Source of the DNA: Cystobacterineae bacterium | Lineage (GTDB): Bacteria; Myxococcota; Myxococcia; Myxococcales; Myxococcaceae | Reading direction: 5' to 3' | DNA length: 64,000 nt | Assembly (NCBI GenBank): GCA_009782175.1 | Contig: WRKR01000002.1 | Coordinates: forward strand, 62,001 to 126,000 | In this document: positions 1-64,000 of the stretch, piece after piece | Numbering within the stretch: position 1 is the first letter of the stretch | Layout of the letters: every line of letters begins with the position of its first letter | The notes under the pieces: model-generated | What the model was told of the DNA's origin: nothing | The model's database searches: none | The model's input: the letters and a program-made list of their open reading frames with translations, nothing else | Program-made: the position numbers and the translations under genes

Positions 1-136
1 ATCATCCCCATTCCTCTTCCTTTGGGAAGCGGTTATAGTGGACACTTTGTTATAGTTTTAGTTGTGCTTGTCGTTGTGCTTGTTTGTATTCCACTGTTTC
101 CCTCTAAGCACTCAAGGAAAAGGAGTTGTTTTTGCG

Positions 137-1906
137 ATGACTACCACCACCACTTCCCTCAGCAATAACCAGCATCTGCTCAAATGGGTTCATGACATGG
201 CGGCCATGTGCCAACCTGACAGCGTCCTCTGGCTGGATGGTTCTGACGCCGAAAACAAGCGGTTGATTGAAGACGCCCTCGCAACAAAAATATTTCTGCC
301 GCTCAACCCAGAAAAACACCCCGGCTGCTATTTGCACCGCTCCAACCCCAATGACGTTGCGCGCGTCGAGCACCTCACCTTCATCTGCTCCCACAACAAA
401 GAAGATGCGGGCGTTACTAACCATTGGATGGCGCCCGACGAGGCCTATGCCAAACTCAAGGCCCTCTTTAAGGACTCCATGAAGGGCCGCACCATGTATG
501 TCATCCCCTATGTCATGGGGCCACTGGGCTCCAAACACTCCAAAGTCGGCATTGAGTTGACCGACAGCGTTTATGTGGCACTCAACATGCGCCTTATGAC
601 GCGCATGGGCAAGGCCGCCCTGGAATTCCTTGGCGACAAGAATGACTTCAACCGCGGCCTGCACTGCACCGGCGACATTAACCCGGAACGCCGCTATATA
701 TGCCACTTCCCCGAAGATAACACCATCTGGTCCTTCGGCTCCGGCTATGGCGGCAATGCGCTTTTGGGCAAAAAATGTCTGGCGCTGCGCATCGGCAGTT
801 ATTTGGGACGCACAGAGGGGTGGATGGCTGAGCACATGCTCATTCTCGGCCTCGAAAGCCCCCAGGGAGAAACCTCCTATGTCGCCGCCGCCTTCCCCTC
901 CGCCTGCGGCAAAACCAACTTCGCCATGATGGTTCCGCCTAAAGCCTTCAATGGCTGGAAAATCCACACCGTGGGCGATGACATTGCGTGGCTGCGCGTG
1001 GGCGAAGACGGAAGGCTGTGGGCCGTCAACCCCGAAAACGGTTATTTCGGCGTGGCCCCGGGTACCAACTTCAGCACCAACCCCAACGCCATGCACTGCG
1101 TGGACAAGGACAGCATTTTTACCAATGTTGCTGTGACCAAAGACAACACCGTGTGGTGGGAAGGCATGGACGGCGAAGTGCCCGAGGAGTTGACGGACTG
1201 GCAAGGCCGCCCCTGGAAAAAAGGCTCTACCGAAAAAGCCGCCCACCCCAACAGCCGCTTTACGGCGCCGGCCAAAAACAACCCCGTGCTTTCCAAGCAT
1301 GTGGATGATCCACAAGGCGTCCCCATTTCTGCCCTCATTTTCGGCGGCAGAAGAAGCCATACGGCGCCGCTTGTTTTGGAGTCCTTCAACTGGGCGCATG
1401 GCGTCTATATGGGCGCAACCTTAGGCTCCGAAACCACCGCCGCCGCCATAGGCCAAGTGGGCGTGGTACGCAGAGACCCCATGGCCATGCTGCCTTTCTG
1501 CGGCTATAACGTCGGCGACTATTTGCAGCACTGGCTGAACATGCAGTCCAAACTGAAAAACCCACCACGCATTTTCCAAGTTAACTGGTTCCGCAAAAAC
1601 GCAAACGGCAAATTCCTCTGGCCGGGCTTTGGAGAAAATATGCGCATCCTCAAGTGGATGGTGGACCGCTGCCAGGGCAAGTGTGATGCCGCCGAAACCT
1701 TGTTTGGCTGGGTGCCCAAAGAAGGCCAGTTGGAGCTTTCGGGGCTTAACATTTCCCCCGAGGCCATGCGTGAAGCTACCTCCCTCAACCTCGACGAGTG
1801 GAAGGTCGAGCTTGAGTCCCAAAAAGACTTCTTCGAAAGCGTTGGCCCACGCATGCCCAAAACCTTGGAGCTCATCCGCCAGCAACTGCTTTCACGCCTT
1901 CCCTAA
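137..1906 (+). CDS. pckG: Phosphoenolpyruvate carboxykinase (GTP)
   Basis: GTP-dependent PEP carboxykinase, interconverting oxaloacetate + GTP and PEP + GDP + CO2 in the cytosol at the entry to gluconeogenesis. The frame is open from 62, but ATG 137 is chosen: AAAAGGAG lies about 11 bases upstream and the product (589 aa) then has the usual family length. Visible family marks are the kinase-1 P-loop FPSACGKTNFAMM around residues 253-265, the kinase-2 stretch GDDIAWL about 25 residues later, and GGRRSHTAPLV. The protein appears complete, with no broken motif. It is monocistronic here: a strong hairpin terminator follows. The GTP form is typical of animals and of actinobacterial and deltaproteobacterial lineages, as opposed to the ATP enzyme of enterics. 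Confidence 0.97.
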   Translation: MTTTTTSLSNNQHLLKWVHDMAAMCQPDSVLWLDGSDAENKRLIEDALATKIFLPLNPEKHPGCYLHRSNPNDVARVEHLTFICSHNKEDAGVTNHWMAPDEAYAKLKALFKDSMKGRTMYVIPYVMGPLGSKHSKVGIELTDSVYVALNMRLMTRMGKAALEFLGDKNDFNRGLHCTGDINPERRYICHFPEDNTIWSFGSGYGGNALLGKKCLALRIGSYLGRTEGWMAEHMLILGLESPQGETSYVAAAFPSACGKTNFAMMVPPKAFNGWKIHTVGDDIAWLRVGEDGRLWAVNPENGYFGVAPGTNFSTNPNAMHCVDKDSIFTNVAVTKDNTVWWEGMDGEVPEELTDWQGRPWKKGSTEKAAHPNSRFTAPAKNNPVLSKHVDDPQGVPISALIFGGRRSHTAPLVLESFNWAHGVYMGATLGSETTAAAIGQVGVVRRDPMAMLPFCGYNVGDYLQHWLNMQSKLKNPPRIFQVNWFRKNANGKFLWPGFGENMRILKWMVDRCQGKCDAAETLFGWVPKEGQLELSGLNISPEAMREATSLNLDEWKVELESQKDFFESVGPRMPKTLELIRQQLLSRLP

Positions 1907-1934
1907 GGCAGTGCTTGCAAACGGCCCACTCCAC

Positions 1935-1972
1935 CTGCCGCAGGGGATTTTCCCCTGTCGGCAGTTTTTTTA
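1935..1972 (+). terminator. Rho-independent terminator of pckG
   Basis: The arms CTGCCGCAGGGG and CCCCTGtCGGCAG form a GC-rich stem with one bulged T and a short ATTTT loop, followed directly by seven T residues. It starts 29 bases after the pckG stop. Confidence 0.9.
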
Positions 1973-2226
1973 AGAGAGAGGCGGGGCTCAGCAACAGCAA
2001 AGCAGCCTGGTTTGGTTTTGGAGAGCAAAGAATATAAATAAAAAAAATGGCCCTTTGAGTGGTCAACTCCTACACTGTCTCTTAAAAACGAAACTTGCAG
2101 AAAAAACAGAAACACGACACAAAATAGAGCTAACTTGAAGAGGAGGTGACTTAACTGTCTTCATTGCAAATAATTGTTTAGGCTGTCCAAAGCCATTGGC
2201 CAACTTGCTCGCAGAAATGAAGTATT
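1973..2226 (+). other. Upstream region of the kinase gene with an orphan Shine-Dalgarno
   Basis: AT-rich spacer. At 2141-2149 it carries AGGAGGTGA, a full match to the anti-Shine-Dalgarno of 16S rRNA, but no reading frame of useful length starts behind it. The only candidates are a two-codon GTG frame or a six-codon TTG frame near 2163. The kinase ATG is 78 bases further on and is cut off from this site by an in-frame TGA at 2218-2220. It may be a remnant or a leader peptide. Confidence 0.4.
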
Positions 2227-3912
2227 ATGCCCGAAAAGCCGCACAACGATAAAACACAGCCTCGCGTTGACCCTTATGTAGGCGTCACGCTTGACGGGCG
2301 TTTTAGGATAGTCCACCTGGTGGGTGCAGGCGGCATGGGCCGCGTATACCGTGCTATACAAATGGGCTTAAACCGCGCTGTCGCCCTCAAAATTTTGGAC
2401 CCCCCCCATGGCTCCGGCGTCACGGACTCCTTGCGACAACGCTTCCTCGCAGAAGCCTCTATGACGGCCAACCTGCACCACCCCAACACGGTTACGGTTA
2501 TTGACTATGGCGCTACTCCCAATGACACCCTCTATATTGCCTTTGAGTTTCTGGAGGGACGCACGCTCGCCCAGGTGCTGGCCACCGAAGGCGCTCTGCC
2601 CTGGCCAAGGGTTTTGCACATTGCACAGCAAATTGCCCGCTCCCTGCGACAAGCCCACAGCATGGGCGTCGTCCACAGAGACTTGAAGCCCGCCAACATT
2701 ATGCTGCTGGATGTTGACAGCGATACGGATTTGGTGAAGGTGCTGGACTTCGGCCTCGTCAAAGCCTTCACCAACCACAGAATTCCCAACATGGGCCATG
2801 ATGTGACGCAGGCCGGCATGCTGGTGGGCTCCCCCACCTATATGTCCCCGGAACAGGGACAAAGCTGCCAAGCCAACCCCAGGAGCGACCTCTATGCCTT
2901 GGGCATCGTCATGTATGAGTCCCTCACAGGTGCCCCACCTTTCCAAGGCGGCTCCCCCATTGAAGTCATCCTCAAACACATTAATGAGCCTGTTCCCCCC
3001 ATCCACCTGGCTCCACACTTGCCCCCGCTCCCACCTGAGGTGGAAAACCTCGTCATGGGCTGCCTGGCCAAACGCCCCGAAGAGCGTCCCAACTCCATGG
3101 ACGAATTCCTCCTCGCCACCCAAGCCCTCTTCGCCTCCGCCTCAACACTCTCTCCAGGTGGCTCCTCCCCCTATTTGCCCAACGTTGATGCCCATACACC
3201 CTCACCCTCGCCCTTCGTGCCTCCCCCTCTGCCTCCGCGCATACCCACCCCTCACCCCCTGGGTGAAACAACGAACCCCAGCGGCCAACACCTGCGCGTG
3301 CCAACAACCCCCCCAACGGATGCCTCCCCAAACCAACCACGCTCCACCCTCTCTTTCTCTTCCCCCGGCCAGCCCTCCTTTCCTCCCCCTCAAACAACAC
3401 ACAAAGCAGCTTGGCTCATCGCCTTTGTCGCCAGCGCACTCTGCATAGCCCTCTTCTTCTTCCTCTATCCCCACTTCCATAAGTCCACCCCCCTGCAACA
3501 CCTTGACGACTTGCCTCCCATTTCCATGCCCCCCGTCATCCAAAAATACAACGCGCCTGAAGAGCTTTTTAGCCAGCGCATTTCCTCTATACCGGCTGGC
3601 GCTCTGGTTTTTTTAGACGGCGCGTTTAAAGGCATAACGCCCTTGGAGCTTCAGTTGCCCACCAGCCAGGAAAACCAGAGCGCTTCCTGGAAACTGGAGT
3701 TGGAGGGCTTCCAAAACCTCGAGTTTGAAAGCCCCCTGGGTACCCCCATTGAAAAACAACTGCGCCCCCTCCCCAGGCCCAGGGCTCCCAGGGCCAGGCC
3801 TCCTCCACCTCCTCCTCCGCCTGCTGCGAATACCCCCCTGGAAAACATCCCCAGCATGGAATTTGACAGCCCCTCCATGGACATTGGAGAGCAGGCTGCC
3901 CCACTGCCCTAA
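2227..3912 (+). CDS. Membrane-anchored Ser/Thr protein kinase (Pkn type)
   Basis: Eukaryotic-like (Hanks) protein kinase. Residues about 26-290 form the kinase domain: the glycine loop GAGGMGRV at 33-40, the catalytic Lys in VALK (55), HRDLKPAN near 150, DFG in LDFGLVK, and the activation-segment end GSPTYMSPEQ. A proline- and serine-rich linker follows (about 300-385), then one membrane span (about 392-414, AAWLIAFVASALCIALFFFL), then a PEGA-like module (SSIPAGALVFLDGAFKGITP) and a proline/arginine tail. The topology puts the kinase in the cytoplasm and PEGA in the periplasm. An in-frame TGA lies three codons upstream, so ATG 2227 is the only reasonable start, though its ribosome binding site is weak. 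The substrate is unknown. The stop lies in a 13-base tandem duplication (CCCTAAACCCTGG). Confidence 0.95.
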   Translation: MPEKPHNDKTQPRVDPYVGVTLDGRFRIVHLVGAGGMGRVYRAIQMGLNRAVALKILDPPHGSGVTDSLRQRFLAEASMTANLHHPNTVTVIDYGATPNDTLYIAFEFLEGRTLAQVLATEGALPWPRVLHIAQQIARSLRQAHSMGVVHRDLKPANIMLLDVDSDTDLVKVLDFGLVKAFTNHRIPNMGHDVTQAGMLVGSPTYMSPEQGQSCQANPRSDLYALGIVMYESLTGAPPFQGGSPIEVILKHINEPVPPIHLAPHLPPLPPEVENLVMGCLAKRPEERPNSMDEFLLATQALFASASTLSPGGSSPYLPNVDAHTPSPSPFVPPPLPPRIPTPHPLGETTNPSGQHLRVPTTPPTDASPNQPRSTLSFSSPGQPSFPPPQTTHKAAWLIAFVASALCIALFFFLYPHFHKSTPLQHLDDLPPISMPPVIQKYNAPEELFSQRISSIPAGALVFLDGAFKGITPLELQLPTSQENQSASWKLELEGFQNLEFESPLGTPIEKQLRPLPRPRAPRARPPPPPPPPAANTPLENIPSMEFDSPSMDIGEQAAPLP

Positions 3913-3940
3913 ACCCTGGCCCTAAACCCTGGCCCAGGCC

Positions 3941-6616
3941 TCAGTCCAAAGTGGGGACGCAGGTGCATGCGTTTGCGTCGCATCTCGTCCTTGGAGGGCA
4001 ACCGCCACAGGCATTGGGGGCTGCGGGGCAAGCACAGACGCCTCTGGGAATGTCACATTCAAACTTGCCCTCGCAATAGTCCAGCTCATTGGGGTTAAAG
4101 TGAATGTCATTCTCGCAGGGCAGGCGCTCTGCGGTTTCCCAGGCGCGATAGGAGATGGCTACAGGGCTTTGGGCTGCTGGGCGGCAATTTCCGAAGAAAG
4201 AAACGGTGCGCTCAAAGCCGTCATAGTCAAAGCCGTTTTGACGGCTCCTCGGGACGTTGGAGCCATAGGGCATTGTGCCGCATGCGCCGCTGGGGTTGCG
4301 AATGGCCACGCGCAGAGAAGCGCCAATGAGTGGTTTTTGAGCGCTCACGCCCCCTCCGCCAATGGCCCTATTCACAATTTCTGCCATGGTGTTTGGAATG
4401 GCCGTCAAGTTGTTAATGGGTGTCAGAATGCCACCTGTGGCTTCCACAACGCGCTGAATGCGTGTGGGGACAACTGTTGAGGCATACTCTGGCGGTACGC
4501 CGCAACCATTGCCGGATCTCCACCCCGGACAATATACCGCATGCACAGGAAGGGTAACTCCGGGCCGAATGGGCAACAAAAACCCCGCATGGCCGGGCAC
4601 ATTGTTGGTGGTGTTTCCTTGGAAGAAGCCGACAAAGTTGGCTGCATTTTCCCAGTTTGGACTTGGCACATTAATTCCTGAGCCTCCATCTGCAGAAGCA
4701 TTCAACCCGGAGGTGTGGTCTTCCGTGTCGGTAATAACAATAACCACAATTTCCGCATCCCCCCTGAGGGCAGTGCGCGTCCCTGTCGCGGCGGCGCTCA
4801 TGTCCATGAGTGCCAGGCGTGCAGAGCCCAACATGCCTTCAGAAGAATTGCCGCCAACCCCAATCCAACAACCGCTGTTGGCGCCAAAGCCTGTTGCGCC
4901 ACACATCGGCTCCGGAGCCGGGTTGCCAGAGCAAGTCCTTGTCACCGCATGGCAAGGGTTCTCGCTGAATTGCAACCAAGCTTGGAATTCTTGAATGTCA
5001 TTCGTAAAGCCGCGGACAATGCCTGAGTTGCCATGCCCAGGCGTATGGTAGGAGGAGGTCACCAAGGCCACACGCCAATCCAAGGTGCTGTTGTTGAGGG
5101 CCGCAGCCATGGCTGTGCCAGCCGCAGCCAATTGGCCTTGTGAAACGGCCATGGAGCCAGAATCATCCACCACAAACAAAAAATCCACCTTGGCGTGCGT
5201 GGCCGTGGAGCGCTCACACTGCACCACTGTCCTGTCAAAATAGCGCGCCAATGCCGCACCGCCCGCCACATCCATCAAACCGAAAAACCCGTCGCCTCCT
5301 TGGACAAAGTCATTGTCCAGCGCCACCGCCATCACCACAATAATATCGCCCGTGTCGCGGAGCACATATTGCGCGCGTATATGTTGCGTATCTCCAAGGG
5401 TGCCACTTGACGGCAACTGGCCACCTCCAGTGCCCAAAAATGTTTCAGCAATGTTATTGGCACGCATCGCTGGGCTCCTGGTTCCTGAAAGGGTGAAAAG
5501 GGCACTCACGGCATTGGGCTGCGTTGAAGGCGCATCCCAGGAGATGAATTCTCCGACAGAAGCTGTTCCACCCAGAGCGTCAGCCTGAGTCGAAGCCAGC
5601 TGCCTCAAGGCCCTCATGTCAGCCACAGTGTCCGGGTGTCGCCAGGCCACAAAGGCCACATTTCTCGCCGCATCCACGCCCATGAGGCCGTTGGTGCCAC
5701 CGTTCTGAATGTCCACATAGCTGTTGGCAAAACCCATGGGCAAGCCCAGCACTATTTGCGCGGCAAAATTGCGTCGAATGTCAATGGGCAGCAAATTTTC
5801 TTCGGCACACGCATTCCATACTTCGGGCTCTGTCACTCGGTTAGGGTCGTCCGGGTTGTTGGGGTCGGACTCTCCTGGATCCACGCGACCATTTTTATTG
5901 GTATCCTCCGCTCCGTCCCAAATGCCGTCGCCGTCAGTGTCGGGGTTTAAGGGGTCCGTCGGGTTGCGAGGGGTTTGGGCATAGCGCGTAATGCCTATGC
6001 AGAATGGATCTGGGTCGGGCACCATCTCTTCTGTAAGGCCCAGCTCCACGCCGTCCCAGAGGCCGTCGCCGTCAGTATCGCGGTTGGTTGGATCTGTTTC
6101 TCCTGGATCTGCGCGGCCGTTTTTGTTTTTGTCTTCATCCCCATCCGAAATTCCGTCACAATCGGTGTCTTTGCGCAGAGGATCCGTCCTCCGCGTAGGC
6201 GGCAAGAGGTTTTGTGGAAAATAGTCTGCACATTGCGGGTCCGGTGAAAAATGGCGCCCAATTTCCACGCCGTCCCAAATGCCGTCGCCGTCGGTGTCGC
6301 GGCGGGTTGGATCTGTTTCGAGCTCCAGCTCCTCCCAGTCCGGAATACCGTCACAATCCACGTCGCTGTTTGGATCAGCAGGGTTGGGCGCTCGCTCGGG
6401 CGGCGGAGGTATGTTCTCAAAGGGCGACTCCACTTGGCTCGGCTCTTCAATCCCTGGATCTGTAGGCCCTGGCTCTATCCTACCTGGACCTTCAGGCTCC
6501 CCTCCCCGCCCTGTGTCCAGCTTGCTCTCAAGACACCCTAGGGAAAACCACAACACAGAAAACAGCAACCATACAACTCTCATAAACCATTCCATCTGAA
6601 GCTTCATTCGGCCCAT
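3941..6616 (-). CDS. VWA-domain lipoprotein with thrombospondin type 3 repeats
   Basis: Predicted surface lipoprotein of up to 891 aa. The signal peptide ends in the lipobox FSLGC (Cys about residue 28); starts at residue 1, 4 or 8 are all possible. A proline/glycine/glutamate linker follows. Then comes a series of Ca-binding TSP3 motifs (DxDxDGxxD, e.g. DTDGDGIWDGVE) to about residue 250 and an unassigned central domain. A von Willebrand factor A domain begins at FLFVVDDSGSM with the metal-site pattern DxSxS. A Cys-rich tail (CxCPxxPNxCGGCPP) closes the protein. Family knowledge suggests calcium-stiffened stalk plus adhesion, but the ligand is unknown. It converges with the kinase gene, with 28 bases between stops. 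Confidence 0.9.
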   Translation of the reverse strand: MGRMKLQMEWFMRVVWLLFSVLWFSLGCLESKLDTGRGGEPEGPGRIEPGPTDPGIEEPSQVESPFENIPPPPERAPNPADPNSDVDCDGIPDWEELELETDPTRRDTDGDGIWDGVEIGRHFSPDPQCADYFPQNLLPPTRRTDPLRKDTDCDGISDGDEDKNKNGRADPGETDPTNRDTDGDGLWDGVELGLTEEMVPDPDPFCIGITRYAQTPRNPTDPLNPDTDGDGIWDGAEDTNKNGRVDPGESDPNNPDDPNRVTEPEVWNACAEENLLPIDIRRNFAAQIVLGLPMGFANSYVDIQNGGTNGLMGVDAARNVAFVAWRHPDTVADMRALRQLASTQADALGGTASVGEFISWDAPSTQPNAVSALFTLSGTRSPAMRANNIAETFLGTGGGQLPSSGTLGDTQHIRAQYVLRDTGDIIVVMAVALDNDFVQGGDGFFGLMDVAGGAALARYFDRTVVQCERSTATHAKVDFLFVVDDSGSMAVSQGQLAAAGTAMAAALNNSTLDWRVALVTSSYHTPGHGNSGIVRGFTNDIQEFQAWLQFSENPCHAVTRTCSGNPAPEPMCGATGFGANSGCWIGVGGNSSEGMLGSARLALMDMSAAATGTRTALRGDAEIVVIVITDTEDHTSGLNASADGGSGINVPSPNWENAANFVGFFQGNTTNNVPGHAGFLLPIRPGVTLPVHAVYCPGWRSGNGCGVPPEYASTVVPTRIQRVVEATGGILTPINNLTAIPNTMAEIVNRAIGGGGVSAQKPLIGASLRVAIRNPSGACGTMPYGSNVPRSRQNGFDYDGFERTVSFFGNCRPAAQSPVAISYRAWETAERLPCENDIHFNPNELDYCEGKFECDIPRGVCACPAAPNACGGCPPRTRCDANACTCVPTLD

Positions 6617-6950
6617 ATTCTATGGAAATCTTCTCTTTCCTTGGCGCCAACGCAACAGAAAAGTCTATAATAATCTTCGTTTATGCTTAAAATCCACGCT
6701 TCGCAGCTTGCTTTTTTTAAGGGGTTCTGGATGTATGTTTAAGTATTTAGCCCTCGTCTATTTGCGAGCATTCCGGCTGCTTGGCTGCTAAAAAAAAATG
6801 CCGCAAGCACAACAGCCCTGTCTGCCTCTCTCCCCAAAGGGAAGCGGCCCTATCCCCCAGGGTAGCGGCCCAGGGTAGCGGCCTTCACCCAGCACATTGT
6901 GTGTGGCCGCTTGTTAAAAGACACTGCATGTGGCGGAGGCAGGTGGGCTT

Positions 6951-7006
6951 TAGACCGCTTCAATTGAAACCGGTCTGTAAAATCAATTCAAATCAGAAGC
7001 GGTCTA
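6951..7006. repeat. Palindromic element with TAGACCGCTT ends
   Basis: Perfect 10-bp terminal inverted repeats TAGACCGCTT (6951-6960) and AAGCGGTCTA (6997-7006) enclose CAATTGAAACCGGTCTG. It belongs to the dispersed intergenic family described in the findings. Confidence 0.8.
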
Positions 7007-7044
7007 GTGAGCCTCCCCCGGGAAGGGGAAAAAACAAAACTTAC

Positions 7045-7139
7045 TTTGTGTGCAAGTTGCTTTGTGGGCAAGTTGCTTTGTGGGCAAGTTGCTTTATATG
7101 CAGGTTGCTTTGCGTGAAATTGCTTTGTGGGCAAGCTCC
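7045..7139. repeat. Six tandem 16-bp units
   Basis: Units of the form TTTGTGGGCAAGTTGC repeat at 7045, 7061, 7077, 7093, 7109 (one base short) and 7124. They lie outside any called gene, 37 bases beyond the stop of yhbY. The core GCAAGTTG recurs in the repeat field at 44.4-44.8 kb. Confidence 0.9.
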
Positions 7140-7176
7140 GCAGGCTTTGAGAGGTGAGGCCTTAAAAGTGTGCTGC

Positions 7177-7623
7177 TCAGGCACTTTGGGGGGTCGGTTT
7201 TTTCGCAAAAGCCCTGGGCGCTTTGGAGGCTGCTTTTGCAGGTTTGGCGCGAGAGTTTTTTTCTGGCTTCTCCTGGTTTTTGAGTGTTCCCGGCAAAGCG
7301 AAGCGGCTGTTTTGGGGTTTTGCTTTGAAATAAAGCGCCGTCTTCCCCAACAACTGTACCAAAGCGGAATGGGTTTTGTCAGCCAACTCCAAGGCACACC
7401 CTTTTCGCTCCCCTGGAATGTCCTGCATTTTCGCCTTCACCAACTCATGGTCCGCCAAGGCCTGGCTGAGGGCCTCACAAACGCCTTCCGTAATACCGGC
7501 TCTCCCCACATAAACAATGGCCTCCAAATGGTGTCCCCATGCAGACAATTGTCGACGCTCTTTCCCACTCAATGCACGCTGTTTATTCACTTCATTATCC
7601 ACTTCAACAAACGCAGCTCTCAC
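7177..7623 (-). CDS. yhbY: YhbY-family (CRM domain) RNA-binding protein
   Basis: Residues about 17-105 match the CRM/YhbY fold, a small RNA-binding domain associated with pre-50S ribosomes: LSGKERRQLSAWGHHLEAIV, then VGRAGITEGV and ADHELVKAKM. The usual protein is about 100 aa. This one has 148 aa because of a Lys/Ala/Pro-rich C-terminal tail, likely disordered and RNA-contacting. The start is GTG 7623, preceded by GGAGG with four bases between. It stands alone and is antisense to a long spurious frame. Family membership is well supported; the role in ribosome assembly is inferred from the family. Confidence 0.85.
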   Translation of the reverse strand: MRAAFVEVDNEVNKQRALSGKERRQLSAWGHHLEAIVYVGRAGITEGVCEALSQALADHELVKAKMQDIPGERKGCALELADKTHSALVQLLGKTALYFKAKPQNSRFALPGTLKNQEKPEKNSRAKPAKAASKAPRAFAKKPTPQSA

Positions 7624-8113
7624 TGCGCCTCCATATCCAAACGTTGAAGACAGCTACTGCTCAAAAAGCTTCTTTGCAAGCACCGTTTTATGCCTGGGTT
7701 TTGCCTTATGCCCAAAAAAACAATGGGAAAACAGTGGGAAAACAGTGGGCTTTCCTCTTTCACCTAATGCTCACTTAAACTTCAGATAATGAATGATGAG
7801 GGGTAGCATCTATGTATACTCTAATTCATAGTAAATATTTTTCACAACAAACATTCTGTCAGTGCTGAAGAAAAGACAGATACTCATCCAGAGCCATCGG
7901 CAAACATCCAAGGAGAACGTCAAAGGAGGGTTGATCAACATTCATAAAAAAGCTCAATTTTTTTAGAGGAGTGGAGCTCTCTAACCCCAGAGCTCCCATG
8001 GGGCCGGAAGCTGTGTGTATTGTTTTGTTCACACCTTGTGCTTCTATTATATTTATTTGCTAACAAAATTATTTTTTAATGCAGACAAGATAAAAAACGG
8101 AGGAGATGAACGG
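7624..8113. other. Intergenic region between yhbY and the lectin gene
   Basis: The region is AT-rich and probably holds promoters for both divergent genes. Visible items are a 13-bp tandem repeat (GGGAAAACAGT, near 7725-7750) and a ribosome-binding-like AAAGGAGGG before an 11-codon TTG frame near 7931. At 7973-7996 there is a perfect stem-loop, GGAGCTCT-8-AGAGCTCC. No larger gene is seen. Confidence 0.5.
7973..7996. promoter_or_regulatory. Stem-loop in the leader of the lectin gene
   Basis: An 8-bp perfect inverted repeat, GGAGCTCT and AGAGCTCC, with an 8-base loop. There is no T-run on the plus side, so it is not a standard terminator for rightward transcription. It could be a leader hairpin or an operator. 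Confidence 0.4.
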
Positions 8114-10180
8114 ATGAGCAAGGCAAGGAAAGGCAACAACAAACTCCATTCTGTGTCACAAACTCCTGTGTCACAAACTTCTGTGTCACAAACTTCTGTA
8201 TCACAAACCACATTCTGGGTCAGGTTGATATTTTTCAGCCTGGCTTGCGCTTTGTTTTTAGGTATACCCTATGGGGCCTCAAAGGCTTATGCGGCCGAAC
8301 CCAACAATTTTCCCCAATATTTGGTGGTGCATAAGCTTGAGAGGAATAGCACCCACCCTTTGGGATGGAAGGAGGACAACGCTGAGCTATTCACCCGAGA
8401 AAGCATAGAAGAGATTATAAGCATACTCGGCACCACGGGAAACGAAAACAGGCGCCTTGGTGTATCCTATACATTTAATTATAACACATATACTCCGGAG
8501 AAAATAAACCTTTCCATAAAGAAGATGATGGAATTGTCCGAAGAATATAACATTCCCATTGTCATTCACCTGGATGGTGTGAATTGGTGGCTGAACACCT
8601 CCTTATGGAACTGGTTTAACCCCAACAGCAGCAACTTCAAACCGGAAAACATTCATAATGTAGAGCGCTTTGATTGGGGAACCGGGCCAGAAACAGCTGT
8701 GAAAGTGGGCTGGCGAAACTGGGTGGATTCCTCTGTTCCGCAGCACCAAGTCCGTGTGCCGGCACCCCAGCCAAACTTGGCTTCCGAGGCTTTTCGTCAA
8801 CTCCATGCCAACAAGCTGGAGCAAATTCTGCCCACCATCGCAGAATGGTATAAGCAATTGCCCTCTGACAAGAAATATTTGCTTGGCGGCGTGGTGCTGG
8901 GAGCGGAAGTTTCACCCTATTGGGGCAACTTCTATTATCCCAACGGCAACGCGCATTGGGAGTGGGAGTGGAGCAACCAAGCGGCTATTCGAGAACAGGA
9001 TATTCGAAATGGTTTTGTATATGGACCTGGAAACAATGCCATACCTCTGGGCTATGCCGCCGCCCAGACGCTGGCGAAACGTGGCGTCAAAATTCAGACC
9101 ACAGGCACCATAACAGCAGAAACCATAGGCATTATCATCAATGACTTTCTTGAGTATTTAATCTCTGTGTCGACGAAGCATATAGAGCCGAATAAGCTGA
9201 TTACCCACGCCTTTTTTGGCCCCAACCACCCCCTGGAAGCTGGTATTCCCAAAACAGCTGGTGTTATCCCTGGTTGGACGACATTCCCCCAATTTTTAGA
9301 GCAGATAAAAGTCGACGAGAACAGTCCTCACAGGGGTATGCCTTGGGCAGCTGTTGAATTTCCGGTCGGAGCTCTCATAACAGCAGATACCTTTGAAAGG
9401 ATATTCAACCATGGAAACTGCCGACAAATTAACATTAAGCACTGGGAAGATATGAAGCTTAACCCAGGCCACCTCCATGCCATCAGAACGGCGCTGGCCC
9501 ATAATCCAGGAAACCCACACAGCAGGTTTCAGCTCAACGTCACAGAAACGCTGACTTCAAGCCACCCACCCTTGGTTTCTCCCGGTGGGCAAATGTCGCT
9601 CAGGATGCAGGCCGATGGCAACGTGGTGCTTGCAGGGCCCGGGAACGGCCTTATATGGACCGCAGCCACTTATGGCAACCCCGGCGCTTATGCAATCATG
9701 CAAAGCAATGGGAATTTCAGCATTGTCAGTGCCACAGGCCAAACCCTTTGGAGCAGTGGAACCCAAGGCAGTGGTGCGGTGAAAGCCGTATTGGAAAACG
9801 ACGGCAGCCTGGCGCTGAAGACGCAAGACAACCAGACCGTGTGGACAAGTCGCTCTGAGCTCAGCATGGGAATGAGACTAACGGCAAACAATCAGCCCTT
9901 GCTTTCTCCCCAGGGGCAAATGTCTCTCAGGGTGCAGGCCGATGGCAACTTGGTGCTTGCAGGGCCCGGGAACGGCCTTATATGGGCCGCAGCCACTTAT
10001 GGCAACCCCGGCGCTTATGCAATCATGCAAAGCAATGGGAATTTCAGCATGGTCAGCGCCGCAGGCCAAACCCTTTGGACGAGTGGAACCCAAGGCAGTG
10101 GTGCGGTGAAAGCCGTATTGGAAAACAACGGCAGACTGACGCTGAAGACCAAGGACAACCAGACCGTGTGGAGAAATTGA
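8114..10180 (+). CDS. Secreted protein with two bulb-type lectin domains
   Basis: 688 aa starting at ATG 8114, eight bases behind GGAGGAG; the open frame back to 8015 has no such site. The order is a Lys-rich N terminus, four VSQTx repeats, a signal segment (FWVRLIFFSLACALFLGIPY) with likely cleavage after AYA, and a domain of about 430 aa that I do not recognise (conserved-looking GVVLGAEVSPYWGNFYY). Two bulb-type (D-mannose-binding-like) lectin domains follow, each with QADGNxVLAGPGNGLIW and QSNGNFSxVSAxGQTLW. The two lectin units are nearly identical at the DNA level (about 9590-9850 and 9910-10170), so the duplication is recent. The first domain could be a glycoside-hydrolase-like barrel, but that is a guess. 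Confidence 0.85.
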   Translation: MSKARKGNNKLHSVSQTPVSQTSVSQTSVSQTTFWVRLIFFSLACALFLGIPYGASKAYAAEPNNFPQYLVVHKLERNSTHPLGWKEDNAELFTRESIEEIISILGTTGNENRRLGVSYTFNYNTYTPEKINLSIKKMMELSEEYNIPIVIHLDGVNWWLNTSLWNWFNPNSSNFKPENIHNVERFDWGTGPETAVKVGWRNWVDSSVPQHQVRVPAPQPNLASEAFRQLHANKLEQILPTIAEWYKQLPSDKKYLLGGVVLGAEVSPYWGNFYYPNGNAHWEWEWSNQAAIREQDIRNGFVYGPGNNAIPLGYAAAQTLAKRGVKIQTTGTITAETIGIIINDFLEYLISVSTKHIEPNKLITHAFFGPNHPLEAGIPKTAGVIPGWTTFPQFLEQIKVDENSPHRGMPWAAVEFPVGALITADTFERIFNHGNCRQINIKHWEDMKLNPGHLHAIRTALAHNPGNPHSRFQLNVTETLTSSHPPLVSPGGQMSLRMQADGNVVLAGPGNGLIWTAATYGNPGAYAIMQSNGNFSIVSATGQTLWSSGTQGSGAVKAVLENDGSLALKTQDNQTVWTSRSELSMGMRLTANNQPLLSPQGQMSLRVQADGNLVLAGPGNGLIWAAATYGNPGAYAIMQSNGNFSMVSAAGQTLWTSGTQGSGAVKAVLENNGRLTLKTKDNQTVWRN
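8151..8209 (+). repeat. In-frame 15-bp tandem repeat (VSQTS)
   Basis: Four copies of CTGTGTCACAAACTT with few changes, encoding VSQTP/S between the charged N terminus and the signal segment. Copy number can change without breaking the frame. Confidence 0.9.
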
Positions 10181-10572
10181 TCTACCGCTTTCAGAAATTT
10201 CAAAAACCGGTCTGTAGTGTTTCAATGTTTTCTACAGACCGGTTTCAAGTTAAACTGATTTGATTCTCCAGACCGGTTTCAATTGAGGCAAGCTAAAGCT
10301 TGCCTGCACTACGCTCCATGAAGGAAGAAAAAGCTTGCTTTTTCTTCCTTCCCTCCGCTCCGCTTGGACATGAGGTCGAGGCGGGCGAGGCCTAAGTCCC
10401 GAGGGTCAGGCGCGATGGGAGTGCACTTAAGTGCATTCCTTAAGCGAAACCGGAGCCCAATGGAGCGGAGGGAATCATTTGAGAAAGCATGCTTTCTCAA
10501 ATGATTCCTGGAGCGGAATAGACGAGCGAAGCGAGTCTCACGAAGAGATCATGCCAAAGTGGAAGCGGTCTA
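10181..10572. repeat. Hairpin island between convergent genes
   Basis: Dense block of palindromes between the lectin gene and lhr. There are 14-bp arms AAACCGGTCTGTAG at 10204-10217 and 10232-10245. A unit GACCGGTTTCAATTGA plus GGCAAGCTAAAGCTTGCC lies at 10271-10304, and 14-bp arms lie at 10321-10350. TGCACTTAAGTGCA is near 10418. A perfect 38-bp palindrome occupies 10471-10508. A closing unit (10510-10572) matches, in reverse, the element at 44827-44920. Its edge AAGCGGTCTA contains the TAG stop codon of lhr. Confidence 0.85.
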
Positions 10573-13500
10573 GCGGTATAACACATAGTCCAACATTTCC
10601 GGCGCAAACCCGGCCTCGACCAGGGCCTTCGCCGCTGTCTGTGGATAGTGCTTCACCGTCAACCGCTTTAAGGCCGAAAACACATTTCTCTTGCGAAAAG
10701 CCTCCGCAAAAGCCACCAGCGCCTCCGCGAGTGCACTTTCCTCAAATACCCGCAGGCTGTGCCCCTGCCGCTCAAAAACCGCCACCGGAATGCCTCGCTG
10801 GAGTGCAACCACCGTGCCTTGGAGAATAGCAAATTGCCTGCCCGGGGCATGCGGCAAGGCTTTGCCCCATACCTGGTTTGGGTCCGCTGCCGCAAGCCAC
10901 ATGAGTTGGTTTTCAGGGGTTTCCAACCTGTGGAGGAGGGAGGCATAGGCCTCTTCGCTTATATATTGCGCGCCGGACAGCCCCTCCACGAAATAGCCCC
11001 GCCGGGCCCGCCCCGTATATTCCCAGCTGCGCAAGGTTTCCAGCGCCGCCGCCCAAGGGAGCCCCAACAAGGGGGCGGCAGTTTCACGGCAAAGCAGGCC
11101 CGCCTTCTCAAAGGCACGGCTTAGCCGCTCCTCCATGCTTGGGGGTTTGAGGGGGCGGCAAAGCGCCCAACGTCCGGAAGTGGTGGCTGCCACCCGTGCC
11201 GCCACCCTTTGGCGAACGGAAGCTTTTTCGTTTTTTTCCCGCCCAAGCCACATGCGCACAGGCACAAAACTGTCCGCATGTATAAGGCCCTTCTGCATGA
11301 GTGAAAAGAGGACTTCCTGCAGCGGCTTTTGCATGTTTTTGGCAGGCAGGGCAGAGAGGAAAGAGGCGCCGCGCTTTTCCAACACCTGCATAAGCCTTTG
11401 CTCGTCTGCGTCTGCTTGCGCATGTTGGCCTATGTCCACTTGGCCTATGTCCACTTGGCCTGTGTCCACTTGGCTTATGTCCGCCTCCCAGTCCACATCC
11501 GCATAGGCGTGGAAGGAGAGGCCCTCTTCGCCCAAACGCCAGAATACCTCGCCTTCAGAAAGCAGCTTGTCCAACAACTCCGGGCGGTATGCCTGCACCC
11601 TTGCGGGCAACATATGCGCTTCCCACTGGGCGGGAGGAAAGGGGCGGCCTTCCAATTGTGCAATGGCCTGTTTGAGTTGCTCTCCCGGTGGCGCCAGTGC
11701 CCGCAGGCGCCCGGCCATAAGCGCGGCATAGTGGAAAGCCGGCACCGTCCGCGCCTGCCGCCTCTCGCGCAAGGTGGCGCGGCGGGCGCGCTCATATAGC
11801 TTGGCGTGGAAATAGAGGCCCGCGTCCACAAGCACGCTGCCTTGCGCGCGCAAGGCTTCCAAAACCGCATGCGCCGCTGCTTCTGGCCAAAAATAGCGCT
11901 CGGCCAACTGTGCGGCGTCCATGGCGCCGCGAAAGCGCAAGGCGCGCCGTACCACGTTTTGGCGGGCCTCTTCTTCACCCTCTTCAAGGGCGGCCTTATA
12001 GGTTTCCTGGTGCTCTGCCGCAATCCACAGCCCGGGCTCCACATAGAGGCAGCGCTGCTTTGCCGCCAGGGCTTCAAACCATTCCAAAGGCAAAGGCAAC
12101 TCCCCGGCGACCACGTCCCCCTCCACCATTAGCAAGGTGTGCAATTGGCGCTCGTCTTCGGGCAACTGCGTGCGCTCAGAGAGGCGCTCCAATTGCTTGG
12201 GGGTGGGTTTGAGTTTTTTTTCTGCCTCTTTGAGTGCCTCCTTGGCAGCCAGAGAGGCCGCTGCAAGCACCGCGTCGGTGGTGGGGGCATAGGCATACAT
12301 GAGTTCGGCTTCTGCTGCCCGGCGCAAGGGCAGGCACATGGGAGAAGGCTCCGCGCAATATATTTCACGCACCTCCACCTCCCCGGAGTGTATGTCCCCA
12401 AGCAGCTTTTTAAGGCCGGGCAAGTCCCAGAAGTCCTCCAGGCACTCGCGCTTTGTCTCGCGCATGAGGGGGTGCTCTGCGTGCTGGAGGGCAGAGTCCA
12501 ACATGTCACTGGCCCGCAGGCGCTGCAGCCAGAGGGGGTTTCGTTTGTTTTGGCGCACGCCCATCATCAGCGCGCGCCCGGCATTGTGGCGAAAGCCAAT
12601 GTTAAACAGCGGCGTGCCGGGCAAAGCGGCCTCAAGGAGTGTTTTTGCGCTTTGGGCGTTGACAGCCTTCAGCAAGCCTTCCGGCAAAGCCTTTTCGCCG
12701 CGGGCCAAAAGCAGAATGCCGTCGTCATCCTCATAGCTGTCCACCTCCACGCCGCTTAAGTTTTGGGCCGCAAGCTTAAGCAATATGGAGAGGGGCGCAT
12801 TTATCCGCCGCCCATAAATGGAGTGCAGCATTATTTGGTGCAGTCCCGCCGCGTCACAAAAATGCTCTGCAATGAGGGTGCGGTGGTCGGCCAAAACGCC
12901 GGTGGCTTCCAACTGCCGCTCTATAAACGCGGCGGTTTCTTTGGCGGCATGCGCTTTAAGGCCCAGGGCTTCAAGTGCCGGCAGCAGCTTTCCGGCATGT
13001 GCCGCTTCCGTCAGTTTTCGCATGTGCCGCCCGAAGGCAAGTGCGGTTTGCACTTGGCGCCCCCCGCTGCCCTGTCGCCGCCAGAAGGGTGGCCTTGCGC
13101 CTTCGGGGGAAGTTTGGACAACGGTGACGGTGTCTTTGTTTATGCCCACAATTTTCCAGGCGAAGGCACCTAGGAGGAATTTGAAGCCGACGCGCTGCTC
13201 GAATACAAATTCTTCTTCCAAGTCTCCAACTTTTACCCCCTCCTGGGTTTTGGCCGCATAGCTTCCCGTGTCCGGAATGGTGCCTGGGGAAGAGGTGGCC
13301 AACATGCGGCTATAGGCATCCCCTTCCACGCGCCCGTGGAGGCGGTTATAGAGAATGCGCGGGCGCACGGGCAGCTCGCGCTGGTGCTCATAGTCCCCCG
13401 CAAGCATCCGCAACACAGCGTCCACCTCCTCCCGGGAAACCTCGCGAAAAGGGTATGCACGGGGCAAGAGGGACATAGCCTCTTCCACGCTATAGCCCCG

Positions 13501-14772
13501 GCCCGTCGCCATGGAAACCAGGTGCTGTGCCAATACGTCCAGGCACAAGCGCGGCGGGCGGGCCCGCTCAATGCCCCCTTCGCGGGCTGTTTGGGCGCTC
13601 AGGGCACAAAACAAGCCCTCCGGCACGGTGCGTGGAAACATATACATGAGGCTTAAGCGGCCGGGGTTGTGCCCGGCGCGTCCAAGCCTTTGCATGAGGC
13701 TGGCGATGGAGGAGGGGCAGGCAATTTGCAACACCTTGTCCACCTCCCCCACGTCTATGCCCAATTCCATGGAAGAGGTGGCGCACAACAAGCGGAGTTT
13801 CCCCAAGCGCAGTGCATTTTCGACTTCAAAGCGTTGCTCCTTGGAAACGCTGCCGTGGTGGGTGCGCGCAAAGCCTTCGCCCTCGCGTTGGTTTATATAA
13901 TATGCCAGTTGCTCTGCCACGGGGCGCCCTTCGACGAAGGCAATGACGCTTCTCGTGCCTTGGCATGCTTTTGCTGCTTCCTTGGCAATTTCCGGCCAAA
14001 TGCTGCCCTGGGGCTTTGGGCCTTCGGGGAAAGGGTTGGCAATGTGAATTTCAAAACTTTTGTGCATGGGGGGAGCAACAATGTGCACAGCCTCGCTGCC
14101 ATTGGACAAATAGTCCGCTGCCAACTGAAGAGGTTGAATGGTGGCAGAGAGGCCCACGCGCTGCAGGGGGCGGCCGCACAGAGCGTCTAAGCGGGCCAGA
14201 GAAAGGAGCAAGTGCGCGCCGCGTTTGTTGTCCATGAGGGCATGCAGCTCATCCACAATAATGGCGCTTGCTGTTTTGAGCATTTTTTGGCCCGAGGGGG
14301 CGCTCAGCAGCAAAAAGAGGGACTCTGGGGTGGTTATGAGAATGTGGGGTGGTTTTTTGGCCATTTTGCGCCGCTCAGCAGCGGGAGTATCTCCAGTGCG
14401 GATGGCGGTGGTGAGGGGGGGCTCTACGCCGCTTTCTTGTGCAATGCCGTTTAGGGGGCGGTGCAGGTTTTCGCGAATGTCGGCAGCGAGGGCTTTGAGG
14501 GGTGAAACATATACCAATTGCAATTCCGGGCGCAGGCTGTGCGTGCGTGCTTGGCCAAGCATTCTGTCTATAAATACCAAGAAGGCCGAAAGTGTTTTCC
14601 CCGTCCCCGTAGGAGCGGAAACCAGCACATGTTGGCCCAAGGCAATGGCAGGCCATGCCTCAAGCTGCACAGCGGTGGGCTTGCCCAAAGTGCGCTCAAA
14701 CCATTGGAGGGTGGGAGCGGAAAAGCATGTGCTATAGGGGGCAGGTGGTTCCAAGGCTTGGAATGTCAACAA
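10570..14772 (-). CDS. lhr: Lhr-type ATP-dependent helicase
   Basis: Large superfamily 2 DNA helicase of the Lhr group, 1400 aa. Helicase motifs are Walker A APTGTGKT (near residue 55), DELHALMDNKRG (motif II), LSATIQ (motif III), and RLGRAGHNPG (motif VI). The winged-helix and Lhr-core domains and a long C-terminal extension follow, as in full-length bacterial Lhr. Lhr is linked to DNA repair. An in-frame 15-bp minisatellite (11425-11484, DIGQV repeats) lies in the C-terminal part. The start is uncertain: TTG 14772 or TTG 14769, with no ATG in the right place before the conserved LGKPTAVQLEAWPAI. The TAG stop lies inside a palindromic element. Upstream is a strong operator-like palindrome. 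Confidence 0.92.
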   Translation of the reverse strand: MLTFQALEPPAPYSTCFSAPTLQWFERTLGKPTAVQLEAWPAIALGQHVLVSAPTGTGKTLSAFLVFIDRMLGQARTHSLRPELQLVYVSPLKALAADIRENLHRPLNGIAQESGVEPPLTTAIRTGDTPAAERRKMAKKPPHILITTPESLFLLLSAPSGQKMLKTASAIIVDELHALMDNKRGAHLLLSLARLDALCGRPLQRVGLSATIQPLQLAADYLSNGSEAVHIVAPPMHKSFEIHIANPFPEGPKPQGSIWPEIAKEAAKACQGTRSVIAFVEGRPVAEQLAYYINQREGEGFARTHHGSVSKEQRFEVENALRLGKLRLLCATSSMELGIDVGEVDKVLQIACPSSIASLMQRLGRAGHNPGRLSLMYMFPRTVPEGLFCALSAQTAREGGIERARPPRLCLDVLAQHLVSMATGRGYSVEEAMSLLPRAYPFREVSREEVDAVLRMLAGDYEHQRELPVRPRILYNRLHGRVEGDAYSRMLATSSPGTIPDTGSYAAKTQEGVKVGDLEEEFVFEQRVGFKFLLGAFAWKIVGINKDTVTVVQTSPEGARPPFWRRQGSGGRQVQTALAFGRHMRKLTEAAHAGKLLPALEALGLKAHAAKETAAFIERQLEATGVLADHRTLIAEHFCDAAGLHQIMLHSIYGRRINAPLSILLKLAAQNLSGVEVDSYEDDDGILLLARGEKALPEGLLKAVNAQSAKTLLEAALPGTPLFNIGFRHNAGRALMMGVRQNKRNPLWLQRLRASDMLDSALQHAEHPLMRETKRECLEDFWDLPGLKKLLGDIHSGEVEVREIYCAEPSPMCLPLRRAAEAELMYAYAPTTDAVLAAASLAAKEALKEAEKKLKPTPKQLERLSERTQLPEDERQLHTLLMVEGDVVAGELPLPLEWFEALAAKQRCLYVEPGLWIAAEHQETYKAALEEGEEEARQNVVRRALRFRGAMDAAQLAERYFWPEAAAHAVLEALRAQGSVLVDAGLYFHAKLYERARRATLRERRQARTVPAFHYAALMAGRLRALAPPGEQLKQAIAQLEGRPFPPAQWEAHMLPARVQAYRPELLDKLLSEGEVFWRLGEEGLSFHAYADVDWEADISQVDTGQVDIGQVDIGQHAQADADEQRLMQVLEKRGASFLSALPAKNMQKPLQEVLFSLMQKGLIHADSFVPVRMWLGREKNEKASVRQRVAARVAATTSGRWALCRPLKPPSMEERLSRAFEKAGLLCRETAAPLLGLPWAAALETLRSWEYTGRARRGYFVEGLSGAQYISEEAYASLLHRLETPENQLMWLAAADPNQVWGKALPHAPGRQFAILQGTVVALQRGIPVAVFERQGHSLRVFEESALAEALVAFAEAFRKRNVFSALKRLTVKHYPQTAAKALVEAGFAPEMLDYVLYR

Positions 14773-14776
14773 AACC

Positions 14777-14842
14777 TGACATTATGTCAAGTTTAATCCA
14801 CACATTGTATAGGTATTTTTTGACATTATGTCAAAAATACCT
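14777..14842. promoter_or_regulatory. Operator-like palindromes upstream of lhr
   Basis: The 13-bp palindrome TGACATTATGTCA occurs twice, at 14777-14789 and 14821-14833. A third half-site, TGACATT, starts at 14842. The second copy sits inside a longer inverted repeat, 14811-14842, with arms AGGTATTTTT and AAAAATACCT. The first copy lies within five bases of the proposed lhr start, so a bound repressor could block lhr. The spacer also serves the divergent NHL gene. Confidence 0.55.
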
Positions 14843-14984
14843 GACATTTTTTCATTGTCGGCTGTTCGGCTGTGTTGAAGGTTGGCGGTGAGTCTCTCCA
14901 AGTTTCGAATAATGACGCATACACTGCGAAGCAGCATTGAGGAAAGTCTATATTTCAATACATGAATGTGCCATACAGTGTTGA

Positions 14985-16400
14985 ATGTCCATGAAGCCCT
15001 TTGCCTGTGTGTTGTGCTTGTTTGCCTGCGACATGGCAGGCGTATGCAAAGTGGGCGTCGCCGACGACTGCCCTGCTGGGGCTTTTTGTTATGGCGGCCA
15101 AAATGCGAAGTCGGGCGAGAAGGGCGTGTGCACATATGGCTATGGTGACCATGAGAAAGACGATGCGCCTGTTATTCGCGAATTTGGCCCCCTTGCGGCA
15201 GCCCATGGTGCAAGGCTTCGCATTCAGGGTGCAAACTTCGGCAAAGAGGCTTCGCAAAACAGCGTCATGCTGAATGGGTTTCCCGCGGCCATTCTCCTGG
15301 CTACAGAAAGTGAAATAGAAGTGGAAGTGCCCAAGGAGATGCGTTGCAGCGGCCTCATAGAGGTGAGCGTCCACGACAAAACCGCCCTTTCCGCTCTCCC
15401 CTTCACCTATTTGCCGACGGCCATTGTCAGCACCTTTGCCGGCAGCGGTGTGGCAAACTGGCTTGACGGCACAGGGGTTGAGGCAGGCTTCAACTCCCCC
15501 AACGCCATTGCCATAGACGAAAGCGGCAACCTCTATGTGGCAGACACCTATAACCACCGCATTCGCACCATTTCTCCAGAAGGCCAAGTCCGCACGCTTG
15601 CCGGCAGCGGCATAGCGGGCTTTCTCGACGGCCAGGGAAGCAGCGCGCGCTTCAACTACCCCAACGGCATTGCGCTGGACGCGGAGGGCACTGTTTATGT
15701 GGCGGACTATACAAACCACCGCATTCGAAAAATTTTGCCTACAGGGGAAGTCAGCACCTTTGCCGGAAGCGGAACCGCAGGCGCGAATGACGCCATGGGG
15801 ACGGATGCGCAGTTTCAGTTCCCCGACGGCATTGTGTTGGGCGCGGAGGGCAACCTCTATGTGGCAGACAGCAGAAACAACCGCATTCGCACCATTTCTC
15901 CAGAAGGCCAAGTCCGCACGCTTGCCGGCGGCGACACGGCGGGCTTTGCCGACGGCCAGGGAAGCAGCGCGCGCTTCAACTACCCCAACGGCATTGCGCT
16001 GGACGCGGAGGGCAACCTCTATGTGGCAGACAGCTACAACAACCGCATTCGAAAAATTTCGCCAGAAGGAGAAGTCCGCACGCTTGCCGGCAACGGCATG
16101 GAGGACTTTCTTGACGGCCCGGGGACGGAGGCGCGCTTCAACTTCCCCCACGGCATTGCCGCAGACAACAGGACGGGCAACCTCTATGTGCTTGACGGCA
16201 ACAACAACCGCCTGCGCATGGTGACGCCGTCCGCAGAAGTACACACCCTCGCTGGCGGCGGCGCAACAGGCAGCCATGTCGACGGCACAGGCAGCGCCGC
16301 GCGCTTCAACTTCCCCCACGGCATTGTGCTGGACGCGGAAGGCAACCTCTATGTGACAGACAGCGACAACCACCGCATTCGCAAGGTGGTGTTGGAATAG
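14985..16400 (+). CDS. Lipoprotein with IPT/TIG domain and a six-bladed NHL propeller
   Basis: 471 aa, ATG 14985 or 14991. A short signal peptide ends in a lipobox-like LFAC, so lipid anchoring is likely. A Cys-containing stretch leads to an IPT/TIG-like Ig fold (about residues 60-140, IREFGPLAAAHGARLRIQGANFG). Six NHL repeats of about 55 aa follow, each reading xDGxGxxARFNxPxGIALDAxGNLYVADxxNNRIRKI. Six repeats make one closed beta-propeller. It is probably an envelope binding protein; the ligand is unknown. The same repeat type fills the giant gene at the right edge of the window. It converges with comEC, leaving 21 bases. A long minus-strand frame across it is an antisense shadow. Confidence 0.9.
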   Translation: MSMKPFACVLCLFACDMAGVCKVGVADDCPAGAFCYGGQNAKSGEKGVCTYGYGDHEKDDAPVIREFGPLAAAHGARLRIQGANFGKEASQNSVMLNGFPAAILLATESEIEVEVPKEMRCSGLIEVSVHDKTALSALPFTYLPTAIVSTFAGSGVANWLDGTGVEAGFNSPNAIAIDESGNLYVADTYNHRIRTISPEGQVRTLAGSGIAGFLDGQGSSARFNYPNGIALDAEGTVYVADYTNHRIRKILPTGEVSTFAGSGTAGANDAMGTDAQFQFPDGIVLGAEGNLYVADSRNNRIRTISPEGQVRTLAGGDTAGFADGQGSSARFNYPNGIALDAEGNLYVADSYNNRIRKISPEGEVRTLAGNGMEDFLDGPGTEARFNFPHGIAADNRTGNLYVLDGNNNRLRMVTPSAEVHTLAGGGATGSHVDGTGSAARFNFPHGIVLDAEGNLYVTDSDNHRIRKVVLE

Positions 16401-16421
16401 TATAGAGCTCTCTAAAGCCAC

Positions 16422-18827
16422 TCATTCCAAAAAACGTTTAACACGGACATTTTTCCCATTGCTGATGAAAGTTGTTGCGCCGTGGATGTCCGTGCGGTGG
16501 CAGGTGGCTTTGGCGTGCAAATAGCGTTTTTCTATTTCAGGTTTTGGAAAGCCAAATGTATTGTGCACGCCCACGCAGAAAACAACGTGGCGGGGGCGCA
16601 ATTGCTCAATGAAGCCCTCACTCGAGGAAGTATTCGAGCCATGGTGAGGCGCCTTAACCACCGTGGCAGGAGACAGAGGAAGGGCTTTTTCAACCCCAGA
16701 GGAAATGTCCCCTGTCAACAAAAAGCTGACATTGCCGTGTTGGATTTTGATGACAATGGAGGCATCATTTTCATCCTCCATTTCAAAGTCAGTTTCCGGA
16801 GAAGGAGACAAAATTTCCCAGGTGCTTTCACCCAGGGCAAAGGGTTTTCTTCCGGCGTGGACTTCTTCAACAAGCACTTGTGCTGAAGTGTGTTTGGCGC
16901 TGTGGATGAGTGCTTTGGGCAAAGTTTTTTCAGAGAGCCCCGGCGTCACCCACAGGTGTTTTGTAGGAATGTGTTTAAGCGTAGAAATAAGCCCCAGCGC
17001 ATGGTCCGCATGGGGGTGAGAGAGTATAGCCAACTCAAGGGCCCTCACTTTGTGTTGGTGGAGAAAAGGCAAAACATAACGTTTGCCCGTATCACTCCCC
17101 ATGGAGCCCCCGCCATCAACCAAAGCATGTTTTCCACGGCTGCTGGCAAAAATGGCGTCGCCCTGGCCCACATAGAGGAAGCTTAAAACAAACTCTTTTT
17201 GGGGAAGGCCCCCCGCAAAAAGGGTTAAACAAGCCGCCAGCGGCGCAGCCAACCCCAACCAACGCATGCGGCCTTTGGACAAAGAGAAAAAGGCAAGGCC
17301 CAAAAACCACAAAAGGCACTCCCAGGCAGATGGCCCTGGAATTATCCACGAGGCACCTGGGAGGTTGGCAAAAAAATCCACCAGTTGAAGGAGCAGGTGG
17401 CTGCAAAAAATGCCCAGCACAATAATGGGTATGGCCAGTGGAGGTGCAAGGCAATAGAGGGCAGCGCCGACGGCAGCCAAAACAGAGAGGGCGGTACAAA
17501 GGGGCAGTGCAACAATATTAGAGAGGAGGCCTGCCATGTTAAAGCGGTGGAAGCTGCCGGCAATGAGGGGTGCTGAAGAGAGTGTGGCCGCAAGGCTTGC
17601 ACAAAAAGTTATTTTGAGGGTGCTGGCCACATATTTCCACAAGCGGCGCAGACGGGAGTTGGGTTGGCTCAACGCTTCAAGTTGTGCGGCAAGGCCCTGT
17701 TTGGGGGAGAGCAACGCTCCAAAGGCGGGAGAGAGCAGCATGAGTGCTGCCACGGACAAAAAAGAAAGCTGCATGGAAAGCTCTCCCACACAAGCCGGCT
17801 CTATCCACACAATAAGCAGCATGGAGAGGGCGAGGGTGCTCAATCCATCACTGCGTCCACCCAGGAGCAGGCCAAGCAACCACAGGCTACTCATAAACCC
17901 GGAGCGCACAGCCGGCCCCTGGTAGCCCGTAAAAGCGACATAGGCCCAAACCCAGGGCATGGCAAAAAGGGCCCCCACGCGCTTGGCCTCCCATTGCCGA
18001 AAAAATATCCAAGGCAGCCGCAAATAAAGCCATCTGAAAAATTGCAAAGCCGCCACCGCCAGCACCGCCACATGCAAGCCGCTGACAGAGAGGATGTGGG
18101 CAAGGCCACTCAAAGCAAAAGCTTCCTCAAGCTCATCCCCAAGCTCAGCCCGAAGGCCTGCGGACAGGGCCAAATAGAGTTGGGTGGCCTCCTTGCCGAA
18201 GTTGAGTGTTTTGGCATAGGCATCCAGCTTCTGGCGGTATTCCTGCAACTTGAGGTTGAAAAGCCCTGGAGGGCTTTGCGCCAAAACGCCGCCTTGCACA
18301 ACGCTGCCTGAAAAAGCAATGCCACGCCTTTGGTAGAGTGGCCCCGCGTTATATTCCCCGGGGTTGCGGGCAAGGGGCGGGGGCTTTAGCTGTGCTTTCA
18401 ACCGGAGTCGCTGGCCCGGGGTGAGGGAGAGGGGCTCCGCAGCATAAAGCATGGCGCGAAACCGCGCCTTCTGTTGGAGCTCCGGCAAAAAGCTGACTTT
18501 CAACAAAAGGCGTTTAAACTCCCCGAAGGACTCTATGGCCTCCAACTCCCCTTCCAGGGTGGTGGCTCCAAACGTTAACCCGGCGGGGAGGTGAGTTTGG
18601 GCGCGCCAAGCTGAAATGCCCAGGCCCAGGAGAAAGCAGGAAAGCAGCAGCAGCAAATAGGCCCCCGTCCGCTTCCTGAGGGCCAATGCCAAACCACAAC
18701 CGGCAAAGCCAAAACCCAGCAGCCAAACAGCATGCTTGCAAGGCCCACACAGCATGCCCATGAGGGTGCCAAAACTCGGGGCCACCAGAGGCCTATGCGC
18801 TAAGTCCTTCCATAAAAACCGTCTCAT
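16422..18827 (-). CDS. comEC: ComEC/Rec2-family DNA uptake channel
   Basis: Inner-membrane channel that takes single-stranded DNA into the cytoplasm during natural transformation, 801 aa. N-terminal membrane segments lead to the DUF4131-type soluble domain. The competence core has the hallmark LAHILSVSGLHVAVLA and many further spans. The C-terminal metallo-beta-lactamase-like domain shows YVGQGDAI, DGGGSMGSDTG, and the metal motif SHPHADHALG. The ATG at 18827 has GAGGG five bases upstream. The length is normal and no motif is missing. Whether the organism is competent is not shown by this gene alone. Confidence 0.95.
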   Translation of the reverse strand: MRRFLWKDLAHRPLVAPSFGTLMGMLCGPCKHAVWLLGFGFAGCGLALALRKRTGAYLLLLLSCFLLGLGISAWRAQTHLPAGLTFGATTLEGELEAIESFGEFKRLLLKVSFLPELQQKARFRAMLYAAEPLSLTPGQRLRLKAQLKPPPLARNPGEYNAGPLYQRRGIAFSGSVVQGGVLAQSPPGLFNLKLQEYRQKLDAYAKTLNFGKEATQLYLALSAGLRAELGDELEEAFALSGLAHILSVSGLHVAVLAVAALQFFRWLYLRLPWIFFRQWEAKRVGALFAMPWVWAYVAFTGYQGPAVRSGFMSSLWLLGLLLGGRSDGLSTLALSMLLIVWIEPACVGELSMQLSFLSVAALMLLSPAFGALLSPKQGLAAQLEALSQPNSRLRRLWKYVASTLKITFCASLAATLSSAPLIAGSFHRFNMAGLLSNIVALPLCTALSVLAAVGAALYCLAPPLAIPIIVLGIFCSHLLLQLVDFFANLPGASWIIPGPSAWECLLWFLGLAFFSLSKGRMRWLGLAAPLAACLTLFAGGLPQKEFVLSFLYVGQGDAIFASSRGKHALVDGGGSMGSDTGKRYVLPFLHQHKVRALELAILSHPHADHALGLISTLKHIPTKHLWVTPGLSEKTLPKALIHSAKHTSAQVLVEEVHAGRKPFALGESTWEILSPSPETDFEMEDENDASIVIKIQHGNVSFLLTGDISSGVEKALPLSPATVVKAPHHGSNTSSSEGFIEQLRPRHVVFCVGVHNTFGFPKPEIEKRYLHAKATCHRTDIHGATTFISNGKNVRVKRFLE

Positions 18828-18965
18828 ATACGCCCTCGCCTGCCTCCACCTGAGGAAACCAGTTTTATTATGCCAAGAAAGGTGTTATAGGGTTTCGCCT
18901 TTTCTCATTCTCATTTTATTTTTAGCTGTTTTTTTGCTGCTTTCTCAAAGAGGACACCGGACTTT

Positions 18966-19463
18966 ATGACATTTAAGACAGGTGACAAAGCGGTTTATCC
19001 TGGTCACGGTGTAGGAGAGGTTGTAGGCATTGAGCATACGGAGGTTGCTGGGCAGCGCCAGTCCTTTTATGTGCTTCGCATTTTGGAGAGTGCCAATGGG
19101 AAGGATCGAATTCTCATACCCATTAACAAAGTGGGCTCCGTAGGCTTGCGTGAGGTGATTAGTGAGGACGATGTGAAGCAGGTTTATGCCATTCTCCAGG
19201 AGAAGGATATTTCCGTGGATTCGACGACATGGAACAGGAGATACCGTGAATATACGGAAAAAATAAAAACAGGCTCTGTGTTTGAGATTGCCGAGGTGCT
19301 GAGAGATCTCTATCTGCTCAAAAGCGATAAAGACTTATCTTTCGGGGAACGCAAAATGTTGGATACGGCCCGCACCCTCCTCATTAAAGAGCTTTCTCTG
19401 GCCAAAGGCTGCTCCAAAGACGATATTGAAGCGGACTTAAAGCAAATTTTCCATACGGCCTAG
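18966..19463 (+). CDS. carD: CarD/CdnL-family RNA polymerase-binding regulator
   Basis: 165 aa. The N-terminal RNAP-interacting Tudor-like domain reads FKTGDKAVYPGHGVGEVVGIE, and a helical C-terminal domain follows (KSDKDLSFGERKMLDTARTLLIKEL). Family members bind the RNA polymerase beta subunit and stabilise open promoter complexes, notably at rRNA promoters. The closest type by length is CdnL of myxobacteria. It starts at ATG 18966 behind AGAGGAC, about 12 bases upstream. It is divergent from comEC and convergent with proS. A palindromic repeat remnant lies 18 bases after the stop. Confidence 0.95.
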   Translation: MTFKTGDKAVYPGHGVGEVVGIEHTEVAGQRQSFYVLRILESANGKDRILIPINKVGSVGLREVISEDDVKQVYAILQEKDISVDSTTWNRRYREYTEKIKTGSVFEIAEVLRDLYLLKSDKDLSFGERKMLDTARTLLIKELSLAKGCSKDDIEADLKQIFHTA

Positions 19464-19480
19464 AGGGTGTCCCTAGCCTC

Positions 19481-19506
19481 TAGACCGTTTCGACAGACCG
19501 GTTGAG
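19481..19506. repeat. Palindromic element remnant
   Basis: TAGACCGTTTCGACAGACCGGTTGAG between the convergent carD and proS stops. It matches the TAGACCGGTT family end, but only a short copy remains. Confidence 0.65.
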
Positions 19507-19577
19507 GCACAGGGTGCAAACCCTGGCACTCTTTTTAATGGGCCTTTTTCAGCTGAGTTTTGTTCCGCTGCGTTTTT

Positions 19578-21008
19578 TCAATAGGCCTTGCAAAAAACCA
19601 CGCGGCCCACCGAGGGTTTGCCTGTTTTGATGCAGGTGCCGTTTTCTCGAGGCAAGTTGAAGGGGCGGTTTCGCGTTGTCAGCCCCAACTCCTGTTTTAT
19701 TTGCGCCTCGGTGGTGGCCTCTCCATCCCAATGTGCCAGCAAAAACCCTGCATCGGCCTTCTCGCACATTTCTTCCCAGGAGTTGACGACAAAGGTGTGC
19801 TGCTGCACAAAGCTTTGGGCGCGCGCAAACATGTCCTTCTGCATGGCCTTAAGCTCTTCCACCACGCGCTCTGCTATGCCCTCCAGGGGCACCATTTGTT
19901 TTTCGCCACTGTCTCGGCGCGCAAGCACGCATTGGTGTTTGGCCAAATCCTTCGGCCCCAACTCTATGCGCAGGCAGGCCCCCGCCATTTCCCACTCGTG
20001 GAATTTGAAGCCGGGGCTTGTGGACTCGTCCTCATCCAACTTGCTTTTAATGCCTTTGGACAGAAGCTCCGCGTGTATATTTTTGCAGGCCTCCGCGGAC
20101 AAGAGAAAGTCCTCTTTCTTGCCAATGGGAATGAGCACCACCTGCACCGGCGAAAGCTTGGGCGGCAGCACAAGGCCCTTGTCATCCGAGTGCGTCATAA
20201 CCAGTGCGCCAATGAGGCGCGTGGAAACCCCCCAGGAGGTTTGGAAAACATGGTGTTGTTGTCCGTCCTTGCCTTGGTATTGGGTACCGAAGGCCTTGGC
20301 AAAATTTTGGCCCAAGTTATGGGAGGTGCCGGCCTGGAGGGCCTTTTTGTCCTGCATGAGGGCCTCAATGGAATAGGTGCTGACGGCGCCTGCAAAGCGC
20401 TCGCTGTCGGTTTTTTTGCCGCACAGCACGGGCATGGCCATCCACTCTTCGGCAAGGCGGCGGTAAATGTCGAGCATGCGCAGTGTTTCTTCTTCGGCCT
20501 CCTTTTCCGTGGCATGGCAGGTATGCCCCTCTTGCCAGAGGAACTCGGAGGTGCGCAGAAACAAGCGCGTACGCATTTCCCAACGCACCACATTGGCCCA
20601 TTGGTTAATAAGCACAGGCAAGTCCCTGTGGCTCTGTATCCACCTTGCAAAATTGGCATTAATAATGGTTTCCGAGGTGGGGCGCAAAACCAGCGGCTCC
20701 TCGAGTTTGCTGCCGCCCGCGTGCGTCACCACCGCCAGCTGCGGCGAAAAGCCCTCCACATGCTCGGCCTCCTTGCGCATATAGGACTCGGGAATAAGCA
20801 TGGGGAAATAGGCATTTTGGTGCCCTGTCTCCTTAAACATTTTGTCCAGAACGCTTTGAATGTTTTCCCAAATGGCATAGCCATGAGGGCGTATAACCAT
20901 GCAGCCTTTCACCTCGGAATAGTCGGCAAGTTTTGCGCGGCGAATGAGCTCCACATACCAGTCTGAAAAATTCTCTGCCCTTGTTGTCAGTTTCTCTGCT
21001 TGTGCCAT
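19578..21008 (-). CDS. proS: Prolyl-tRNA synthetase, short (type 3/eukaryote-like)
   Basis: Charges tRNA-Pro with proline. ATG 21008 is chosen because AAAAGGAAAC precedes it and the coding signal starts there ([28 protein letters not shown]); the frame is open further up to 21191. The product of 476 aa is the length of the archaeal/eukaryotic-like ProRS, lacking the editing insert of the long bacterial form. Class II motifs are VRPTSETI-like [44 protein letters not shown] (motif 2) and the C-terminal zinc-type domain ending in VVFCKAY. It is monocistronic. Confidence 0.95.
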
Positions 21009-21431
21009 GAGTTTCCTTTTGTCTTCCTTGTGGCGCAAAGCGGGGTTGTTTTCAAAAACATTTTTTTTCAATTCACAAAACCCACCCCAGGGCTTGAAAA
21101 AGCCCCTATGGCAATGGTGGCGCCAAATGGGGAGAAGGCAAAACACAGAGGAGACAAAACACAGAGGAGGCAAAACAGCATGCTCCAACAAGCCTTGGTT
21201 GAGCTGGAGCGCATTAAAGCGCTCAAGGCCATTAAAGTTCCCAAGGCGACACCGGCCAGAGCGGTTTCAGGTTGACTAAAACAAAGGCAAAGGCAAAGAA
21301 AAGACGAGAGCACGTTTGAAGCCAAACATGTTCAGGAAAAAGCCTCCTTTAACCTGAGTTGAAATAAGCAGCATTCAAAGGTTGGCGTTGAGCATTCTGC
21401 GGGAATTTAAGGGTTGCACAAAGGGGAGTCC
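21009..21431. other. Intergenic region upstream of proS
   Basis: Contains a short AAAACACAGAGGAG tandem repeat (about 21140-21175), a possible 31-codon frame at 21180-21275, and at 21259-21275 the sequence GAGCGGTTTCAGGTTGA, a half element of the palindromic family. Nothing larger is seen. Confidence 0.5.
21180..21275 (+). CDS. Possible 31-aa peptide
   Basis: ATG 21180 stands nine bases behind GAGGAGG and opens a frame for [20 protein letters not shown] and 11 more residues. It ends at a TGA that lies in a palindromic-element remnant (CGGTTTCAGGTTGA). The predicted peptide is helical and basic. It may be the start of a gene cut by the element, or chance. No family is recognised. Confidence 0.25.
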
Positions 21432-21932
21432 ATGGGAAAAGGGTTAAAAACAATATTGATCATTGCGGCATGCCTGGTGGGTATAGGGATTGTGGGTGGA
21501 ATAACTGCTGTTGTTTTAATCAGCAAAGCGTTCATCAAAAACACTTTTGCTGCGCCAGAATATGTCATGGGGGCAGACACCATCAAATCCATCCATGCGG
21601 TTGTTGGGGAGAGGACGGTGAGCTCTATGTCAAAGGAGACCAAAAACAGAACGTCTACCCTAACAATAAAATATCGGTCAGAGGATGTGCGAGGAGATTT
21701 GGGGGCATATACTCAATATCTCCAAGCTGAAGGTGGATTCACCTTGAGGAAAAAAATGGATTTGTCCGTTATGCCTTCAACCATTGAATTGGCCAAAGAA
21801 TCCAAGGAGGCAGGCAAGCTTGTTTTGATGGCCATTGAGTATAACGCTTCTGGGTATACGCTCATCATCCAAAAAAGCACAAGCCTCTTGACCATGCCTT
21901 CAGAAGGGCACCTGAAACAAAACACTTTTTGA
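21432..21932 (+). CDS. Small membrane-anchored protein of unknown function
   Basis: 166 aa. ATG 21432 is preceded by AGGGGAG; an upstream TTG (21414) is less likely. Residues about 6-30 (LKTILIIAACLVGIGIVGGITAVVLI) form one membrane helix or an uncleaved signal. The remaining 135 residues are soluble, probably periplasmic, with alternating charged strands. I recognise no family. It lies 37 bases upstream of the TonB-C gene on the same strand and may be cotranscribed. Confidence 0.75.
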   Translation: MGKGLKTILIIAACLVGIGIVGGITAVVLISKAFIKNTFAAPEYVMGADTIKSIHAVVGERTVSSMSKETKNRTSTLTIKYRSEDVRGDLGAYTQYLQAEGGFTLRKKMDLSVMPSTIELAKESKEAGKLVLMAIEYNASGYTLIIQKSTSLLTMPSEGHLKQNTF

Positions 21933-21969
21933 AGTCTCATTTGTCTCTTTCCTGCACTAAACTGAGGGC

Positions 21970-23217
21970 ATGAGCGGTTTCCCTCGACGACGACAGAAAA
22001 GTTCTTTCCTGCGTTGGGGGTTTTCCTTCTTCGTGGCCTTTGTGTGCCTCGGTTTTTTTTTGGGGCTGCTCGTCCTGGGCTTTAACCTCAGCGCCAAACC
22101 CTCAACGCTTTCGCCCAAGCCACCCCCTTCCAGCCCTTTTGCTTATGTGCCTCTCTCCGAACAAAGCTGGCAAAAAAACCGAGGCGACAGCCCTCCTCTC
22201 TCTCTTCCTTCTGCGCAAAAGCCCCCTTCTGTTTTGCCGCCTTCACCTCCAAAGAGGGAGCCTGAAAAGTTTTTCCCCAACAAACAAATTGTGGACGTCG
22301 CCCCTGGGAACCAACAGATAGACAAAAATGCGGAATATATAGCAAGCACCAGCAACAAGGTTGACAAGCAAACCCGCGCACGGCACTCAACAGCGCACTA
22401 TAAAAACGCAGCACCCCAAACAACCTCAACCCAAAAGCAGCAAACCCACGGCCAAGGAGAGCATGGCCACATTTCCGGCAACATGGGCCTGGGGTTGGAT
22501 GACAGGCCCTTGGCTGAAGGCACGGCTGCGCGCGCAGGGTTTGAAATTCCCCGCATTGCAGCCCAATCCCCCCTTGAGGTGAAACCTGTCCCCCTCTCGT
22601 CTGGCCCTCACATTCCCATACGCCAGGAGCGTGAAGCTCAACAAGGCAACTCAGAGAGGCTTGTGCTGGGCTCGCACCTTGGCAGTTATTCGGCTGCGGA
22701 AAGCTCGCTGGGGCACATGGGCAAAAAAACAGGGTTGGCGCTTGTCCCTTCCTATGCGGCCCTTGACAAAATTTCTGGTGCAGCGCCCAACGACCATTTG
22801 GCGGACATTGAGGAGGGGGATGGGACTTTTCTTTCCACAAGAGAATGGAAATATGCCTCGTTTTTTAACCGCCTCAAACAAAGTGTAGGCCAACATTGGC
22901 ACCCCAATGTGGTGATGCAGGCGAGAGATTTAAACGGACAAATTTATGGAAGCCAGGACAGGTATACGCTCCTTTCTGTCAAACTGCACAAGAGCGGACG
23001 CATTAGCCACATTCAAATTGCCAAAAGCTGCGGCCTTCACTTTCTGGATGAAGAAGCCGTTGCTGCCTTCACGCGCGCTGCCCCTTTTGTCAACCCCCCT
23101 TCCAACATGTTTAATGGCGATGAGGAAATTCAATTTTCCTTCGGCTTCTATCTCGAAATATCCCACGGGGGCCTTTCTGGGTTTTTGGGCAGGCCCCGCG
23201 GAGGAAGGCTTCGTTAG
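21970..23217 (+). CDS. TonB-like energy transducer protein
   Basis: 415 aa. The basic N terminus and single span (FLRWGFSFFVAFVCLGFFLGLLVLG, about 14-38) precede a long Pro/Ser/Gln-rich periplasmic linker. A C-terminal domain of about 90 aa has the TonB_C pattern (YTLLSVKLHKSGRISHIQIAKSCGLHFLDEEAVAAF, then FVNPPSNMF). TonB proteins pass proton-motive energy from ExbBD to outer-membrane transporters. No exbBD is next to it, so AgmX/PglI-like gliding or other TonB-C functions are possible. Its TAG stop is the left edge of a palindromic element shared with polA. Confidence 0.85.
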   Translation: MSGFPRRRQKSSFLRWGFSFFVAFVCLGFFLGLLVLGFNLSAKPSTLSPKPPPSSPFAYVPLSEQSWQKNRGDSPPLSLPSAQKPPSVLPPSPPKREPEKFFPNKQIVDVAPGNQQIDKNAEYIASTSNKVDKQTRARHSTAHYKNAAPQTTSTQKQQTHGQGEHGHISGNMGLGLDDRPLAEGTAARAGFEIPRIAAQSPLEVKPVPLSSGPHIPIRQEREAQQGNSERLVLGSHLGSYSAAESSLGHMGKKTGLALVPSYAALDKISGAAPNDHLADIEEGDGTFLSTREWKYASFFNRLKQSVGQHWHPNVVMQARDLNGQIYGSQDRYTLLSVKLHKSGRISHIQIAKSCGLHFLDEEAVAAFTRAAPFVNPPSNMFNGDEEIQFSFGFYLEISHGGLSGFLGRPRGGRLR

Positions 23218-23268
23218 GCCGGTTTCACTTGAGGCAAGCCAAAGCCTGCCTCCATGGAAACCGGTCTA
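23215..23268. repeat. 54-bp palindromic element joining two stop codons
   Basis: TAGGCCGGTTTCACTTGA, then the inner hairpin GGCAAGCCAAAGCCTGCC, then TCCATGGAAACCGGTCTA. Its left TAG terminates the TonB-like gene and its right CTA is the TAG stop of polA on the other strand. It is the most compact full copy of the family and could act as a bidirectional terminator. Confidence 0.9.
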
Positions 23269-25923
23269 GTCGTGTACCTGTGCCCAATTGTCCCCTGCCA
23301 AAACCTCTGTTTCCAAAGGCACCAAAAGCTTTGCCGCTTGGGACATGTGTTGTTTGGAAAGCTGCTTTATTTCTTCCAGCTCTGCTTCAGGGCACTCCAG
23401 CAGCAACTCGTCATGCACTTGCAAAAGCATGCGAGAATGCAGTTTGCGCTTCTTCATTTCTGCGTCCAAAGTCAGCATGGCTCGCTTCATTAAGTCTGCC
23501 GCCGTGCCTTGAATGGGCATATTCACCGCCGCACGCTCAGCGGCTTGTATGAGGTGTTTGTTTTTTGCGTTGAGCTTGGGCAAATAACGTCGACGCCCAA
23601 AAAGTGTTTCTATAAACCCCATCTTTCGCCCTTGGGCCAGCACCCGCTCAAAGAAGGAAAAAATGCCTGAAAACCGTTTCTCATATTGCTTAATAATGCC
23701 CTCCGCCTCCTTTTGAGGAATGGACAGACGCAAAGAAAGTCCGCGCGCTGACAAACCATAGGCAATGCCATAATTCACCATTTTGGCCACACGGCGTTGC
23801 TCGTTGTTTATCAGCTCTTCCCTAACACCAAATATTTCAGCAGCTGTCCGCCGGTGTATATCTGCCCCTTCTAAAAATGCCGTCAACAAGGTTGAGTCCT
23901 CACTCATATGAGCGAGAATGCGGAGCTCCAATTGGCTATAATCTGCCGAAACCAGTTTCCAACCAGGTTTTGCGCAAAAAGCCGCACGTATTTTTTTGCC
24001 CCACGCGTTGCGCACGGGAATGTTCTGGAGGTTGGGCTCAGAAGAGGACAAGCGTCCCGTCACCACCAAAGTCTGGTGAAAATGCGTGTGGATGCGCCCA
24101 TCCCCCGCAATCCATTGGGGGAGTTTTGCCAAATAGGTGTTTTTCAGTTTTGAGAGGCTTCTATATTCCAAAAATATTTTTGGCAAAGGGTGCATGGGCG
24201 CCAATTGCTCCAGCACTTCATAGTCCGTGGAGGGGCCCGTCTTCTTTTTTTTCAGCACAGGCAACTTTAAATCCGCATAAAGCACTTTGCTCAGCTGTTG
24301 TGGCGAGTCCAAGTTGAAACGCGTCTTCGCCAACTCCCAAATGCTTGTTTGCAAGTGTTGGCACTTCGCATCCACCTCTGCCAATGCCTCCAGCAGCACC
24401 TGCCTGTCCACGCCTATGCCCTGCGCCTCCATGCGCGCCAAAAGCACCAACAACGGCATCTCCATGTCTTTGGCCAAAGCCCACAAGTTTTGAGCTTTCA
24501 GCTGCTCCTCCAGAAACAAAACCAGCCTATAGAGCCAAAAAGCCTGCTTGGCTTGCTCCGTTTCAGTTGCTGCAGGTGGAAGCTCCACCCCTAAATATTT
24601 TTTGCACAACTCATGAAAAGGCATGGCCCCCAAAGAAGAATCCAAAACATAGGCATACAATTCTGGATCTGCGTCTATGGAGGGCAACTCAATCCCTCTT
24701 AAGGCCAATGCGTGCCAAAGCTTCTTTCCCGCATAGGCCATGCGTTTGAGTTCCACCCGGGACAAGAGTTTGCCCATGTGTTGGGCATGGCTTTGCTGGT
24801 CATGGCCTGGGTTTTCTAATTCAGCAAGGTTGACAACATAAATGTCTGCTCCTGGCACATAAATAGCCAATTGGGCCTCACCCAAAAAATCCTCTAAAGG
24901 CCAACAAGCCACTTCTCTGGCTTCTTTCAGCAAAGAGAGAAGCCGCTCTCTCTGCGGCGCATTGTCTACCTTTATAACCAAGCTTTCGCATGCTTCTTGG
25001 GGCGTTTGGAGTGCGGGTGGCGGCTGCACAGCAGAAGGTGTAGGCAAAGCAGAAGGCATTGGCGGCTGCGTGGCAGAAATTTTTTGCAAAAGCCTGTTAA
25101 ACTCAAGCGTCGTCAACACCGCACGCAGCTTGGGCTCATCCCATGGAATGCACTTCAATTCGGAAAGCTCAACATCCAAGGGCAAGTTTTCACGCAAACC
25201 AATCAGCTTTTGCGCGCGTCGAAGTCCGTCGACATTTTCTTCTAAGGCCTTGCGCAGCTTGGGCTTGTCTATTTCGCCAAGCCTTGCCAACAAAGCATCG
25301 ATGTTGCCAAACTGGGCCAATAAACGCGCAGCTGTTTTGGGGCCAATCCCGGGGACTTTGGGGACATTGTCTGCAGCATCACCCGCAAGCGACAAAAAAT
25401 CCAACAGCTGCGAGGGGTGTATTCCAAATTTCTCCTGCACGTCTTTTTCGGTGACATAGCGGTTTTGGGTAGGGTTGAATACCCGCACATTTTCACCCAA
25501 CAATTGAAGCAGATCTTTATCAGAAGAAACAATGCGCACCTTCCAGCCTGCCAACTTTGCCTTCTTGGTTAATGTGGCAATGAGATCATCCGCCTCCCAA
25601 CCTGGCATTTCCAGGCTTGCAAGGCACATGGCTTGGCCGAGTTTTTTCACCCACTCAAATTGAATGGACAAGTCTTCCGGCGCGGGTGGGCGGTTGGCTT
25701 TATAGTTGGGGTCAATCGCCACCCTTCCTGCTCTGCTGTCTTTGTCATAGCAAAGCGCCAAGTGCGTCGGCTGCTCTGTTTCAAGCAAACGCAACAGCAT
25801 ATTTGCAAAGCCCAACACTGCCTGCGTAGGAAGGCCTTGCGCGTTTGTCAGTGGAGGAAGCGCATGGTAGGCGCGAAAGACAAAACCCGATACGTCCACC
25901 AACATCAATTCAAAGGGTGGCAT
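23266..25923 (-). CDS. polA: DNA polymerase I
   Basis: 885 aa. ATG 25923 is chosen, behind GAGGAGAGGAAG; the frame opens at 25950. The 5'-nuclease domain is intact (LMLVDVSGFVFRAYHALPPL, GWEADDLIATL, SLAGDAADNVPKVPGIGPKTA). The polymerase domain has motif A DYSQLELRILAH, motif B RRVAKMVNYGIAYG and motif C QVHDELLLE. In the middle domain the proofreading residues seem lost: where Klenow has FDTET this protein reads CWPLE, and the Asp of KYDRGIL is replaced (KLWHALA). It therefore probably lacks 3'-5' exonuclease activity, as Taq polymerase does. The TAG stop is provided by the adjacent palindromic element. Confidence 0.95.
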   Translation of the reverse strand: MPPFELMLVDVSGFVFRAYHALPPLTNAQGLPTQAVLGFANMLLRLLETEQPTHLALCYDKDSRAGRVAIDPNYKANRPPAPEDLSIQFEWVKKLGQAMCLASLEMPGWEADDLIATLTKKAKLAGWKVRIVSSDKDLLQLLGENVRVFNPTQNRYVTEKDVQEKFGIHPSQLLDFLSLAGDAADNVPKVPGIGPKTAARLLAQFGNIDALLARLGEIDKPKLRKALEENVDGLRRAQKLIGLRENLPLDVELSELKCIPWDEPKLRAVLTTLEFNRLLQKISATQPPMPSALPTPSAVQPPPALQTPQEACESLVIKVDNAPQRERLLSLLKEAREVACWPLEDFLGEAQLAIYVPGADIYVVNLAELENPGHDQQSHAQHMGKLLSRVELKRMAYAGKKLWHALALRGIELPSIDADPELYAYVLDSSLGAMPFHELCKKYLGVELPPAATETEQAKQAFWLYRLVLFLEEQLKAQNLWALAKDMEMPLLVLLARMEAQGIGVDRQVLLEALAEVDAKCQHLQTSIWELAKTRFNLDSPQQLSKVLYADLKLPVLKKKKTGPSTDYEVLEQLAPMHPLPKIFLEYRSLSKLKNTYLAKLPQWIAGDGRIHTHFHQTLVVTGRLSSSEPNLQNIPVRNAWGKKIRAAFCAKPGWKLVSADYSQLELRILAHMSEDSTLLTAFLEGADIHRRTAAEIFGVREELINNEQRRVAKMVNYGIAYGLSARGLSLRLSIPQKEAEGIIKQYEKRFSGIFSFFERVLAQGRKMGFIETLFGRRRYLPKLNAKNKHLIQAAERAAVNMPIQGTAADLMKRAMLTLDAEMKKRKLHSRMLLQVHDELLLECPEAELEEIKQLSKQHMSQAAKLLVPLETEVLAGDNWAQVHD

Positions 25924-25952
25924 GAAATACTTCCTCTCCTCAAAAACCATGA

Positions 25953-26060
25953 GATCGGTTTAGGGTTGACATGGTTGCTTTCTAGAGTGCCTTCCATGGA
26001 GGCGAGTTTTAGCTCGCCCCATCTGCACGCACACTGTGGCTCTCATGAGGAAGCGGTCTA
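25953..26060. repeat. Palindromic element between polA and the FHA gene
   Basis: The left end GATCGGTTTAGGGTTGACATGG is degenerate. An inner hairpin GGCGAGTTTTAGCTCGCC (26000-26017) follows, and the right end is a perfect AAGCGGTCTA (26051-26060), whose CTA is the TAG stop codon of the FHA/TPR gene. It also carries the polA upstream region. Confidence 0.8.
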
Positions 26061-28304
26061 GCGAGGACAGTTGTTGTCTTCCTGCAGCTGTTCAACCCTT
26101 TGACGCAGCCCATCCCCATCGACAACATATTCCAAAATCTCCCGGAGCTCATTGCAATTGGATACTCGCTTCAAAAGCTCGTTGGCATGGTTTGTACAAT
26201 AGCGCAGCAAAGCAGAAAGCAAGTCTGAGTTGTTTTTGTTGAAGTGGTGGCCCACTTTCCAAATTTGGCAAGCACGCTTGGTGTCGTTTTTCTTGCGCCA
26301 ATCCTCACCATAGCCCAGGCATTTGTTGGGCATGTCATTCAAAACATTTTTTCGGAAGAAGGATTTCAAATAATCATCCAAAGCCGCTTTTTCTTCAGAC
26401 TCACTCATTTCCGAAGCCTCACCAATGAGCAGCACTTTGTCTTTGTCCAAAACTTCTTGAAAACGCTCTGCCGCTGCTTTGATGTTGGCCTTCTCCAAAT
26501 GCGACATTCCCTCACTAAAAAAAGTATCTACTTGCCGAATGAGAACTTGCAAGCGGTGGACTTCTCCGTGCAAATCCACTTGGCTCATGTTGTTCCTGAC
26601 AGCAGCAAGCTTGCCCAGTGCCTCTTTGGTTTTTCCTTCATAATAAAAAAAGATGGCTTGCTCAAAATCCTTCTGCTTCAGCCGCTTTGCAAGCCACTCT
26701 TTCACTTGCTCTGTGGGGTCTATGGTCCCGGGACGGATATCCTCCAAAATCCTTTCTTTGCACCGCCACTCAGGTCCACGCGGATCGACTTGTGAGCGAG
26801 CTACCAGAAAATGGCGATAAAATTCATTCTCAGGTCGCCATTGCTTGGGCTTAAGCTTTCCGGGGGACAAAACGAGCGTATATCCAATGGGGACATAAAG
26901 CTCCGCATCAGGCATGCGCGGGCAAATGAGATCCATATATACACCGCATCTCTTATAAGCCCAGTCCCATTTCTTTGCTTTGCTATAATCCTGGCAATCT
27001 TTTTTGGCTCTCTCTTCAACTTTCTTTTTGACAACTTCAGAAAGCTCAGCTGCCTGCCGACGATATTCTCTGCAGGACTCATCAATCTCCGAAAAAAGAT
27101 CAAGTGCTTTTTCGGGCTCAAACTCCAAAGCTTGCTTTCCTTGCTCAAAATAACGCGCGCATTCGGTTTCCACCGTAATGAGCTGTATAAGGTCGTTGAC
27201 TTCTTTGTTGATGGGGTCGATCGCTCGCGCACGATCGCAAGCCTCAGCGGCGCGCGCATAGTCCAGCACATGAAGATATTGTCGGCATTGCCTCACAGCT
27301 TTTTCTACTTCTATGGCTTCGCTATCCCTCGAGGGAGGAGCAGTCCTGTCAACAGGAGGGCGAGGCGGCGGCGGAGGCGGCGATGAAGACAGCTTCAACT
27401 TCAGGGCAACAGCAACCAACAAGCAGACAACGACAATGCCTGCCACAACAAAAAGCGTTTTCTTTGAGCGAGGAGCTCTCTCAACAGCAACAGCTTCTGC
27501 TTCCTCTTCGGCTGCTTCCTTTTCTTCATATCTGCTGACTGCTCTGCTGGCCGCTCTGCTTGCTGCCAATGGCCTCTCAGGCCTTTTGGCAAGCGCATTC
27601 CTTCGAGACGGCTTCTGAGCAACCTGCGCACCGTCCATTTGAAGACGCATTTCTACGGTCCCAAAACACACCACATCACCGTTGGACAAGGAGGTGGCTT
27701 CATGGACGGCTTCACCATTGACAGACGTGCCGTTGGCACTGCCCAAATCCGTCAGCCATATGCTTCCATCTTCATGAACAACCACTTCTGCATGTTGACG
27801 GCTCATGGAGACGTCTTCAATTTGTATTTCACAACCAGCCATCCTGCCCACAACAGACGTCCCTACAAGCTCAAAGCGCTTGCCTTCTGCAGGTTTTCCA
27901 ACGCAGATCAGCACAGCTTGCTTTTTTGAAATGGCGTCCAACCTTAAAGGGCCCATGGTATCTTCTTGAGAGATAACAACAGCCTTGGGTTGTGTGTTCT
28001 CTTCTTTCTCTGCTGGTTTGTCCAAGCGAACAACAATCTCACAGTCACCGATAACGACTTGAGCTTTGTCTTCTAAACAAACAGGAGAAGAAATAACTTC
28101 TTCATTAACCAGGGTACCGTTGGCAGAGCCTAAATCCTCAACCCAAAGCTCCTCGCCTTCCAGAAAAAACCGGGCATGGCGACGAGAAACCCCTTCTTCT
28201 GTCAGGACAATGTCGTTCCCATCCAGACGACCTAGCGTCAGTTGGCCAACAACTTCCCACTCTTCTTCTGTCCCATCCGTATGATAAATAACTAAAAAAG
28301 GCAT
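26058..28304 (-). CDS. Double-FHA membrane protein with TPR-like periplasmic part
   Basis: 748 aa from ATG 28304. GAGGAG inside the last codons of the upstream cpaF gene provides the binding site, and GTG 28310 is too close to it. The first FHA domain (about 5-90) has GRLDGNDIVLTEEGVSRRHARF and DLGSANGTLVN. The second (about 125-210) has VVGRMAGCEIQIEDVSMSRQHAEV and LGSANGTSVNG. A charged Ala/Glu linker, one membrane helix (TLFVVAGIVVVCLLVAVAL) and a C-terminal part with TPR-like helices follow. FHA domains read phosphothreonine, so it is a likely target or sensor of the Ser/Thr kinases in this window. It is translationally coupled to the secretion ATPase. Confidence 0.9.
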   Translation of the reverse strand: MPFLVIYHTDGTEEEWEVVGQLTLGRLDGNDIVLTEEGVSRRHARFFLEGEELWVEDLGSANGTLVNEEVISSPVCLEDKAQVVIGDCEIVVRLDKPAEKEENTQPKAVVISQEDTMGPLRLDAISKKQAVLICVGKPAEGKRFELVGTSVVGRMAGCEIQIEDVSMSRQHAEVVVHEDGSIWLTDLGSANGTSVNGEAVHEATSLSNGDVVCFGTVEMRLQMDGAQVAQKPSRRNALAKRPERPLAASRAASRAVSRYEEKEAAEEEAEAVAVERAPRSKKTLFVVAGIVVVCLLVAVALKLKLSSSPPPPPPRPPVDRTAPPSRDSEAIEVEKAVRQCRQYLHVLDYARAAEACDRARAIDPINKEVNDLIQLITVETECARYFEQGKQALEFEPEKALDLFSEIDESCREYRRQAAELSEVVKKKVEERAKKDCQDYSKAKKWDWAYKRCGVYMDLICPRMPDAELYVPIGYTLVLSPGKLKPKQWRPENEFYRHFLVARSQVDPRGPEWRCKERILEDIRPGTIDPTEQVKEWLAKRLKQKDFEQAIFFYYEGKTKEALGKLAAVRNNMSQVDLHGEVHRLQVLIRQVDTFFSEGMSHLEKANIKAAAERFQEVLDKDKVLLIGEASEMSESEEKAALDDYLKSFFRKNVLNDMPNKCLGYGEDWRKKNDTKRACQIWKVGHHFNKNNSDLLSALLRYCTNHANELLKRVSNCNELREILEYVVDGDGLRQRVEQLQEDNNCPR

Positions 28305-28306
28305 CG

Positions 28307-30004
28307 TCACTCCTCTCTGAAGATGCCCATGTTGACAGGAATGCCACGTCGCTGCAGATCTTCATAAAACTTGGGAACAAACCCCGATGCAACATAGCGC
28401 CCTTTCACCTTCCCGTCCGGTGTAAAACCATCCTGCTTAAAATAAAAAATGTCTTGCAAAGTAATAATGTCGACTTCCATCCCCGAAACCTCCGTAATAT
28501 AAGAGAGCCTTCGGCTTCCATCCGTAAACCGCGTTTGCTGCACAATAATATGCACGGCACTGGCAATTTGCTCGCGAATGGCCTTGGCGGGCAAATCCAT
28601 GCCTGCCATCATCACCATGGTTTCCATGCGCGCCAAAGCATCCCGCGGCGTGTTGGCATGCAGCGTCGTCAAAGAACCATCGTGGCCCGTATTCATGGCT
28701 TGCAACATGTCCAGCGTTTCACCACTGCGGCATTCACCCACAACAATCCTGTCTGGCCGCATGCGCAAACAGTTCTTCACCAAATCTCTGATGGTAATCG
28801 CTCCCTTCCCTTCTAAATTCGGCGGACGCGACTCCAATTGGATCCAATGCTCTTGCGGCAACTGCAACTCGGCCGCATCCTCTACGGTAATAATACGCTC
28901 GTCTTCCGGAATAAAACCGCTGATGATGTTGAGGGTGGTGGTTTTTCCTGAGCCCGTTCCCCCGGAAATAACAATATTGCGCTTGGCCTGCACACACGCT
29001 TCGAGAAATTCCGCCATCTGCGGCGTTAAGGTTTGGAAACGGACCAAATCTGCAATGCGCAAAGCCTCACGTTTAAACTTGCGGATGGTAATGCAGGGGC
29101 CCTTGAGCGCCAAAGGTGGAATAATCGCATTCACACGACTTCCATCCTTTAAACGCGCATCAACCAAAGGTGAGGATTCGTCAATTCTTCGACCAATGGG
29201 GGCAACAATACGCTCAATGACGCCAAGCACGGCTTGGTTGGAAGAAAAAATTTTATCCGAAAGCGTAATTTTGCCACGCTGCTCAACATAAAGTTGCGTG
29301 GCGTGGTTAACCATAATTTCAGAAACATCCTCGTTGGCCAAAAAGGCTTCCAAAGGGCCCAAACCCAAAGCCTCGTTGAGAATGTCCGTCAGCAGTTGAT
29401 TGCGGTTGATGTGGGCGGGCAATTCGCCATCCATCTCCATTTGATCGATCAGATCTCGAATGGCTTTCTCTGTGCGCCGCCAGAGCTCTTCATCCCCAAG
29501 CCGGTCCAAATCCATGCGCCGCAAATCCAAATAGTCAATCAGACGATCATGGATGTCTTTTTGCAGCTTCGCATAAGCTTCTACGGCTGGATCTATCTTG
29601 TGCTTTCGACCTTTAGCAAGCGCGGCCGCAAGCGAAGCCGGCATGTTCTTCTGAGAAAAATCTTCCTTGTCTTCCAGGCGATCTTCTAATTCCTCGTCAT
29701 CCTCATGCTCATCTTCTATCAGCTCTACGTAGAGGAAATAGTCACCTATAGAAATCTCATCCTCAGGCTTTATAACCTGTGGCCCCGCCAAACGCCGCCC
29801 ATTGACAAAAGTCCCATTCGTCGAACGCAAATCAACAAGAATAACCCTGCCTTCACGCTCAACCAACTTGGCGTGGTTCTTCGAGACATTCCCTTTGGAA
29901 AGACAAATATCGCAGCTCGCCAAACGACCAATGGAAATCTCTGCTTTGTCGAATGAAATCTTCTCTTCTCCAGAATCTTTCTCGGCAAGAGTTACCCAAA
30001 GCAT
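28307..30004 (-). CDS. cpaF: CpaF/TadA-family secretion ATPase with N-terminal FHA domain
   Basis: 565 aa from ATG 30004 (AAGGAAGA upstream); a GTG at 30067 is possible but starts before the domain. Residues about 1-100 are an FHA domain (ISIGRLASCDICLSKGNVSKNHAKL, STNGTFVNG) followed by an acidic linker. The rest is a CpaF-type type II/IV secretion ATPase: VSEIMVN, SRVNAIIPPLALKGPCITIRKF, Walker A SGGTGSGKTT, Asp box ITVEDAAELQLP, and Walker B RIVVGECRSGETLDMLQAMNTGHDGSL. It powers assembly of Flp/Tad-like fibres. The FHA fusion suggests control by threonine phosphorylation. It overlaps the ribosome binding site of the downstream FHA/TPR gene. Confidence 0.93.
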   Translation of the reverse strand: MLWVTLAEKDSGEEKISFDKAEISIGRLASCDICLSKGNVSKNHAKLVEREGRVILVDLRSTNGTFVNGRRLAGPQVIKPEDEISIGDYFLYVELIEDEHEDDEELEDRLEDKEDFSQKNMPASLAAALAKGRKHKIDPAVEAYAKLQKDIHDRLIDYLDLRRMDLDRLGDEELWRRTEKAIRDLIDQMEMDGELPAHINRNQLLTDILNEALGLGPLEAFLANEDVSEIMVNHATQLYVEQRGKITLSDKIFSSNQAVLGVIERIVAPIGRRIDESSPLVDARLKDGSRVNAIIPPLALKGPCITIRKFKREALRIADLVRFQTLTPQMAEFLEACVQAKRNIVISGGTGSGKTTTLNIISGFIPEDERIITVEDAAELQLPQEHWIQLESRPPNLEGKGAITIRDLVKNCLRMRPDRIVVGECRSGETLDMLQAMNTGHDGSLTTLHANTPRDALARMETMVMMAGMDLPAKAIREQIASAVHIIVQQTRFTDGSRRLSYITEVSGMEVDIITLQDIFYFKQDGFTPDGKVKGRYVASGFVPKFYEDLQRRGIPVNMGIFREE

Positions 30005-30099
30005 AGCACAAATATCTTCCTTAGCCCCAGAGCTCACCACCTGCACAACGGCAAGCGCTGTGCTCACCTTTGTGCAAGTGGTATTTCACCTTTGGTAGT

Positions 30100-31545
30100 T
30101 TAGTCAAAAATATCAAAACGAACATCGCTTCGAGCCTGTTTATAGCGCACTTTCATATCGTCAATCATCTCGCGGATTTTATCAGACTCGGGATTCACAA
30201 TTCGCGGAGTCACAAAAATCAACAGCTCCCGCTTCGTCGTGTCAAACCCTCTGTTTTTGAACAATTCACCGATGATGGGAATGTGTCCCAGGCCAGGAAA
30301 CTTAGAAACAGACTTTTGCTCATCATGGTTGAAGACGCCTGAAAGTACAATGGTCTCCCCATGACGAACGGTGACGTTCGTCCTTACGCGACGATTGCGA
30401 AAACCTGGCATGCTGACTCCACCACCCAAAGAGACGGAAACAGAGTTGTCTATTTCTGAAACCTCTGCCTCAATTTCCGTCTCAATGTTGCCACTGCGAT
30501 CTGCCGTGGGTTTAATTTTGAGCATAACCCCATAGGGTTTGAATTGAACCATCATGCTGCTCATCGAAACCAAAGGAAGAGGAACTTCGCCTCCTGCCAA
30601 AAACTCAGCCGTTTCACCACTGGCGCACACAAGCTTGGGTTGCGCAAGCAAGCGCCCATAGCCCGTATTGTCTTGAAGGCCAAAAGACCAACCCGAATCT
30701 AAACCTCCACTCGCCCCAAAACCACCTTCAAATGGAGTGGATGAGGAAAACAACCCCTTGCTCATGCTGAATGAGCTTGACACATCTCCCACCAAATCCG
30801 TCGGGAGCTTGAGCCCATAGCGATCCAAGGTGTTTCGTCGAACTTCTACAAACTGAACTTCAGACAAAACCATGCGGCGAATGCCCACCGTCAATAAACT
30901 CTCGACTTGCTCACCCAAAGCCTTGGTGATCAGCTGCACCTTCTCGAGATCTTGCTGGCTCTCCACGGAACCTTCCAGAAAAACAGTCGCACCCACAACG
31001 TTGGCACGAATGTTCTTTAATCCCGCCTTTTGAAACGCTGCATCCAAATTCTGCGCAACCAAACGCTTGGCATTGGGTGAAATTTTTACAAGGCTCTTTA
31101 CGTTGGGATAGATGGCAACCACCTGATCAACCCTGTCTGCGTCCGCCTGGGTATAGGCTTGGCCATCAATATAGACAAAATCCCCAATGATGCGCACGTT
31201 GATGCCCTCAATGTCTCCCAAGAGCTTTTTGATATCCGTAACCACAATGCTCTGATCTACCTTGCGAACAGTGACGGTGTAGGCTTGACGCTGCCCGTTA
31301 TTCCTCCAAACCGTCAACGTCGTCCTGCCTTCCGCCAATGCCGTCAACAAAAGCTGGTTGGGAGGAACAACCTTCACCTCAAGAACATCCGGGCTGCCCG
31401 CAGCAACACGAACAGCCCCTGAGATGCTAAGCACACGCTGAGAACCCACACCCATGTTGAGATGACTGCCTTCAGGCTGAGACTGAGCCAGCGCTATCAC
31501 TCCGAAAACCCAGCAAATTGCCAAAAACCTGCGCATCCGCATCAT
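30100..31545 (-). CDS. cpaC: CpaC/RcpA-like secretin
   Basis: Outer-membrane pore protein of a Tad/Flp-type system, 481 aa from ATG 31545, five bases behind GGAG. The signal peptide is RRFLAICWVFGVIALAQSQ. An N-terminal pilus-assembly domain (GSQRVLSISGAVRVAAGSPDVLEVKVV) is followed by a BON-like segment (VRIIGDFVYIDGQAYTQADADRVDQVV). The secretin beta domain comes last, with VPLPLVSMSSMMVQFKPYGVMLKIKPTADRSGNIETEIEAEVSEID and the C-terminal SKFPGLGHIPIIGELFKNRGFDTTKRELLIFVTPRIV. It is at the normal length for CpaC. It lies 33 bases downstream of the prepilin peptidase gene. Confidence 0.93.
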   Translation of the reverse strand: MMRMRRFLAICWVFGVIALAQSQPEGSHLNMGVGSQRVLSISGAVRVAAGSPDVLEVKVVPPNQLLLTALAEGRTTLTVWRNNGQRQAYTVTVRKVDQSIVVTDIKKLLGDIEGINVRIIGDFVYIDGQAYTQADADRVDQVVAIYPNVKSLVKISPNAKRLVAQNLDAAFQKAGLKNIRANVVGATVFLEGSVESQQDLEKVQLITKALGEQVESLLTVGIRRMVLSEVQFVEVRRNTLDRYGLKLPTDLVGDVSSSFSMSKGLFSSSTPFEGGFGASGGLDSGWSFGLQDNTGYGRLLAQPKLVCASGETAEFLAGGEVPLPLVSMSSMMVQFKPYGVMLKIKPTADRSGNIETEIEAEVSEIDNSVSVSLGGGVSMPGFRNRRVRTNVTVRHGETIVLSGVFNHDEQKSVSKFPGLGHIPIIGELFKNRGFDTTKRELLIFVTPRIVNPESDKIREMIDDMKVRYKQARSDVRFDIFD

Positions 31546-31579
31546 CACTTCTCCCATATATACTTTGTTAGCCATTTTG

Positions 31580-32095
31580 TTAGCCTATCCAGAAAGACAA
31601 AACCAAGCTCCCCAAACCCCCTAGCGCAATTGATACACCATAGGGAATGGAAGCACGCTCCCGTACCCTATCCTTTTTCGGTGCTAATTCGCTAGGTGAA
31701 TGTGTGAATCCATGTCGGCGAATATTTCTCACAACAACACTGATGAATGCCTGCAATGCCCCTATCAGTGAAACCAATACCAAAGCCTCCATTATCCTCG
31801 GCCAACCCAATGCCGCTCCTACAGCCCCCATCAGCTTAACGTCTCCCCACCCAAACCCTTTGTTCCATAAAGCAAATATTCCTAGAAAACCCGCTCCTAT
31901 ACAACAACCTAAAAAGCCAGAAAAAAAACCTTCTACCCATCCCCATTGCATCCCTTGAATCACCCATGACAAAAATATGGTCGGCAACGTCACCCGATCG
32001 TAGATCTTCCGAAAACACAAATCCGTCACAAGACTGATGCACAATGCACAACTCAACAACAAGCAAAGCACCATCTGCAAGCCGTCAGCTGTCAC
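31580..32095 (-). CDS. cpaA: Prepilin peptidase (A24, CpaA/TadV-like)
   Basis: 171-aa polytopic membrane protein with about five hydrophobic segments. It carries the aspartyl-protease motif GFGWGDVKLMGAVGA (GxGD type) and a first catalytic Asp near LVTDLCFRKI. It cleaves the leader of Flp-type prepilins and fits the short, methylase-free CpaA/TadV class. GTG 32095 is the listed start; ATG 32074 is an alternative, and neither has a good ribosome binding site. It sits in the secretion cluster between an FHA gene and cpaC. Confidence 0.88.
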   Translation of the reverse strand: MTADGLQMVLCLLLSCALCISLVTDLCFRKIYDRVTLPTIFLSWVIQGMQWGWVEGFFSGFLGCCIGAGFLGIFALWNKGFGWGDVKLMGAVGAALGWPRIMEALVLVSLIGALQAFISVVVRNIRRHGFTHSPSELAPKKDRVRERASIPYGVSIALGGLGSLVLSFWIG

Positions 32096-32116
32096 TGGGT
32101 ATGCTTTAAATAAAAA

Positions 32117-32824
32117 TTATCGGAAGGAAACACGGACACGCTCACTGCAAATATAATATTCGTCACCATCCTCAATCCGCCTGCGCTGCTTCAAACGCTG
32201 CTTGTTAAACCAAGTCCCATTTGAAGAGTCCATGTCCTCAATATAACAATCATCTCCTTCCCGAGTGATCACCGCGTGCTCCCTCGAAACCTTCCCGGAC
32301 TGAATCACCAAATTGCAATGCCGCCCCCGACCAATGATAAATCGAGAAGAACCCACTTCTTGAGGATCGCCCTCATCCAACTGCAAATATAAACTCTTCC
32401 CCGCATAAGAGCTCGCAACCCCCAACGCCCCATCCATCTCCCATACATCCGCAGAGGAAGAGGCTCCCAGCTCCTGCCGCGCGCGCATGGAACGCTCTAA
32501 CTCCGCAGCCGCTTCCATAACACGCGCTTGACGCCCTTCATCATCATCAAGCTCCATGCGCGAAAGGCCTCGGGAGCTGCCTCCTTCAACACGGCGGCTA
32601 GGCGGCAATGCAGGCGGACGCTCACTTTCACCATGAAATGCAGTGCGCGCTATCGCATGCTCGCCTTGTACTTCTAAGAAACCATTCAGCCTCGCAAACA
32701 TAAACATCGCTTGGTTGATCAGGGCTTCCCTGTCGGCTCCCATTTGGACTGCCATCTCTTCAAACACATGCCAGATGTGATCTGCTATCGCTATGCGTCG
32801 TTGTGACTTGGAACTAGGTCCCAT
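32117..32824 (-). CDS. FHA-domain protein
   Basis: 235 aa. The first 60 residues (IADHIWHVFEEMAVQMGADREALINQAMFMF) form a helical domain resembling a short ribbon-helix-helix or adaptor fold. A Ser/Arg/Glu-rich linker follows. A C-terminal FHA domain has FIIGRGRHCNLVIQSGKVSREHAVI and SSNGTWFNKQRL. It has no signal peptide, so it is cytoplasmic. It opens the Tad-like cluster, 21 bases upstream of the prepilin peptidase. It is a likely phospho-dependent scaffold. Confidence 0.9.
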   Translation of the reverse strand: MGPSSKSQRRIAIADHIWHVFEEMAVQMGADREALINQAMFMFARLNGFLEVQGEHAIARTAFHGESERPPALPPSRRVEGGSSRGLSRMELDDDEGRQARVMEAAAELERSMRARQELGASSSADVWEMDGALGVASSYAGKSLYLQLDEGDPQEVGSSRFIIGRGRHCNLVIQSGKVSREHAVITREGDDCYIEDMDSSNGTWFNKQRLKQRRRIEDGDEYYICSERVRVSFR

Positions 32825-32886
32825 CTTTCAAGCATCCTTCAGTTCAACGTGAAATCCAAAATATTTCCACCCCTCAACCCCGCCCC

Positions 32887-34725
32887 TCACCGATAACATG
32901 TTAGCTCTGCTTCACCTAAACTTCCATCAACCAAAGCATTGGTGTCCACTTCAATCAAAGCATTAGAAGAAGAAAATGAAACATATGCCCTTCTTCTCAC
33001 CGAATCGACCCATACGCCAGCAGCAATTCGCGTAGAACAATCGCTAAAATTCTGAATGTCTCGACCATGAGCAGCATAACCAGAGGCCAACACAAGCTCC
33101 CAACGCGCATTCCGAATGGCTTTGTCTGAAAAATCCACCCCAAATTCAATGGTTAGGATTGGGTCCGCCGGGGGGGACAAAGAGCTTGCACCATATTCAA
33201 ACCTCTCCCCAGCTCCTGTTCGTCCCATGTAGCCGGTTTTCGTACCTGCAACCACATAGGACTTGTTGGTTCCTGCACCGGCCCTTAAATGAAAGTGGGT
33301 CCTCCCGGAGCAAGCTGAAGGTATGGCTCCTTCTGCAAGCAATGCTCTATTCACTTCATCTATGCTCTCAACAACCAACTCCGCACACAGCGTGTCACCC
33401 ACAAATATTTCCAACAGATCGCCAGCTTGAGCGCGAGACATGTCCGCAGCACCCGCAGGGAAATACCTCCCGTCTGAATCCGCAGTGGGCAAGTCCACCC
33501 ACCCCGGTATTAAAGACTCTATTCCAATCAAAACAGTTTCATCCAAGGTAGCCCCATCTGCTACTTTCACGTTGGGAGTCCCATCTTCGTTGAGCAAGGG
33601 GCCTTCTATGTAGTCCACCTCTGCAAGCTCTCCTGTGTCGCCTGGAGAAAAAAAGGCGACGGACACCGCTTTGGCGGCTTCAAAAGGCAGCAGCGTCGCC
33701 GCATCAAACATCCCCATTAAACCACTGCCTGTTACATAAAGCCCTGCCAACCTCTCCGTCCCGTTGAGGGTGACAGGTACGAAACCCAATGCAATAGGCA
33801 TCCCTCCCACCGAAGGCATTGCCCTCGTCGGCGCCCAATCCCCCGTCTCCATGTCCAAGGCAACAATGCCACTCCCACAAAGCGCTGCCTCACAGCTCCC
33901 CTCGTCAAGCAAAGCATAGAGCCACCTCCCCGCAGGCAATGTGTCAAATGCGGCATGGGTTGCCAACATTCGAAACGCTTGCTGCAGCTCAATCTTCTCC
34001 TGCAACACTTGTGTGTTGTCCAGAAGGTAAAGAGCCGACGGCGCGCTGCCCACGCCTCGCACGGCCACAGCCAGCTCACCTTCGGGCAATATGCTCAAGG
34101 CTGTTATCACTTGCTCCGGGTAGCTTTGAATGTGGAGCTGCCGTGCGGACAAAGCTTCTATGGAAGCCTCATCAACCGTCTGCTCACCTTCCAAATCCAA
34201 TGCCCACAGCCTCCCTTCGCTGCCATCATAGGTGGCGAAAAAAAGCGTTGAGTAACTCTCCCCGCGGTGGGCGGCCAGTGCTGTCACAGGCTCTGCCGTC
34301 GGAAAACGTTTGAGCTCTTTGAGCCACTCGCGCGAGCCGCCCACAATGGAAATATCCCTTCTCCCGTGGCTGGCCACATAAATGAAAGGACCTCCCACTG
34401 TTTTGCCTTTTTTGAGGCCTTCCAGCTCCTCCCAGCGTAGATCGCTCGCCAAAATATTGGGGTAAGTCAAAACAGGAATGGAAAGCGGCTCCAAAGGGTT
34501 GATGGCCGGCATAAAATGAGGGCCCCTCACGCGATCGCTGGAGTTCAAATCCAAAACACGCAACTCACTCTTGTCTGTAGATAACGTAAACACCAGCTCT
34601 TCGGCCGACACCAAATTGCCGACACCATAAAGCGCTGCACTGCTGCCTTCAGGCTTTTCACTGCAAGCCACACTTAAACATGCGGCCCCCACCCAAAGCA
34701 TCCAACGGTGTTTGGCAATATTCAT
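32887..34725 (-). CDS. Lipoprotein, probable beta-propeller
   Basis: 612 aa with signal peptide and lipobox LSVAC (Cys 21). The rest is rich in strands with WD/Kelch-like spacing: VFTLSTDKSELRVLDLNS, FIYVASHGRRDISIVGGSREW, RLWALDLEGEQ, ALYLLDNTQ, and a C-terminal RAYVSFSSSNALIEVDTNALVDG. The blades read like those of surface YncE-type propellers, but the family is not certain. Its ATG overlaps the TGA of the upstream lipoprotein gene (ATGA), so the two are translationally coupled and probably work together. Confidence 0.8.
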   Translation of the reverse strand: MNIAKHRWMLWVGAACLSVACSEKPEGSSAALYGVGNLVSAEELVFTLSTDKSELRVLDLNSSDRVRGPHFMPAINPLEPLSIPVLTYPNILASDLRWEELEGLKKGKTVGGPFIYVASHGRRDISIVGGSREWLKELKRFPTAEPVTALAAHRGESYSTLFFATYDGSEGRLWALDLEGEQTVDEASIEALSARQLHIQSYPEQVITALSILPEGELAVAVRGVGSAPSALYLLDNTQVLQEKIELQQAFRMLATHAAFDTLPAGRWLYALLDEGSCEAALCGSGIVALDMETGDWAPTRAMPSVGGMPIALGFVPVTLNGTERLAGLYVTGSGLMGMFDAATLLPFEAAKAVSVAFFSPGDTGELAEVDYIEGPLLNEDGTPNVKVADGATLDETVLIGIESLIPGWVDLPTADSDGRYFPAGAADMSRAQAGDLLEIFVGDTLCAELVVESIDEVNRALLAEGAIPSACSGRTHFHLRAGAGTNKSYVVAGTKTGYMGRTGAGERFEYGASSLSPPADPILTIEFGVDFSDKAIRNARWELVLASGYAAHGRDIQNFSDCSTRIAAGVWVDSVRRRAYVSFSSSNALIEVDTNALVDGSLGEAELTCYR

Positions 34726-36146
34726 CGGCCTTGCTCCTCACATTTGGCAGAATCTTCCCCCTCTATAAGGCAGGTTTGTGACTTGCCTAAAAAAGCAACC
34801 ACATAGGCATCCTGAGGACGCTTTAAATGGACAATGTCCACCACCGCAATGCGTCCATCGCTGAAATTGCCAATAAACAACCTGGCCCCCTCCCCACGCA
34901 TGCTGGAAGCCATGGAAAAAGGCCCTTCACCCAAAGAAGTAAGCTGTCCTGTCAATATGCCCGCCTCCTGATCATAAAAAGACAAAGCACTGCTGCCAGA
35001 GCTGAGAATGGCCACCAAGTCGTCCCCCTGCCCTTTTCGCTTAAGCACATGCAAAATGTTGGGCGCTTCAGGCAGGGGAATTTCTCGCACAACCTGCAAA
35101 AAGGGCGGCGAGGAGGGGTTTGCAGGCTCATCCAAGCGCAATACCAACAACATGTCCGGATAGCGCCCCAACAAAAATATGTGCCTTCCATCACTGGACA
35201 AAGCGAGGTCGCGGCCTTCGTTGATTTTTAAACTGCTTTCAATGCCCGCATCTTCTATTTTGCCTGTTTCTGTTTTGGATAACATGCGCAGCGCAGGCGC
35301 CTCCCCTCGGCCTGTTAAAAGTACCCAGTTCTTCAAAGGCAAAGCCGTATCCGAGGGAGAAAGCCCTATAGGAATAAACCCTTCGTTCGTCAACTGAGGC
35401 TCTGTGGCTGACAAACGCACAGCATAGGAAACGTGGTTTTTGGTGCTCCCGGATGGAGAGTCCGCTGCATTCATGTGGGTGAGCCAAACTTCACCCTCGC
35501 TCACCACCGCAAAGCCAGGAGAAGGCGCTCTGGGGAGCCCGGTCTGCGTCCTCTCATTGGCCGTCAAAGAAAGGGCTGTCTGGGTGCAGTCGTTCTCATT
35601 CTTTTCTGGTTTGGGGAAACAGCGCAAATTCAAAACCCCATCTGCATTGGGCGCATCCGTGTCTATAACATGCAGCAGAGCACCCTCAGAGCGAGACGGG
35701 AGAAAAAAACGCGTCCCCCCACCCGGAAGGGAATAGAGCCCCATTCGGCCTGAAAAACTGGAAACCTTCAACGCATTCTCAGGACGAATGTTCAACGCTC
35801 TAATGTGTTTGGGTATTTCTTCTTTCTGGCCAAAAGCGGGAAGAGCTCCCTCGCCCAAGGCAGACAAGTCCACAGCAACAAGGCTCCCCTGCCCATAGCG
35901 CTTGTCAAAATTGGCATTCGCCACCAGCAAAATGCCCTCTTCACTCCCTGGCCGCTCTATATAACTCATGCTCGAAGGATAATAGAAAGCGTCCAAAGGA
36001 GGCATGCTGTTCATCTCTTCCAGGTTGCAACCCCAAAAGCAAATTCCCAACACCACCCATATTCCCGACCACCTCCGGAGGCTGTTATGGCTTTGACATA
36101 TATGGCTTTGATAAGGCTGCGACTGGCTTTGATAAGGCTGCGACAT
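34722..36146 (-). CDS. Lipoprotein, probable beta-propeller
   Basis: 474 aa from ATG 36146, four bases after the glyS stop; a TTG at 36161 is less likely. The N terminus has a tandem SQPYQ repeat encoded by repeats of CTTTGATAAGGCTGCGACTGG on the plus strand, a signal helix (GIWVVLGICF) and the lipobox FWGC. The mature part has repeating strand motifs such as ILLVANANFDKRYGQGSLVAVDLSA, LALSSDGRHIFLLGRYPDMLLVLRLD and RLFIGNFSDGRIAVVDIVHL. This is consistent with a propeller related to its partner at 32887-34725. Its expression is linked to glyQS by position only. Confidence 0.8.
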   Translation of the reverse strand: MSQPYQSQSQPYQSHICQSHNSLRRWSGIWVVLGICFWGCNLEEMNSMPPLDAFYYPSSMSYIERPGSEEGILLVANANFDKRYGQGSLVAVDLSALGEGALPAFGQKEEIPKHIRALNIRPENALKVSSFSGRMGLYSLPGGGTRFFLPSRSEGALLHVIDTDAPNADGVLNLRCFPKPEKNENDCTQTALSLTANERTQTGLPRAPSPGFAVVSEGEVWLTHMNAADSPSGSTKNHVSYAVRLSATEPQLTNEGFIPIGLSPSDTALPLKNWVLLTGRGEAPALRMLSKTETGKIEDAGIESSLKINEGRDLALSSDGRHIFLLGRYPDMLLVLRLDEPANPSSPPFLQVVREIPLPEAPNILHVLKRKGQGDDLVAILSSGSSALSFYDQEAGILTGQLTSLGEGPFSMASSMRGEGARLFIGNFSDGRIAVVDIVHLKRPQDAYVVAFLGKSQTCLIEGEDSAKCEEQGR

Positions 36147-36150
36147 AAAA

Positions 36151-38259
36151 TTAGTGCTCAATCTGAATTCGAGAAAAATCCGCCATGCGGTTTAGCCAAG
36201 ACAGAATATGCTTCAACATGCTGATGCGGTTGCTTCGGATTTCCGCTTGTGGAGCCATCACCAAAACTTCCTCAAAAAAACGCTCCAGAGGCAACTTCAG
36301 CGAGCTGAGCCCCGACAAATACTCGGACAGCTTTCGTTGGCTTAAGCTGTCTTCCAGTCTCTTCTCCAGTGTACAACAGCTTTGCCACAAAGCATGCTCT
36401 GCTTCTTCATGCAACAGCGCACTGTCTACTGCACTGCCCGCAGGCCCAACTTCCTGGGTGTGTTTTTGAAGCAAATGCTTAAGCCTCTTTGAGAGGCCTG
36501 CCAAAACAGCCAACTCGCCACTTTGCTTCCATGCATGCAAAACGTGCAAGCGCTCCTGGGCCAGGCTCAACTGCTCAAAACCCACCGCAACAACACTGTC
36601 GACCAAATCCGCTCCAAAGTTTTCTGACCAGAGCACTCTCAAACGGTTTTCAAAAAAAGCCAAAACCTGCTCTTCAACCAGAGGCTTTCCCTTAAAACCA
36701 GGAAGTGCTTTCCATTTGCTTTCTAACAATTCCAAACTGGTTTGAATGGCCTTTCTCAGAGAGAAGCGGTAGCCCTTGCGAAGGCAAATGTTCAAAATGG
36801 CCAGGCAGGCGCGCCTCAATGCAAAGGGGTCTGCCGTCCCTGTGGGGGCTTTGCCCAGGCCAAACAAGCCACACAGGCTATCTAACTTGTCTGCAATGCT
36901 CAGCAAGGCGCCTGCTTCCGAGGTGGGCAAAACGCCCTGGGCCGAGCGGGGGAGGTGGTGCTCAAAAATGGCCGTGGCCACCTCCATGCTTTCTCCGGAA
37001 TGCAATGCATATTCCCGCCCCATCACCCCCTGGAGTTCTGGAAACTCGCCTACCATTCCGGTGACGAGGTCCGCCTTGCAAAGCAAGGCCGCCCTCTCCA
37101 GGTGGGGTACCACTTTTTCAAGCCCCTCTTCTCTTGCCAAAAAACAACTGAGTTGACGCAAACGTTCCGCCTTCTCCGCATAGCTGCCCAGGGACTGCAC
37201 CCACAGCACGCGCTCCAACATCGGCAGGCGAGAAGAGAGCGGCTTGCGCCTGTCTTCGTCAAAGAAAAACCGCGCATCGGCCAGTCGCGCATTCAGCACG
37301 CGAGCATAGCCCTTGGCCGAAAGCGAAACGTCTTTAACTGGCGTGTTGGAAACAGCCAAAAACTTTGGCAACAAGCGACCCTGCGCGTCGACGAGTGCAA
37401 AATAACGCTGGTGTTGCTTCATCTCTGAGAGCAGCACCTCGGGCGGCAAATCCAAATAGCTGTCTTTAAACCCACCCAACAGGGGGCTTGGCCATTCGAC
37501 CAGGTTTGTCACTTCATCGGCGAGAGCCTCGTCTTCCAGCAGTTTTCCACCTGCCGCTTCGGCTGCTCCACGCAAGGCCTGCAGCATCTTCTCCTTGCGC
37601 GTTTCAAAACGTGCGATGACTTTGGCTTCAAGCAAAGCCTTCTCATAGTCGGCCACTTCCGGCAAGGCGATGGGGCCGGGGTGCAAAAACCGGTGTCCAT
37701 AGCTGCAGGTGCCCCCTTGCACATCTGCAAACAGCAGTGGAATTTGCTCATTTCCCCAGCGCCCCACAAGCCAATGTATGGGGCGCCCAAAGCTGGAACG
37801 CACATCTGCCCAGCGCATGGATTTTCGAAAGCGCAGCTCATGAATCAGCTTGCCAAACATGGCGGACAACAACACAACAGCGCTCTGCCCTTCTTGGCGG
37901 ACTTCCGCTGCCACATATATGCCTTTGGGGGTTTCCACGCGCTTTAGCTGCTCCGCTTTAAGGTGGTGGCTTTGGGCAAACTTGAGAGCGGCTTGGGTGG
38001 GGTTGCCCTCCGCGTCATAGGCCACTTTAACAGAAGGCCCCAACACCTGCGTCACCGTCGACGCTGAGGCCTCCTTCACCTCCCTTATAAGCAAAGCCAG
38101 CCTGCGCGGCGTCGCCAATTTCTCAACTTGGCCATGCAGGAGTCTGGCCTCGCGCGCCTCGCGCAAAAACCCCTCGCTTAAGTCATCCAATGCGGGGAGC
38201 AGAAAAGAAGCCGGCATTTCTTCGAAACCTATTTCGAGCAGGGCGTCATTGGCTTTCAT
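36151..38259 (-). CDS. glyS: Glycyl-tRNA synthetase beta subunit
   Basis: 702 aa, the normal length for GlyS of the alpha2beta2 enzyme. The N terminus [21 protein letters not shown] is the family signature. [22 protein letters not shown] and [21 protein letters not shown] are conserved blocks, and the C-terminal part is a DALR-like anticodon domain. It binds tRNA-Gly together with GlyQ. Its ATG overlaps the glyQ stop by four bases. Confidence 0.96.
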
Positions 38260-39221
38260 GTTTCCCCCTTTTTTTGAAATGTCATGAAGTTCCAGTCTTC
38301 GGAAGCGGGCGTCCCCTCCAAAATGGGAGCGTGCTCACCGGTGCGCCATTGTGTTTTCAAGAGTGGCCAGCCCAGGCTTTCGCGGGTGCGCAAATATTCT
38401 TCGGCGCAGGCCCTGGCGTTGTTGCGCACGCGTTTAATATAAAGCGCGCGCTCGGTGACGGAAATGGCTCCGCGCGCGTCAAGCAGGTTAAAAATGTGGG
38501 AGCATTTGAGGGCCTGATCGTATGCGGGCAAGGGCAAGCCGCCAAGTTTCAGCAAGCGCTGGCATTCTTTTTCGTGGCTCTCAAACAGGGCAAACAGCTG
38601 GGAGGCATCGGAGGCCTCGAAGGCATAGCGGCTCATTTCTATTTCGTTGCGGTGGTAGAGCTCTCTATAGGGGATGCCTTGGGCCCATTCCAGTGCATAG
38701 ACGTTGTCTATGCCTTGCAGGTACATGCAGATGCGCTCGAGGCCATAGGTGAGTTCCGCGCAAACGGGTTTGCAATCAAAGCCACCGCATTGTTGGAAAT
38801 AAGTAAACTGCGTAATCTCCATGCCATCGCACCATACTTCCCAGCCCAACCCCCACGCCCCCAGAGTGGGCGACTCCCAATCGTCTTCTATAAAGCGCAA
38901 GTCATGCTCCAGGGGGCGAATGCCAAAAGCTTCCAGAGACTCCAAATAAAGTGCCTGCGTATTTTTGGGTGCAGGCTTTAACAATACTTGGAATTGGTGG
39001 TGTTGAAAGAGGCGGTTGGGGTTTTCTCCAAAGCGCCCATCACCCGGCCTTCGCGAAGGTTGCACATAGGCCACGTTCCAAGGCTCGGGCCCCAGTGCGC
39101 GCAAAAAAGTGGACGGGGACATGGTGCCCGCGCCTATTTCGAGATCATAAGGCTGAACCACAATACAACCCTGCTGAACCCAAAACGACTGCAAAACAGA
39201 AACCAACTCTTGAAAATACAT
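38256..39221 (-). CDS. glyQ: Glycyl-tRNA synthetase alpha subunit
   Basis: 321 aa from ATG 39221 (AAAGAG upstream; GTG 39227 possible). Class II catalytic subunit making glycyl-adenylate. Signature blocks are [58 protein letters not shown] and the late [24 protein letters not shown]. It is linked to glyS by an ATGA overlap and lies nine bases downstream of a Ser/Thr kinase gene, so kinase and glyQS may share a transcript. Confidence 0.97.
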
Positions 39222-39230
39222 GAGCACTCT

Positions 39231-41003
39231 TTAGCGCGGCTCATCAACCAAGGGCAGCGTTTTTATATCAATTGAAACACTGTCCTTCTGGCCAGCTATA
39301 ATGTTTCTGACAAGCTGGCGGCGTTGGCCCTCCAAATCCACAAGGTGAAACTCCTGCATGCCTTCTTCAATGGGCACTTCCAAAGGGGTGATGCCTATGA
39401 GGTTGTTTTTCAAATAAACTTCTGCATTTTCAGGGTTTATGGTGCTGAGCGAAAAAGAGCCCGGGCTTTTTTCCGCTGCTGCTGTGGAAACATGTTGAGC
39501 GGAGGGGAGCTCCATGCTGTTGGGGACAGAGGGCAGCTCCATGCTGGCTTCTTTTGTGTTGGCCAAAGGTGTTTTTTCAGAAAACCAGCCTGGCCCATAA
39601 AATAACGCAGCCCAAAGCAAAACACCCAGGAGCCCAAGCGCAGCTGCATAGGCTATCCAACGTTTGGCAAAAGAGGGCTGTTGCAGCTGCCTCGAAACAG
39701 ACGTCTTCGCTTCTGAGCTGTCAACAAGTGAGTTGTCAGCCTGTGAGTTGTCCGCAAGCCGTTCCCTGTTGGCTGAAGAAGGAGAATGTCCTTTTCTATG
39801 GCGAAGAGGCCCAGCTTTGGCAGAATTGGAGCTGCCAGAAGGCGAAGGTGCTTTGGGGCTGAGCGGTTTAGGGCTGAGGGGTTTGGTGCTGAGGGGTCTA
39901 GGGACAGGAGGCAAGCGCTGTGAGCTTGAAGAGCGGCGAGGTGCCGATGAGCGTCGGGCAGAAATATCGCTCGCTTCTTCCCGCAAAGCACGCACGGCCA
40001 TATAAAGCTCCTGGCTATCCCCCATGCCTGCGGATTCCAGCAATGCTTGTGCTTGCTTCATTTTGTCAGGAAACAACTCTGACATAAAACGCGCTACCTC
40101 ATCCTCACTGGCAATGGTATAGGCTTTTTCTAAAGCACGTGCCATCTCCCCGCCGTTTTGAAAGCGCTCCCGCACATTGCGCTCTAGGCCCTTCATCACC
40201 ACAGCAGCTAAGGCACTGGACAGCCCTGGGTTGAGTTTTTGAGGATGAGGAATTTCTCCCTCAACAATCTTCTTCATCATCACCAAATCCGTATTGGCCG
40301 AAAACAAGCGTTGCCCCGTCAAAAGCTCGTGCAGCACAACCGCGGATGCAAACAAATCCGTCCTTCCGTCAATGGCTGCATTGCGCACTTGCTCCGGGGA
40401 CATATAACCACTGGTCCCCTTCACCATCCCCACCCTTGTGTGGATTAAACGGTTGCGCGCTTTGGCAATTCCAAAATCCACCACTTTGACGGTGCCTGCA
40501 TAAGTCACCATAATGTTTTTAGGTGAAATGTCCCGGTGAACAATTCCTGCTGAGCTCCCGGTGCTGAGCTCTGCAAAATTATGCGCATAATTGAGGGCCA
40601 AACATAGGTCGCGAATAATTTTGACAGAAAAGCCAATGGGCAGCGGAATCCCCCGGCGTGCAGCTCTTCGGATGATGTGCTCTACGTTTTGGCCGGCAAT
40701 GTATTCCATGGCCAAATACAGTTGCCCCTCTTCTTCACCCAACTCATAAACTTGTCCCACATTGGGGTGGTTAAGCGCACCCGTAATCCGCGCCTCATCC
40801 AAAAACATGCGGACGAAGGCCTCGTTGCTGGCAATGTCTGGCAAAATCTGCTTAATAACAACAAACTTGCGGAAACCGCCCGGCCCCGTTGTAAAGGCCA
40901 AAAACAGTTCCGCCATTCCGCCTACGCTCAAGCGCGTCAACACCTCATACTTGCCTACCCGGCGTCCCCGGAATACGTCAGGCCCCGGCGTAGTTTTAGA
41001 CAT
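39231..41003 (-). CDS. Membrane-anchored Ser/Thr protein kinase with PEGA-like tail
   Basis: 590 aa from ATG 41003, with AAGGTG about seven bases upstream; the frame is open to 41087. The kinase domain has LSVGGMAELFLA (glycine loop), VIKQ (Lys), GIVHRDISPKNIMV, VVDFGIAKA and GTSGYMSPEQVR. The HRDISPKN form is common in myxobacterial Pkn kinases. A Ser/Pro-rich linker contains two in-frame short tandem repeats (KPLSP, and NSx-type 15-bp units near 39712-39758). One span (WIAYAAALGLLGVLLWAALF) and a PEGA-like module (STINPENAEVYLKNNLIGITPLEVPI) follow. Confidence 0.95.
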   Translation of the reverse strand: MSKTTPGPDVFRGRRVGKYEVLTRLSVGGMAELFLAFTTGPGGFRKFVVIKQILPDIASNEAFVRMFLDEARITGALNHPNVGQVYELGEEEGQLYLAMEYIAGQNVEHIIRRAARRGIPLPIGFSVKIIRDLCLALNYAHNFAELSTGSSAGIVHRDISPKNIMVTYAGTVKVVDFGIAKARNRLIHTRVGMVKGTSGYMSPEQVRNAAIDGRTDLFASAVVLHELLTGQRLFSANTDLVMMKKIVEGEIPHPQKLNPGLSSALAAVVMKGLERNVRERFQNGGEMARALEKAYTIASEDEVARFMSELFPDKMKQAQALLESAGMGDSQELYMAVRALREEASDISARRSSAPRRSSSSQRLPPVPRPLSTKPLSPKPLSPKAPSPSGSSNSAKAGPLRHRKGHSPSSANRERLADNSQADNSLVDSSEAKTSVSRQLQQPSFAKRWIAYAAALGLLGVLLWAALFYGPGWFSEKTPLANTKEASMELPSVPNSMELPSAQHVSTAAAEKSPGSFSLSTINPENAEVYLKNNLIGITPLEVPIEEGMQEFHLVDLEGQRRQLVRNIIAGQKDSVSIDIKTLPLVDEPR

Positions 41004-41107
41004 GCCCACGCACCTTAATATACCTACATGGCAAAAAGTAGATACTCTTTTGTTTTTTAAAGGAGCATAGCCCCTTTGGGGAAACACCCTTCACACCTAA
41101 AAACATC

Positions 41108-41977
41108 TCAACCCTCAATGCTACGCAATTTCTTTAAATGGAGTGCCCGCTGATAAACCTCTCTCTCGCTCCACAGAGAAAGCACCGCAAGCTGCTTGGA
41201 AAGCTCTTTCAAACCAAGGCTTTTAAACTCGGAACCCTCCTTCGTCTCAAAAAGAGCTTGTTCAAGCGCCTCATCCAACGTGGCCTCAGGCCAACGCTTT
41301 TGCTCCAAACAACCTTCTGTGAGAATGACCACCTCTCCCAACCAAACGCGCTGCCGGCTCAATTCACAAAGCGCGTTTAAAGGAGCGCGCAAAAACTCTT
41401 CATGTATTTTAGTGAGCTCTCTGGCAATGCATGCTTGTCTGGGCCCCAAAACTTCGCTCATTATGGCCAAGGTTTTTGAAAGGCGTTTGGGGGATTCAAA
41501 GAAAACCAAACTCAGGGGAAGAGAAGCATATTCCTTTAGAAAACGGCGTACCTGGCCTTCTGCCCGTGGAAGAAAGCCCAAAAAGCAAAAGCGAGAGCTG
41601 GGCAACCCGGAAGCGCAGAGGGCGGTTGTTATGGCGTTGGCGCCAGGCACGGGAATGACTTCTATGCCTTGTTGAAGTGCGAGTGCAACCGTCAACGCGC
41701 CTGGGTCGCTAATGCCCGGAGTGCCCGCATCGCTGACCAGGGCCAGATTTTCCCCCTGAAGCAAATGGTGGATGACTTTTTCCCTTCGCTCATGCTCCTC
41801 ATAGGCCGGCAAGCTCAGCAGAGGTTTTGAAAGTTGGTGGTGTGCAAGCAGAATGCGTGTCCTGCGCGTGTCCTCGCAAACCACCCGCGAAACGGAGCGC
41901 AAAACCTCCACGGCCCGGAAAGTCATGTCCTGAAGGTTTCCAATAGGCGTGGCCACAAGAAAAAGTCGTCCTGGCAT
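41108..41977 (-). CDS. rsmI: 16S rRNA (cytidine1402-2'-O)-methyltransferase
   Basis: 289 aa. SAM-dependent tetrapyrrole-methylase fold enzyme that 2'-O-methylates C1402 in the decoding centre. Signature blocks are LFLVATPIGNLQDMTFRAVEVL, CEDTRRTRILL, LVSDAGTPGISDPG, VIPVPGANAITTALCASGLP and FFESPKRL. The ATG at 41977 has AAGG upstream. It follows yraN in the common rplS-yraN-rsmI order. Confidence 0.97.
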   Translation of the reverse strand: MPGRLFLVATPIGNLQDMTFRAVEVLRSVSRVVCEDTRRTRILLAHHQLSKPLLSLPAYEEHERREKVIHHLLQGENLALVSDAGTPGISDPGALTVALALQQGIEVIPVPGANAITTALCASGLPSSRFCFLGFLPRAEGQVRRFLKEYASLPLSLVFFESPKRLSKTLAIMSEVLGPRQACIARELTKIHEEFLRAPLNALCELSRQRVWLGEVVILTEGCLEQKRWPEATLDEALEQALFETKEGSEFKSLGLKELSKQLAVLSLWSEREVYQRALHLKKLRSIEG

Positions 41978-41987
41978 AAAACCTTGC

Positions 41988-42035
41988 TACACTAAAACCC
42001 AGCCGCACTAAAACCCAGCCACCTTAAAACCCAGC
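41988..42035. repeat. 16-bp tandem repeat overlapping the yraN stop
   Basis: Three units of GCTGGGTTTTAGTGCG type (minus-strand sense) start in the last codons of yraN and run into the rsmI leader. Each unit repeats the TTTTA(A/G) stop context, so extra copies only add further stops. Confidence 0.85.
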
Positions 42036-42440
42036 ATCAAACGCTCCCGGCAAATATTCAATATGTGCAGAGCGGCCCTGGCCCAAAATAGAAACCACAT
42101 CAAAGCGCAAGGCCCGCCCCGCGCATGAATGCCTTTGCAAAAACTTCATGGCAGCCAACACAATGCGCCGCTGCTTTTTTAGCGTAATGGTTTGCAAGGG
42201 AAAACACACTTTAGAACGGCTGCGCATGCGGACTTCGACAAAACAAATGAGGTTGTCTTTTTGCACAACCAAGTCCAGCTCCCCTGCCCGGCAGCAGAAA
42301 TTTTGCTCCAACACAACATAGCCACGCGCTTCCAAAAAGCGCCGCGCTGTTTCCTCCGCTTCGCGACCTCTTGCTCGCCGACAAACGCCCATGCCGCTAT
42401 TTTGCACAACAAAGCTTTGCTGCAAAGAGCTAAAACTCAA
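42024..42440 (-). CDS. yraN: YraN/UPF0102 family nuclease-fold protein
   Basis: 138 aa from TTG 42440, or 122 aa from ATG 42392; neither has a strong ribosome binding site and conservation begins near the latter. The restriction-endonuclease-like fold is recognised from GREAEETARRFLEARGYVVLEQNF, GELDLVVQKDNLICFVEVRMR (the E-x-D...ExK-like site, with R instead of the usual K in FVEVK.R) and RFDVVSI. The function is unclear in general. It lies between rplS and rsmI. Confidence 0.88.
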   Translation of the reverse strand: MSFSSLQQSFVVQNSGMGVCRRARGREAEETARRFLEARGYVVLEQNFCCRAGELDLVVQKDNLICFVEVRMRSRSKVCFPLQTITLKKQRRIVLAAMKFLQRHSCAGRALRFDVVSILGQGRSAHIEYLPGAFDAGF

Positions 42441-42466
42441 AAACCTTCAAGCGTCTTCAAAGGGTT

Positions 42467-42859
42467 TCAAGCTTTTTTGTCGGCGGCGGCTTTCCTTGAG
42501 CTGCTCTCATCAATGGCTTCAATGCGTGCGGCTTTTCCGCTGAGCTTGCGCAAATAATAGAGGCGCGATCGGCGTACAGCACCCCGGCTCAGCACCTGAA
42601 TGGACTCATAACGCGGAGAATGCAAAGGGAATATACGCTCGACGCCCACGCCATAGGAAACCTTTCGCACCGTGAAAGTCGCGGCCAGAGAGCCACGTGT
42701 CTTGCAAATGACAACACCCTCAAAAGCCTGGGTGCGCTCTTTCTCACCCTCTTTAATGCGCCACAACACACGCACCGTATCGCCGCTCTTAAATGCCAAC
42801 GGCTTCACATCTTTTCTCAACTGTCGTGAATGAATAAATTCAATGGCGCTCAAGCCCAT
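42467..42859 (-). CDS. rplS: Ribosomal protein L19
   Basis: 130 aa. ATG 42859 is preceded by CAGGTGAAG; the frame runs open to 43033 but has no coding character there. Core blocks are [88 protein letters not shown]19 sits at the 30S/50S interface. It is first in the rplS-yraN-rsmI run and is divergent from rplY. Confidence 0.97.
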
Positions 42860-43068
42860 GACTTCACCTGGAAAAATAAAAGCAACGAAGGTTTGGGCCT
42901 CTAGCAAATATTTTGGAGGGGGGCAAGCTTTCCTTGACGTGAAGGTGTTTTTTTGAAAGCTTTGCCTTGTCTCATGGGGACTTAACTCGGGGCTTGGCAC
43001 TGCCAAGATGCCGGAATTTCTCCAAAACCTCATATACTCTTGAAAGAGAGCACCACAAGGAAACGGCC

Positions 43069-43710
43069 ATGTCTAACCTACTTGAAGCCCATGTTCGCCC
43101 GCACTCAGGAAAAGGCGCCTCCCGCAAATTGCGCATTCAAAACCTTATTCCCGCCGTGGTTTATGGCAAACATTTGAAACAACCCCTGCACATTTCCATA
43201 GACCCCATTGCCGTGCGCAAGGCCATTCAAACGCCAAGAAAGTTGAATACGGTGTTGACGCTCTCTTTGAGCAATGGTGAAACGCACCTCGTCCTGCTGA
43301 AGGACTCGCAGCGACACCCCGTCAATGACAAGCTTTTGCATGTGGACTTCTTAAGCGTGCGCGAAAATGAGCCCGTCAAAGTCAACATCCCCATTGTCCT
43401 CACAGGAAAACCCCAAGGCGTCGTCGATGGTGGCGTCTTGTCACAACAAAGGCGCAACCTTGAAGTTTGGGCCTTGCCTGCCTCCATTCCGGAACAAATG
43501 GATGTAGATGTTTCTCACCTCAAAATTGCTCAAGTTTTGCACGTCAATGACATTGTCATGCCCCAAGGCGTCATCCACAAGTCCAACGTCAACTTCACCG
43601 TCGCCACCATTTCAACGCCGGACGCAGACTCGGCAGCAGCCGGCGCTGCTGCGGCTGCAACAGAAAGCAAAGCCGAAGCAAAGACCGCGAAGGATGCCAA
43701 AAAGAAATAA
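43069..43710 (+). CDS. rplY: Ribosomal protein L25/general stress protein Ctc
   Basis: 213 aa from ATG 43069, seven bases behind AAGGAAAC. This is the long Ctc-type L25: a 5S-rRNA-binding N-terminal domain (ARKLR-like [40 protein letters not shown]), a beta-rich C-terminal domain ([35 protein letters not shown]) and an Ala/Lys tail. A 7-bp inverted repeat (CTTGGCA-C-TGCCAAG, 42993-43007) lies in the promoter region shared with rplS. Confidence 0.96.
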
Positions 43711-43725
43711 CCCGCTCTCCCCGGG

Positions 43726-43764
43726 AAAAAACCCGCGTTTGCATGTGCTCAAACGCGGTTTTTT
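43726..43764 (+). terminator. Terminator between rplY and pth
   Basis: Stem CCGCGTTTG (43733-43741) and CAAACGCGG (43750-43758), loop CATGTGCT, A-run before and six T after. It allows readthrough to pth only if weak. Confidence 0.88.
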
Positions 43765-43809
43765 CTCCATGAAAGCGCCTCCCCTCACCCAGCGTCTCGA
43801 AATGGTTTT

Positions 43810-44400
43810 ATGAAGCTGATCTGCGGTCTTGGAAACCCAGGGAAAACCTATGAGGCTCACCGCCACAACATAGGCTTCAGGGTGGTTGAGTTTTTCGCTC
43901 ATGCCTTGGGCTTTGCTTGGCTGGGTCCAAAATTTGAAGCCATGTGGAGCCTGGGAAACATTCAAGGGCAGCGTATATTGTTGCTCAAACCTCAAACCTA
44001 TATGAATTTATCCGGCCACAGCCTGCGCCAGGCCATTCAATTTTATAAAATAGAGCTCCCTGAGGTGTTGGTTGTACACGACGAGTTGGACTTGCCCTGC
44101 GGAAAGCTTCAATTTAAACAAGGCGGGGGGCACGGGGGGCACAATGGCCTTCGCAGCATTTCAGAGCAACTGGGCAATAGCAACTATGCTCGCCTTCGCT
44201 TTGGCATTGGAAAACCTCAGGGTGAAAAGGCCAAGGAGCGCATTGTCTCTCATGTCCTTTCCGGTGCCTTGGACGAAGAGAAGGCCATAGAGGAAGCAAC
44301 GGTTGTGCAGGCGGCCAAAGCCCTGGGTTGCTGGGCAGAAGAGGGGTTGGCCACCGCCATGAACCGCTATAACCAACGCAAAGAGGCAAAGAAAGCCTAG
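43810..44400 (+). CDS. pth: Peptidyl-tRNA hydrolase
   Basis: 196 aa. Frees tRNAs from prematurely released peptidyl-tRNA. Signature sequences are LICGLGNPGKTYEAHRHNIGF (Asn and catalytic His), LLKPQTYMNLSG and VVHDELDLPCGKLQFKQGGGHGGHNGLRSI (catalytic Asp), and RLRFGIGKP. It follows rplY, a common pairing. The TAG stop is followed at once by GGCCGTTTCAGGTTAA, a half element of the palindromic family. Confidence 0.97.
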   Translation: MKLICGLGNPGKTYEAHRHNIGFRVVEFFAHALGFAWLGPKFEAMWSLGNIQGQRILLLKPQTYMNLSGHSLRQAIQFYKIELPEVLVVHDELDLPCGKLQFKQGGGHGGHNGLRSISEQLGNSNYARLRFGIGKPQGEKAKERIVSHVLSGALDEEKAIEEATVVQAAKALGCWAEEGLATAMNRYNQRKEAKKA

Positions 44401-44450
44401 GGCCGTTTCAGGTTAAATGGAGCTTGGCAAGACGCAAAGTGTTGCGCGCA

Positions 44451-44791
44451 AGCTGTGCATAAACTGTCCAAAACTTGCGTGCGGCTTGTGCGCAAGTTGT
44501 GTGAAGGCTGCATATAAACGGTGCGCAGCTTGTGCATAAGCCTTTCATCAACCAAGGCAAAGCTGTTCAAAAACCCTGCGCAAACGAAGCGCGCCCTGGA
44601 ATAAGCTGTGCAAAAGTGGGGCAGAGGCTGTGCAAAAGCTATGCAAAAGCTATGCAAAAGCTATGCAAAAGTTGTACGAAAGTGGCTCGAGGCGTGTGTG
44701 CAGGCTGAACACGGTGCACAAGCTGTGTATAGGCCATGCACAAGCTGTGAAAAAACTGTGCATAAGGGCATAAACTGTGTGCAAGTTGTGG
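44451..44791. repeat. Degenerate repeat field with DnaA-box-like 9-mers
   Basis: About 340 bp of decayed 10-17-bp units with core GCTGTGCAWAA, including three exact copies of GCTATGCAAAA in a row (44638-44670). The nonamer TGTGCATAA (reverse TTATGCACA, fitting TTATNCACA) occurs at 44454, 44531 and 44757, all on one strand, and TGTGCAAAA occurs twice. No gene is seen in it. It lies between pth and tRNA-Gly. Confidence 0.75.
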
Positions 44792-44826
44792 ACAGTCCGC
44801 CTCTCCTGAGGCCCTATCCATTTTTC

Positions 44827-44920
44827 TAGAGCGGTTCCACGTTGACATGAGCTCTTCGTGAGACGCGCTTTAGCTCGTCTACTCCGCTCTGTGAAGCGAG
44901 CCTCCGTTGAAACCGCTCTA
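44827..44920. repeat. Palindromic element with perfect 10-bp ends
   Basis: The ends TAGAGCGGTT (44827-44836) and AACCGCTCTA (44911-44920) are exact inverted repeats. The inside has GACGCGCTTTAGCTCGTC. Its reverse complement aligns over about 60 bases with 10510-10572, proving that the element is dispersed. Confidence 0.9.
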
Positions 44921-45030
44921 TAGGCTTACTTCAAATGAAAACCTGGGCAATGCCTTCTGTGTGTTGTTTGGCTGGTGAAGTTGCTTGACCCCCATTCCCA
45001 TGCGGACTAGAAGCTGTCCGCAGTTAAAAT

Positions 45031-45103
45031 GCGGTGGTAGCTCAGCTGGTAGAGCACGAGCTTCCCAAGCTCGGGGTCGCGGGTTCGATTCCCGTCCGCC
45101 GCT
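45031..45103 (+). tRNA. tRNA-Gly (anticodon CCC)
   Basis: A 73-nt cloverleaf. Acceptor GCGGTGG pairs with CCGCCGC, with a T discriminator. The D arm is GCTCAGCTGGTAGAGC. The anticodon arm CGAGC-TTCCCAA-GCTCG puts CCC at 34-36. The T arm is GCGGG-TTCGATT-CCCGT. CCA is not encoded. It marks the left border of the accessory region. Confidence 0.96.
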
Positions 45104-45124
45104 TCATGTCGAAGTTTCACAAAG

Positions 45125-45168
45125 CCCCACAAAGCCCTCAAAGCCTTGTGGGGTTTTGGTTTTTTTGG
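45125..45168 (+). terminator. Terminator after tRNA-Gly
   Basis: Stem CCCCACAA/TTGTGGGG with a 13-base loop, followed by TTTTGGTTTTTTT. An identical copy lies at 51487-51530 in the second module A. Confidence 0.85.
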
Positions 45169-45259
45169 AGGCTTTGGCGCATGGCCTGCAATCCCTAACG
45201 CTCGAATGAACCGGCGCGCTTTAGCGCGGCCGGGTTGAATGATTTATGAGGTCGGCGAT

Positions 45260-45478
45260 TCATTCATAGTCCGTCCATTCACTTGCACACAACCAATGCT
45301 CGGGAATTTCAGCCAAGGCAGACTCTGGAACAAGAAGATCCCAGTAATGCTCCCAGCCACCCGTATCATAGGTAACAATCGTAATCGCCGGGCCCCAGCG
45401 TTCCAAAAACTCTCGAACCTGATCGAATTCGGTTGAGTCTTCATCGTCATCAACAAAGATTGAGACCTTGCGCGACAT
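45260..45478 (-). CDS. 72-aa acidic protein, module A copy 1
   Basis: ATG 45478 stands seven bases behind AGGG. The product begins MSRKVSIFVDDDEDSTEFDQ and continues with VREFLERWGPAITIVTYDTGGWEHYWDLLVPESALAEIPEHWLC. It has no signal peptide and is strongly acidic. I recognise no family; small size and island location suggest an immunity-like or accessory protein, which is only a guess. It differs from its paralogue at 51622-51840 at about ten positions while size and start are kept, so both look like real genes. Confidence 0.65.
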   Translation of the reverse strand: MSRKVSIFVDDDEDSTEFDQVREFLERWGPAITIVTYDTGGWEHYWDLLVPESALAEIPEHWLCASEWTDYE

Positions 45479-45795
45479 GGATAACCCTACCTATAAATAG
45501 ACAAGAAAGCAGTGCCGTCTAACCCTCAAATATTGCGGATTCTACCTGAAATTTCCGATGAGACAAAGCTAAAACTCAGCGACCGGAAGGCAGTCTATGC
45601 TGTGACGCTCTTTCTTGAGACGCAGGGCGCAAGCCGGTTTCAGCGTGTCTAACCCACAGCACCTTGGAGAGAAGGTTGTCAACCGTGTTGGGTTTGTCAT
45701 GGGCGAACCATATATTATGTCTTTCGGGAGGCGTTTAGGACGGAGGTTTGCGAAGGGTTTGACTCTAAGTTTGTTCAGCGGGTGTTGGCAGAGAA

Positions 45796-45896
45796 GGAAG
45801 AGCAAAAACCCGGATAGCGAGCGGCCCTCACGCACTGGTGAACTTTCTCTTGGGGACGGCAGGCCGAATGATTGGCTTCAGCAGATGTATGGCTAG
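45796..45896 (+). pseudogene. Gene-tail fragment shared with 54041-54196
   Basis: The frame reads SKNPDSERPSRTGELSLGDG then RPNDWLQQMYG and stops; after it one extra base shifts the frame relative to the second copy. The copy at 54041-54196 reads SERVLDEGELPLDNRPDDWF, LGMYSRGGLARWENAPTW. These are remnants of one unknown protein family, both at edges of duplicated modules. Confidence 0.45.
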
Positions 45897-46618
45897 GCAT
45901 GGGTTGGCGCATGCCTGGCGCGCTTTTTGCTTAATTTCTTGTGCGCACACCATATGCGACATATCAGATTTTGAGCAGGTTCTTCGTCTCGTTTTTGAAC
46001 GGGAGGGTGCTGGAGGGCCCGGATGCTGACAGTTTTTGACATGGTTTTTGCCAAAAATAATGCTTCGACTTCACTGTCAGAACGAAAACATCCCAAAAGG
46101 TGAGCGGAGTCAATTGGTTAAAAGCCGACAAACGGACTTGTTGAAGCGCTGGAAATGTTGCATGGAGCTGGTGGCCTTGACAAGGTGCTGTTCAGAAAAG
46201 GCTTGAAAACAATTGCCAACATCTGCCGCACGTTAAACTATCTCCCAAAGAGCGAGTAACTTTGAGACTCGTAGCGATGAAATAATCTGCCAAGCACAAT
46301 CCCCAGCTGGATTTTTTGATCAGCCTGCAAAGAAATTAAGCAGCACATACAGTGTTTGTCTTTGGTAATACATACAGTGTTTTTTGCAAATAGATCAATA
46401 TCTGATATTGAATGAAATTAAATGCAACATACAGCAAAGCGACATGCGGGTCAGTGTAGCATTATAACTTTTCACTTGAAATTCATTTATAAAAACATCA
46501 ATTATGTTGGCATTCAAGCGATACTCAACAACAGAGGGTGCAACAAAAAAACTTTGTTTATTTTTGATGGAAATTCCAACAAATATAGTCGAGTTTTTCT
46601 TGTTTAAAGGGAGTTGCG
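45897..46618. other. Gene-poor, partly AT-rich region upstream of the exported-protein cluster
   Basis: Contains a coherent C-terminal gene fragment at about 46135-46259 (LVEALEMLHGAGGLDKVLF, then RKGLKTIANICRTLNYLPKSE and stop). Two direct repeats ACATACAGTGTTT lie 25 bp apart at 46345 and 46370, with a partial third near 46423. An AT-rich promoter-like stretch follows at 46470-46600. No complete gene is seen. Confidence 0.5.
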
Positions 46619-47443
46619 ATAGAAAACAAAAAATGGCACTACTTAACGGCGGTTACTTTTGCTCTGGCGATGATTCCTACCTCAGGGCATGCAATCACCT
46701 ACACAACAGAATATATCACGTCGTGGGCTTCTTGTGATTGCAGCCAAAATGCCCTAAGCTATACAGACGATCAAATAGGCAAGTTCCACAACAAAATGTC
46801 CAGCTATGGACACACAAGGTTGAGAGGATATTCAAACACCACTGTTTGGGCTTCAGATGTAGTCGAAGATACCTGGGGAGGAAAGGACCATTGGTATTCA
46901 GACGATGGAGACATGTATGTCTTCTCTGGCCATGGAGGTGTATCTACAGATGGGATTGGTCAGTTCTTTTCTGTTCCTATGTGCAAAAGAGACAATCAGA
47001 CCAGTTGTTCAGCAACCTCACGAAGAATGGTTTTTGGAGAACGAGGGGGTTCTTTTTCAACACCTAGCTCTGGCTCTTTGCGCTATCTGATGTGGCTGAC
47101 ATGCTATAGCGTCCATACAGCTCCGGATTACCAATGGATAGATACGGCGCGTTATGGCCTCGAATATATTATGGGATATCGAGGGTTATCTATGGATTCT
47201 TTCACAACCGACGAGGTCGGCGACGATTGGGCCGAGGAAGCCATTGGAGCCAGTCGAACCTTCAAAGCCTCATGGTTTTATGCCATTGAAGATTGGTGGG
47301 TGGACGATACGGGTTCACTCGTGGCGCCTGGAGTGGATTCAAATACTTCAGTTCAACGGCGCGACAACTTGACAAAAAACTGGAGCCGTCGTCCTGCAAG
47401 TGAAAGAACCACTTGGATGGCTTGGTCATGGCATGTAGGTTAA
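46619..47443 (+). CDS. Secreted protein with apparent ATA start codon
   Basis: From 46619 the frame reads ATA GAA AAC AAA AAA TGG. With Met for the first codon this gives a textbook signal peptide, M-ENKKWHYLTAVTFALAMIP then TSGHA, with cleavage after GHA. GGGAG lies five bases before the ATA. No ATG, GTG or TTG exists between the upstream in-frame stop and 46670, and ATG 46670 would cut the signal peptide in half. The mature part (about 250 aa) has GHGGVSTDG and many conserved-looking Trp, and resembles DUF6345-type proteins; that match is tentative. The gene leads a cluster with two lipoproteins. The start may be a non-AUG codon or a recent mutation. Confidence 0.7.
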   Translation: MENKKWHYLTAVTFALAMIPTSGHAITYTTEYITSWASCDCSQNALSYTDDQIGKFHNKMSSYGHTRLRGYSNTTVWASDVVEDTWGGKDHWYSDDGDMYVFSGHGGVSTDGIGQFFSVPMCKRDNQTSCSATSRRMVFGERGGSFSTPSSGSLRYLMWLTCYSVHTAPDYQWIDTARYGLEYIMGYRGLSMDSFTTDEVGDDWAEEAIGASRTFKASWFYAIEDWWVDDTGSLVAPGVDSNTSVQRRDNLTKNWSRRPASERTTWMAWSWHVG

Positions 47444-47460
47444 TGAAAGGGGGAATGAAA

Positions 47461-48603
47461 ATGAAACGATATGAAATAGCTTCGTGTTTTGTTATTTGTT
47501 CATCTATCTCGTTGTTTGGATGTCAAGATGAAAATATCGAACAAGCGAATAAGCAAGAAAATAAAATCGGTATTTCGGCGATTTATGGAGGTGTCGATAA
47601 AATTCAAGTCGATGGAATTCAATTGGGAAAACTTCTGATTGTCGATGAATGGATGGCCAAAAGAGGTGGCGATGTTTTTGTCCAAGACGAGCTTGCTGCG
47701 CAGAATTTTGCTATTTTAAATCAGATGTTTGAAGATGGTTCCTCTAAACAGCTCTCTCTTTCCTTTGTTCAGTTGAGGCCGACAGATCGTGAGGATGCAA
47801 CACTTCAAAAGAGAATCAAACACTTTGCTCTTTCTGCTTCTGAAAACAAGGAGTTAAATTTCAAGGAATTCCGCGCAGGCAACAAACTCTTGAGCGTCAA
47901 TGCCCAAAGTGGTGCCGAGCGCTATGTGGACAACGCGCAATTCCACAGAGGCGAGGGCGTTGATTTTGTTTTGGAAAAGGAATTCTATTTAAGCACAGCC
48001 AACAAATATCTCGACGAATTGTTTTTGACTCAAAAGGTCGGAAAAGTTTTCCCCTATAAATTCCGTTATTATAAAAATGCAGTTCGGGAAGAGGGCTCTC
48101 ATATCGCACAAGAGAGCACCTATCAGCTGGCCCTGGCATACAACACGAGTATTGACGGGTTGCCTGTCATTGGATCCGGCGGAAAAATTGCTCTTCATCT
48201 GTCCCCCAAGGGAGAATTATTGAGCTATGAAAGCACGCTGAGAGATTTCGACAGAATTGCGCTTATTTCTGGTTCTGAATTATTGTCACCCAAAGCGGCT
48301 CAAGCAGAGGCCGAAGCGCGCTTCAAAGAACGTGGAGTGGATTTGTCGAAACTCGTTTTGTCGCGGGCCGAGTTTGGATATTTGCGCCTGGGACGCAAGA
48401 GCATTCAAAACTATGTGGCACCACATTATGTGTTTATTTATAGCCCGCCCGAAGGTGTCATGGACAAAAAACGCATGGAAGTGATTCCTGCTATAACAAA
48501 TCCAAAACTGCTTCAGCTGCTTAAAGAGGATTCAGAGAAAGAAGCTGCCCGCAAAAAGATTGCTCCAGAATATCTAAAAGAGGATATCAAAGAGGAACGA
48601 TAA
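47461..48603 (+). CDS. Lipoprotein of unknown function
   Basis: 380 aa from ATG 47461, seven bases behind AAAGGGGG. The signal peptide ends in the lipobox LFGC (Cys about 21). The mature part has no repeats and a mixed alpha/beta look (YQLALAYNTSIDGLPVIGSGGKIALHLSPKGELLSYESTLRDF), reminiscent of propeptide or PepSY-like domains. I do not recognise a family. It is 17 bases after the secreted protein and two bases before the next lipoprotein, so the three form one operon. It is richer in A/T and in lysine than the chromosome around it. Confidence 0.8.
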   Translation: MKRYEIASCFVICSSISLFGCQDENIEQANKQENKIGISAIYGGVDKIQVDGIQLGKLLIVDEWMAKRGGDVFVQDELAAQNFAILNQMFEDGSSKQLSLSFVQLRPTDREDATLQKRIKHFALSASENKELNFKEFRAGNKLLSVNAQSGAERYVDNAQFHRGEGVDFVLEKEFYLSTANKYLDELFLTQKVGKVFPYKFRYYKNAVREEGSHIAQESTYQLALAYNTSIDGLPVIGSGGKIALHLSPKGELLSYESTLRDFDRIALISGSELLSPKAAQAEAEARFKERGVDLSKLVLSRAEFGYLRLGRKSIQNYVAPHYVFIYSPPEGVMDKKRMEVIPAITNPKLLQLLKEDSEKEAARKKIAPEYLKEDIKEER

Positions 48604-48605
48604 AG

Positions 48606-49124
48606 ATGAAAAGATACTTATACTTCCCGCTGTTCCTGCTTTCATTCCTCTTGCTGGGTTGTGACACTCAAAACAAATGCGGCGATTCTAAACTAGCACA
48701 ACAACCGGGCGACTATGTTGTTGAAGTCTATATCCAAGGAGAGGTTTCTTCGTTTGAAGGCCGTCGGATTGAAGTCAATGGTGTTCAGGCAAAACGGATC
48801 GATTGTACTGCTGGAACTGGTGAAGGAGAATGCGCCGCATATAGCGATAAGCCGGAATATGGTTTGAGTTTTTGCACAGAGGACAAAGAAACTTTTCTTC
48901 ACAAGCCATTGAAAATGGTTGTCTATGAAGGCGAGTCTGTTGTTTCAGAAACTTCTCATGAAAGAGCAGAGTGCCAAAAATCATCGATAACCCAAGACAA
49001 CTACTTTGTTTTGATGCCGGAAGGAACGCTCAAAAAAGATGCATCCTCTCGGAATTGCGATCGCGCCTGTCTTGGTGGAGTGGCCTTTTGTGCGGAGGTT
49101 CAGAGGCACATGCCCCCCTTGTGA
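48606..49124 (+). CDS. Small Cys-containing lipoprotein
   Basis: 172 aa from ATG 48606, with GAGGAACG overlapping the end of the previous gene. The lipobox is LLLGC (Cys 19). At least eight further Cys residues lie in the mature part (DCTAGTGEGECAAYS, LSFCTEDKE, NCDRACLGGVAFC), suggesting disulfides. The family is unknown. It is third in the exported-protein operon; downstream the sequence breaks into fragments. Confidence 0.75.
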   Translation: MKRYLYFPLFLLSFLLLGCDTQNKCGDSKLAQQPGDYVVEVYIQGEVSSFEGRRIEVNGVQAKRIDCTAGTGEGECAAYSDKPEYGLSFCTEDKETFLHKPLKMVVYEGESVVSETSHERAECQKSSITQDNYFVLMPEGTLKKDASSRNCDRACLGGVAFCAEVQRHMPPL

Positions 49125-49251
49125 CGCATTTCAGCAACACGCCATAGCAAAGCCACGCGGAAGATCTCAAAAACCCGCGTAGTTTTTTATATCTCTCAAG
49201 CGTCAACAAGCAATGCCCAAAAAAACAACCCTCTGCCAAGAGTGCGAATAA

Positions 49252-49363
49252 GTCTATATTTTGTGTGCCGACAAAGACGAAACCATGGTGCGCTATTCTA
49301 TATCGCAAGAAAACCAGCAACTCTTTGCCTCCAAATACAGGCTGATTTTGCCGAGCAAAGGAA
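49252..49363 (+). pseudogene. Fragment of a YhcG/DUF1016 PDDEXK nuclease
   Basis: The frame reads YILCADKDETMVRYSISQEN then QQLFASKYRLILPSK, the conserved C-terminal stretch of YhcG-type (DUF1016) nucleases. There is a stop just upstream and unrelated sequence downstream, so only about 37 residues remain. Confidence 0.75.
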
Positions 49364-49619
49364 GGCATCGTCGACACGGTCATGCGTTGGGGAGCATCTT
49401 CCAGATCGCATTCCAGACGCAGCTTTTGAAATTGGTCTTATCTCTGACATGGTTTTCGACTGCACGTTGAGCTGCCGAACAGACGCCAAGAACAATCTCC
49501 CTCTTCTGGCTTTCCTCGGCAGCCACGGCGATTTCTTTTAAAAGCTCTTCATGGAAACTTGCGAGTGCAGGACGCATCTGCGCTTCTTCTTCTGGCGTAT
49601 AGCGAAATTGGTGGGGCGC

Positions 49620-49787
49620 ATGTGTTTCAGCTCAACCTTCACCTTGTCAGATGGCTGTCACGCCGACTTCTCCTTGCCTCACTACCAGAAGATTGAACGT
49701 GGTGAACTCGACCCACGCCTTGCGACAATCAAACGTTTGGCCGATGCTTTTGGCATAACCATGTCAGAGCTTTTGAACGGGCTTTAA
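49620..49787 (+). pseudogene. Truncated XRE-family regulator, copy 1
   Basis: SLPHYQKIERGELDPRLATI followed by KRLADAFGITMSELLNGL is the second half of an XRE helix-turn-helix domain. The first helices are missing: the frame before it (MCFSSTFTLSDGCHADF) does not fit, and no ribosome binding site is seen. In copy 2 the same frame ends early after DAFWVSMS. Confidence 0.65.
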
Positions 49788-49886
49788 AATTTCTGGAGCG
49801 TTCCGGAGTAGAAAACCACTGCCAAAGCCCTGGAGACAGGCCAAAGCTACTTGCATCCCTTCAAAAAAGGCGCTATGGTTTTTATC

Positions 49887-50080
49887 AGGTGCTGAACACA
49901 CCTAGAAGCGGCTTTTCCCGCGCCCGTTAGCGTGGTTTTTTTGCGCCATTTTTATGGCCGGGTAGCGCGTCAGCCGAAAAAGAGCCCTTCGGGGCTGAGG
50001 CCTCGGGCCGTTCTTCTAGCGGTGTTCAAGTACCTGGCCTTCCCCCTGAACAAGGGAAGCGTCTTGAACACACTAGAAGG
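49887..50080 (+). ncRNA. C4-like antisense RNA with its target box, copy 1
   Basis: The 5' part has hairpin AGGTG-CTGAACA-CACCT then CTAGAAG (49903-49909). The middle has CTTCTAG (50013-50019) followed by GTGTTCAAG (50022-50030). Before the gene lie CTTGAACAC (50063-50071) and CTAGAAGGAG (50073-50082), the last overlapping the ribosome binding site. The middle boxes can thus pair either with the 5' boxes or with the target at the start of the 128-aa gene. This order (a1b1, b'a', a2b2) is that of the C4 antisense RNA of phages P1/P7 and the related P4 immunity RNA. A further stem, CTTCCC/GGGAAG (50039-50059), is kept by a paired change in copy 2. Confidence 0.7.
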
Positions 50081-50087
50081 AGACCAC

Positions 50088-50474
50088 ATGGCTACAAAAG
50101 AAACAGAAACACCCCTTAGGCACAATGAAGACGGTTTGCCTCTCTACCCCACCCGTTATGGCATGAGGACGGCGAAGGAAGCGGCAAACGAGTTGTTTGA
50201 AAAGTCACATGCACGGCTTCAATTTCTGGAGAATGTTTTTGCGACCATTCAGTTTGACGGATGCCTGCATTTGAACGCAGTGGAACAAAGGAGGCCAGAG
50301 AGCTTGCTCTCGCGCTTCACGGAGAGGAACGGAGCAGACGAGCGAAGCGGATGCGCCAACCATGGTTTGGCTGCCATTCTCGAAGACGTTTCCACGGAGC
50401 TCGGTGCCTTCCATGCCTACCCTATTGGTGAGGAATTGGCCCCCGGCAAGCTGGCAGAGGGGAGGCCACCTTAA
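50088..50474 (+). CDS. 128-aa protein behind a C4-like leader, copy 1
   Basis: ATG 50088 behind AAGGAGA. The product begins MATKETETPLRHNEDGLPLY and continues PTRYGMRTAKEAANELFEKS. The C-terminal half (TERNGADERSGCANHGLAAI) is encoded partly by GGAGCAGACGAGCGAAGCGG, a stretch also seen in the palindromic element at 10510-10530. No family is recognised. By position it corresponds to the C4-controlled genes of P1/P4-type prophages. About 95% identical to the protein at 53127-53513. Confidence 0.7.
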   Translation: MATKETETPLRHNEDGLPLYPTRYGMRTAKEAANELFEKSHARLQFLENVFATIQFDGCLHLNAVEQRRPESLLSRFTERNGADERSGCANHGLAAILEDVSTELGAFHAYPIGEELAPGKLAEGRPP

Positions 50475-50559
50475 TGGATAGGCTTCTTCCAAATGTCCCC
50501 CACGCACTGAGCGCCCAAACGAGCTAACAAACCGGAAAAGCCACCACCGTGTGGACCTG

Positions 50560-50595
50560 CCCTCGCTTTCATTTTTTTGAAGGCGGGGGTTTTTG
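50560..50595 (+). terminator. Terminator of module B, copy 1
   Basis: CCCTCGCTTTCA and TGAAGGCGGGGG form an imperfect stem around a T-rich loop, followed by TTTTTG. Confidence 0.75.
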
Positions 50596-50621
50596 TTTCC
50601 CGGACAAGAAAACACTCGCTC

Positions 50622-50649
50622 TTGACATGATATCATTTTGTGATATCAT
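50622..50649 (+). promoter_or_regulatory. hicAB promoter and operator
   Basis: TTGACA (50622-50627), 16 bases, TATCAT (50644-50649). Two TGATATCA palindromes (50628-50635 and 50641-50648) lie in the spacer and on the -10 box, a natural site for autorepression by HicB. Transcription would start within a few bases of the hicA GTG, so the mRNA is nearly leaderless. Confidence 0.8.
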
Positions 50650-50655
50650 AAGTGT

Positions 50656-50910
50656 GTGAACAACAAACACCGCAAAACCCTGCAGGCTGTTTTTGGCTTC
50701 CCCATGTCGGGAGTGGTGGAGTGGAAGGCCCTGGAGGCTTTGCTGGTGGCGGCGGGGGCCGAAATTGTTGAGGGGCGCGGTTCCCGCGTGCGCTTTGTTT
50801 GCGGCAAAGTTGTGGCGACTTTTCACCGGCCGCACCCGGGAAAGGACGCAAAACCCTATCAGGTACGAGACGCGCGGGCGTTTTTGGAAGCCATCGGAGT
50901 GACACCATGA
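50656..50910 (+). CDS. hicA: HicA-type mRNA interferase toxin
   Basis: 84 aa from GTG 50656. It fits the HicA subfamily with VEWKALEALLVAAGAEIVEGRGSRVRF and FHRPHPGKDAKPYQVRDARAFLEAIG, the dsRBD-like fold that degrades mRNA. This subfamily has GSRV where the classical one has GSHH, so the difference is not damage. Its TGA overlaps the hicB ATG (ATGA). Confidence 0.92.
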   Translation: MNNKHRKTLQAVFGFPMSGVVEWKALEALLVAAGAEIVEGRGSRVRFVCGKVVATFHRPHPGKDAKPYQVRDARAFLEAIGVTP

Positions 50911-51233
50911 AAACCATGCAGCACAAGGGCTATGCCGCCCGCATTGAATACAGCGACGAGGACAAATGCTTTGTCGGCCACATTGCCGGAATCCGCGACG
51001 TCGTGGGCTTTCACGGCGAAACCGTGGACGAGTTGCGTGCCGCCTTTGAGGAGGCCGTGGAGGACTATCTCGAAACCTGCGAGCGGGCAGGCTCGTCGCC
51101 CCAGCGCCCCTATTCCGGCAAAGTCATGCTTCGGCTCTCGCCGGAGTTGCACGCTGAAATTGCCATGAAGGCTGAAGCGAGCGGCAAGTCTCTGAACCAG
51201 TGGGCCACAGAAACGTTGGCCTTCGCTGAATGA
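50907..51233 (+). CDS. hicB: HicB-type antitoxin
   Basis: 108 aa. The degraded-RNase-H-like N-terminal domain (YAARIEYSDEDKCFVGHIAG, VVGFHGETVDELRAAFEEAV) neutralises HicA. The C-terminal ribbon-helix-helix part (LRLSPELHAEIAMKAEASGKSLNQWATETL) should bind the TGATATCA operator. It is complete and coupled to hicA. Confidence 0.93.
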   Translation: MKTMQHKGYAARIEYSDEDKCFVGHIAGIRDVVGFHGETVDELRAAFEEAVEDYLETCERAGSSPQRPYSGKVMLRLSPELHAEIAMKAEASGKSLNQWATETLAFAE

Positions 51234-51476
51234 GGACCGCCTTGCCATGCTTGCCCGCATGTACATTACCCAGCCTGGCGGTGTTTTTGTTTGGGTCCGC
51301 AGTTCGATCCCGTTTATCGGCTTGTTGCTCGGAATGGCCGGTGGCGGTAGGGTGCACTGGGTTCAAAAAACCACCTCCGGCGAGGACAGGTAAGCACAGG
51401 TAACTAAAAATTCGCTTCCCCAAGACGCTGACATATAAGAATTTATTTTCCAGTTCAAAGCCCGTCCGCGTTGAGT
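51234..51476. other. Spacer after hicAB with a tRNA-end remnant
   Basis: No gene is seen. At 51453-51469 the sequence GTTCAAAGCCCGTCCGC resembles the T arm and 3' end of tRNA-Gly (GTTCGATTCCCGTCCGC), immediately before module A copy 2. This is what an attachment-site remnant would look like. Confidence 0.5.
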
Positions 51477-52157
51477 TTTCACAAAGCCCCACAAAGCCCT
51501 CAAAGCCTTGTGGGGTTTTGGTTTTTTTGGAGGCTTTGGCGCATGGCCTGCAATCCCTAACGCTCGAATGAACCGGCGCGCTTTAGCGCGGCCGGGTTGA
51601 ATGCTTTATGAGGTCGGCGATTCATTCATCGTCCGTCCATTTACTTTCACACAACCAATGCTCGGGAATTTCAGCCAAGGCAGACTCTGGAACAAGAAGA
51701 TCCCAGTAGTGTTCCCAGCCACCCGACGAATAATTAACAATCGTAATCGCCGAGCCCCAGCGTGCCAAAAACTCTCGAACCTGATCGAATTCGGTTGAGT
51801 CTTCATCGTCCTCAACAAAGATTGAGACTTTGCGCGACATGGATAACCCTAACTATAAATAGACAAGAAAGCAGTGCCGTCTAACTTTCAAATATTGCGG
51901 ATTCTACCTGGAATTTCCGAGGAGACAAAGCTAAAACTCAGCGACCGGAAGGCAGTCTATGCTGTGACGCTCTTTCTTGAGACGCAGGGCGCAAGCCGGT
52001 TTCAGCGTGTCTAACCCACAGCACCTTGGAGAGAAGGTTGTCAACCGTGTTGGTTTTGTCATGGGCGAACCATATATTATGTCTTTCGAGAGGCATTCAG
52101 GGCGGAGGTTTGCGAAGGGTTTGACTCTAAGTTTGTTCAGCGGGTGTTGGCAGAGAA
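51477..52157. repeat. Module A, copy 2 (681 bp)
   Basis: Near-identical partner of 45115-45795, in the same orientation and 6362 bp away. It contains the same terminator (51487-51530), hairpin and 72-aa gene, then joins a VOC gene instead of the gene-tail fragment. Confidence 0.9.
51622..51840 (-). CDS. 72-aa acidic protein, module A copy 2
   Basis: Paralogue of the 45260-45478 product, beginning MSRKVSIFVEDDEDSTEFDQ. Changes cluster in the middle (LARWGSAITIVNYSSGGWEH versus LERWGPAITIVTYDTGGWEH) and at the end. No indels occur. The ATG is at 51840, behind AGGG-like GTTAGGGTTATCC. The function is unknown. Confidence 0.65.
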   Translation of the reverse strand: MSRKVSIFVEDDEDSTEFDQVREFLARWGSAITIVNYSSGGWEHYWDLLVPESALAEIPEHWLCESKWTDDE

Positions 52158-52165
52158 ATGCATTT

Positions 52166-52537
52166 TCAGGTTTCTGCCCGATGACAGACCGCCTCAATAT
52201 TGTGGCCGTCAGGGCCGATGACGAACGCTCCATAGTAGTTGGGATGATAGATTTCACGAACCCCCGGAGGGCCGTTGTCTTTTGCTCCAGCCTTGAGGGC
52301 AGCCTCATAGAATGCTTTGACTTGCGCTCGGCTCTCGGCGGCAAAGGCGATGTGCATTGGGTTTTGCGTTTGTGAATGCATGCCGAACCAAAACTCTGGT
52401 TTGCCGTTTTTTCCGAAGCCAGCCCAGCTTTCAATCTCTATGACGAGTGTAATGCCGAGGGGGGCGAGGGCTTGCGAAAAGAAGGCTTTGCTTCGAGCGT
52501 AGTCGCTCACAGCAAGGCCGATGTGGTCAATAATCAT
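52166..52537 (-). CDS. VOC-family (glyoxalase-fold) protein
   Basis: 123 aa with one vicinal-oxygen-chelate domain: MIIDHIGLAVSDYARSKAFF, PMHIAFAAESRAQVKAFYEA and YYGAFVIGPDGHNIEAVCH. The metal-site pattern (His 5, a His in MHIAF and a Glu in NIEAV) is kept. Members include glyoxalase I-like enzymes and drug-binding proteins; the substrate cannot be told. GGAG lies 11 bases upstream of the ATG. It is inserted between modules A2 and B2. Confidence 0.9.
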   Translation of the reverse strand: MIIDHIGLAVSDYARSKAFFSQALAPLGITLVIEIESWAGFGKNGKPEFWFGMHSQTQNPMHIAFAAESRAQVKAFYEAALKAGAKDNGPPGVREIYHPNYYGAFVIGPDGHNIEAVCHRAET

Positions 52538-52661
52538 GTGAATTTATCTCCAAAAACCCTAACTACATTATAGACAAGCTTTTTAAACGAAAGCAGTCTC
52601 TCCTAGCTCGCAAGCATTGTAAATGCTAGAATTCGTCGGACTGAAGGAACTGGTGGGGCGC

Positions 52662-52811
52662 ATGTGTTTCAGCTCAACCTTCACCTTTTCACATGGCTGT
52701 CACGCCGACTTCTCCTTGCCTCACTACCAGAAGATTGAACGTGGTGAACTCGACCCACGCCTTGCGACAATCAAACGTTTGGCCGATGCTTTTTGGGTGA
52801 GCATGTCATAG
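52662..52811 (+). pseudogene. Truncated XRE-family regulator, copy 2
   Basis: Same HTH half as copy 1 but the frame shifts after RLADAF, giving WVSMS and a TAG. The regulator is lost in both modules while the RNA leader is kept. Confidence 0.65.
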
Positions 52812-52928
52812 CTTTTGGATGGGCTTTAAAATTTCTGGAGCGTTCCGGAGTAGAAAACCACTGCCAAAGCCCTGGAGACAAGCCAAGGCCTCTTGCATCC
52901 CTTCAAAAAAGGCGCTATGGTTTTTATC

Positions 52929-53116
52929 AGGTGCTGAACACACCTAAGACAGCGGTTTTACCGCGCCCGACAGCGTGGCTTTTTTGCGCCATTTCTGGCC
53001 GGGTAGCGTGCAGTGATACAATACCCTTCGGGGAAAAGCTGCGGGCCGTCTGTCTTCGGTGTTCAAGTACCTGGCCTTCACCTTGAACAAGTGAAGTGTC
53101 TCCACCACTAAGACAG
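52929..53116 (+). ncRNA. C4-like antisense RNA with its target box, copy 2
   Basis: The 5' boxes CTGAACACAC and CTAAGACAG (52943-52951), the middle boxes CTGTCTTCG and GTGTTCAAG (53050-53068), and the target CTAAGACAGG (53108-53117) next to GGAGG. Compared with copy 1, all three b boxes changed together (CTAGAAG to CTAAGACAG). The hairpin next to the target is CTTCAC/GTGAAG here and CTTCCC/GGGAAG in copy 1, a compensatory change. An open frame (52793-53086, ending LRAVCLRCSSTWPSP) crosses it and resembles the Icd-like frames overlapping C4 in P1/P4-type prophages. Confidence 0.72.
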
Positions 53117-53126
53117 GAGGCCAGAA

Positions 53127-53513
53127 ATGGCTACGACAGAAACAGAAACACCCCTTAGGCACAATGAAGATGGTTTGCCCGTTTACCCCACCCGTTATGG
53201 CATGAGGACGGCGAAGGAAGTGGCAAACGAGTTGTTTGAAAAGCCACATGCAGGGCTTCAATTTCTGGAGAATGTTTTTGCGACCATTCAGTTTGACGGA
53301 TGCCTGCATTTGAACGCAGTGGAACGAAGGAGGCCAGAGAGCTTGCTCTCGCGCTTCACGGAGAGGAACGGAGCAGACGAGCGAAGCGGATGCGCCAACC
53401 ATGGTTTGGCTGCCATTCTCGAAGACGTTTCCACGGAGCTCGGTGCCTTCCATGCCTACCCTATTGGTGAGGAATTGGCCCCCGGCAAGCTGGCAGAGGG
53501 GAGGCCACCTTAA
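53127..53513 (+). CDS. 128-aa protein behind a C4-like leader, copy 2
   Basis: ATG 53127, seven bases behind GGAGG. It differs from the copy-1 product at only a handful of positions, mostly in the first half, while the C-terminal 60 residues are identical. The family is unknown. The binding site is partly inside the antisense target, so translation should depend on the RNA leader. Confidence 0.7.
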   Translation: MATTETETPLRHNEDGLPVYPTRYGMRTAKEVANELFEKPHAGLQFLENVFATIQFDGCLHLNAVERRRPESLLSRFTERNGADERSGCANHGLAAILEDVSTELGAFHAYPIGEELAPGKLAEGRPP

Positions 53514-53604
53514 TGGATACTTCTCCCCTAAGTTCCCCACGCTGCTCACTGAGCGCCCAAACGAGTTAGAACACCGGATGCATTAAACCAGCAAAGCCTA
53601 GAAA

Positions 53605-53640
53605 CCCTCGCCTTCTTTCACTTGGAGGCGGGGGTTTTTG
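53605..53640 (+). terminator. Terminator of module B, copy 2
   Basis: CCCTCGCCT and AGGCGGGGG around TCTTTCACTTGG, then TTTTTG. Confidence 0.8.
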
Positions 53641-54508
53641 TTGGGTGGTGCCCATGTTGCAAGCCTGTCACAGAGCATTGTGACAAAAAGCAGGCACCCT
53701 CATGAGGCGGCACAACACAAAGCTGTTTTTTTGTGCTCAGCCCCACATCTGCTAACATTCAAAGCAAGCCATGAGCCCCGAAACCTTGGAGCGCCGCCAC
53801 CTATTGGCCTGGGAGGAGCGGCAAATTTGAGAGGGCCACCCGAGGATACATTGCCTGGTTTGCGGGCAGCCAGAAGAAGTGCGCCGGCTCGAGTCCTTTT
53901 TGTCTCCATAGGGCAGCATTAAAAATCGTTGGTATTTCCCTTGGTATCTCAAAGGAAGCCATAAAATTTCTCAAATAAAATCATTCTGTTATCATCGAAC
54001 CCTATCCCCGTCCGCACAGTCTGAAACAAACGGCAATTCCGACACGAAAAGTGAGACGGTGGGAAGCGAGCGTGTTTTGGATGAGGGCGAGCTTCCCTTG
54101 GATAACAGGCCGGACGATTGGTTTCTGGGTATGTATAGCCGAGGCGGGTTGGCGCGTTGGGAGAACGCCCCAACATGGTGCGAAGTCAAAGAGTGATATA
54201 AAACCAGCTATGACCGGTTGTTAGCCGGCCTCGGCAGCAAGTGCTTTGAGTACACCCCTCATTCGCTTCGGCCGGTTTTCCGGTTTCCTGTCAGTCATCT
54301 TCAGCACAAGCCTATGAAATTCTAGCGGATTCAAAAAATCTCGGCGATCGCTCCACAGTGGATTGAATTGTGGAATCCGGGTTTAACGTGAACAGTAGAG
54401 TAATTGATTGGCAGGCAATTGACAGGCAGTTGTCGCGCTGTCAGCCTAAGTGAGTTTGTACTCAATTTTCAGTTTGTACTCAATTTTCAATTTCCTGGAG
54501 ATTCTCAC
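53641..54508. other. Fragment-rich spacer upstream of the Cys-rich lipoprotein
   Basis: Contains a hairpin with TGTCACA/TGTGACA arms (53666-53685) and a 46-codon frame at 53771-53911 broken by one in-frame TGA (53828), ending CLVCGQPEEVRRLESFLSP. It also has the gene-tail fragment 54041-54196 and a 25-codon minus-strand frame at 54228-54305 (MTDRKPENRPKRMRGVLKAL). Just before the next gene an 18-bp direct repeat (GTTTGTACTCAATTTTCA) occurs twice. No intact gene is seen. Confidence 0.5.
54041..54196 (+). pseudogene. Gene-tail fragment, second copy
   Basis: 52 codons ending in TGA: GSERVLDEGELPLDNRPDDW, then FLGMYSRGGLARWENAPTWC. Homologous to the frame at 45796-45896. No start or ribosome binding site is seen nearby. 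Confidence 0.4.
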
Positions 54509-57121
54509 ATGTCGCTGCGTCATCCGCTTATGGTAGCGCTGATAGCTTTCGTCTTTCTCGTCTCCTGTTCGAACAACCAGCCTTTGTGCGACGACGCGTG
54601 CGCCACTGGTATCACCCAGTGCACGGAAGGAAAGCAGCGCCAGTGCGAGAGCGTCGATGGGTGTGCTCGGTGGAGCGACTGGACGCCATGTGCGATCGGG
54701 GTCTGCGCCAGCGCGACCATCTGCAAACCATGCGACACCTGTCCGCAGGACGCCACCGAATGCATTGGTGGCAAGGTGCGGGCCTGTGTCACCGACGCCA
54801 ATGAGTGTCGCATCTGGGGTGAATGGTCCGACTGCGCCAGCGGCTTCTGCAGCAACGAGGTTTGCGGAGATTGCAACCATGCCTGCCCGGCGCTTGGCGC
54901 CACCGAGTGCTCGTCTGGCCGAACCCGCACCTGCCAGGTGAACACTGAGGGCTGTTTCGACTGGTCGGATTGGTCCGATTGCACCAGCAGCTCCTGCGCC
55001 AACGGCTCTACGTGCGGTGCATGCACCCACACTTGCAGCTCTGTCGGCGCCACGGAGTGCACGGGCGGTCAAATTCGCACCTGCCAGGCCGACGCGAACA
55101 ATTGCCGCACCTGGAGCGGATGGACCAACTGCGCCGAGGGTATGTGCCATGATGCAATGCTCTGTAATGGCGCGCCCGTAGCCGTGCTCGCCTGCCCAAC
55201 TTCGGCGATAGCGACCCAATCTGTCACCTTCGACGCGAGCGGCTCGAGCGATCCGGATGGCGATTTGCTCACCTACGCGTTCACTTTCGGCGACGGTACT
55301 CCAGGGAGCGGTGGTTCGGCAACCGTCCAGCACACCTTTGCATCCGCTGGGAGCTATACAATCACATTGACTGTTGAAGATCCTGCTGGTGCGACGAGCA
55401 CGGACTCCTGCATCCTCACCGTAAGCCCACTCCCCCATCCGGATATGCTCATCTCCACCGATACCCAGTTGTGCGGCGTGGTATACGCCGGCCGCTTCTC
55501 GGTGCAGGGCGGTGCCACGGTGAGCTGCCCCACTGGAGAGCTGACGGTCTATGCCGACGACGTCTCCATCGATCCGAGCTCAACAATAAACCTGAGCGGC
55601 ACGTCGTCGAGCCCAGGAGGCGTCGAATTCGGCGTATGCTACGAACAATGCGACTATCTTAGCCGCTCTTATGCGTGGGTCGGCGGAGGAGGTGGGGGCG
55701 GAGGAGCCGCTGGCAGCGCGAGCAACTCCACGACTGGAATCTGCGGGAGCCCATACTATCAACAGTTTCCCTGCCCTGGCGTGGCGGGCGGCAGCGTGTT
55801 GGGCAACAACCATAACCTTTCCAGTCAGCCTGGAAGTGCGGGGGGCCGTGGTTGCGCATCCATAAGCGTTCTTGACGGCACTTGCTACACCTATTCCGCT
55901 TCTGGCAATGGCGGAGGCAGCATCAAGCTCGTCGCGACACGGACGATGTCGATAATGGGGCAGCTCCTAGCCGACGGCGCCGATGGGGCCGATGTATATG
56001 GAGCGGGAGCTGGAGGAGGTGGAGGAGGCTCAATCGTTCTGGTCAGCCCCGGCCTAACCATCAGCGGCACGCTCTCAGTCGCTGGGGGACAGGGAGGAGT
56101 GGGCAACAGGCCCAACCAATATAATAGCAGCACCGCCAACGGCGGCAACGGCGCCGGTGGCCGCGTGAAGCTGGCATATGGCCCCGTCTACTCTAATACC
56201 GGCACCATTAATGGCGCCGCCTCCACCGTCGAATCGGTGATGCCGCCCACCCAAATCGGCTCGCCAACACATCCCAACTCCAATTTCACCTATAACGATC
56301 TTTCCCAGGACATTCAGTTTAGCTGGCTCGAGCCCTACGCTGGCGTGCAGGGTTATTGGTATGCCTTTAACCAGACCGCCGATTTTGCGCTTACTCCGTC
56401 CAACGGTACCTTTACTGCTGCGACCTTGGTTAGATTACCAGCCAACACGATCGATCAGTCGGGCACCTGGTATTTCCACATAATCTCGACCAACGCCTCG
56501 GCGATAAGCGGCACTGTGGCAAACCGCTTTCCCGTCACTATTCAGAGAGGGGAACAAACCCTGAGCTCCAGCAGCCACCCGAACGAGTCGAATTGGTACA
56601 TGAACACCACTGTTACCATGTCCTGGACGCCGCCTTCTGGGCTCTCAGCAGACAGCTACCGCGGTTATTGGTATAGGCTCGATCGGGTGAGCAACAGCAA
56701 CCTGTTGGCCGGGGATGAGGGTTGGACCTACACCACAAACCGCCAAGTGCTTCTCACACATGACTCGGCCGGACAGGCGATCAGCGATTTTAGCTATCAC
56801 TTCCACCTCGTCTCCGAAGATACCATGGGCAACTTGGGAAGCGAAGCGGCGCACTTCCGTGTCCAGATAGGCACAGCTGCACCCGCCACGAGCAGCTTCT
56901 ATGGCTACGTGCAGACCAGCGGAGGAGCAGGTATCGACGGCGCAAGCGTGAGGCTCGAGCCCTATGGGCTGACGCAGACGACCGACTCGAACGGCTATTT
57001 CCTCTTCACCAACGTGTTCGAGGGGCCCTATACGCTGACGGTGAGCAGAGCCGGATACCAGACGCTGACGCAGCTGCAAGAGGTTTCGGCCTCGGCCTCG
57101 CCGGTTAGCTTGGTGCCCTGA
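54509..57121 (+). CDS. Large lipoprotein with Cys-rich repeats, PKD domain and Gly-rich region
   Basis: 870 aa from ATG 54509 (GGAG about ten bases upstream). Lipobox FLVSC. Four Cys repeats of about 40 aa follow (TECxGGxxRxCQxxxxxCxxWSxWxxC), then a PKD domain (ACPTSAIATQSVTFDASGSS, FGDGTPGSGG). A Gly-rich stretch (WVGGGGGGGGAAG), two fibronectin-like units (FSWLEPYAGVQGYWYAF and VTMSWTPPSGLSADSYRGYWY) and a C-terminal carboxypeptidase-regulatory-like domain (YGYVQTSGGAGIDGASVRLE) complete it. All point to an outer-surface protein. Its codon use is more GC-rich (many TCG, GAG, CTC) than the island just before it, suggesting a separate acquisition. Confidence 0.88.
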   Translation: MSLRHPLMVALIAFVFLVSCSNNQPLCDDACATGITQCTEGKQRQCESVDGCARWSDWTPCAIGVCASATICKPCDTCPQDATECIGGKVRACVTDANECRIWGEWSDCASGFCSNEVCGDCNHACPALGATECSSGRTRTCQVNTEGCFDWSDWSDCTSSSCANGSTCGACTHTCSSVGATECTGGQIRTCQADANNCRTWSGWTNCAEGMCHDAMLCNGAPVAVLACPTSAIATQSVTFDASGSSDPDGDLLTYAFTFGDGTPGSGGSATVQHTFASAGSYTITLTVEDPAGATSTDSCILTVSPLPHPDMLISTDTQLCGVVYAGRFSVQGGATVSCPTGELTVYADDVSIDPSSTINLSGTSSSPGGVEFGVCYEQCDYLSRSYAWVGGGGGGGGAAGSASNSTTGICGSPYYQQFPCPGVAGGSVLGNNHNLSSQPGSAGGRGCASISVLDGTCYTYSASGNGGGSIKLVATRTMSIMGQLLADGADGADVYGAGAGGGGGGSIVLVSPGLTISGTLSVAGGQGGVGNRPNQYNSSTANGGNGAGGRVKLAYGPVYSNTGTINGAASTVESVMPPTQIGSPTHPNSNFTYNDLSQDIQFSWLEPYAGVQGYWYAFNQTADFALTPSNGTFTAATLVRLPANTIDQSGTWYFHIISTNASAISGTVANRFPVTIQRGEQTLSSSSHPNESNWYMNTTVTMSWTPPSGLSADSYRGYWYRLDRVSNSNLLAGDEGWTYTTNRQVLLTHDSAGQAISDFSYHFHLVSEDTMGNLGSEAAHFRVQIGTAAPATSSFYGYVQTSGGAGIDGASVRLEPYGLTQTTDSNGYFLFTNVFEGPYTLTVSRAGYQTLTQLQEVSASASPVSLVP

Positions 57122-57302
57122 AGTGGATTTCAGACAGCCTGCAGCAGGCAATCTCCAACCCGCGCTGTCGATAACTTCTTGGAAGGCGATGAGAGCTGCG
57201 TCGAAGTCGGCCAGCTCAGCTGATAGCGGCCATCCTCTCCATCGTGTACGCCATGGAGGTTGTAGGTCGCAACGCAGATGATGGGTGGGACGAACCCTCT
57301 CT

Positions 57303-57565
57303 ATACTTGCCATCGGCTACCGCGTGCGCAGCCACCGCGGCACGCAGTTTCGCCAGTGGGCCACGGCGCGGTTGAATGAATACCTTCTGAAAAATTTTTC
57401 GCCACGGTGCAAAACAAAATGCATTGGGCTACGCATGGCCACACGGCTGCTGAGTTGATTGCCCAGCGGGCCGACGCCGCAAAGCCGTTGATGGGCCTGC
57501 AAAACACCCGGCCTGGCGGCAGTGTTCACTCTGGAAGACTTCAAAAAAAGAGCGGCCATTTATAG
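57303..57565 (+). pseudogene. RhuM-family gene remnant with internal deletion
   Basis: The first piece, AIGYRVRSHRGTQFRQWATA then RLNEYLLKNF, is the N-terminal RhuM signature. From 57395 the next frame reads FFATVQNKMHWATHGHTAAE and LIAQRADAAKPLMGLQNTRP, the C-terminal signature. About 100 residues that normally separate them are missing, and the join shifts the frame. RhuM proteins are linked to islands and phage-like elements. Confidence 0.85.
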
Positions 57566-57613
57566 TGCCACTTTATAGCGCCGTCTTATAGCGTCGTTCG
57601 CGGAGGAAATAAA

Positions 57614-58249
57614 ATGCACCTGCCTGCCAAACAAGCCCTTGTATGTTGGTTGTCTTCAACTGTTTTGCTGGTGGGTGCACTTCTGTTTTTTTTGGGTCTT
57701 CCCTCGGCGGACGGTGGCATTGAAGCCATCACTCTCTTAACGCTGAAGACGGGAATGCCCGCTCTGTTTTCCTGGTTGTGGGTACGCAAGCGAACTCCAC
57801 CATGCTCATGGGGCAATTTTATTCTCCGCTATATTGGGTGTTTCTTGCTCTTGGCATTCATTTTGGCATTCAACCAAATAAGCAACAAAACAAGCACCCG
57901 AACAAAGCCCACACAGCAGCAAATAGAGAAAACCCTGATCAGCGCCGCTGAGCTCATAAATGCACGAGCTCCACTCATGCTGGATGAGGAAACCCGGTTG
58001 GATAAAGCCGTTGTTGGACCTGGGGGAAGATTGACATTTTTTTATTCGCTCCTTAGCCATTCTTCGCACGAGCTTGACAGCGACGTGTTTCTCGAAAACC
58101 TAATACCGGAGATGAAGGAAAAAACCTGTTCCCAAAAGGAAATAAAGCCTGCGCTTCAAAATGGCGGAGTTTATGTCTTCGCCTTCGCAGGGAATGATGG
58201 TGTGGAGATTGCCCGCATTGAATTGAGCAAAGCGGATTGTGGCTATTAA
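57614..58249 (+). CDS. Membrane protein of unknown function
   Basis: 211 aa from ATG 57614, with GGAGGAAATAAA upstream. Two membrane helices (about 8-30 and 70-90, YIGCFLLLAFILAFNQIS) enclose a short loop. A periplasmic or cytosolic domain of 120 aa has DEETRLDKAVVGPGGRLTFFY and FAFAGNDGVEIARIELSKADC. No family is recognised. The leader has three near-repeats TTATAGCGCCGT. Confidence 0.75.
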   Translation: MHLPAKQALVCWLSSTVLLVGALLFFLGLPSADGGIEAITLLTLKTGMPALFSWLWVRKRTPPCSWGNFILRYIGCFLLLAFILAFNQISNKTSTRTKPTQQQIEKTLISAAELINARAPLMLDEETRLDKAVVGPGGRLTFFYSLLSHSSHELDSDVFLENLIPEMKEKTCSQKEIKPALQNGGVYVFAFAGNDGVEIARIELSKADCGY

Positions 58250-58297
58250 GCCTTCAGGGTGAAGAGGTGGAGATAGGCTGGTTTTATTTTAAAGTGA

Positions 58298-58307
58298 AAG
58301 CGGTCTA
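58298..58307. repeat. Single end of the palindromic element
   Basis: AAGCGGTCTA just upstream of the Sel1-repeat gene. The opposite end is not recognisable. Confidence 0.5.
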
Positions 58308-58320
58308 GGAAGCAGAAAGT

Positions 58321-59523
58321 ATGCAAAACCTTCTTGAAAAACTGGAAACAGCAGCGGAGCAAGGCGATGCAGCGGCGCAAGCCAGTCTCGGTTTGAGGTA
58401 TGCCTATGGTTTTGGTGTTGTGCGTGACGAAGCGGAGGCGGCGAAGTGGCTGAGGAAGGCGGCGGAGCAAGGGCGCAAAGACGCACAATTCGAGCTTGGT
58501 TTAGCCTATGCTGAAGGACGAGGCGTCACAAAAAACACTGCAGAAGCAACAAAATGGCTCGCAAAGGCGGTGAGCGGCCAATACAACATAACGCGCAGGC
58601 TAAAGTTTGGGGAGCTCCTGGAAGCTGCCAGGTGCGCACTATGGCAGGGAGACGAGGAAGCAGGGCGTGTCCTCAGTGAGATCTACGCCAACGGTTGGGG
58701 TGTTGAGCGCAACGAAGCAAAGGCGGAATACTGGAACAGCGAAGCGGAGGCGGCACGGAGGTTGAAGAGCCTGAGGCAGTCGGCGGAGCAAGGAAACAAA
58801 AGGGCACAACGCGCCCTGGGGGAGATCTATGCCGAAGGTCGAAGCGTACAGAAAGACGAGGTAGAAGCAGCCAAATGGTACAAATTGGCGGCAGGGCAAG
58901 AAGGCATTGCATTGGAGATACGAGCGGAGGAGGGAGATTTTGAAGCGCAGAAGGTTTTAGCAAGGCAGTATCTCAAAGGCGATGGCGTGGTGAGAAACGC
59001 CGAAAAAGCGGCCAAGTGGTGCAAAAAAGCGGCGGAACAAGGAGACGAGGCGGCGCAATACCACCTTGGGCTGATGTATGCCACGGGCTTTGGCCTCACG
59101 CGTGACCACGCAGAAGCGGCGAAGTGGCTTGAAAAAATGGCGGACACAGAAAAAGCCGAGCCTTATTGTTGCTTTGTGCAATTTATCCTTGGGCTGATAT
59201 ATACAGCGCTGAAAGACGAACTCAAGGCGAAGCAATGGATGGGAAAAGCGGCGAGACAAGGCTTGGCGGATGCGCAAAGTTTGTTTTCAGAGATTTTCGG
59301 CGTTTCATGGGAAGAAACGGGCGAGACGAAGCGAAAATGGGTGGCAGAAGAAAACCTTGAGGAAGCAGATCTTTTGGAGGCAGACATCAGCTGGTGGTGG
59401 ACTTATGTCTCCGGAAGATGTTGCTGGCAAGACGTAGACACAAGGGAAGTGTCAAAGCAACTCATAGAGGCAGGAGACTTGGATGCAGAATTCTTTCGTA
59501 TGTTCTGCAAGATACCTTTGTGA
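58321..59523 (+). CDS. Sel1-like repeat protein
   Basis: 400 aa, no signal peptide. At least six Sel1-like repeats of about 36 aa follow the pattern AAEQGDAxAQxxLGLxYAxGxGVxxDxAEAAKWLxKA (residues about 10-330), forming an alpha-solenoid for protein binding. The last 70 residues (DISWWWTYVSGRCCWQDVDT) are unrelated and Trp/Cys-rich. Members act as adaptors in signalling or in host interaction; the partner is unknown. The upstream membrane-protein gene ends 71 bases before. Confidence 0.92.
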   Translation: MQNLLEKLETAAEQGDAAAQASLGLRYAYGFGVVRDEAEAAKWLRKAAEQGRKDAQFELGLAYAEGRGVTKNTAEATKWLAKAVSGQYNITRRLKFGELLEAARCALWQGDEEAGRVLSEIYANGWGVERNEAKAEYWNSEAEAARRLKSLRQSAEQGNKRAQRALGEIYAEGRSVQKDEVEAAKWYKLAAGQEGIALEIRAEEGDFEAQKVLARQYLKGDGVVRNAEKAAKWCKKAAEQGDEAAQYHLGLMYATGFGLTRDHAEAAKWLEKMADTEKAEPYCCFVQFILGLIYTALKDELKAKQWMGKAARQGLADAQSLFSEIFGVSWEETGETKRKWVAEENLEEADLLEADISWWWTYVSGRCCWQDVDTREVSKQLIEAGDLDAEFFRMFCKIPL

Positions 59524-59952
59524 GCAATCTCAACAACAACATCCACAACATAAGTGGCTGGCCGAAACACGCCAACGGTGTTTTAATATTCAAATTTTCC
59601 CTCAATTCGGCATTGGCCATCAGGCATTGCCGAAATGATTAACGCCATCCCCATGCTCATTCAGAAATTGGAAAAGCGAGCCTTGCCCGTTGTCGTTCTG
59701 GTTGCGGCCAAAGACAAGAAAACCATCCCCATTATTTTGACGATGGCAGCTGCCTTGGAAACGTTGATTGGTGCTGCTGCGCACGCCGCCGTTCGTCAAG
59801 GTGGCCATTCGTTTGCCGACGGCCATCATCCGTGTAGCCGAGGTGGTGCTGCCACTCGCGGGCGTCTCGTTGCGCCGCCACCATGACTCCTTGGTCGAGC
59901 GGCCGGCCGTGCCAACGCAGTGAGGAGCAAAGCTTTGGCCCCAACAAAGAGA
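59524..59952. other. Intergenic region without a recognised gene
   Basis: Short frames exist on both strands (plus 59635-59886, hydrophobic; minus 59620-59829, Asn/Gln-rich), but neither has a ribosome binding site. A TCGGCA/TGCCGA inverted repeat lies near 59610-59632. I see nothing else. Confidence 0.4.
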
Positions 59953-60447
59953 TTAAGTGCTTTCAGGCCCCTGCTTGGGGTTTCGGCAGGCCCCCAGGCC
60001 GGTTGTTGTGTCGTGGCCACCGCACACTCTGCTGTCGGAACAATTGCCGTTTTCAAAGCACCCGGGTTGACAGCCGAGCTCCGGAGAAACGCAGACAAAC
60101 TCACCCTGAGGACAACCCACCTCGCAATAGGAGGCTGGCACACAGCTGCCGCTTTTGCATGTTTTCCCATCAGAGCAGTTGTCGTCGGTTTCGCATTGGC
60201 GCTCTCCTATGCAGTGGCCCTGGTCGCCCTGGTCGCCTTGAGCGCCTTCTGTGCCCAGGCAGCGTTGCCATAACTCACATGGGCTGTCATCGCCGACGGT
60301 GCATGTGACAAGTGCCGGCGCACAACAATCCTTCGTGTCCTCTTTGCAACTGACCAGCAAAGAAAATGCGAGGACAAGGGAAAGCAAAGCACACAGGAAT
60401 GGAGCTTTCTTTATATTTAAGCTGTTTTTTGTTGCCTCTGAAAACAT
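59953..60447 (-). CDS. Small Cys-rich lipoprotein
   Basis: 164 aa from ATG 60447, nine bases behind GGAGG; the open frame to 60570 lacks such a site. The signal peptide PFLCALLSLVLAFSLLVSC ends in lipobox LVSC. The mature part has about 20 Cys in EGF- or Dickkopf-like spacing (CETDDNCSDGKTCKSGSCV, CEVGCPQGEFVCVSPELGCQ), a type common in myxobacterial surface proteins. A Gly/Asp collagen-like stretch (EGAQGDQGDQGH) lies between. The function is unknown. Confidence 0.8.
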   Translation of the reverse strand: MFSEATKNSLNIKKAPFLCALLSLVLAFSLLVSCKEDTKDCCAPALVTCTVGDDSPCELWQRCLGTEGAQGDQGDQGHCIGERQCETDDNCSDGKTCKSGSCVPASYCEVGCPQGEFVCVSPELGCQPGCFENGNCSDSRVCGGHDTTTGLGACRNPKQGPEST

Positions 60448-60797
60448 GTGCACATACCTCCGTTGACGAGTGCTGGAACATGTGCGACAGCAAACCGCCC
60501 CCCAGGACGAAACCCCGCTCAAGTGCCAGTTTGACAAGCTTTTTAGCTTCTGCACAACAACCCTATTCATTTAAAAAGCCACACACAAGAGACGACAAAG
60601 GCCGATGGCTTTTTTCTTGCCGGTGGAGAAGGCAAACTTTGGCTCTCTCCAACACGCACGACACTCAAATTCTTCGCTATAGCAACATTTTTGTGGCGGC
60701 TTGAGGCTTTCTCCTGCGTTTGCTTTTTGGGGGTGGTGAAGGCGTTTGGAAAAGCCCGCGCCCGCATGGCGAAGAGAAATGTTTTCACCCTCCTCTA
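60448..60797. other. Intergenic region downstream of the giant NHL gene
   Basis: Probably the terminator and promoter region between two minus-strand genes. No hairpin with a T-run is obvious and no coding signal is seen. Confidence 0.4.
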
Positions 60798-63700
60798 TTA
60801 TTTCACCACAATTTTGCGAATGCGGTGGTTGAGGGTGTCCGCCACATAGAGGTTGCCTTTCGTGTCTATGGCAATGTCGGAAGGCATATGAAACCGTGCA
60901 ACATTCCCCGGGCCGTCGGCATAGCCTCCTTCACTTGTTTCTAATAGGCCAAACTGTTCTGGGCCAGGCTCCCAATTTCCGGCAACTGTGCTGACTTCTC
61001 CTCTCGGTGTTATTTTTCGGATGCGGTGGTTGTCTAAGTCCGTCACATAGAGGTTGCCGCCTTTGTCGATGGCTATGCCGGAAGGCCTATTAAACTGTGC
61101 AGCAATTCCTTGTCCATCGGAAAAGCCTCCTCTCAGTTCATCATTATTTCCGGCAAAAGTGCTGACTTCTCCCGCAGGCGTTATTTTGCGGATGCGGTGG
61201 TTGAGGGTGTCCGCCACATAGAGGTTGCCGCCTTTGTCTATGGCAATGCCGGAAGGCATATGAAACCGCGCAACATTCCCCGGGCCGTCGGCATAGCCAC
61301 CTATATCTCCATCTTCCTCGCCGCTTCCGGCAAAGGTGCTGACTTCTCCCGCAGGCGTTATTTTGCGGATGCGGTAAACATCTGCCACATAGAGGTTGCC
61401 TTCTTTGTCTATGGCAATGCCGGAAGGCGCATTAAACCGCGCAACATTCCCCGGGCCATCGGCATAGCTACTTCCATCTTCACCTTCCTCGCCGCTTCCG
61501 GCAAAGGTGCTGACTTCTCCTTCAGGCGTTATTTTGCGGATGAGGCCGTTGTCCGCCACATAGAGGTTGCCGCCTTTGTCTATGGCAATGTCGGAAGGCG
61601 AAAAAAACCGTGCAACATTCCCCGGGCCGTCTGCATAGCCTCCTTTTCTAGCTCCATCTTTCTCGCCACTTCCGGCAAAGGTGCTAACTTCTCCCGCAGG
61701 TGTTATTTTGCGGATGCGGTGGTTGTCGCTGTCCGCCACATAGAGGTTGCCGCCTTTGTCTATGGTTATGCCGGAAGGCCTATTAAACTGTGCACCATTC
61801 CCCGGGCCATCGGCATAGCCTCCTTTTCTATTTCTATTTCCATCTCCATCTTCCTTGTCGCTTCCGGCAAAGGTGCTGACCATGGGTGGCTGTTTTCTGG
61901 TGAGGCTTGCTGTTTTTGAGTCCACCACAATTTTGCGGATGCGGTTGTTTCCGGAATCCACCACATAGAGGTTGCCTTCCTCGTCGATGGCAATGCCGGA
62001 AGGATAATAAAACTCTGCAACATCCCCGGGGCCGTCGGCATAGCCTCCAATTTTCAAACCCATCCCAACACTACTTCCGGCAAGGGTGCTGACTTCTCCC
62101 TCAGGCGTTATTTTGCGGATGCGGTGGTTGAAGCTATCCGCCACATAGAGGTTGCCTCCTTTGTCGATGGCTATGCCGGAAGGAAAATGAAACCGTGCCA
62201 TGCTTCCTTGGCCGTCGACAATGCCTTCCCTGCTTTTCTTTCTCCAACCCACGTCTCCTCCTCCGGCAAGGGTGCTGACTTCTCCTTCAGGCGTTATTTT
62301 GCGGATGCGGTTGTTGTCTAAGTCCGCCACATAGAGGTTGCCTCCTTTGTCGATGGCTATGCCGGAAGGCGCATTAAACCGCGCAACATTTCCCGGGCCG
62401 TCGGCATAGCCTCCTTTTCTAGCTCCATCTTTCTCGCCACTTCCGGCAAAGGTGCTCACTTCTCCCGCAGGTGTTATTTTGCGGATGCGGTTGTTGCCAG
62501 CATCCGCCACATAGAGGTTGCCTAAAGCGTCTATGGCAATGCCATTAGGTATAATACCATCACCCATATTAAACGCGGCCGCATTTCCCGGGCCGTCTGC
62601 AAAACCTCTCTCGCCGCTTCCGGCAAAGGTGCTGACTTCTCCCGCAGGCGTTATTTTGCGGATGCGGTGGTTTCCTAAATCCACCACATAGAGGTTGCCG
62701 TCTTTGTCTGTGGCAATGCCGGAAGGCCTATCAAACCGTGCAACATTTCCCGGGCCATCAGCAAAGGCGCTATGCCATTTGGAAGCTTCCCCACTCCCGG
62801 CAAGCGCGCTCACTTCCCCTGCCTGCGTTATTTTTCGGATGCGGTGGTTGCCCAAATTCGTCACATAGAGGTTGCCTTTCGCGTCCAGGGCAATTCCGGA
62901 AGGCACATAAAAATGTGGGCCGTCGGCATAGCCTCCTCCATCTTCACCTGCCCCACCGCTTCCGGCAAAGGTGCTGACCATGGGTGGCCGTTTTCTGGCG
63001 AGGCTTGTTGTTTTTGAGTCCACCACAATTTTGCGGATGCAGTTGTTGAAGGTGTCCACCACATAGAGGTTGCCGTCTTTGTCTATGGCAATGCCAGAAG
63101 GCCCAGAAAACCGTGCAACATTCCCTGGGCCGCCGGCATAGCCTTCTCGACCACTTCCGGCAAAAGTGCTGACTTCTCCCGCAGGTGTTATTTTGTGGAT
63201 GCCGTGGTTTTTGATGGTGCTCGACACATAGAGGTTGCCTGTTGGGTCTATGGCAATTCCGATGGGATGGTCGAAGAATATTGCCTTTGTTCCCGTGCCC
63301 TCGTCAAAGCCAAACGCACCGTCGTCGGAAAAGGACAAGGTGCTGACTTCTCCTTCAGGTGTTATTTTTCGGATGAGGCCGTTGAAGGTGTCCGCCACAT
63401 AGAGGTTGCCTTTCGTGTCTATGGCAATGCCGGAAGGCATATTAAACTGTGCAGCATTTCCCGGGCCGTCGACATAGCCCCCTTCTCTAGCTCCATATTT
63501 ATTTTCCTCGCCACTTCCGGCAAAGGTGCTGACTTCTCCTTCAGGTGTTATTTTGCGGATGCGGTGGTTGAAGCTATCCGCCACATAGAGGTTGCCCTCT
63601 TTGTCGAGGGCAATGCCGGAAGGCGCATTAAACTGGGCAACATTTCCCGGGCCGTCGGCATAGCCGCTTGCTTTTATATTTCCATATTCATTTTCCTTGC

Positions 63701-64000
63701 CACTTCCGGCAAGGGTGCTGACTTCTCCTTCAGGCGTTATTTTGCGAATGCGGTGGTTGAGGGTGTCCGCCACATAGAGGTTGCCTTTTGCATCCAGGGC
63801 AATGCCATTATGTTTATCTATGCCACTATCATCACCCATATTAAACGCGGCCGTATTCCCCGGGCCATCGGCATAGCCTCTTTCGCTTCCGGCAAAAGTG
63901 CTGACTTCTCCCTCTGGTGTTATTTTGCGAATGCGGTGGTTGAGGGTGTCCGCCACATAGAGGTTGCCGCCTTTGTCTATGGCAATGCCGGAAGGCCAAA
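60798..64000 (-). CDS. Giant NHL-repeat protein (5' end outside the window)
   Basis: At least 1066 codons, open to the right edge. The visible part has 18 NHL repeats of 45-70 aa, e.g. GYADGPGNVARFHMPSGIAI then DKGGNLYVADTLNHRIRKIT. After repeats 6 and 12 the usual ITPEGEVSTFAGS is replaced by a linker IVVDSKTTSLARKRPPMVST, and repeat 18 ends IVVK-stop. This divides the protein into three six-bladed propellers. Between blades, Glu/Asp/Gly loops (e.g. SGEEDGDIGG) vary in length. The DNA repeats are highly similar, indicating recent expansion. Related to the lipoprotein at 14985-16400; export is likely but the signal is not in view. Confidence 0.92.
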   Translation of the reverse strand, partial: WPSGIAIDKGGNLYVADTLNHRIRKITPEGEVSTFAGSERGYADGPGNTAAFNMGDDSGIDKHNGIALDAKGNLYVADTLNHRIRKITPEGEVSTLAGSGKENEYGNIKASGYADGPGNVAQFNAPSGIALDKEGNLYVADSFNHRIRKITPEGEVSTFAGSGEENKYGAREGGYVDGPGNAAQFNMPSGIAIDTKGNLYVADTFNGLIRKITPEGEVSTLSFSDDGAFGFDEGTGTKAIFFDHPIGIAIDPTGNLYVSSTIKNHGIHKITPAGEVSTFAGSGREGYAGGPGNVARFSGPSGIAIDKDGNLYVVDTFNNCIRKIVVDSKTTSLARKRPPMVSTFAGSGGAGEDGGGYADGPHFYVPSGIALDAKGNLYVTNLGNHRIRKITQAGEVSALAGSGEASKWHSAFADGPGNVARFDRPSGIATDKDGNLYVVDLGNHRIRKITPAGEVSTFAGSGERGFADGPGNAAAFNMGDGIIPNGIAIDALGNLYVADAGNNRIRKITPAGEVSTFAGSGEKDGARKGGYADGPGNVARFNAPSGIAIDKGGNLYVADLDNNRIRKITPEGEVSTLAGGGDVGWRKKSREGIVDGQGSMARFHFPSGIAIDKGGNLYVADSFNHRIRKITPEGEVSTLAGSSVGMGLKIGGYADGPGDVAEFYYPSGIAIDEEGNLYVVDSGNNRIRKIVVDSKTASLTRKQPPMVSTFAGSDKEDGDGNRNRKGGYADGPGNGAQFNRPSGITIDKGGNLYVADSDNHRIRKITPAGEVSTFAGSGEKDGARKGGYADGPGNVARFFSPSDIAIDKGGNLYVADNGLIRKITPEGEVSTFAGSGEEGEDGSSYADGPGNVARFNAPSGIAIDKEGNLYVADVYRIRKITPAGEVSTFAGSGEEDGDIGGYADGPGNVARFHMPSGIAIDKGGNLYVADTLNHRIRKITPAGEVSTFAGNNDELRGGFSDGQGIAAQFNRPSGIAIDKGGNLYVTDLDNHRIRKITPRGEVSTVAGNWEPGPEQFGLLETSEGGYADGPGNVARFHMPSDIAIDTKGNLYVADTLNHRIRKIVVK

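Follow-up and report, generated by a model that had tools for sequence, protein, structure and literature searches.

The window analysed here is a stretch of 64,000 nt from Cystobacterineae bacterium (GCA_009782175.1, contig WRKR01000002.1, positions 62,001–126,000 of the forward strand). It carries two copies of a small module in which a leader with complementary boxes precedes the gene of a 128-aa protein. The features are listed below by position in the window.

49551..49787, +: partial Cro/CI-type helix-turn-helix ORF, 5' of module 1
49851..49879, +: promoter-like TTGCAT-17-TATGGT, copy 1, read from the sequence and not flagged in a stricter consensus scan; a similar sequence precedes other copies in the genus
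49888..49908, +: 5' decoy region GGTGCTGAACACAC with 5' box CTAGAAG (49902–49908), copy 1; pairs with the antisense arm in the minimum-energy fold of the whole leader
49918..49942, +: intrinsic-terminator-like hairpin and T run between 5' box and RNA core, copy 1
49956..50047, +: sRNA-Xcc1-type RNA core, copy 1 (41.7 bits, below the gathering score)
50013..50019, +: antisense loop box CTTCTAG, copy 1
50022..50030, +: second antisense (junction) box GTGTTCAAG, copy 1
50063..50079, +: target, copy 1, made of CTTGAACAC (50063–50071) and CTAGAAG (50073–50079), the latter abutting the Shine-Dalgarno GGAG
50088..50474, +: 128-aa orphan ORF, copy 1
50559..50590, +: terminator-like hairpin 3' of module 1
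52623..52811: degenerate copy of the Cro/CI-type helix-turn-helix ORF, 5' of module 2
52893..52921, +: promoter-like TTGCAT-17-TATGGT, copy 2, read from the sequence and not flagged in the consensus scan
52930..52952, +: 5' decoy region with 5' box AAGACAG (52946–52952), copy 2
52961..52984, +: intrinsic-terminator-like hairpin and T run, copy 2
52997..53084, +: sRNA-Xcc1 core, copy 2 (RF02221, 73.1 bits, above the gathering score)
53050..53056, +: antisense loop box CTGTCTT, copy 2
53059..53067, +: second antisense (junction) box GTGTTCAAG, copy 2, with its complement CTTGAACA at 53082–53089
53110..53116, +: target AAGACAG abutting the Shine-Dalgarno GGAGG, copy 2
53127..53513, +: 128-aa orphan ORF, copy 2

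Boxes and proteins of the two copies

In each copy, a hairpin loop is complementary to both the 5' box and the box at the ribosome site, with 7/7 bases paired in either case. An earlier note had described paired leaders whose three boxes switched jointly, in a C4-type layout where an antisense loop stands between a 5' decoy box and a target that covers the ribosome-binding site, and both the boxes and the layout are found in the two leaders. Its 9-nt version of the copy 2 boxes (CTAAGACAG/CTGTCTTCG) takes in unpaired bases, the uninterrupted pairing being 7 nt. The promoter and the first 5' segment are identical between the copies and most of the ORF is 97–100% identical, whereas the intervening leader shows only 65–78% identity. 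The switch of boxes is thus localised.

The note also held that each RNA silences only its own gene. The loop/target runs agree with this (7 when a loop meets its own target, 4 when crossed), but the second box GTGTTCAAG is common to both RNAs and its complement is kept in mRNA 1, so that cross-binding of mRNA 1 by RNA 2 is predicted. The predicted binding energy is −27.8 kcal/mol, stronger than that of RNA 2 with its own mRNA (−21.4), and the pairing goes through the shared junction box rather than the 7-nt box over the ribosome site.

The 128-aa protein has no match in Pfam, PHROG or NCBIfam and no phage or plasmid relative; in its own genome it matches only itself, the sister copy and a 30-residue fragment. 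Between the copies, the ORF differs by 3 purely synonymous and 6 amino-acid-changing codons, with no sign of purifying selection. The neighbouring ORFs that were tested belong to no phage gene families other than HicAB. These results agree with the note's description of a non-phage module with a new downstream protein. The novelty that the note expected is to be qualified, as multi-copy C4-homologous sRNAs with variable a' loops have been described in one Acinetobacter genome (PMC5320573).

Relationship to sRNA-Xcc1 and C4

As BLAST of the leader gave nothing in phages and only a P. aeruginosa BRO-family leader in plasmids, relatives were sought by pattern and by covariance model. The Rfam C4 model (RF01695) does not match either leader at E<=10, while the P1 and P4 controls score 69–75 bits; membership in Rfam C4 is rejected. 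Both leaders match sRNA-Xcc1 instead. Copy 2 passes the threshold for membership (73.1 bits versus a gathering score of 53). Copy 1 reaches 41.7 bits (E 3e-5, local search), below the threshold, and a relative of its subtype (L017) scores 56.8 bits. To judge from its sequence, copy 1 is a divergent relative of sRNA-Xcc1 with the same layout as copy 2, although single-sequence folding of its core gives an inner fold that differs from the model structure. The box system is common to the family at large.

sRNA-Xcc1 is annotated in many bacteria. In Xanthomonas it has been reported as a discrete sRNA of about 100 nt on Northern blot, with mapped ends 88 nt apart (PMC2996969), and the title of Chen et al. 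2011, as cited in PMC12444791, describes it as trans-acting and HrpG/HrpX-controlled. It has been treated so far as virulence-related and trans-acting, and its targets have been predicted across whole genomes and in plants as well (PMC2996969, PMC12189769). No description of antisense control of the adjacent gene by sRNA-Xcc1 was found in the literature searched, and this way of acting seems to have gone unnoticed so far.

The resemblance to the C4 RNA of P1/P7 extends to the box order (the P1 record annotates a1/b1-c4-a2/b2, the order of the boxes in the leaders), a loop that pairs with the ribosome site, a junction that pairs with a site upstream, the 5' copy of the target and, in the sRNA-Xcc1 family, the antirepressor targets. 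Both model structures consist of an outer stem and two hairpins, with an antisense loop in the second and an antisense junction. The specificity of P1 versus P7 C4 is carried by a few nucleotides (PMC5320573), as it would be in sRNA-Xcc1. The differences are that the covariance models do not cross-match, that sRNA-Xcc1 lies outside Rfam clan CL00128, and that its outer stem is shorter and its first hairpin carries the conserved AUACAAUACCC-GGGGAA motif. sRNA-Xcc1 would thus act in the manner of C4 even though the C4 model does not recognise it.

Other known systems share parts of this design. P4 CI RNA (seqA/seqC) and IsrK of Gifsy-1 likewise combine an upstream complementary region, an intrinsic terminator, an antisense RNA and a downstream target; control in P4 is by transcription termination (PMC4825925). 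The Group 1 C4-homologous sRNAs of Acinetobacter baumannii have many copies per genome, variable antisense loops and evidence of processing, but they match Rfam C4 and their loops are not tied to their own adjacent gene in the parts of PMC5320573 consulted. In the SymE/SymR system the antisense RNA, SymR, is encoded in cis (PMC12444791). SymE genes also directly follow relatives of sRNA-Xcc1, most of them with matching boxes; unlike SymR, sRNA-Xcc1 sits in the leader of the gene to be silenced. At these loci in other genomes, the sequences support the RNA as the putative antisense part of a type I toxin-antitoxin pattern.

Linked boxes in the genus and the family

Homologous modules were collected and tested for covariation, as the note had proposed, and linked box changes were found both in the genus and family-wide. 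The boxes were hand-anchored on the Shine-Dalgarno sequence, MAFFT alignment putting such short boxes in the wrong place, and Watson-Crick runs were scored, GU-allowed matching being too permissive to discriminate. In the genus of the window, 11 leaders with 10 distinct boxes pair their own loop and 5' box over 77/77 bases and their own loop and target over 74/77 (permuted means 42.7 and 42.3). None of 20,000 permutations reached either value, which excludes a box match by chance. One copy (L013) has kept the loop/5'-box pairing and lost 3 of the 7 target bases.

Among 100 family members, mostly from phages and with 65 distinct boxes, the loop matches its own start region over at least 6 nt in 95, versus a mean of 22.7 and a maximum of 37 in 10,000 permutations. 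The 5' box is matched in 75/91 (13% in others), and junction pairing is found in 84/100, compared to 17.5%. In most members the variable box directly adjoins the downstream gene's Shine-Dalgarno sequence. A replication on 51 loci found by covariance model gave 31 matches (permuted mean 7.7, maximum 19). The design of self-matched boxes therefore runs through the whole sRNA-Xcc1 family, mostly in viruses of bacteria.

Most of the 100 members lie directly upstream of antirepressor genes, and others are 5' of SymE toxins. The downstream product is a phrog_245 anti-repressor in 52/78 cases; Bro-N, P22_AR, KilA-N, AntA and Rha also occur, Ant, AntB, ORF6N, KilA-N and BRO are among the named cases, and SymE follows in 6/40. 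The 128-aa product, unlike those at most other loci of the family, has no antirepressor domain. An E. coli prophage carries isrK, C4 and Rha, then sRNA-Xcc1 and ORF6N, with matched boxes in each. Loci of other genomes with SymE or XAC0095 genes downstream served as stand-ins for the founding Xanthomonas campestris locus; at the XAC0095-type loci of one genome (G427) the target box is weak and the 5' box is kept.

Proposed mechanism and significance

With the anatomy, the family relationship, the linked changes over many loci and the target over the ribosome site all directly observed, we hold with good confidence that each leader is an sRNA-Xcc1-family RNA that acts in the manner of C4 from phage P1. 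Transcription would start just 5' of the 5' box and produce a leader with an embedded core of about 88–92 nt, an outer stem around two hairpins. By analogy with C4, the core may be excised by RNase P and then act in trans. The 7-nt loop of the second hairpin, aided by the second antisense stretch in the junction, would pair with the Shine-Dalgarno region of the next gene downstream and block its translation. The 5' box, a target copy beside an early terminator, could occupy the same loop, like a1/b1 in P1 and seqA in P4, and probably buffers or autoregulates the RNA. Since the loop changes in step with the 5' box and the target, each copy would be matched to its own gene.

The boxes could instead form an intramolecular switch in an unprocessed mRNA leader, the gene being on when the middle box pairs with the 5' box and off when it pairs with the ribosome-site box, with no free antisense RNA. 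The minimum-energy fold of both complete leaders joins the 5' region to the antisense arm, all the boxes share one leader, and linked changes would be expected here just as well. However, the core forms a compact, closed domain, and its relative in Xanthomonas was detected as a separate sRNA (PMC2996969). In P1 and P4, the RNAs with the corresponding layout work after excision, and a terminator-like site lies between the 5' box and the core in the leaders; we regard such a switch as unlikely. Rather less credible still is that the leaders are decayed remnants of prophage immunity, now without function, whose boxes match because the copies are recent. The truncated CI-type helix-turn-helix ORFs 5' of both modules, the orphan ORF without a signal of purifying selection and the truncated copies elsewhere are in line with decay. 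Yet the ten different boxes of the genus are still complementary over 74–77 of 77 bases; decay should have disrupted pairs, and common descent by itself would not change three sites in concert.

A role of the repeats as DNA elements (integron attC-like or transposon ends) rather than RNA regulators is very improbable. The modules are dispersed repeats, and sRNA-Xcc1 has been reported on Xanthomonas integron cassettes (PMC12444791), but a recombination site has no need of a variable box at the downstream Shine-Dalgarno sequence, where most members have it, and the genome has no integron integrase above the cut-off. An integron cassette was rejected for this genome, where TIGR02249 gave sub-threshold matches only, weak ones being present in all control genomes too.

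Phage immunity, in which antirepressors are under its control, is the probable origin of the C4-like antisense system; in this genome and its genus the units are small, self-contained and scattered. On balance we favour the broader view that the C4-type antisense RNAs include a second class that has gone unrecognised, namely sRNA-Xcc1. It would be a widespread modular silencer that can be re-coded and acts on the adjacent gene, whether this encodes a phage antirepressor, a SymE toxin or another small protein. Having moved out of phages in this lineage, it would have spread through the chromosome in units that each carry a code of their own, so that one genome holds several near-orthogonal RNA switches. 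What is new is the family-wide reinterpretation of sRNA-Xcc1, C4-type control itself being already known. The linked boxes point to the adjacent gene, usually a phage antirepressor or SymE, as the primary target, which suggests that other target predictions for the family should be revisited, and the dozens of natural boxes make a ready set of candidate orthogonal RNA switches.

The two modules and their surroundings

Copies 1 and 2 are modules made of a leader and a 128-aa ORF, and lie in the window among the following features:

44446-44788: tandem array of 11-base units (GCAAAAGCTAT)
45031-45103: tRNA-Gly gene
45108-45407 and 51470-51769: 300-nt direct repeat (94%), the first unit starting right after the tRNA-Gly gene, the second lying between the modules
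49551-49787 and 52623-52811: truncated Cro/CI-like helix-turn-helix, one upstream of each leader
~49851-50474: copy 1
50656-51233: HicA toxin/HicB antitoxin pair between the modules, preceded by the inverted repeat ATGATATCA-TTTTG-TGATATCAT
~52893-53513: copy 2

Each module opens with a promoter-like pair (TTGCAT-17-TATGGT, read from the sequence; a consensus scan did not flag it) and a 5' box. A terminator-like hairpin and its T run come next, then the RNA core (about 90 nt), a target box directly against the Shine-Dalgarno sequence, and the ORF. In the order 5'/loop/target, the 7-nt boxes read CTAGAAG/CTTCTAG/CTAGAAG (copy 1) and AAGACAG/CTGTCTT/AAGACAG (copy 2). In both copies the loop box is complementary to its two partners over its full length, which bears out the earlier note's claim that the three boxes switched together. 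Between the copies, the promoter and first 5' segment show no differences, and identity is 97-100% over most of the ORF but 65-78% in the leader that lies between these parts. The core interior also differs in type (AUACAAUACCC in copy 2, GAAAAANAGCC in copy 1), a difference that is more easily reconciled with a leader that was exchanged or replaced than with scattered point mutations.

The 128-aa protein is known from the source genome only. Its ORF differs between the copies by three synonymous and six amino-acid-changing codons, and thus gives no signal of purifying selection. Most other copies in the genus carry an ORF of 33-40 aa (MAD...NTGPP...QTS) after the leader, and the ending CAAACGAGYTA is retained 3' of the 128-aa ORF, which would be an insert or a replacement in an older short-ORF unit. 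Such a pattern of 300-nt repeats would not be surprising for an element that had integrated, or been duplicated, by way of the tRNA-Gly end. A helix-turn-helix stretch similar to those of the window adjoins a truncated leader (L004) on another contig, C29; the truncated helix-turn-helix may be what is left of a phage repressor beside an antisense leader.

Relation to sRNA-Xcc1 and C4

An Rfam scan of the whole window assigns copy 2 to sRNA-Xcc1 (RF02221, 73.1 bits). In a permissive scan, copy 1 matches the same family at 41.7 bits, under the gathering score, and neither leader gives a match to C4 (RF01695). In the phage P1 record the annotated order is a1, b1, c4, a2, b2: the second hairpin carries b' (CACTAAC) in its loop, the junction contains a' (CTGTCAA), and b2 lies directly against the icd ribosome site. 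The window leaders share this arrangement, with a loop in the second hairpin, a junction and a target at the ribosome site. Their earlier description as C4-like therefore holds for the box layout, but the Rfam match is to sRNA-Xcc1 and not to C4. The covariance models of C4 and sRNA-Xcc1 show no cross-match, and in Rfam sRNA-Xcc1 is placed outside the C4 clan.

In E. coli E2855 (locus L156 462-2282, within 1,179,868-1,182,933), an isrK/C4 leader and a Rha gene are directly followed by an sRNA-Xcc1 leader and an ORF6N gene, and the boxes are matched in both leaders. Two different antisense classes thus stand in tandem within one prophage. Judged from sequence, sRNA-Xcc1 appears to work like C4, because it shares the arrangement of P1 and because of the matched boxes in this tandem. 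For these leaders, we infer RNase P processing, action in trans, a block of translation and what the 5' box does. The P4 CI RNA with seqA and seqC is another model for this layout (PMC4825925).

In the source genome (2.7 Mb), sRNA-Xcc1 is matched seven times at E <= 0.001, and in two relatives of the same genus four times and once; the other 192 searched genomes of the phylum gave no match. Of 397 genomes sampled from the phylum to which an alphaproteobacterial hit belongs, 52 have matches, one of them with nine copies.

Box pairing compared with chance

The eleven genus leaders, which have ten different boxes, show 77/77 paired bases between loop and 5' box and 74/77 between loop and target; the three broken bases all come from L013, a copy in the genus whose target box has been lost. 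When partners were re-dealt among leaders, the means were 42.7 and 42.3, and none of 20,000 permutations reached the observed values. The covariation that the earlier note had proposed to look for in homologous modules is thus present. In L013 (1696-2636), three related-looking ORFs of ~100 aa follow the leader, without a confident family match.

A core-motif scan of viral contigs yielded at least 120 stretches. A set of 100 members was formed from viral-contig stretches, named records and the source genome, a recognisable start codon being required. The loop matched its own start region with a Watson-Crick run of at least 6 in 95/100 members, against a mean of 22.7 and a maximum of 37 in 10,000 permutations; the set has 65 distinct boxes. 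The 5' box was found upstream in 75/91 members (13% in others), and the junction box, a second antisense stretch, paired in 84/100 (17.5% when swapped). When the position of the target was fixed strictly by the Shine-Dalgarno sequence, a 6-mer match was found in 62/95, compared to 3.0% of swapped pairs. A replication set of 51 loci found by covariance model in other genomes, with start codons set by a simple rule and some probably wrong, gave 31 matches (permuted mean 7.7, maximum 19). As members share ancestry, none of these permutation counts is an exact probability, and the stronger argument is how many distinct boxes there are.

Downstream genes and specificity

The directly downstream products number 78, one being that of the window and the other 77 coming from viral contigs and genome records. 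Of these, 52 match PHROG anti-repressor family 245, and Pfam adds Bro-N, P22_AR, KilA-N, AntA, ORF6N and Rha. Named records are in line with this: leaders precede Ant in Haemophilus phage Aaphi23 and Rac-SA53, AntB in Stx phage P27, ORF6N in E. coli E2855 (after its sRNA-Xcc1 leader), KilA-N in Acinetobacter phage 4316 and BRO in a P. aeruginosa plasmid. SymE and Rha each account for 6/40 products in other genomes, and at five of the six SymE loci the matched box reaches 6 nt or more. XAC0095-family proteins are also found downstream, with the 5' box retained and a weak target match. One genome, G427, has nine sRNA-Xcc1 leaders (L192, L208-L215), several of them preceding such proteins; their loops are complementary to the 5' box and the target box is weak, and the real target may therefore be found at another place.

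Each RNA had been proposed to silence only its own gene. Across five module copies in the source genome, loop/target runs are 7 for own pairs and do not exceed 5 when pairs are crossed, in agreement with this proposal. However, the junction box GTGTTCAAG is identical in both window RNAs and its complement persists in mRNA 1. The duplex energy of RNA 1 is -31.5 kcal/mol on mRNA 1 and -14.9 kcal/mol on mRNA 2; that of RNA 2 is -21.4 kcal/mol on mRNA 2 and -27.8 kcal/mol on mRNA 1. On these predicted energies, RNA 1 should ignore mRNA 2, but RNA 2 may contact mRNA 1. In another genome (G558), four paralogous antirepressor modules have four different boxes, two of the modules being 2.8 kb apart; the side-by-side arrangement therefore recurs. 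The loop of locus L019, in genome G144, is less selective.

sRNA-Xcc1 was discovered in Xanthomonas as an 88-nt RNA (PMC2996969). It has been reported upstream of symE on the most widespread Xanthomonas integron cassette, for which "a divergent regulatory mechanism" was suggested (PMC12444791), and in Xylella it was taken to be a group of trans-acting RNAs, for which 212 targets were predicted (PMC12189769). No link of sRNA-Xcc1 to C4 or antirepressors was found in the literature searched, which covered few subscription journals. C4-homologous sRNAs present in several copies have been described in Acinetobacter, and a few bases are known to change specificity between P1 and P7 (PMC5320573). 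Against this background, the box system offers a useful reinterpretation of sRNA-Xcc1 at the level of the family.
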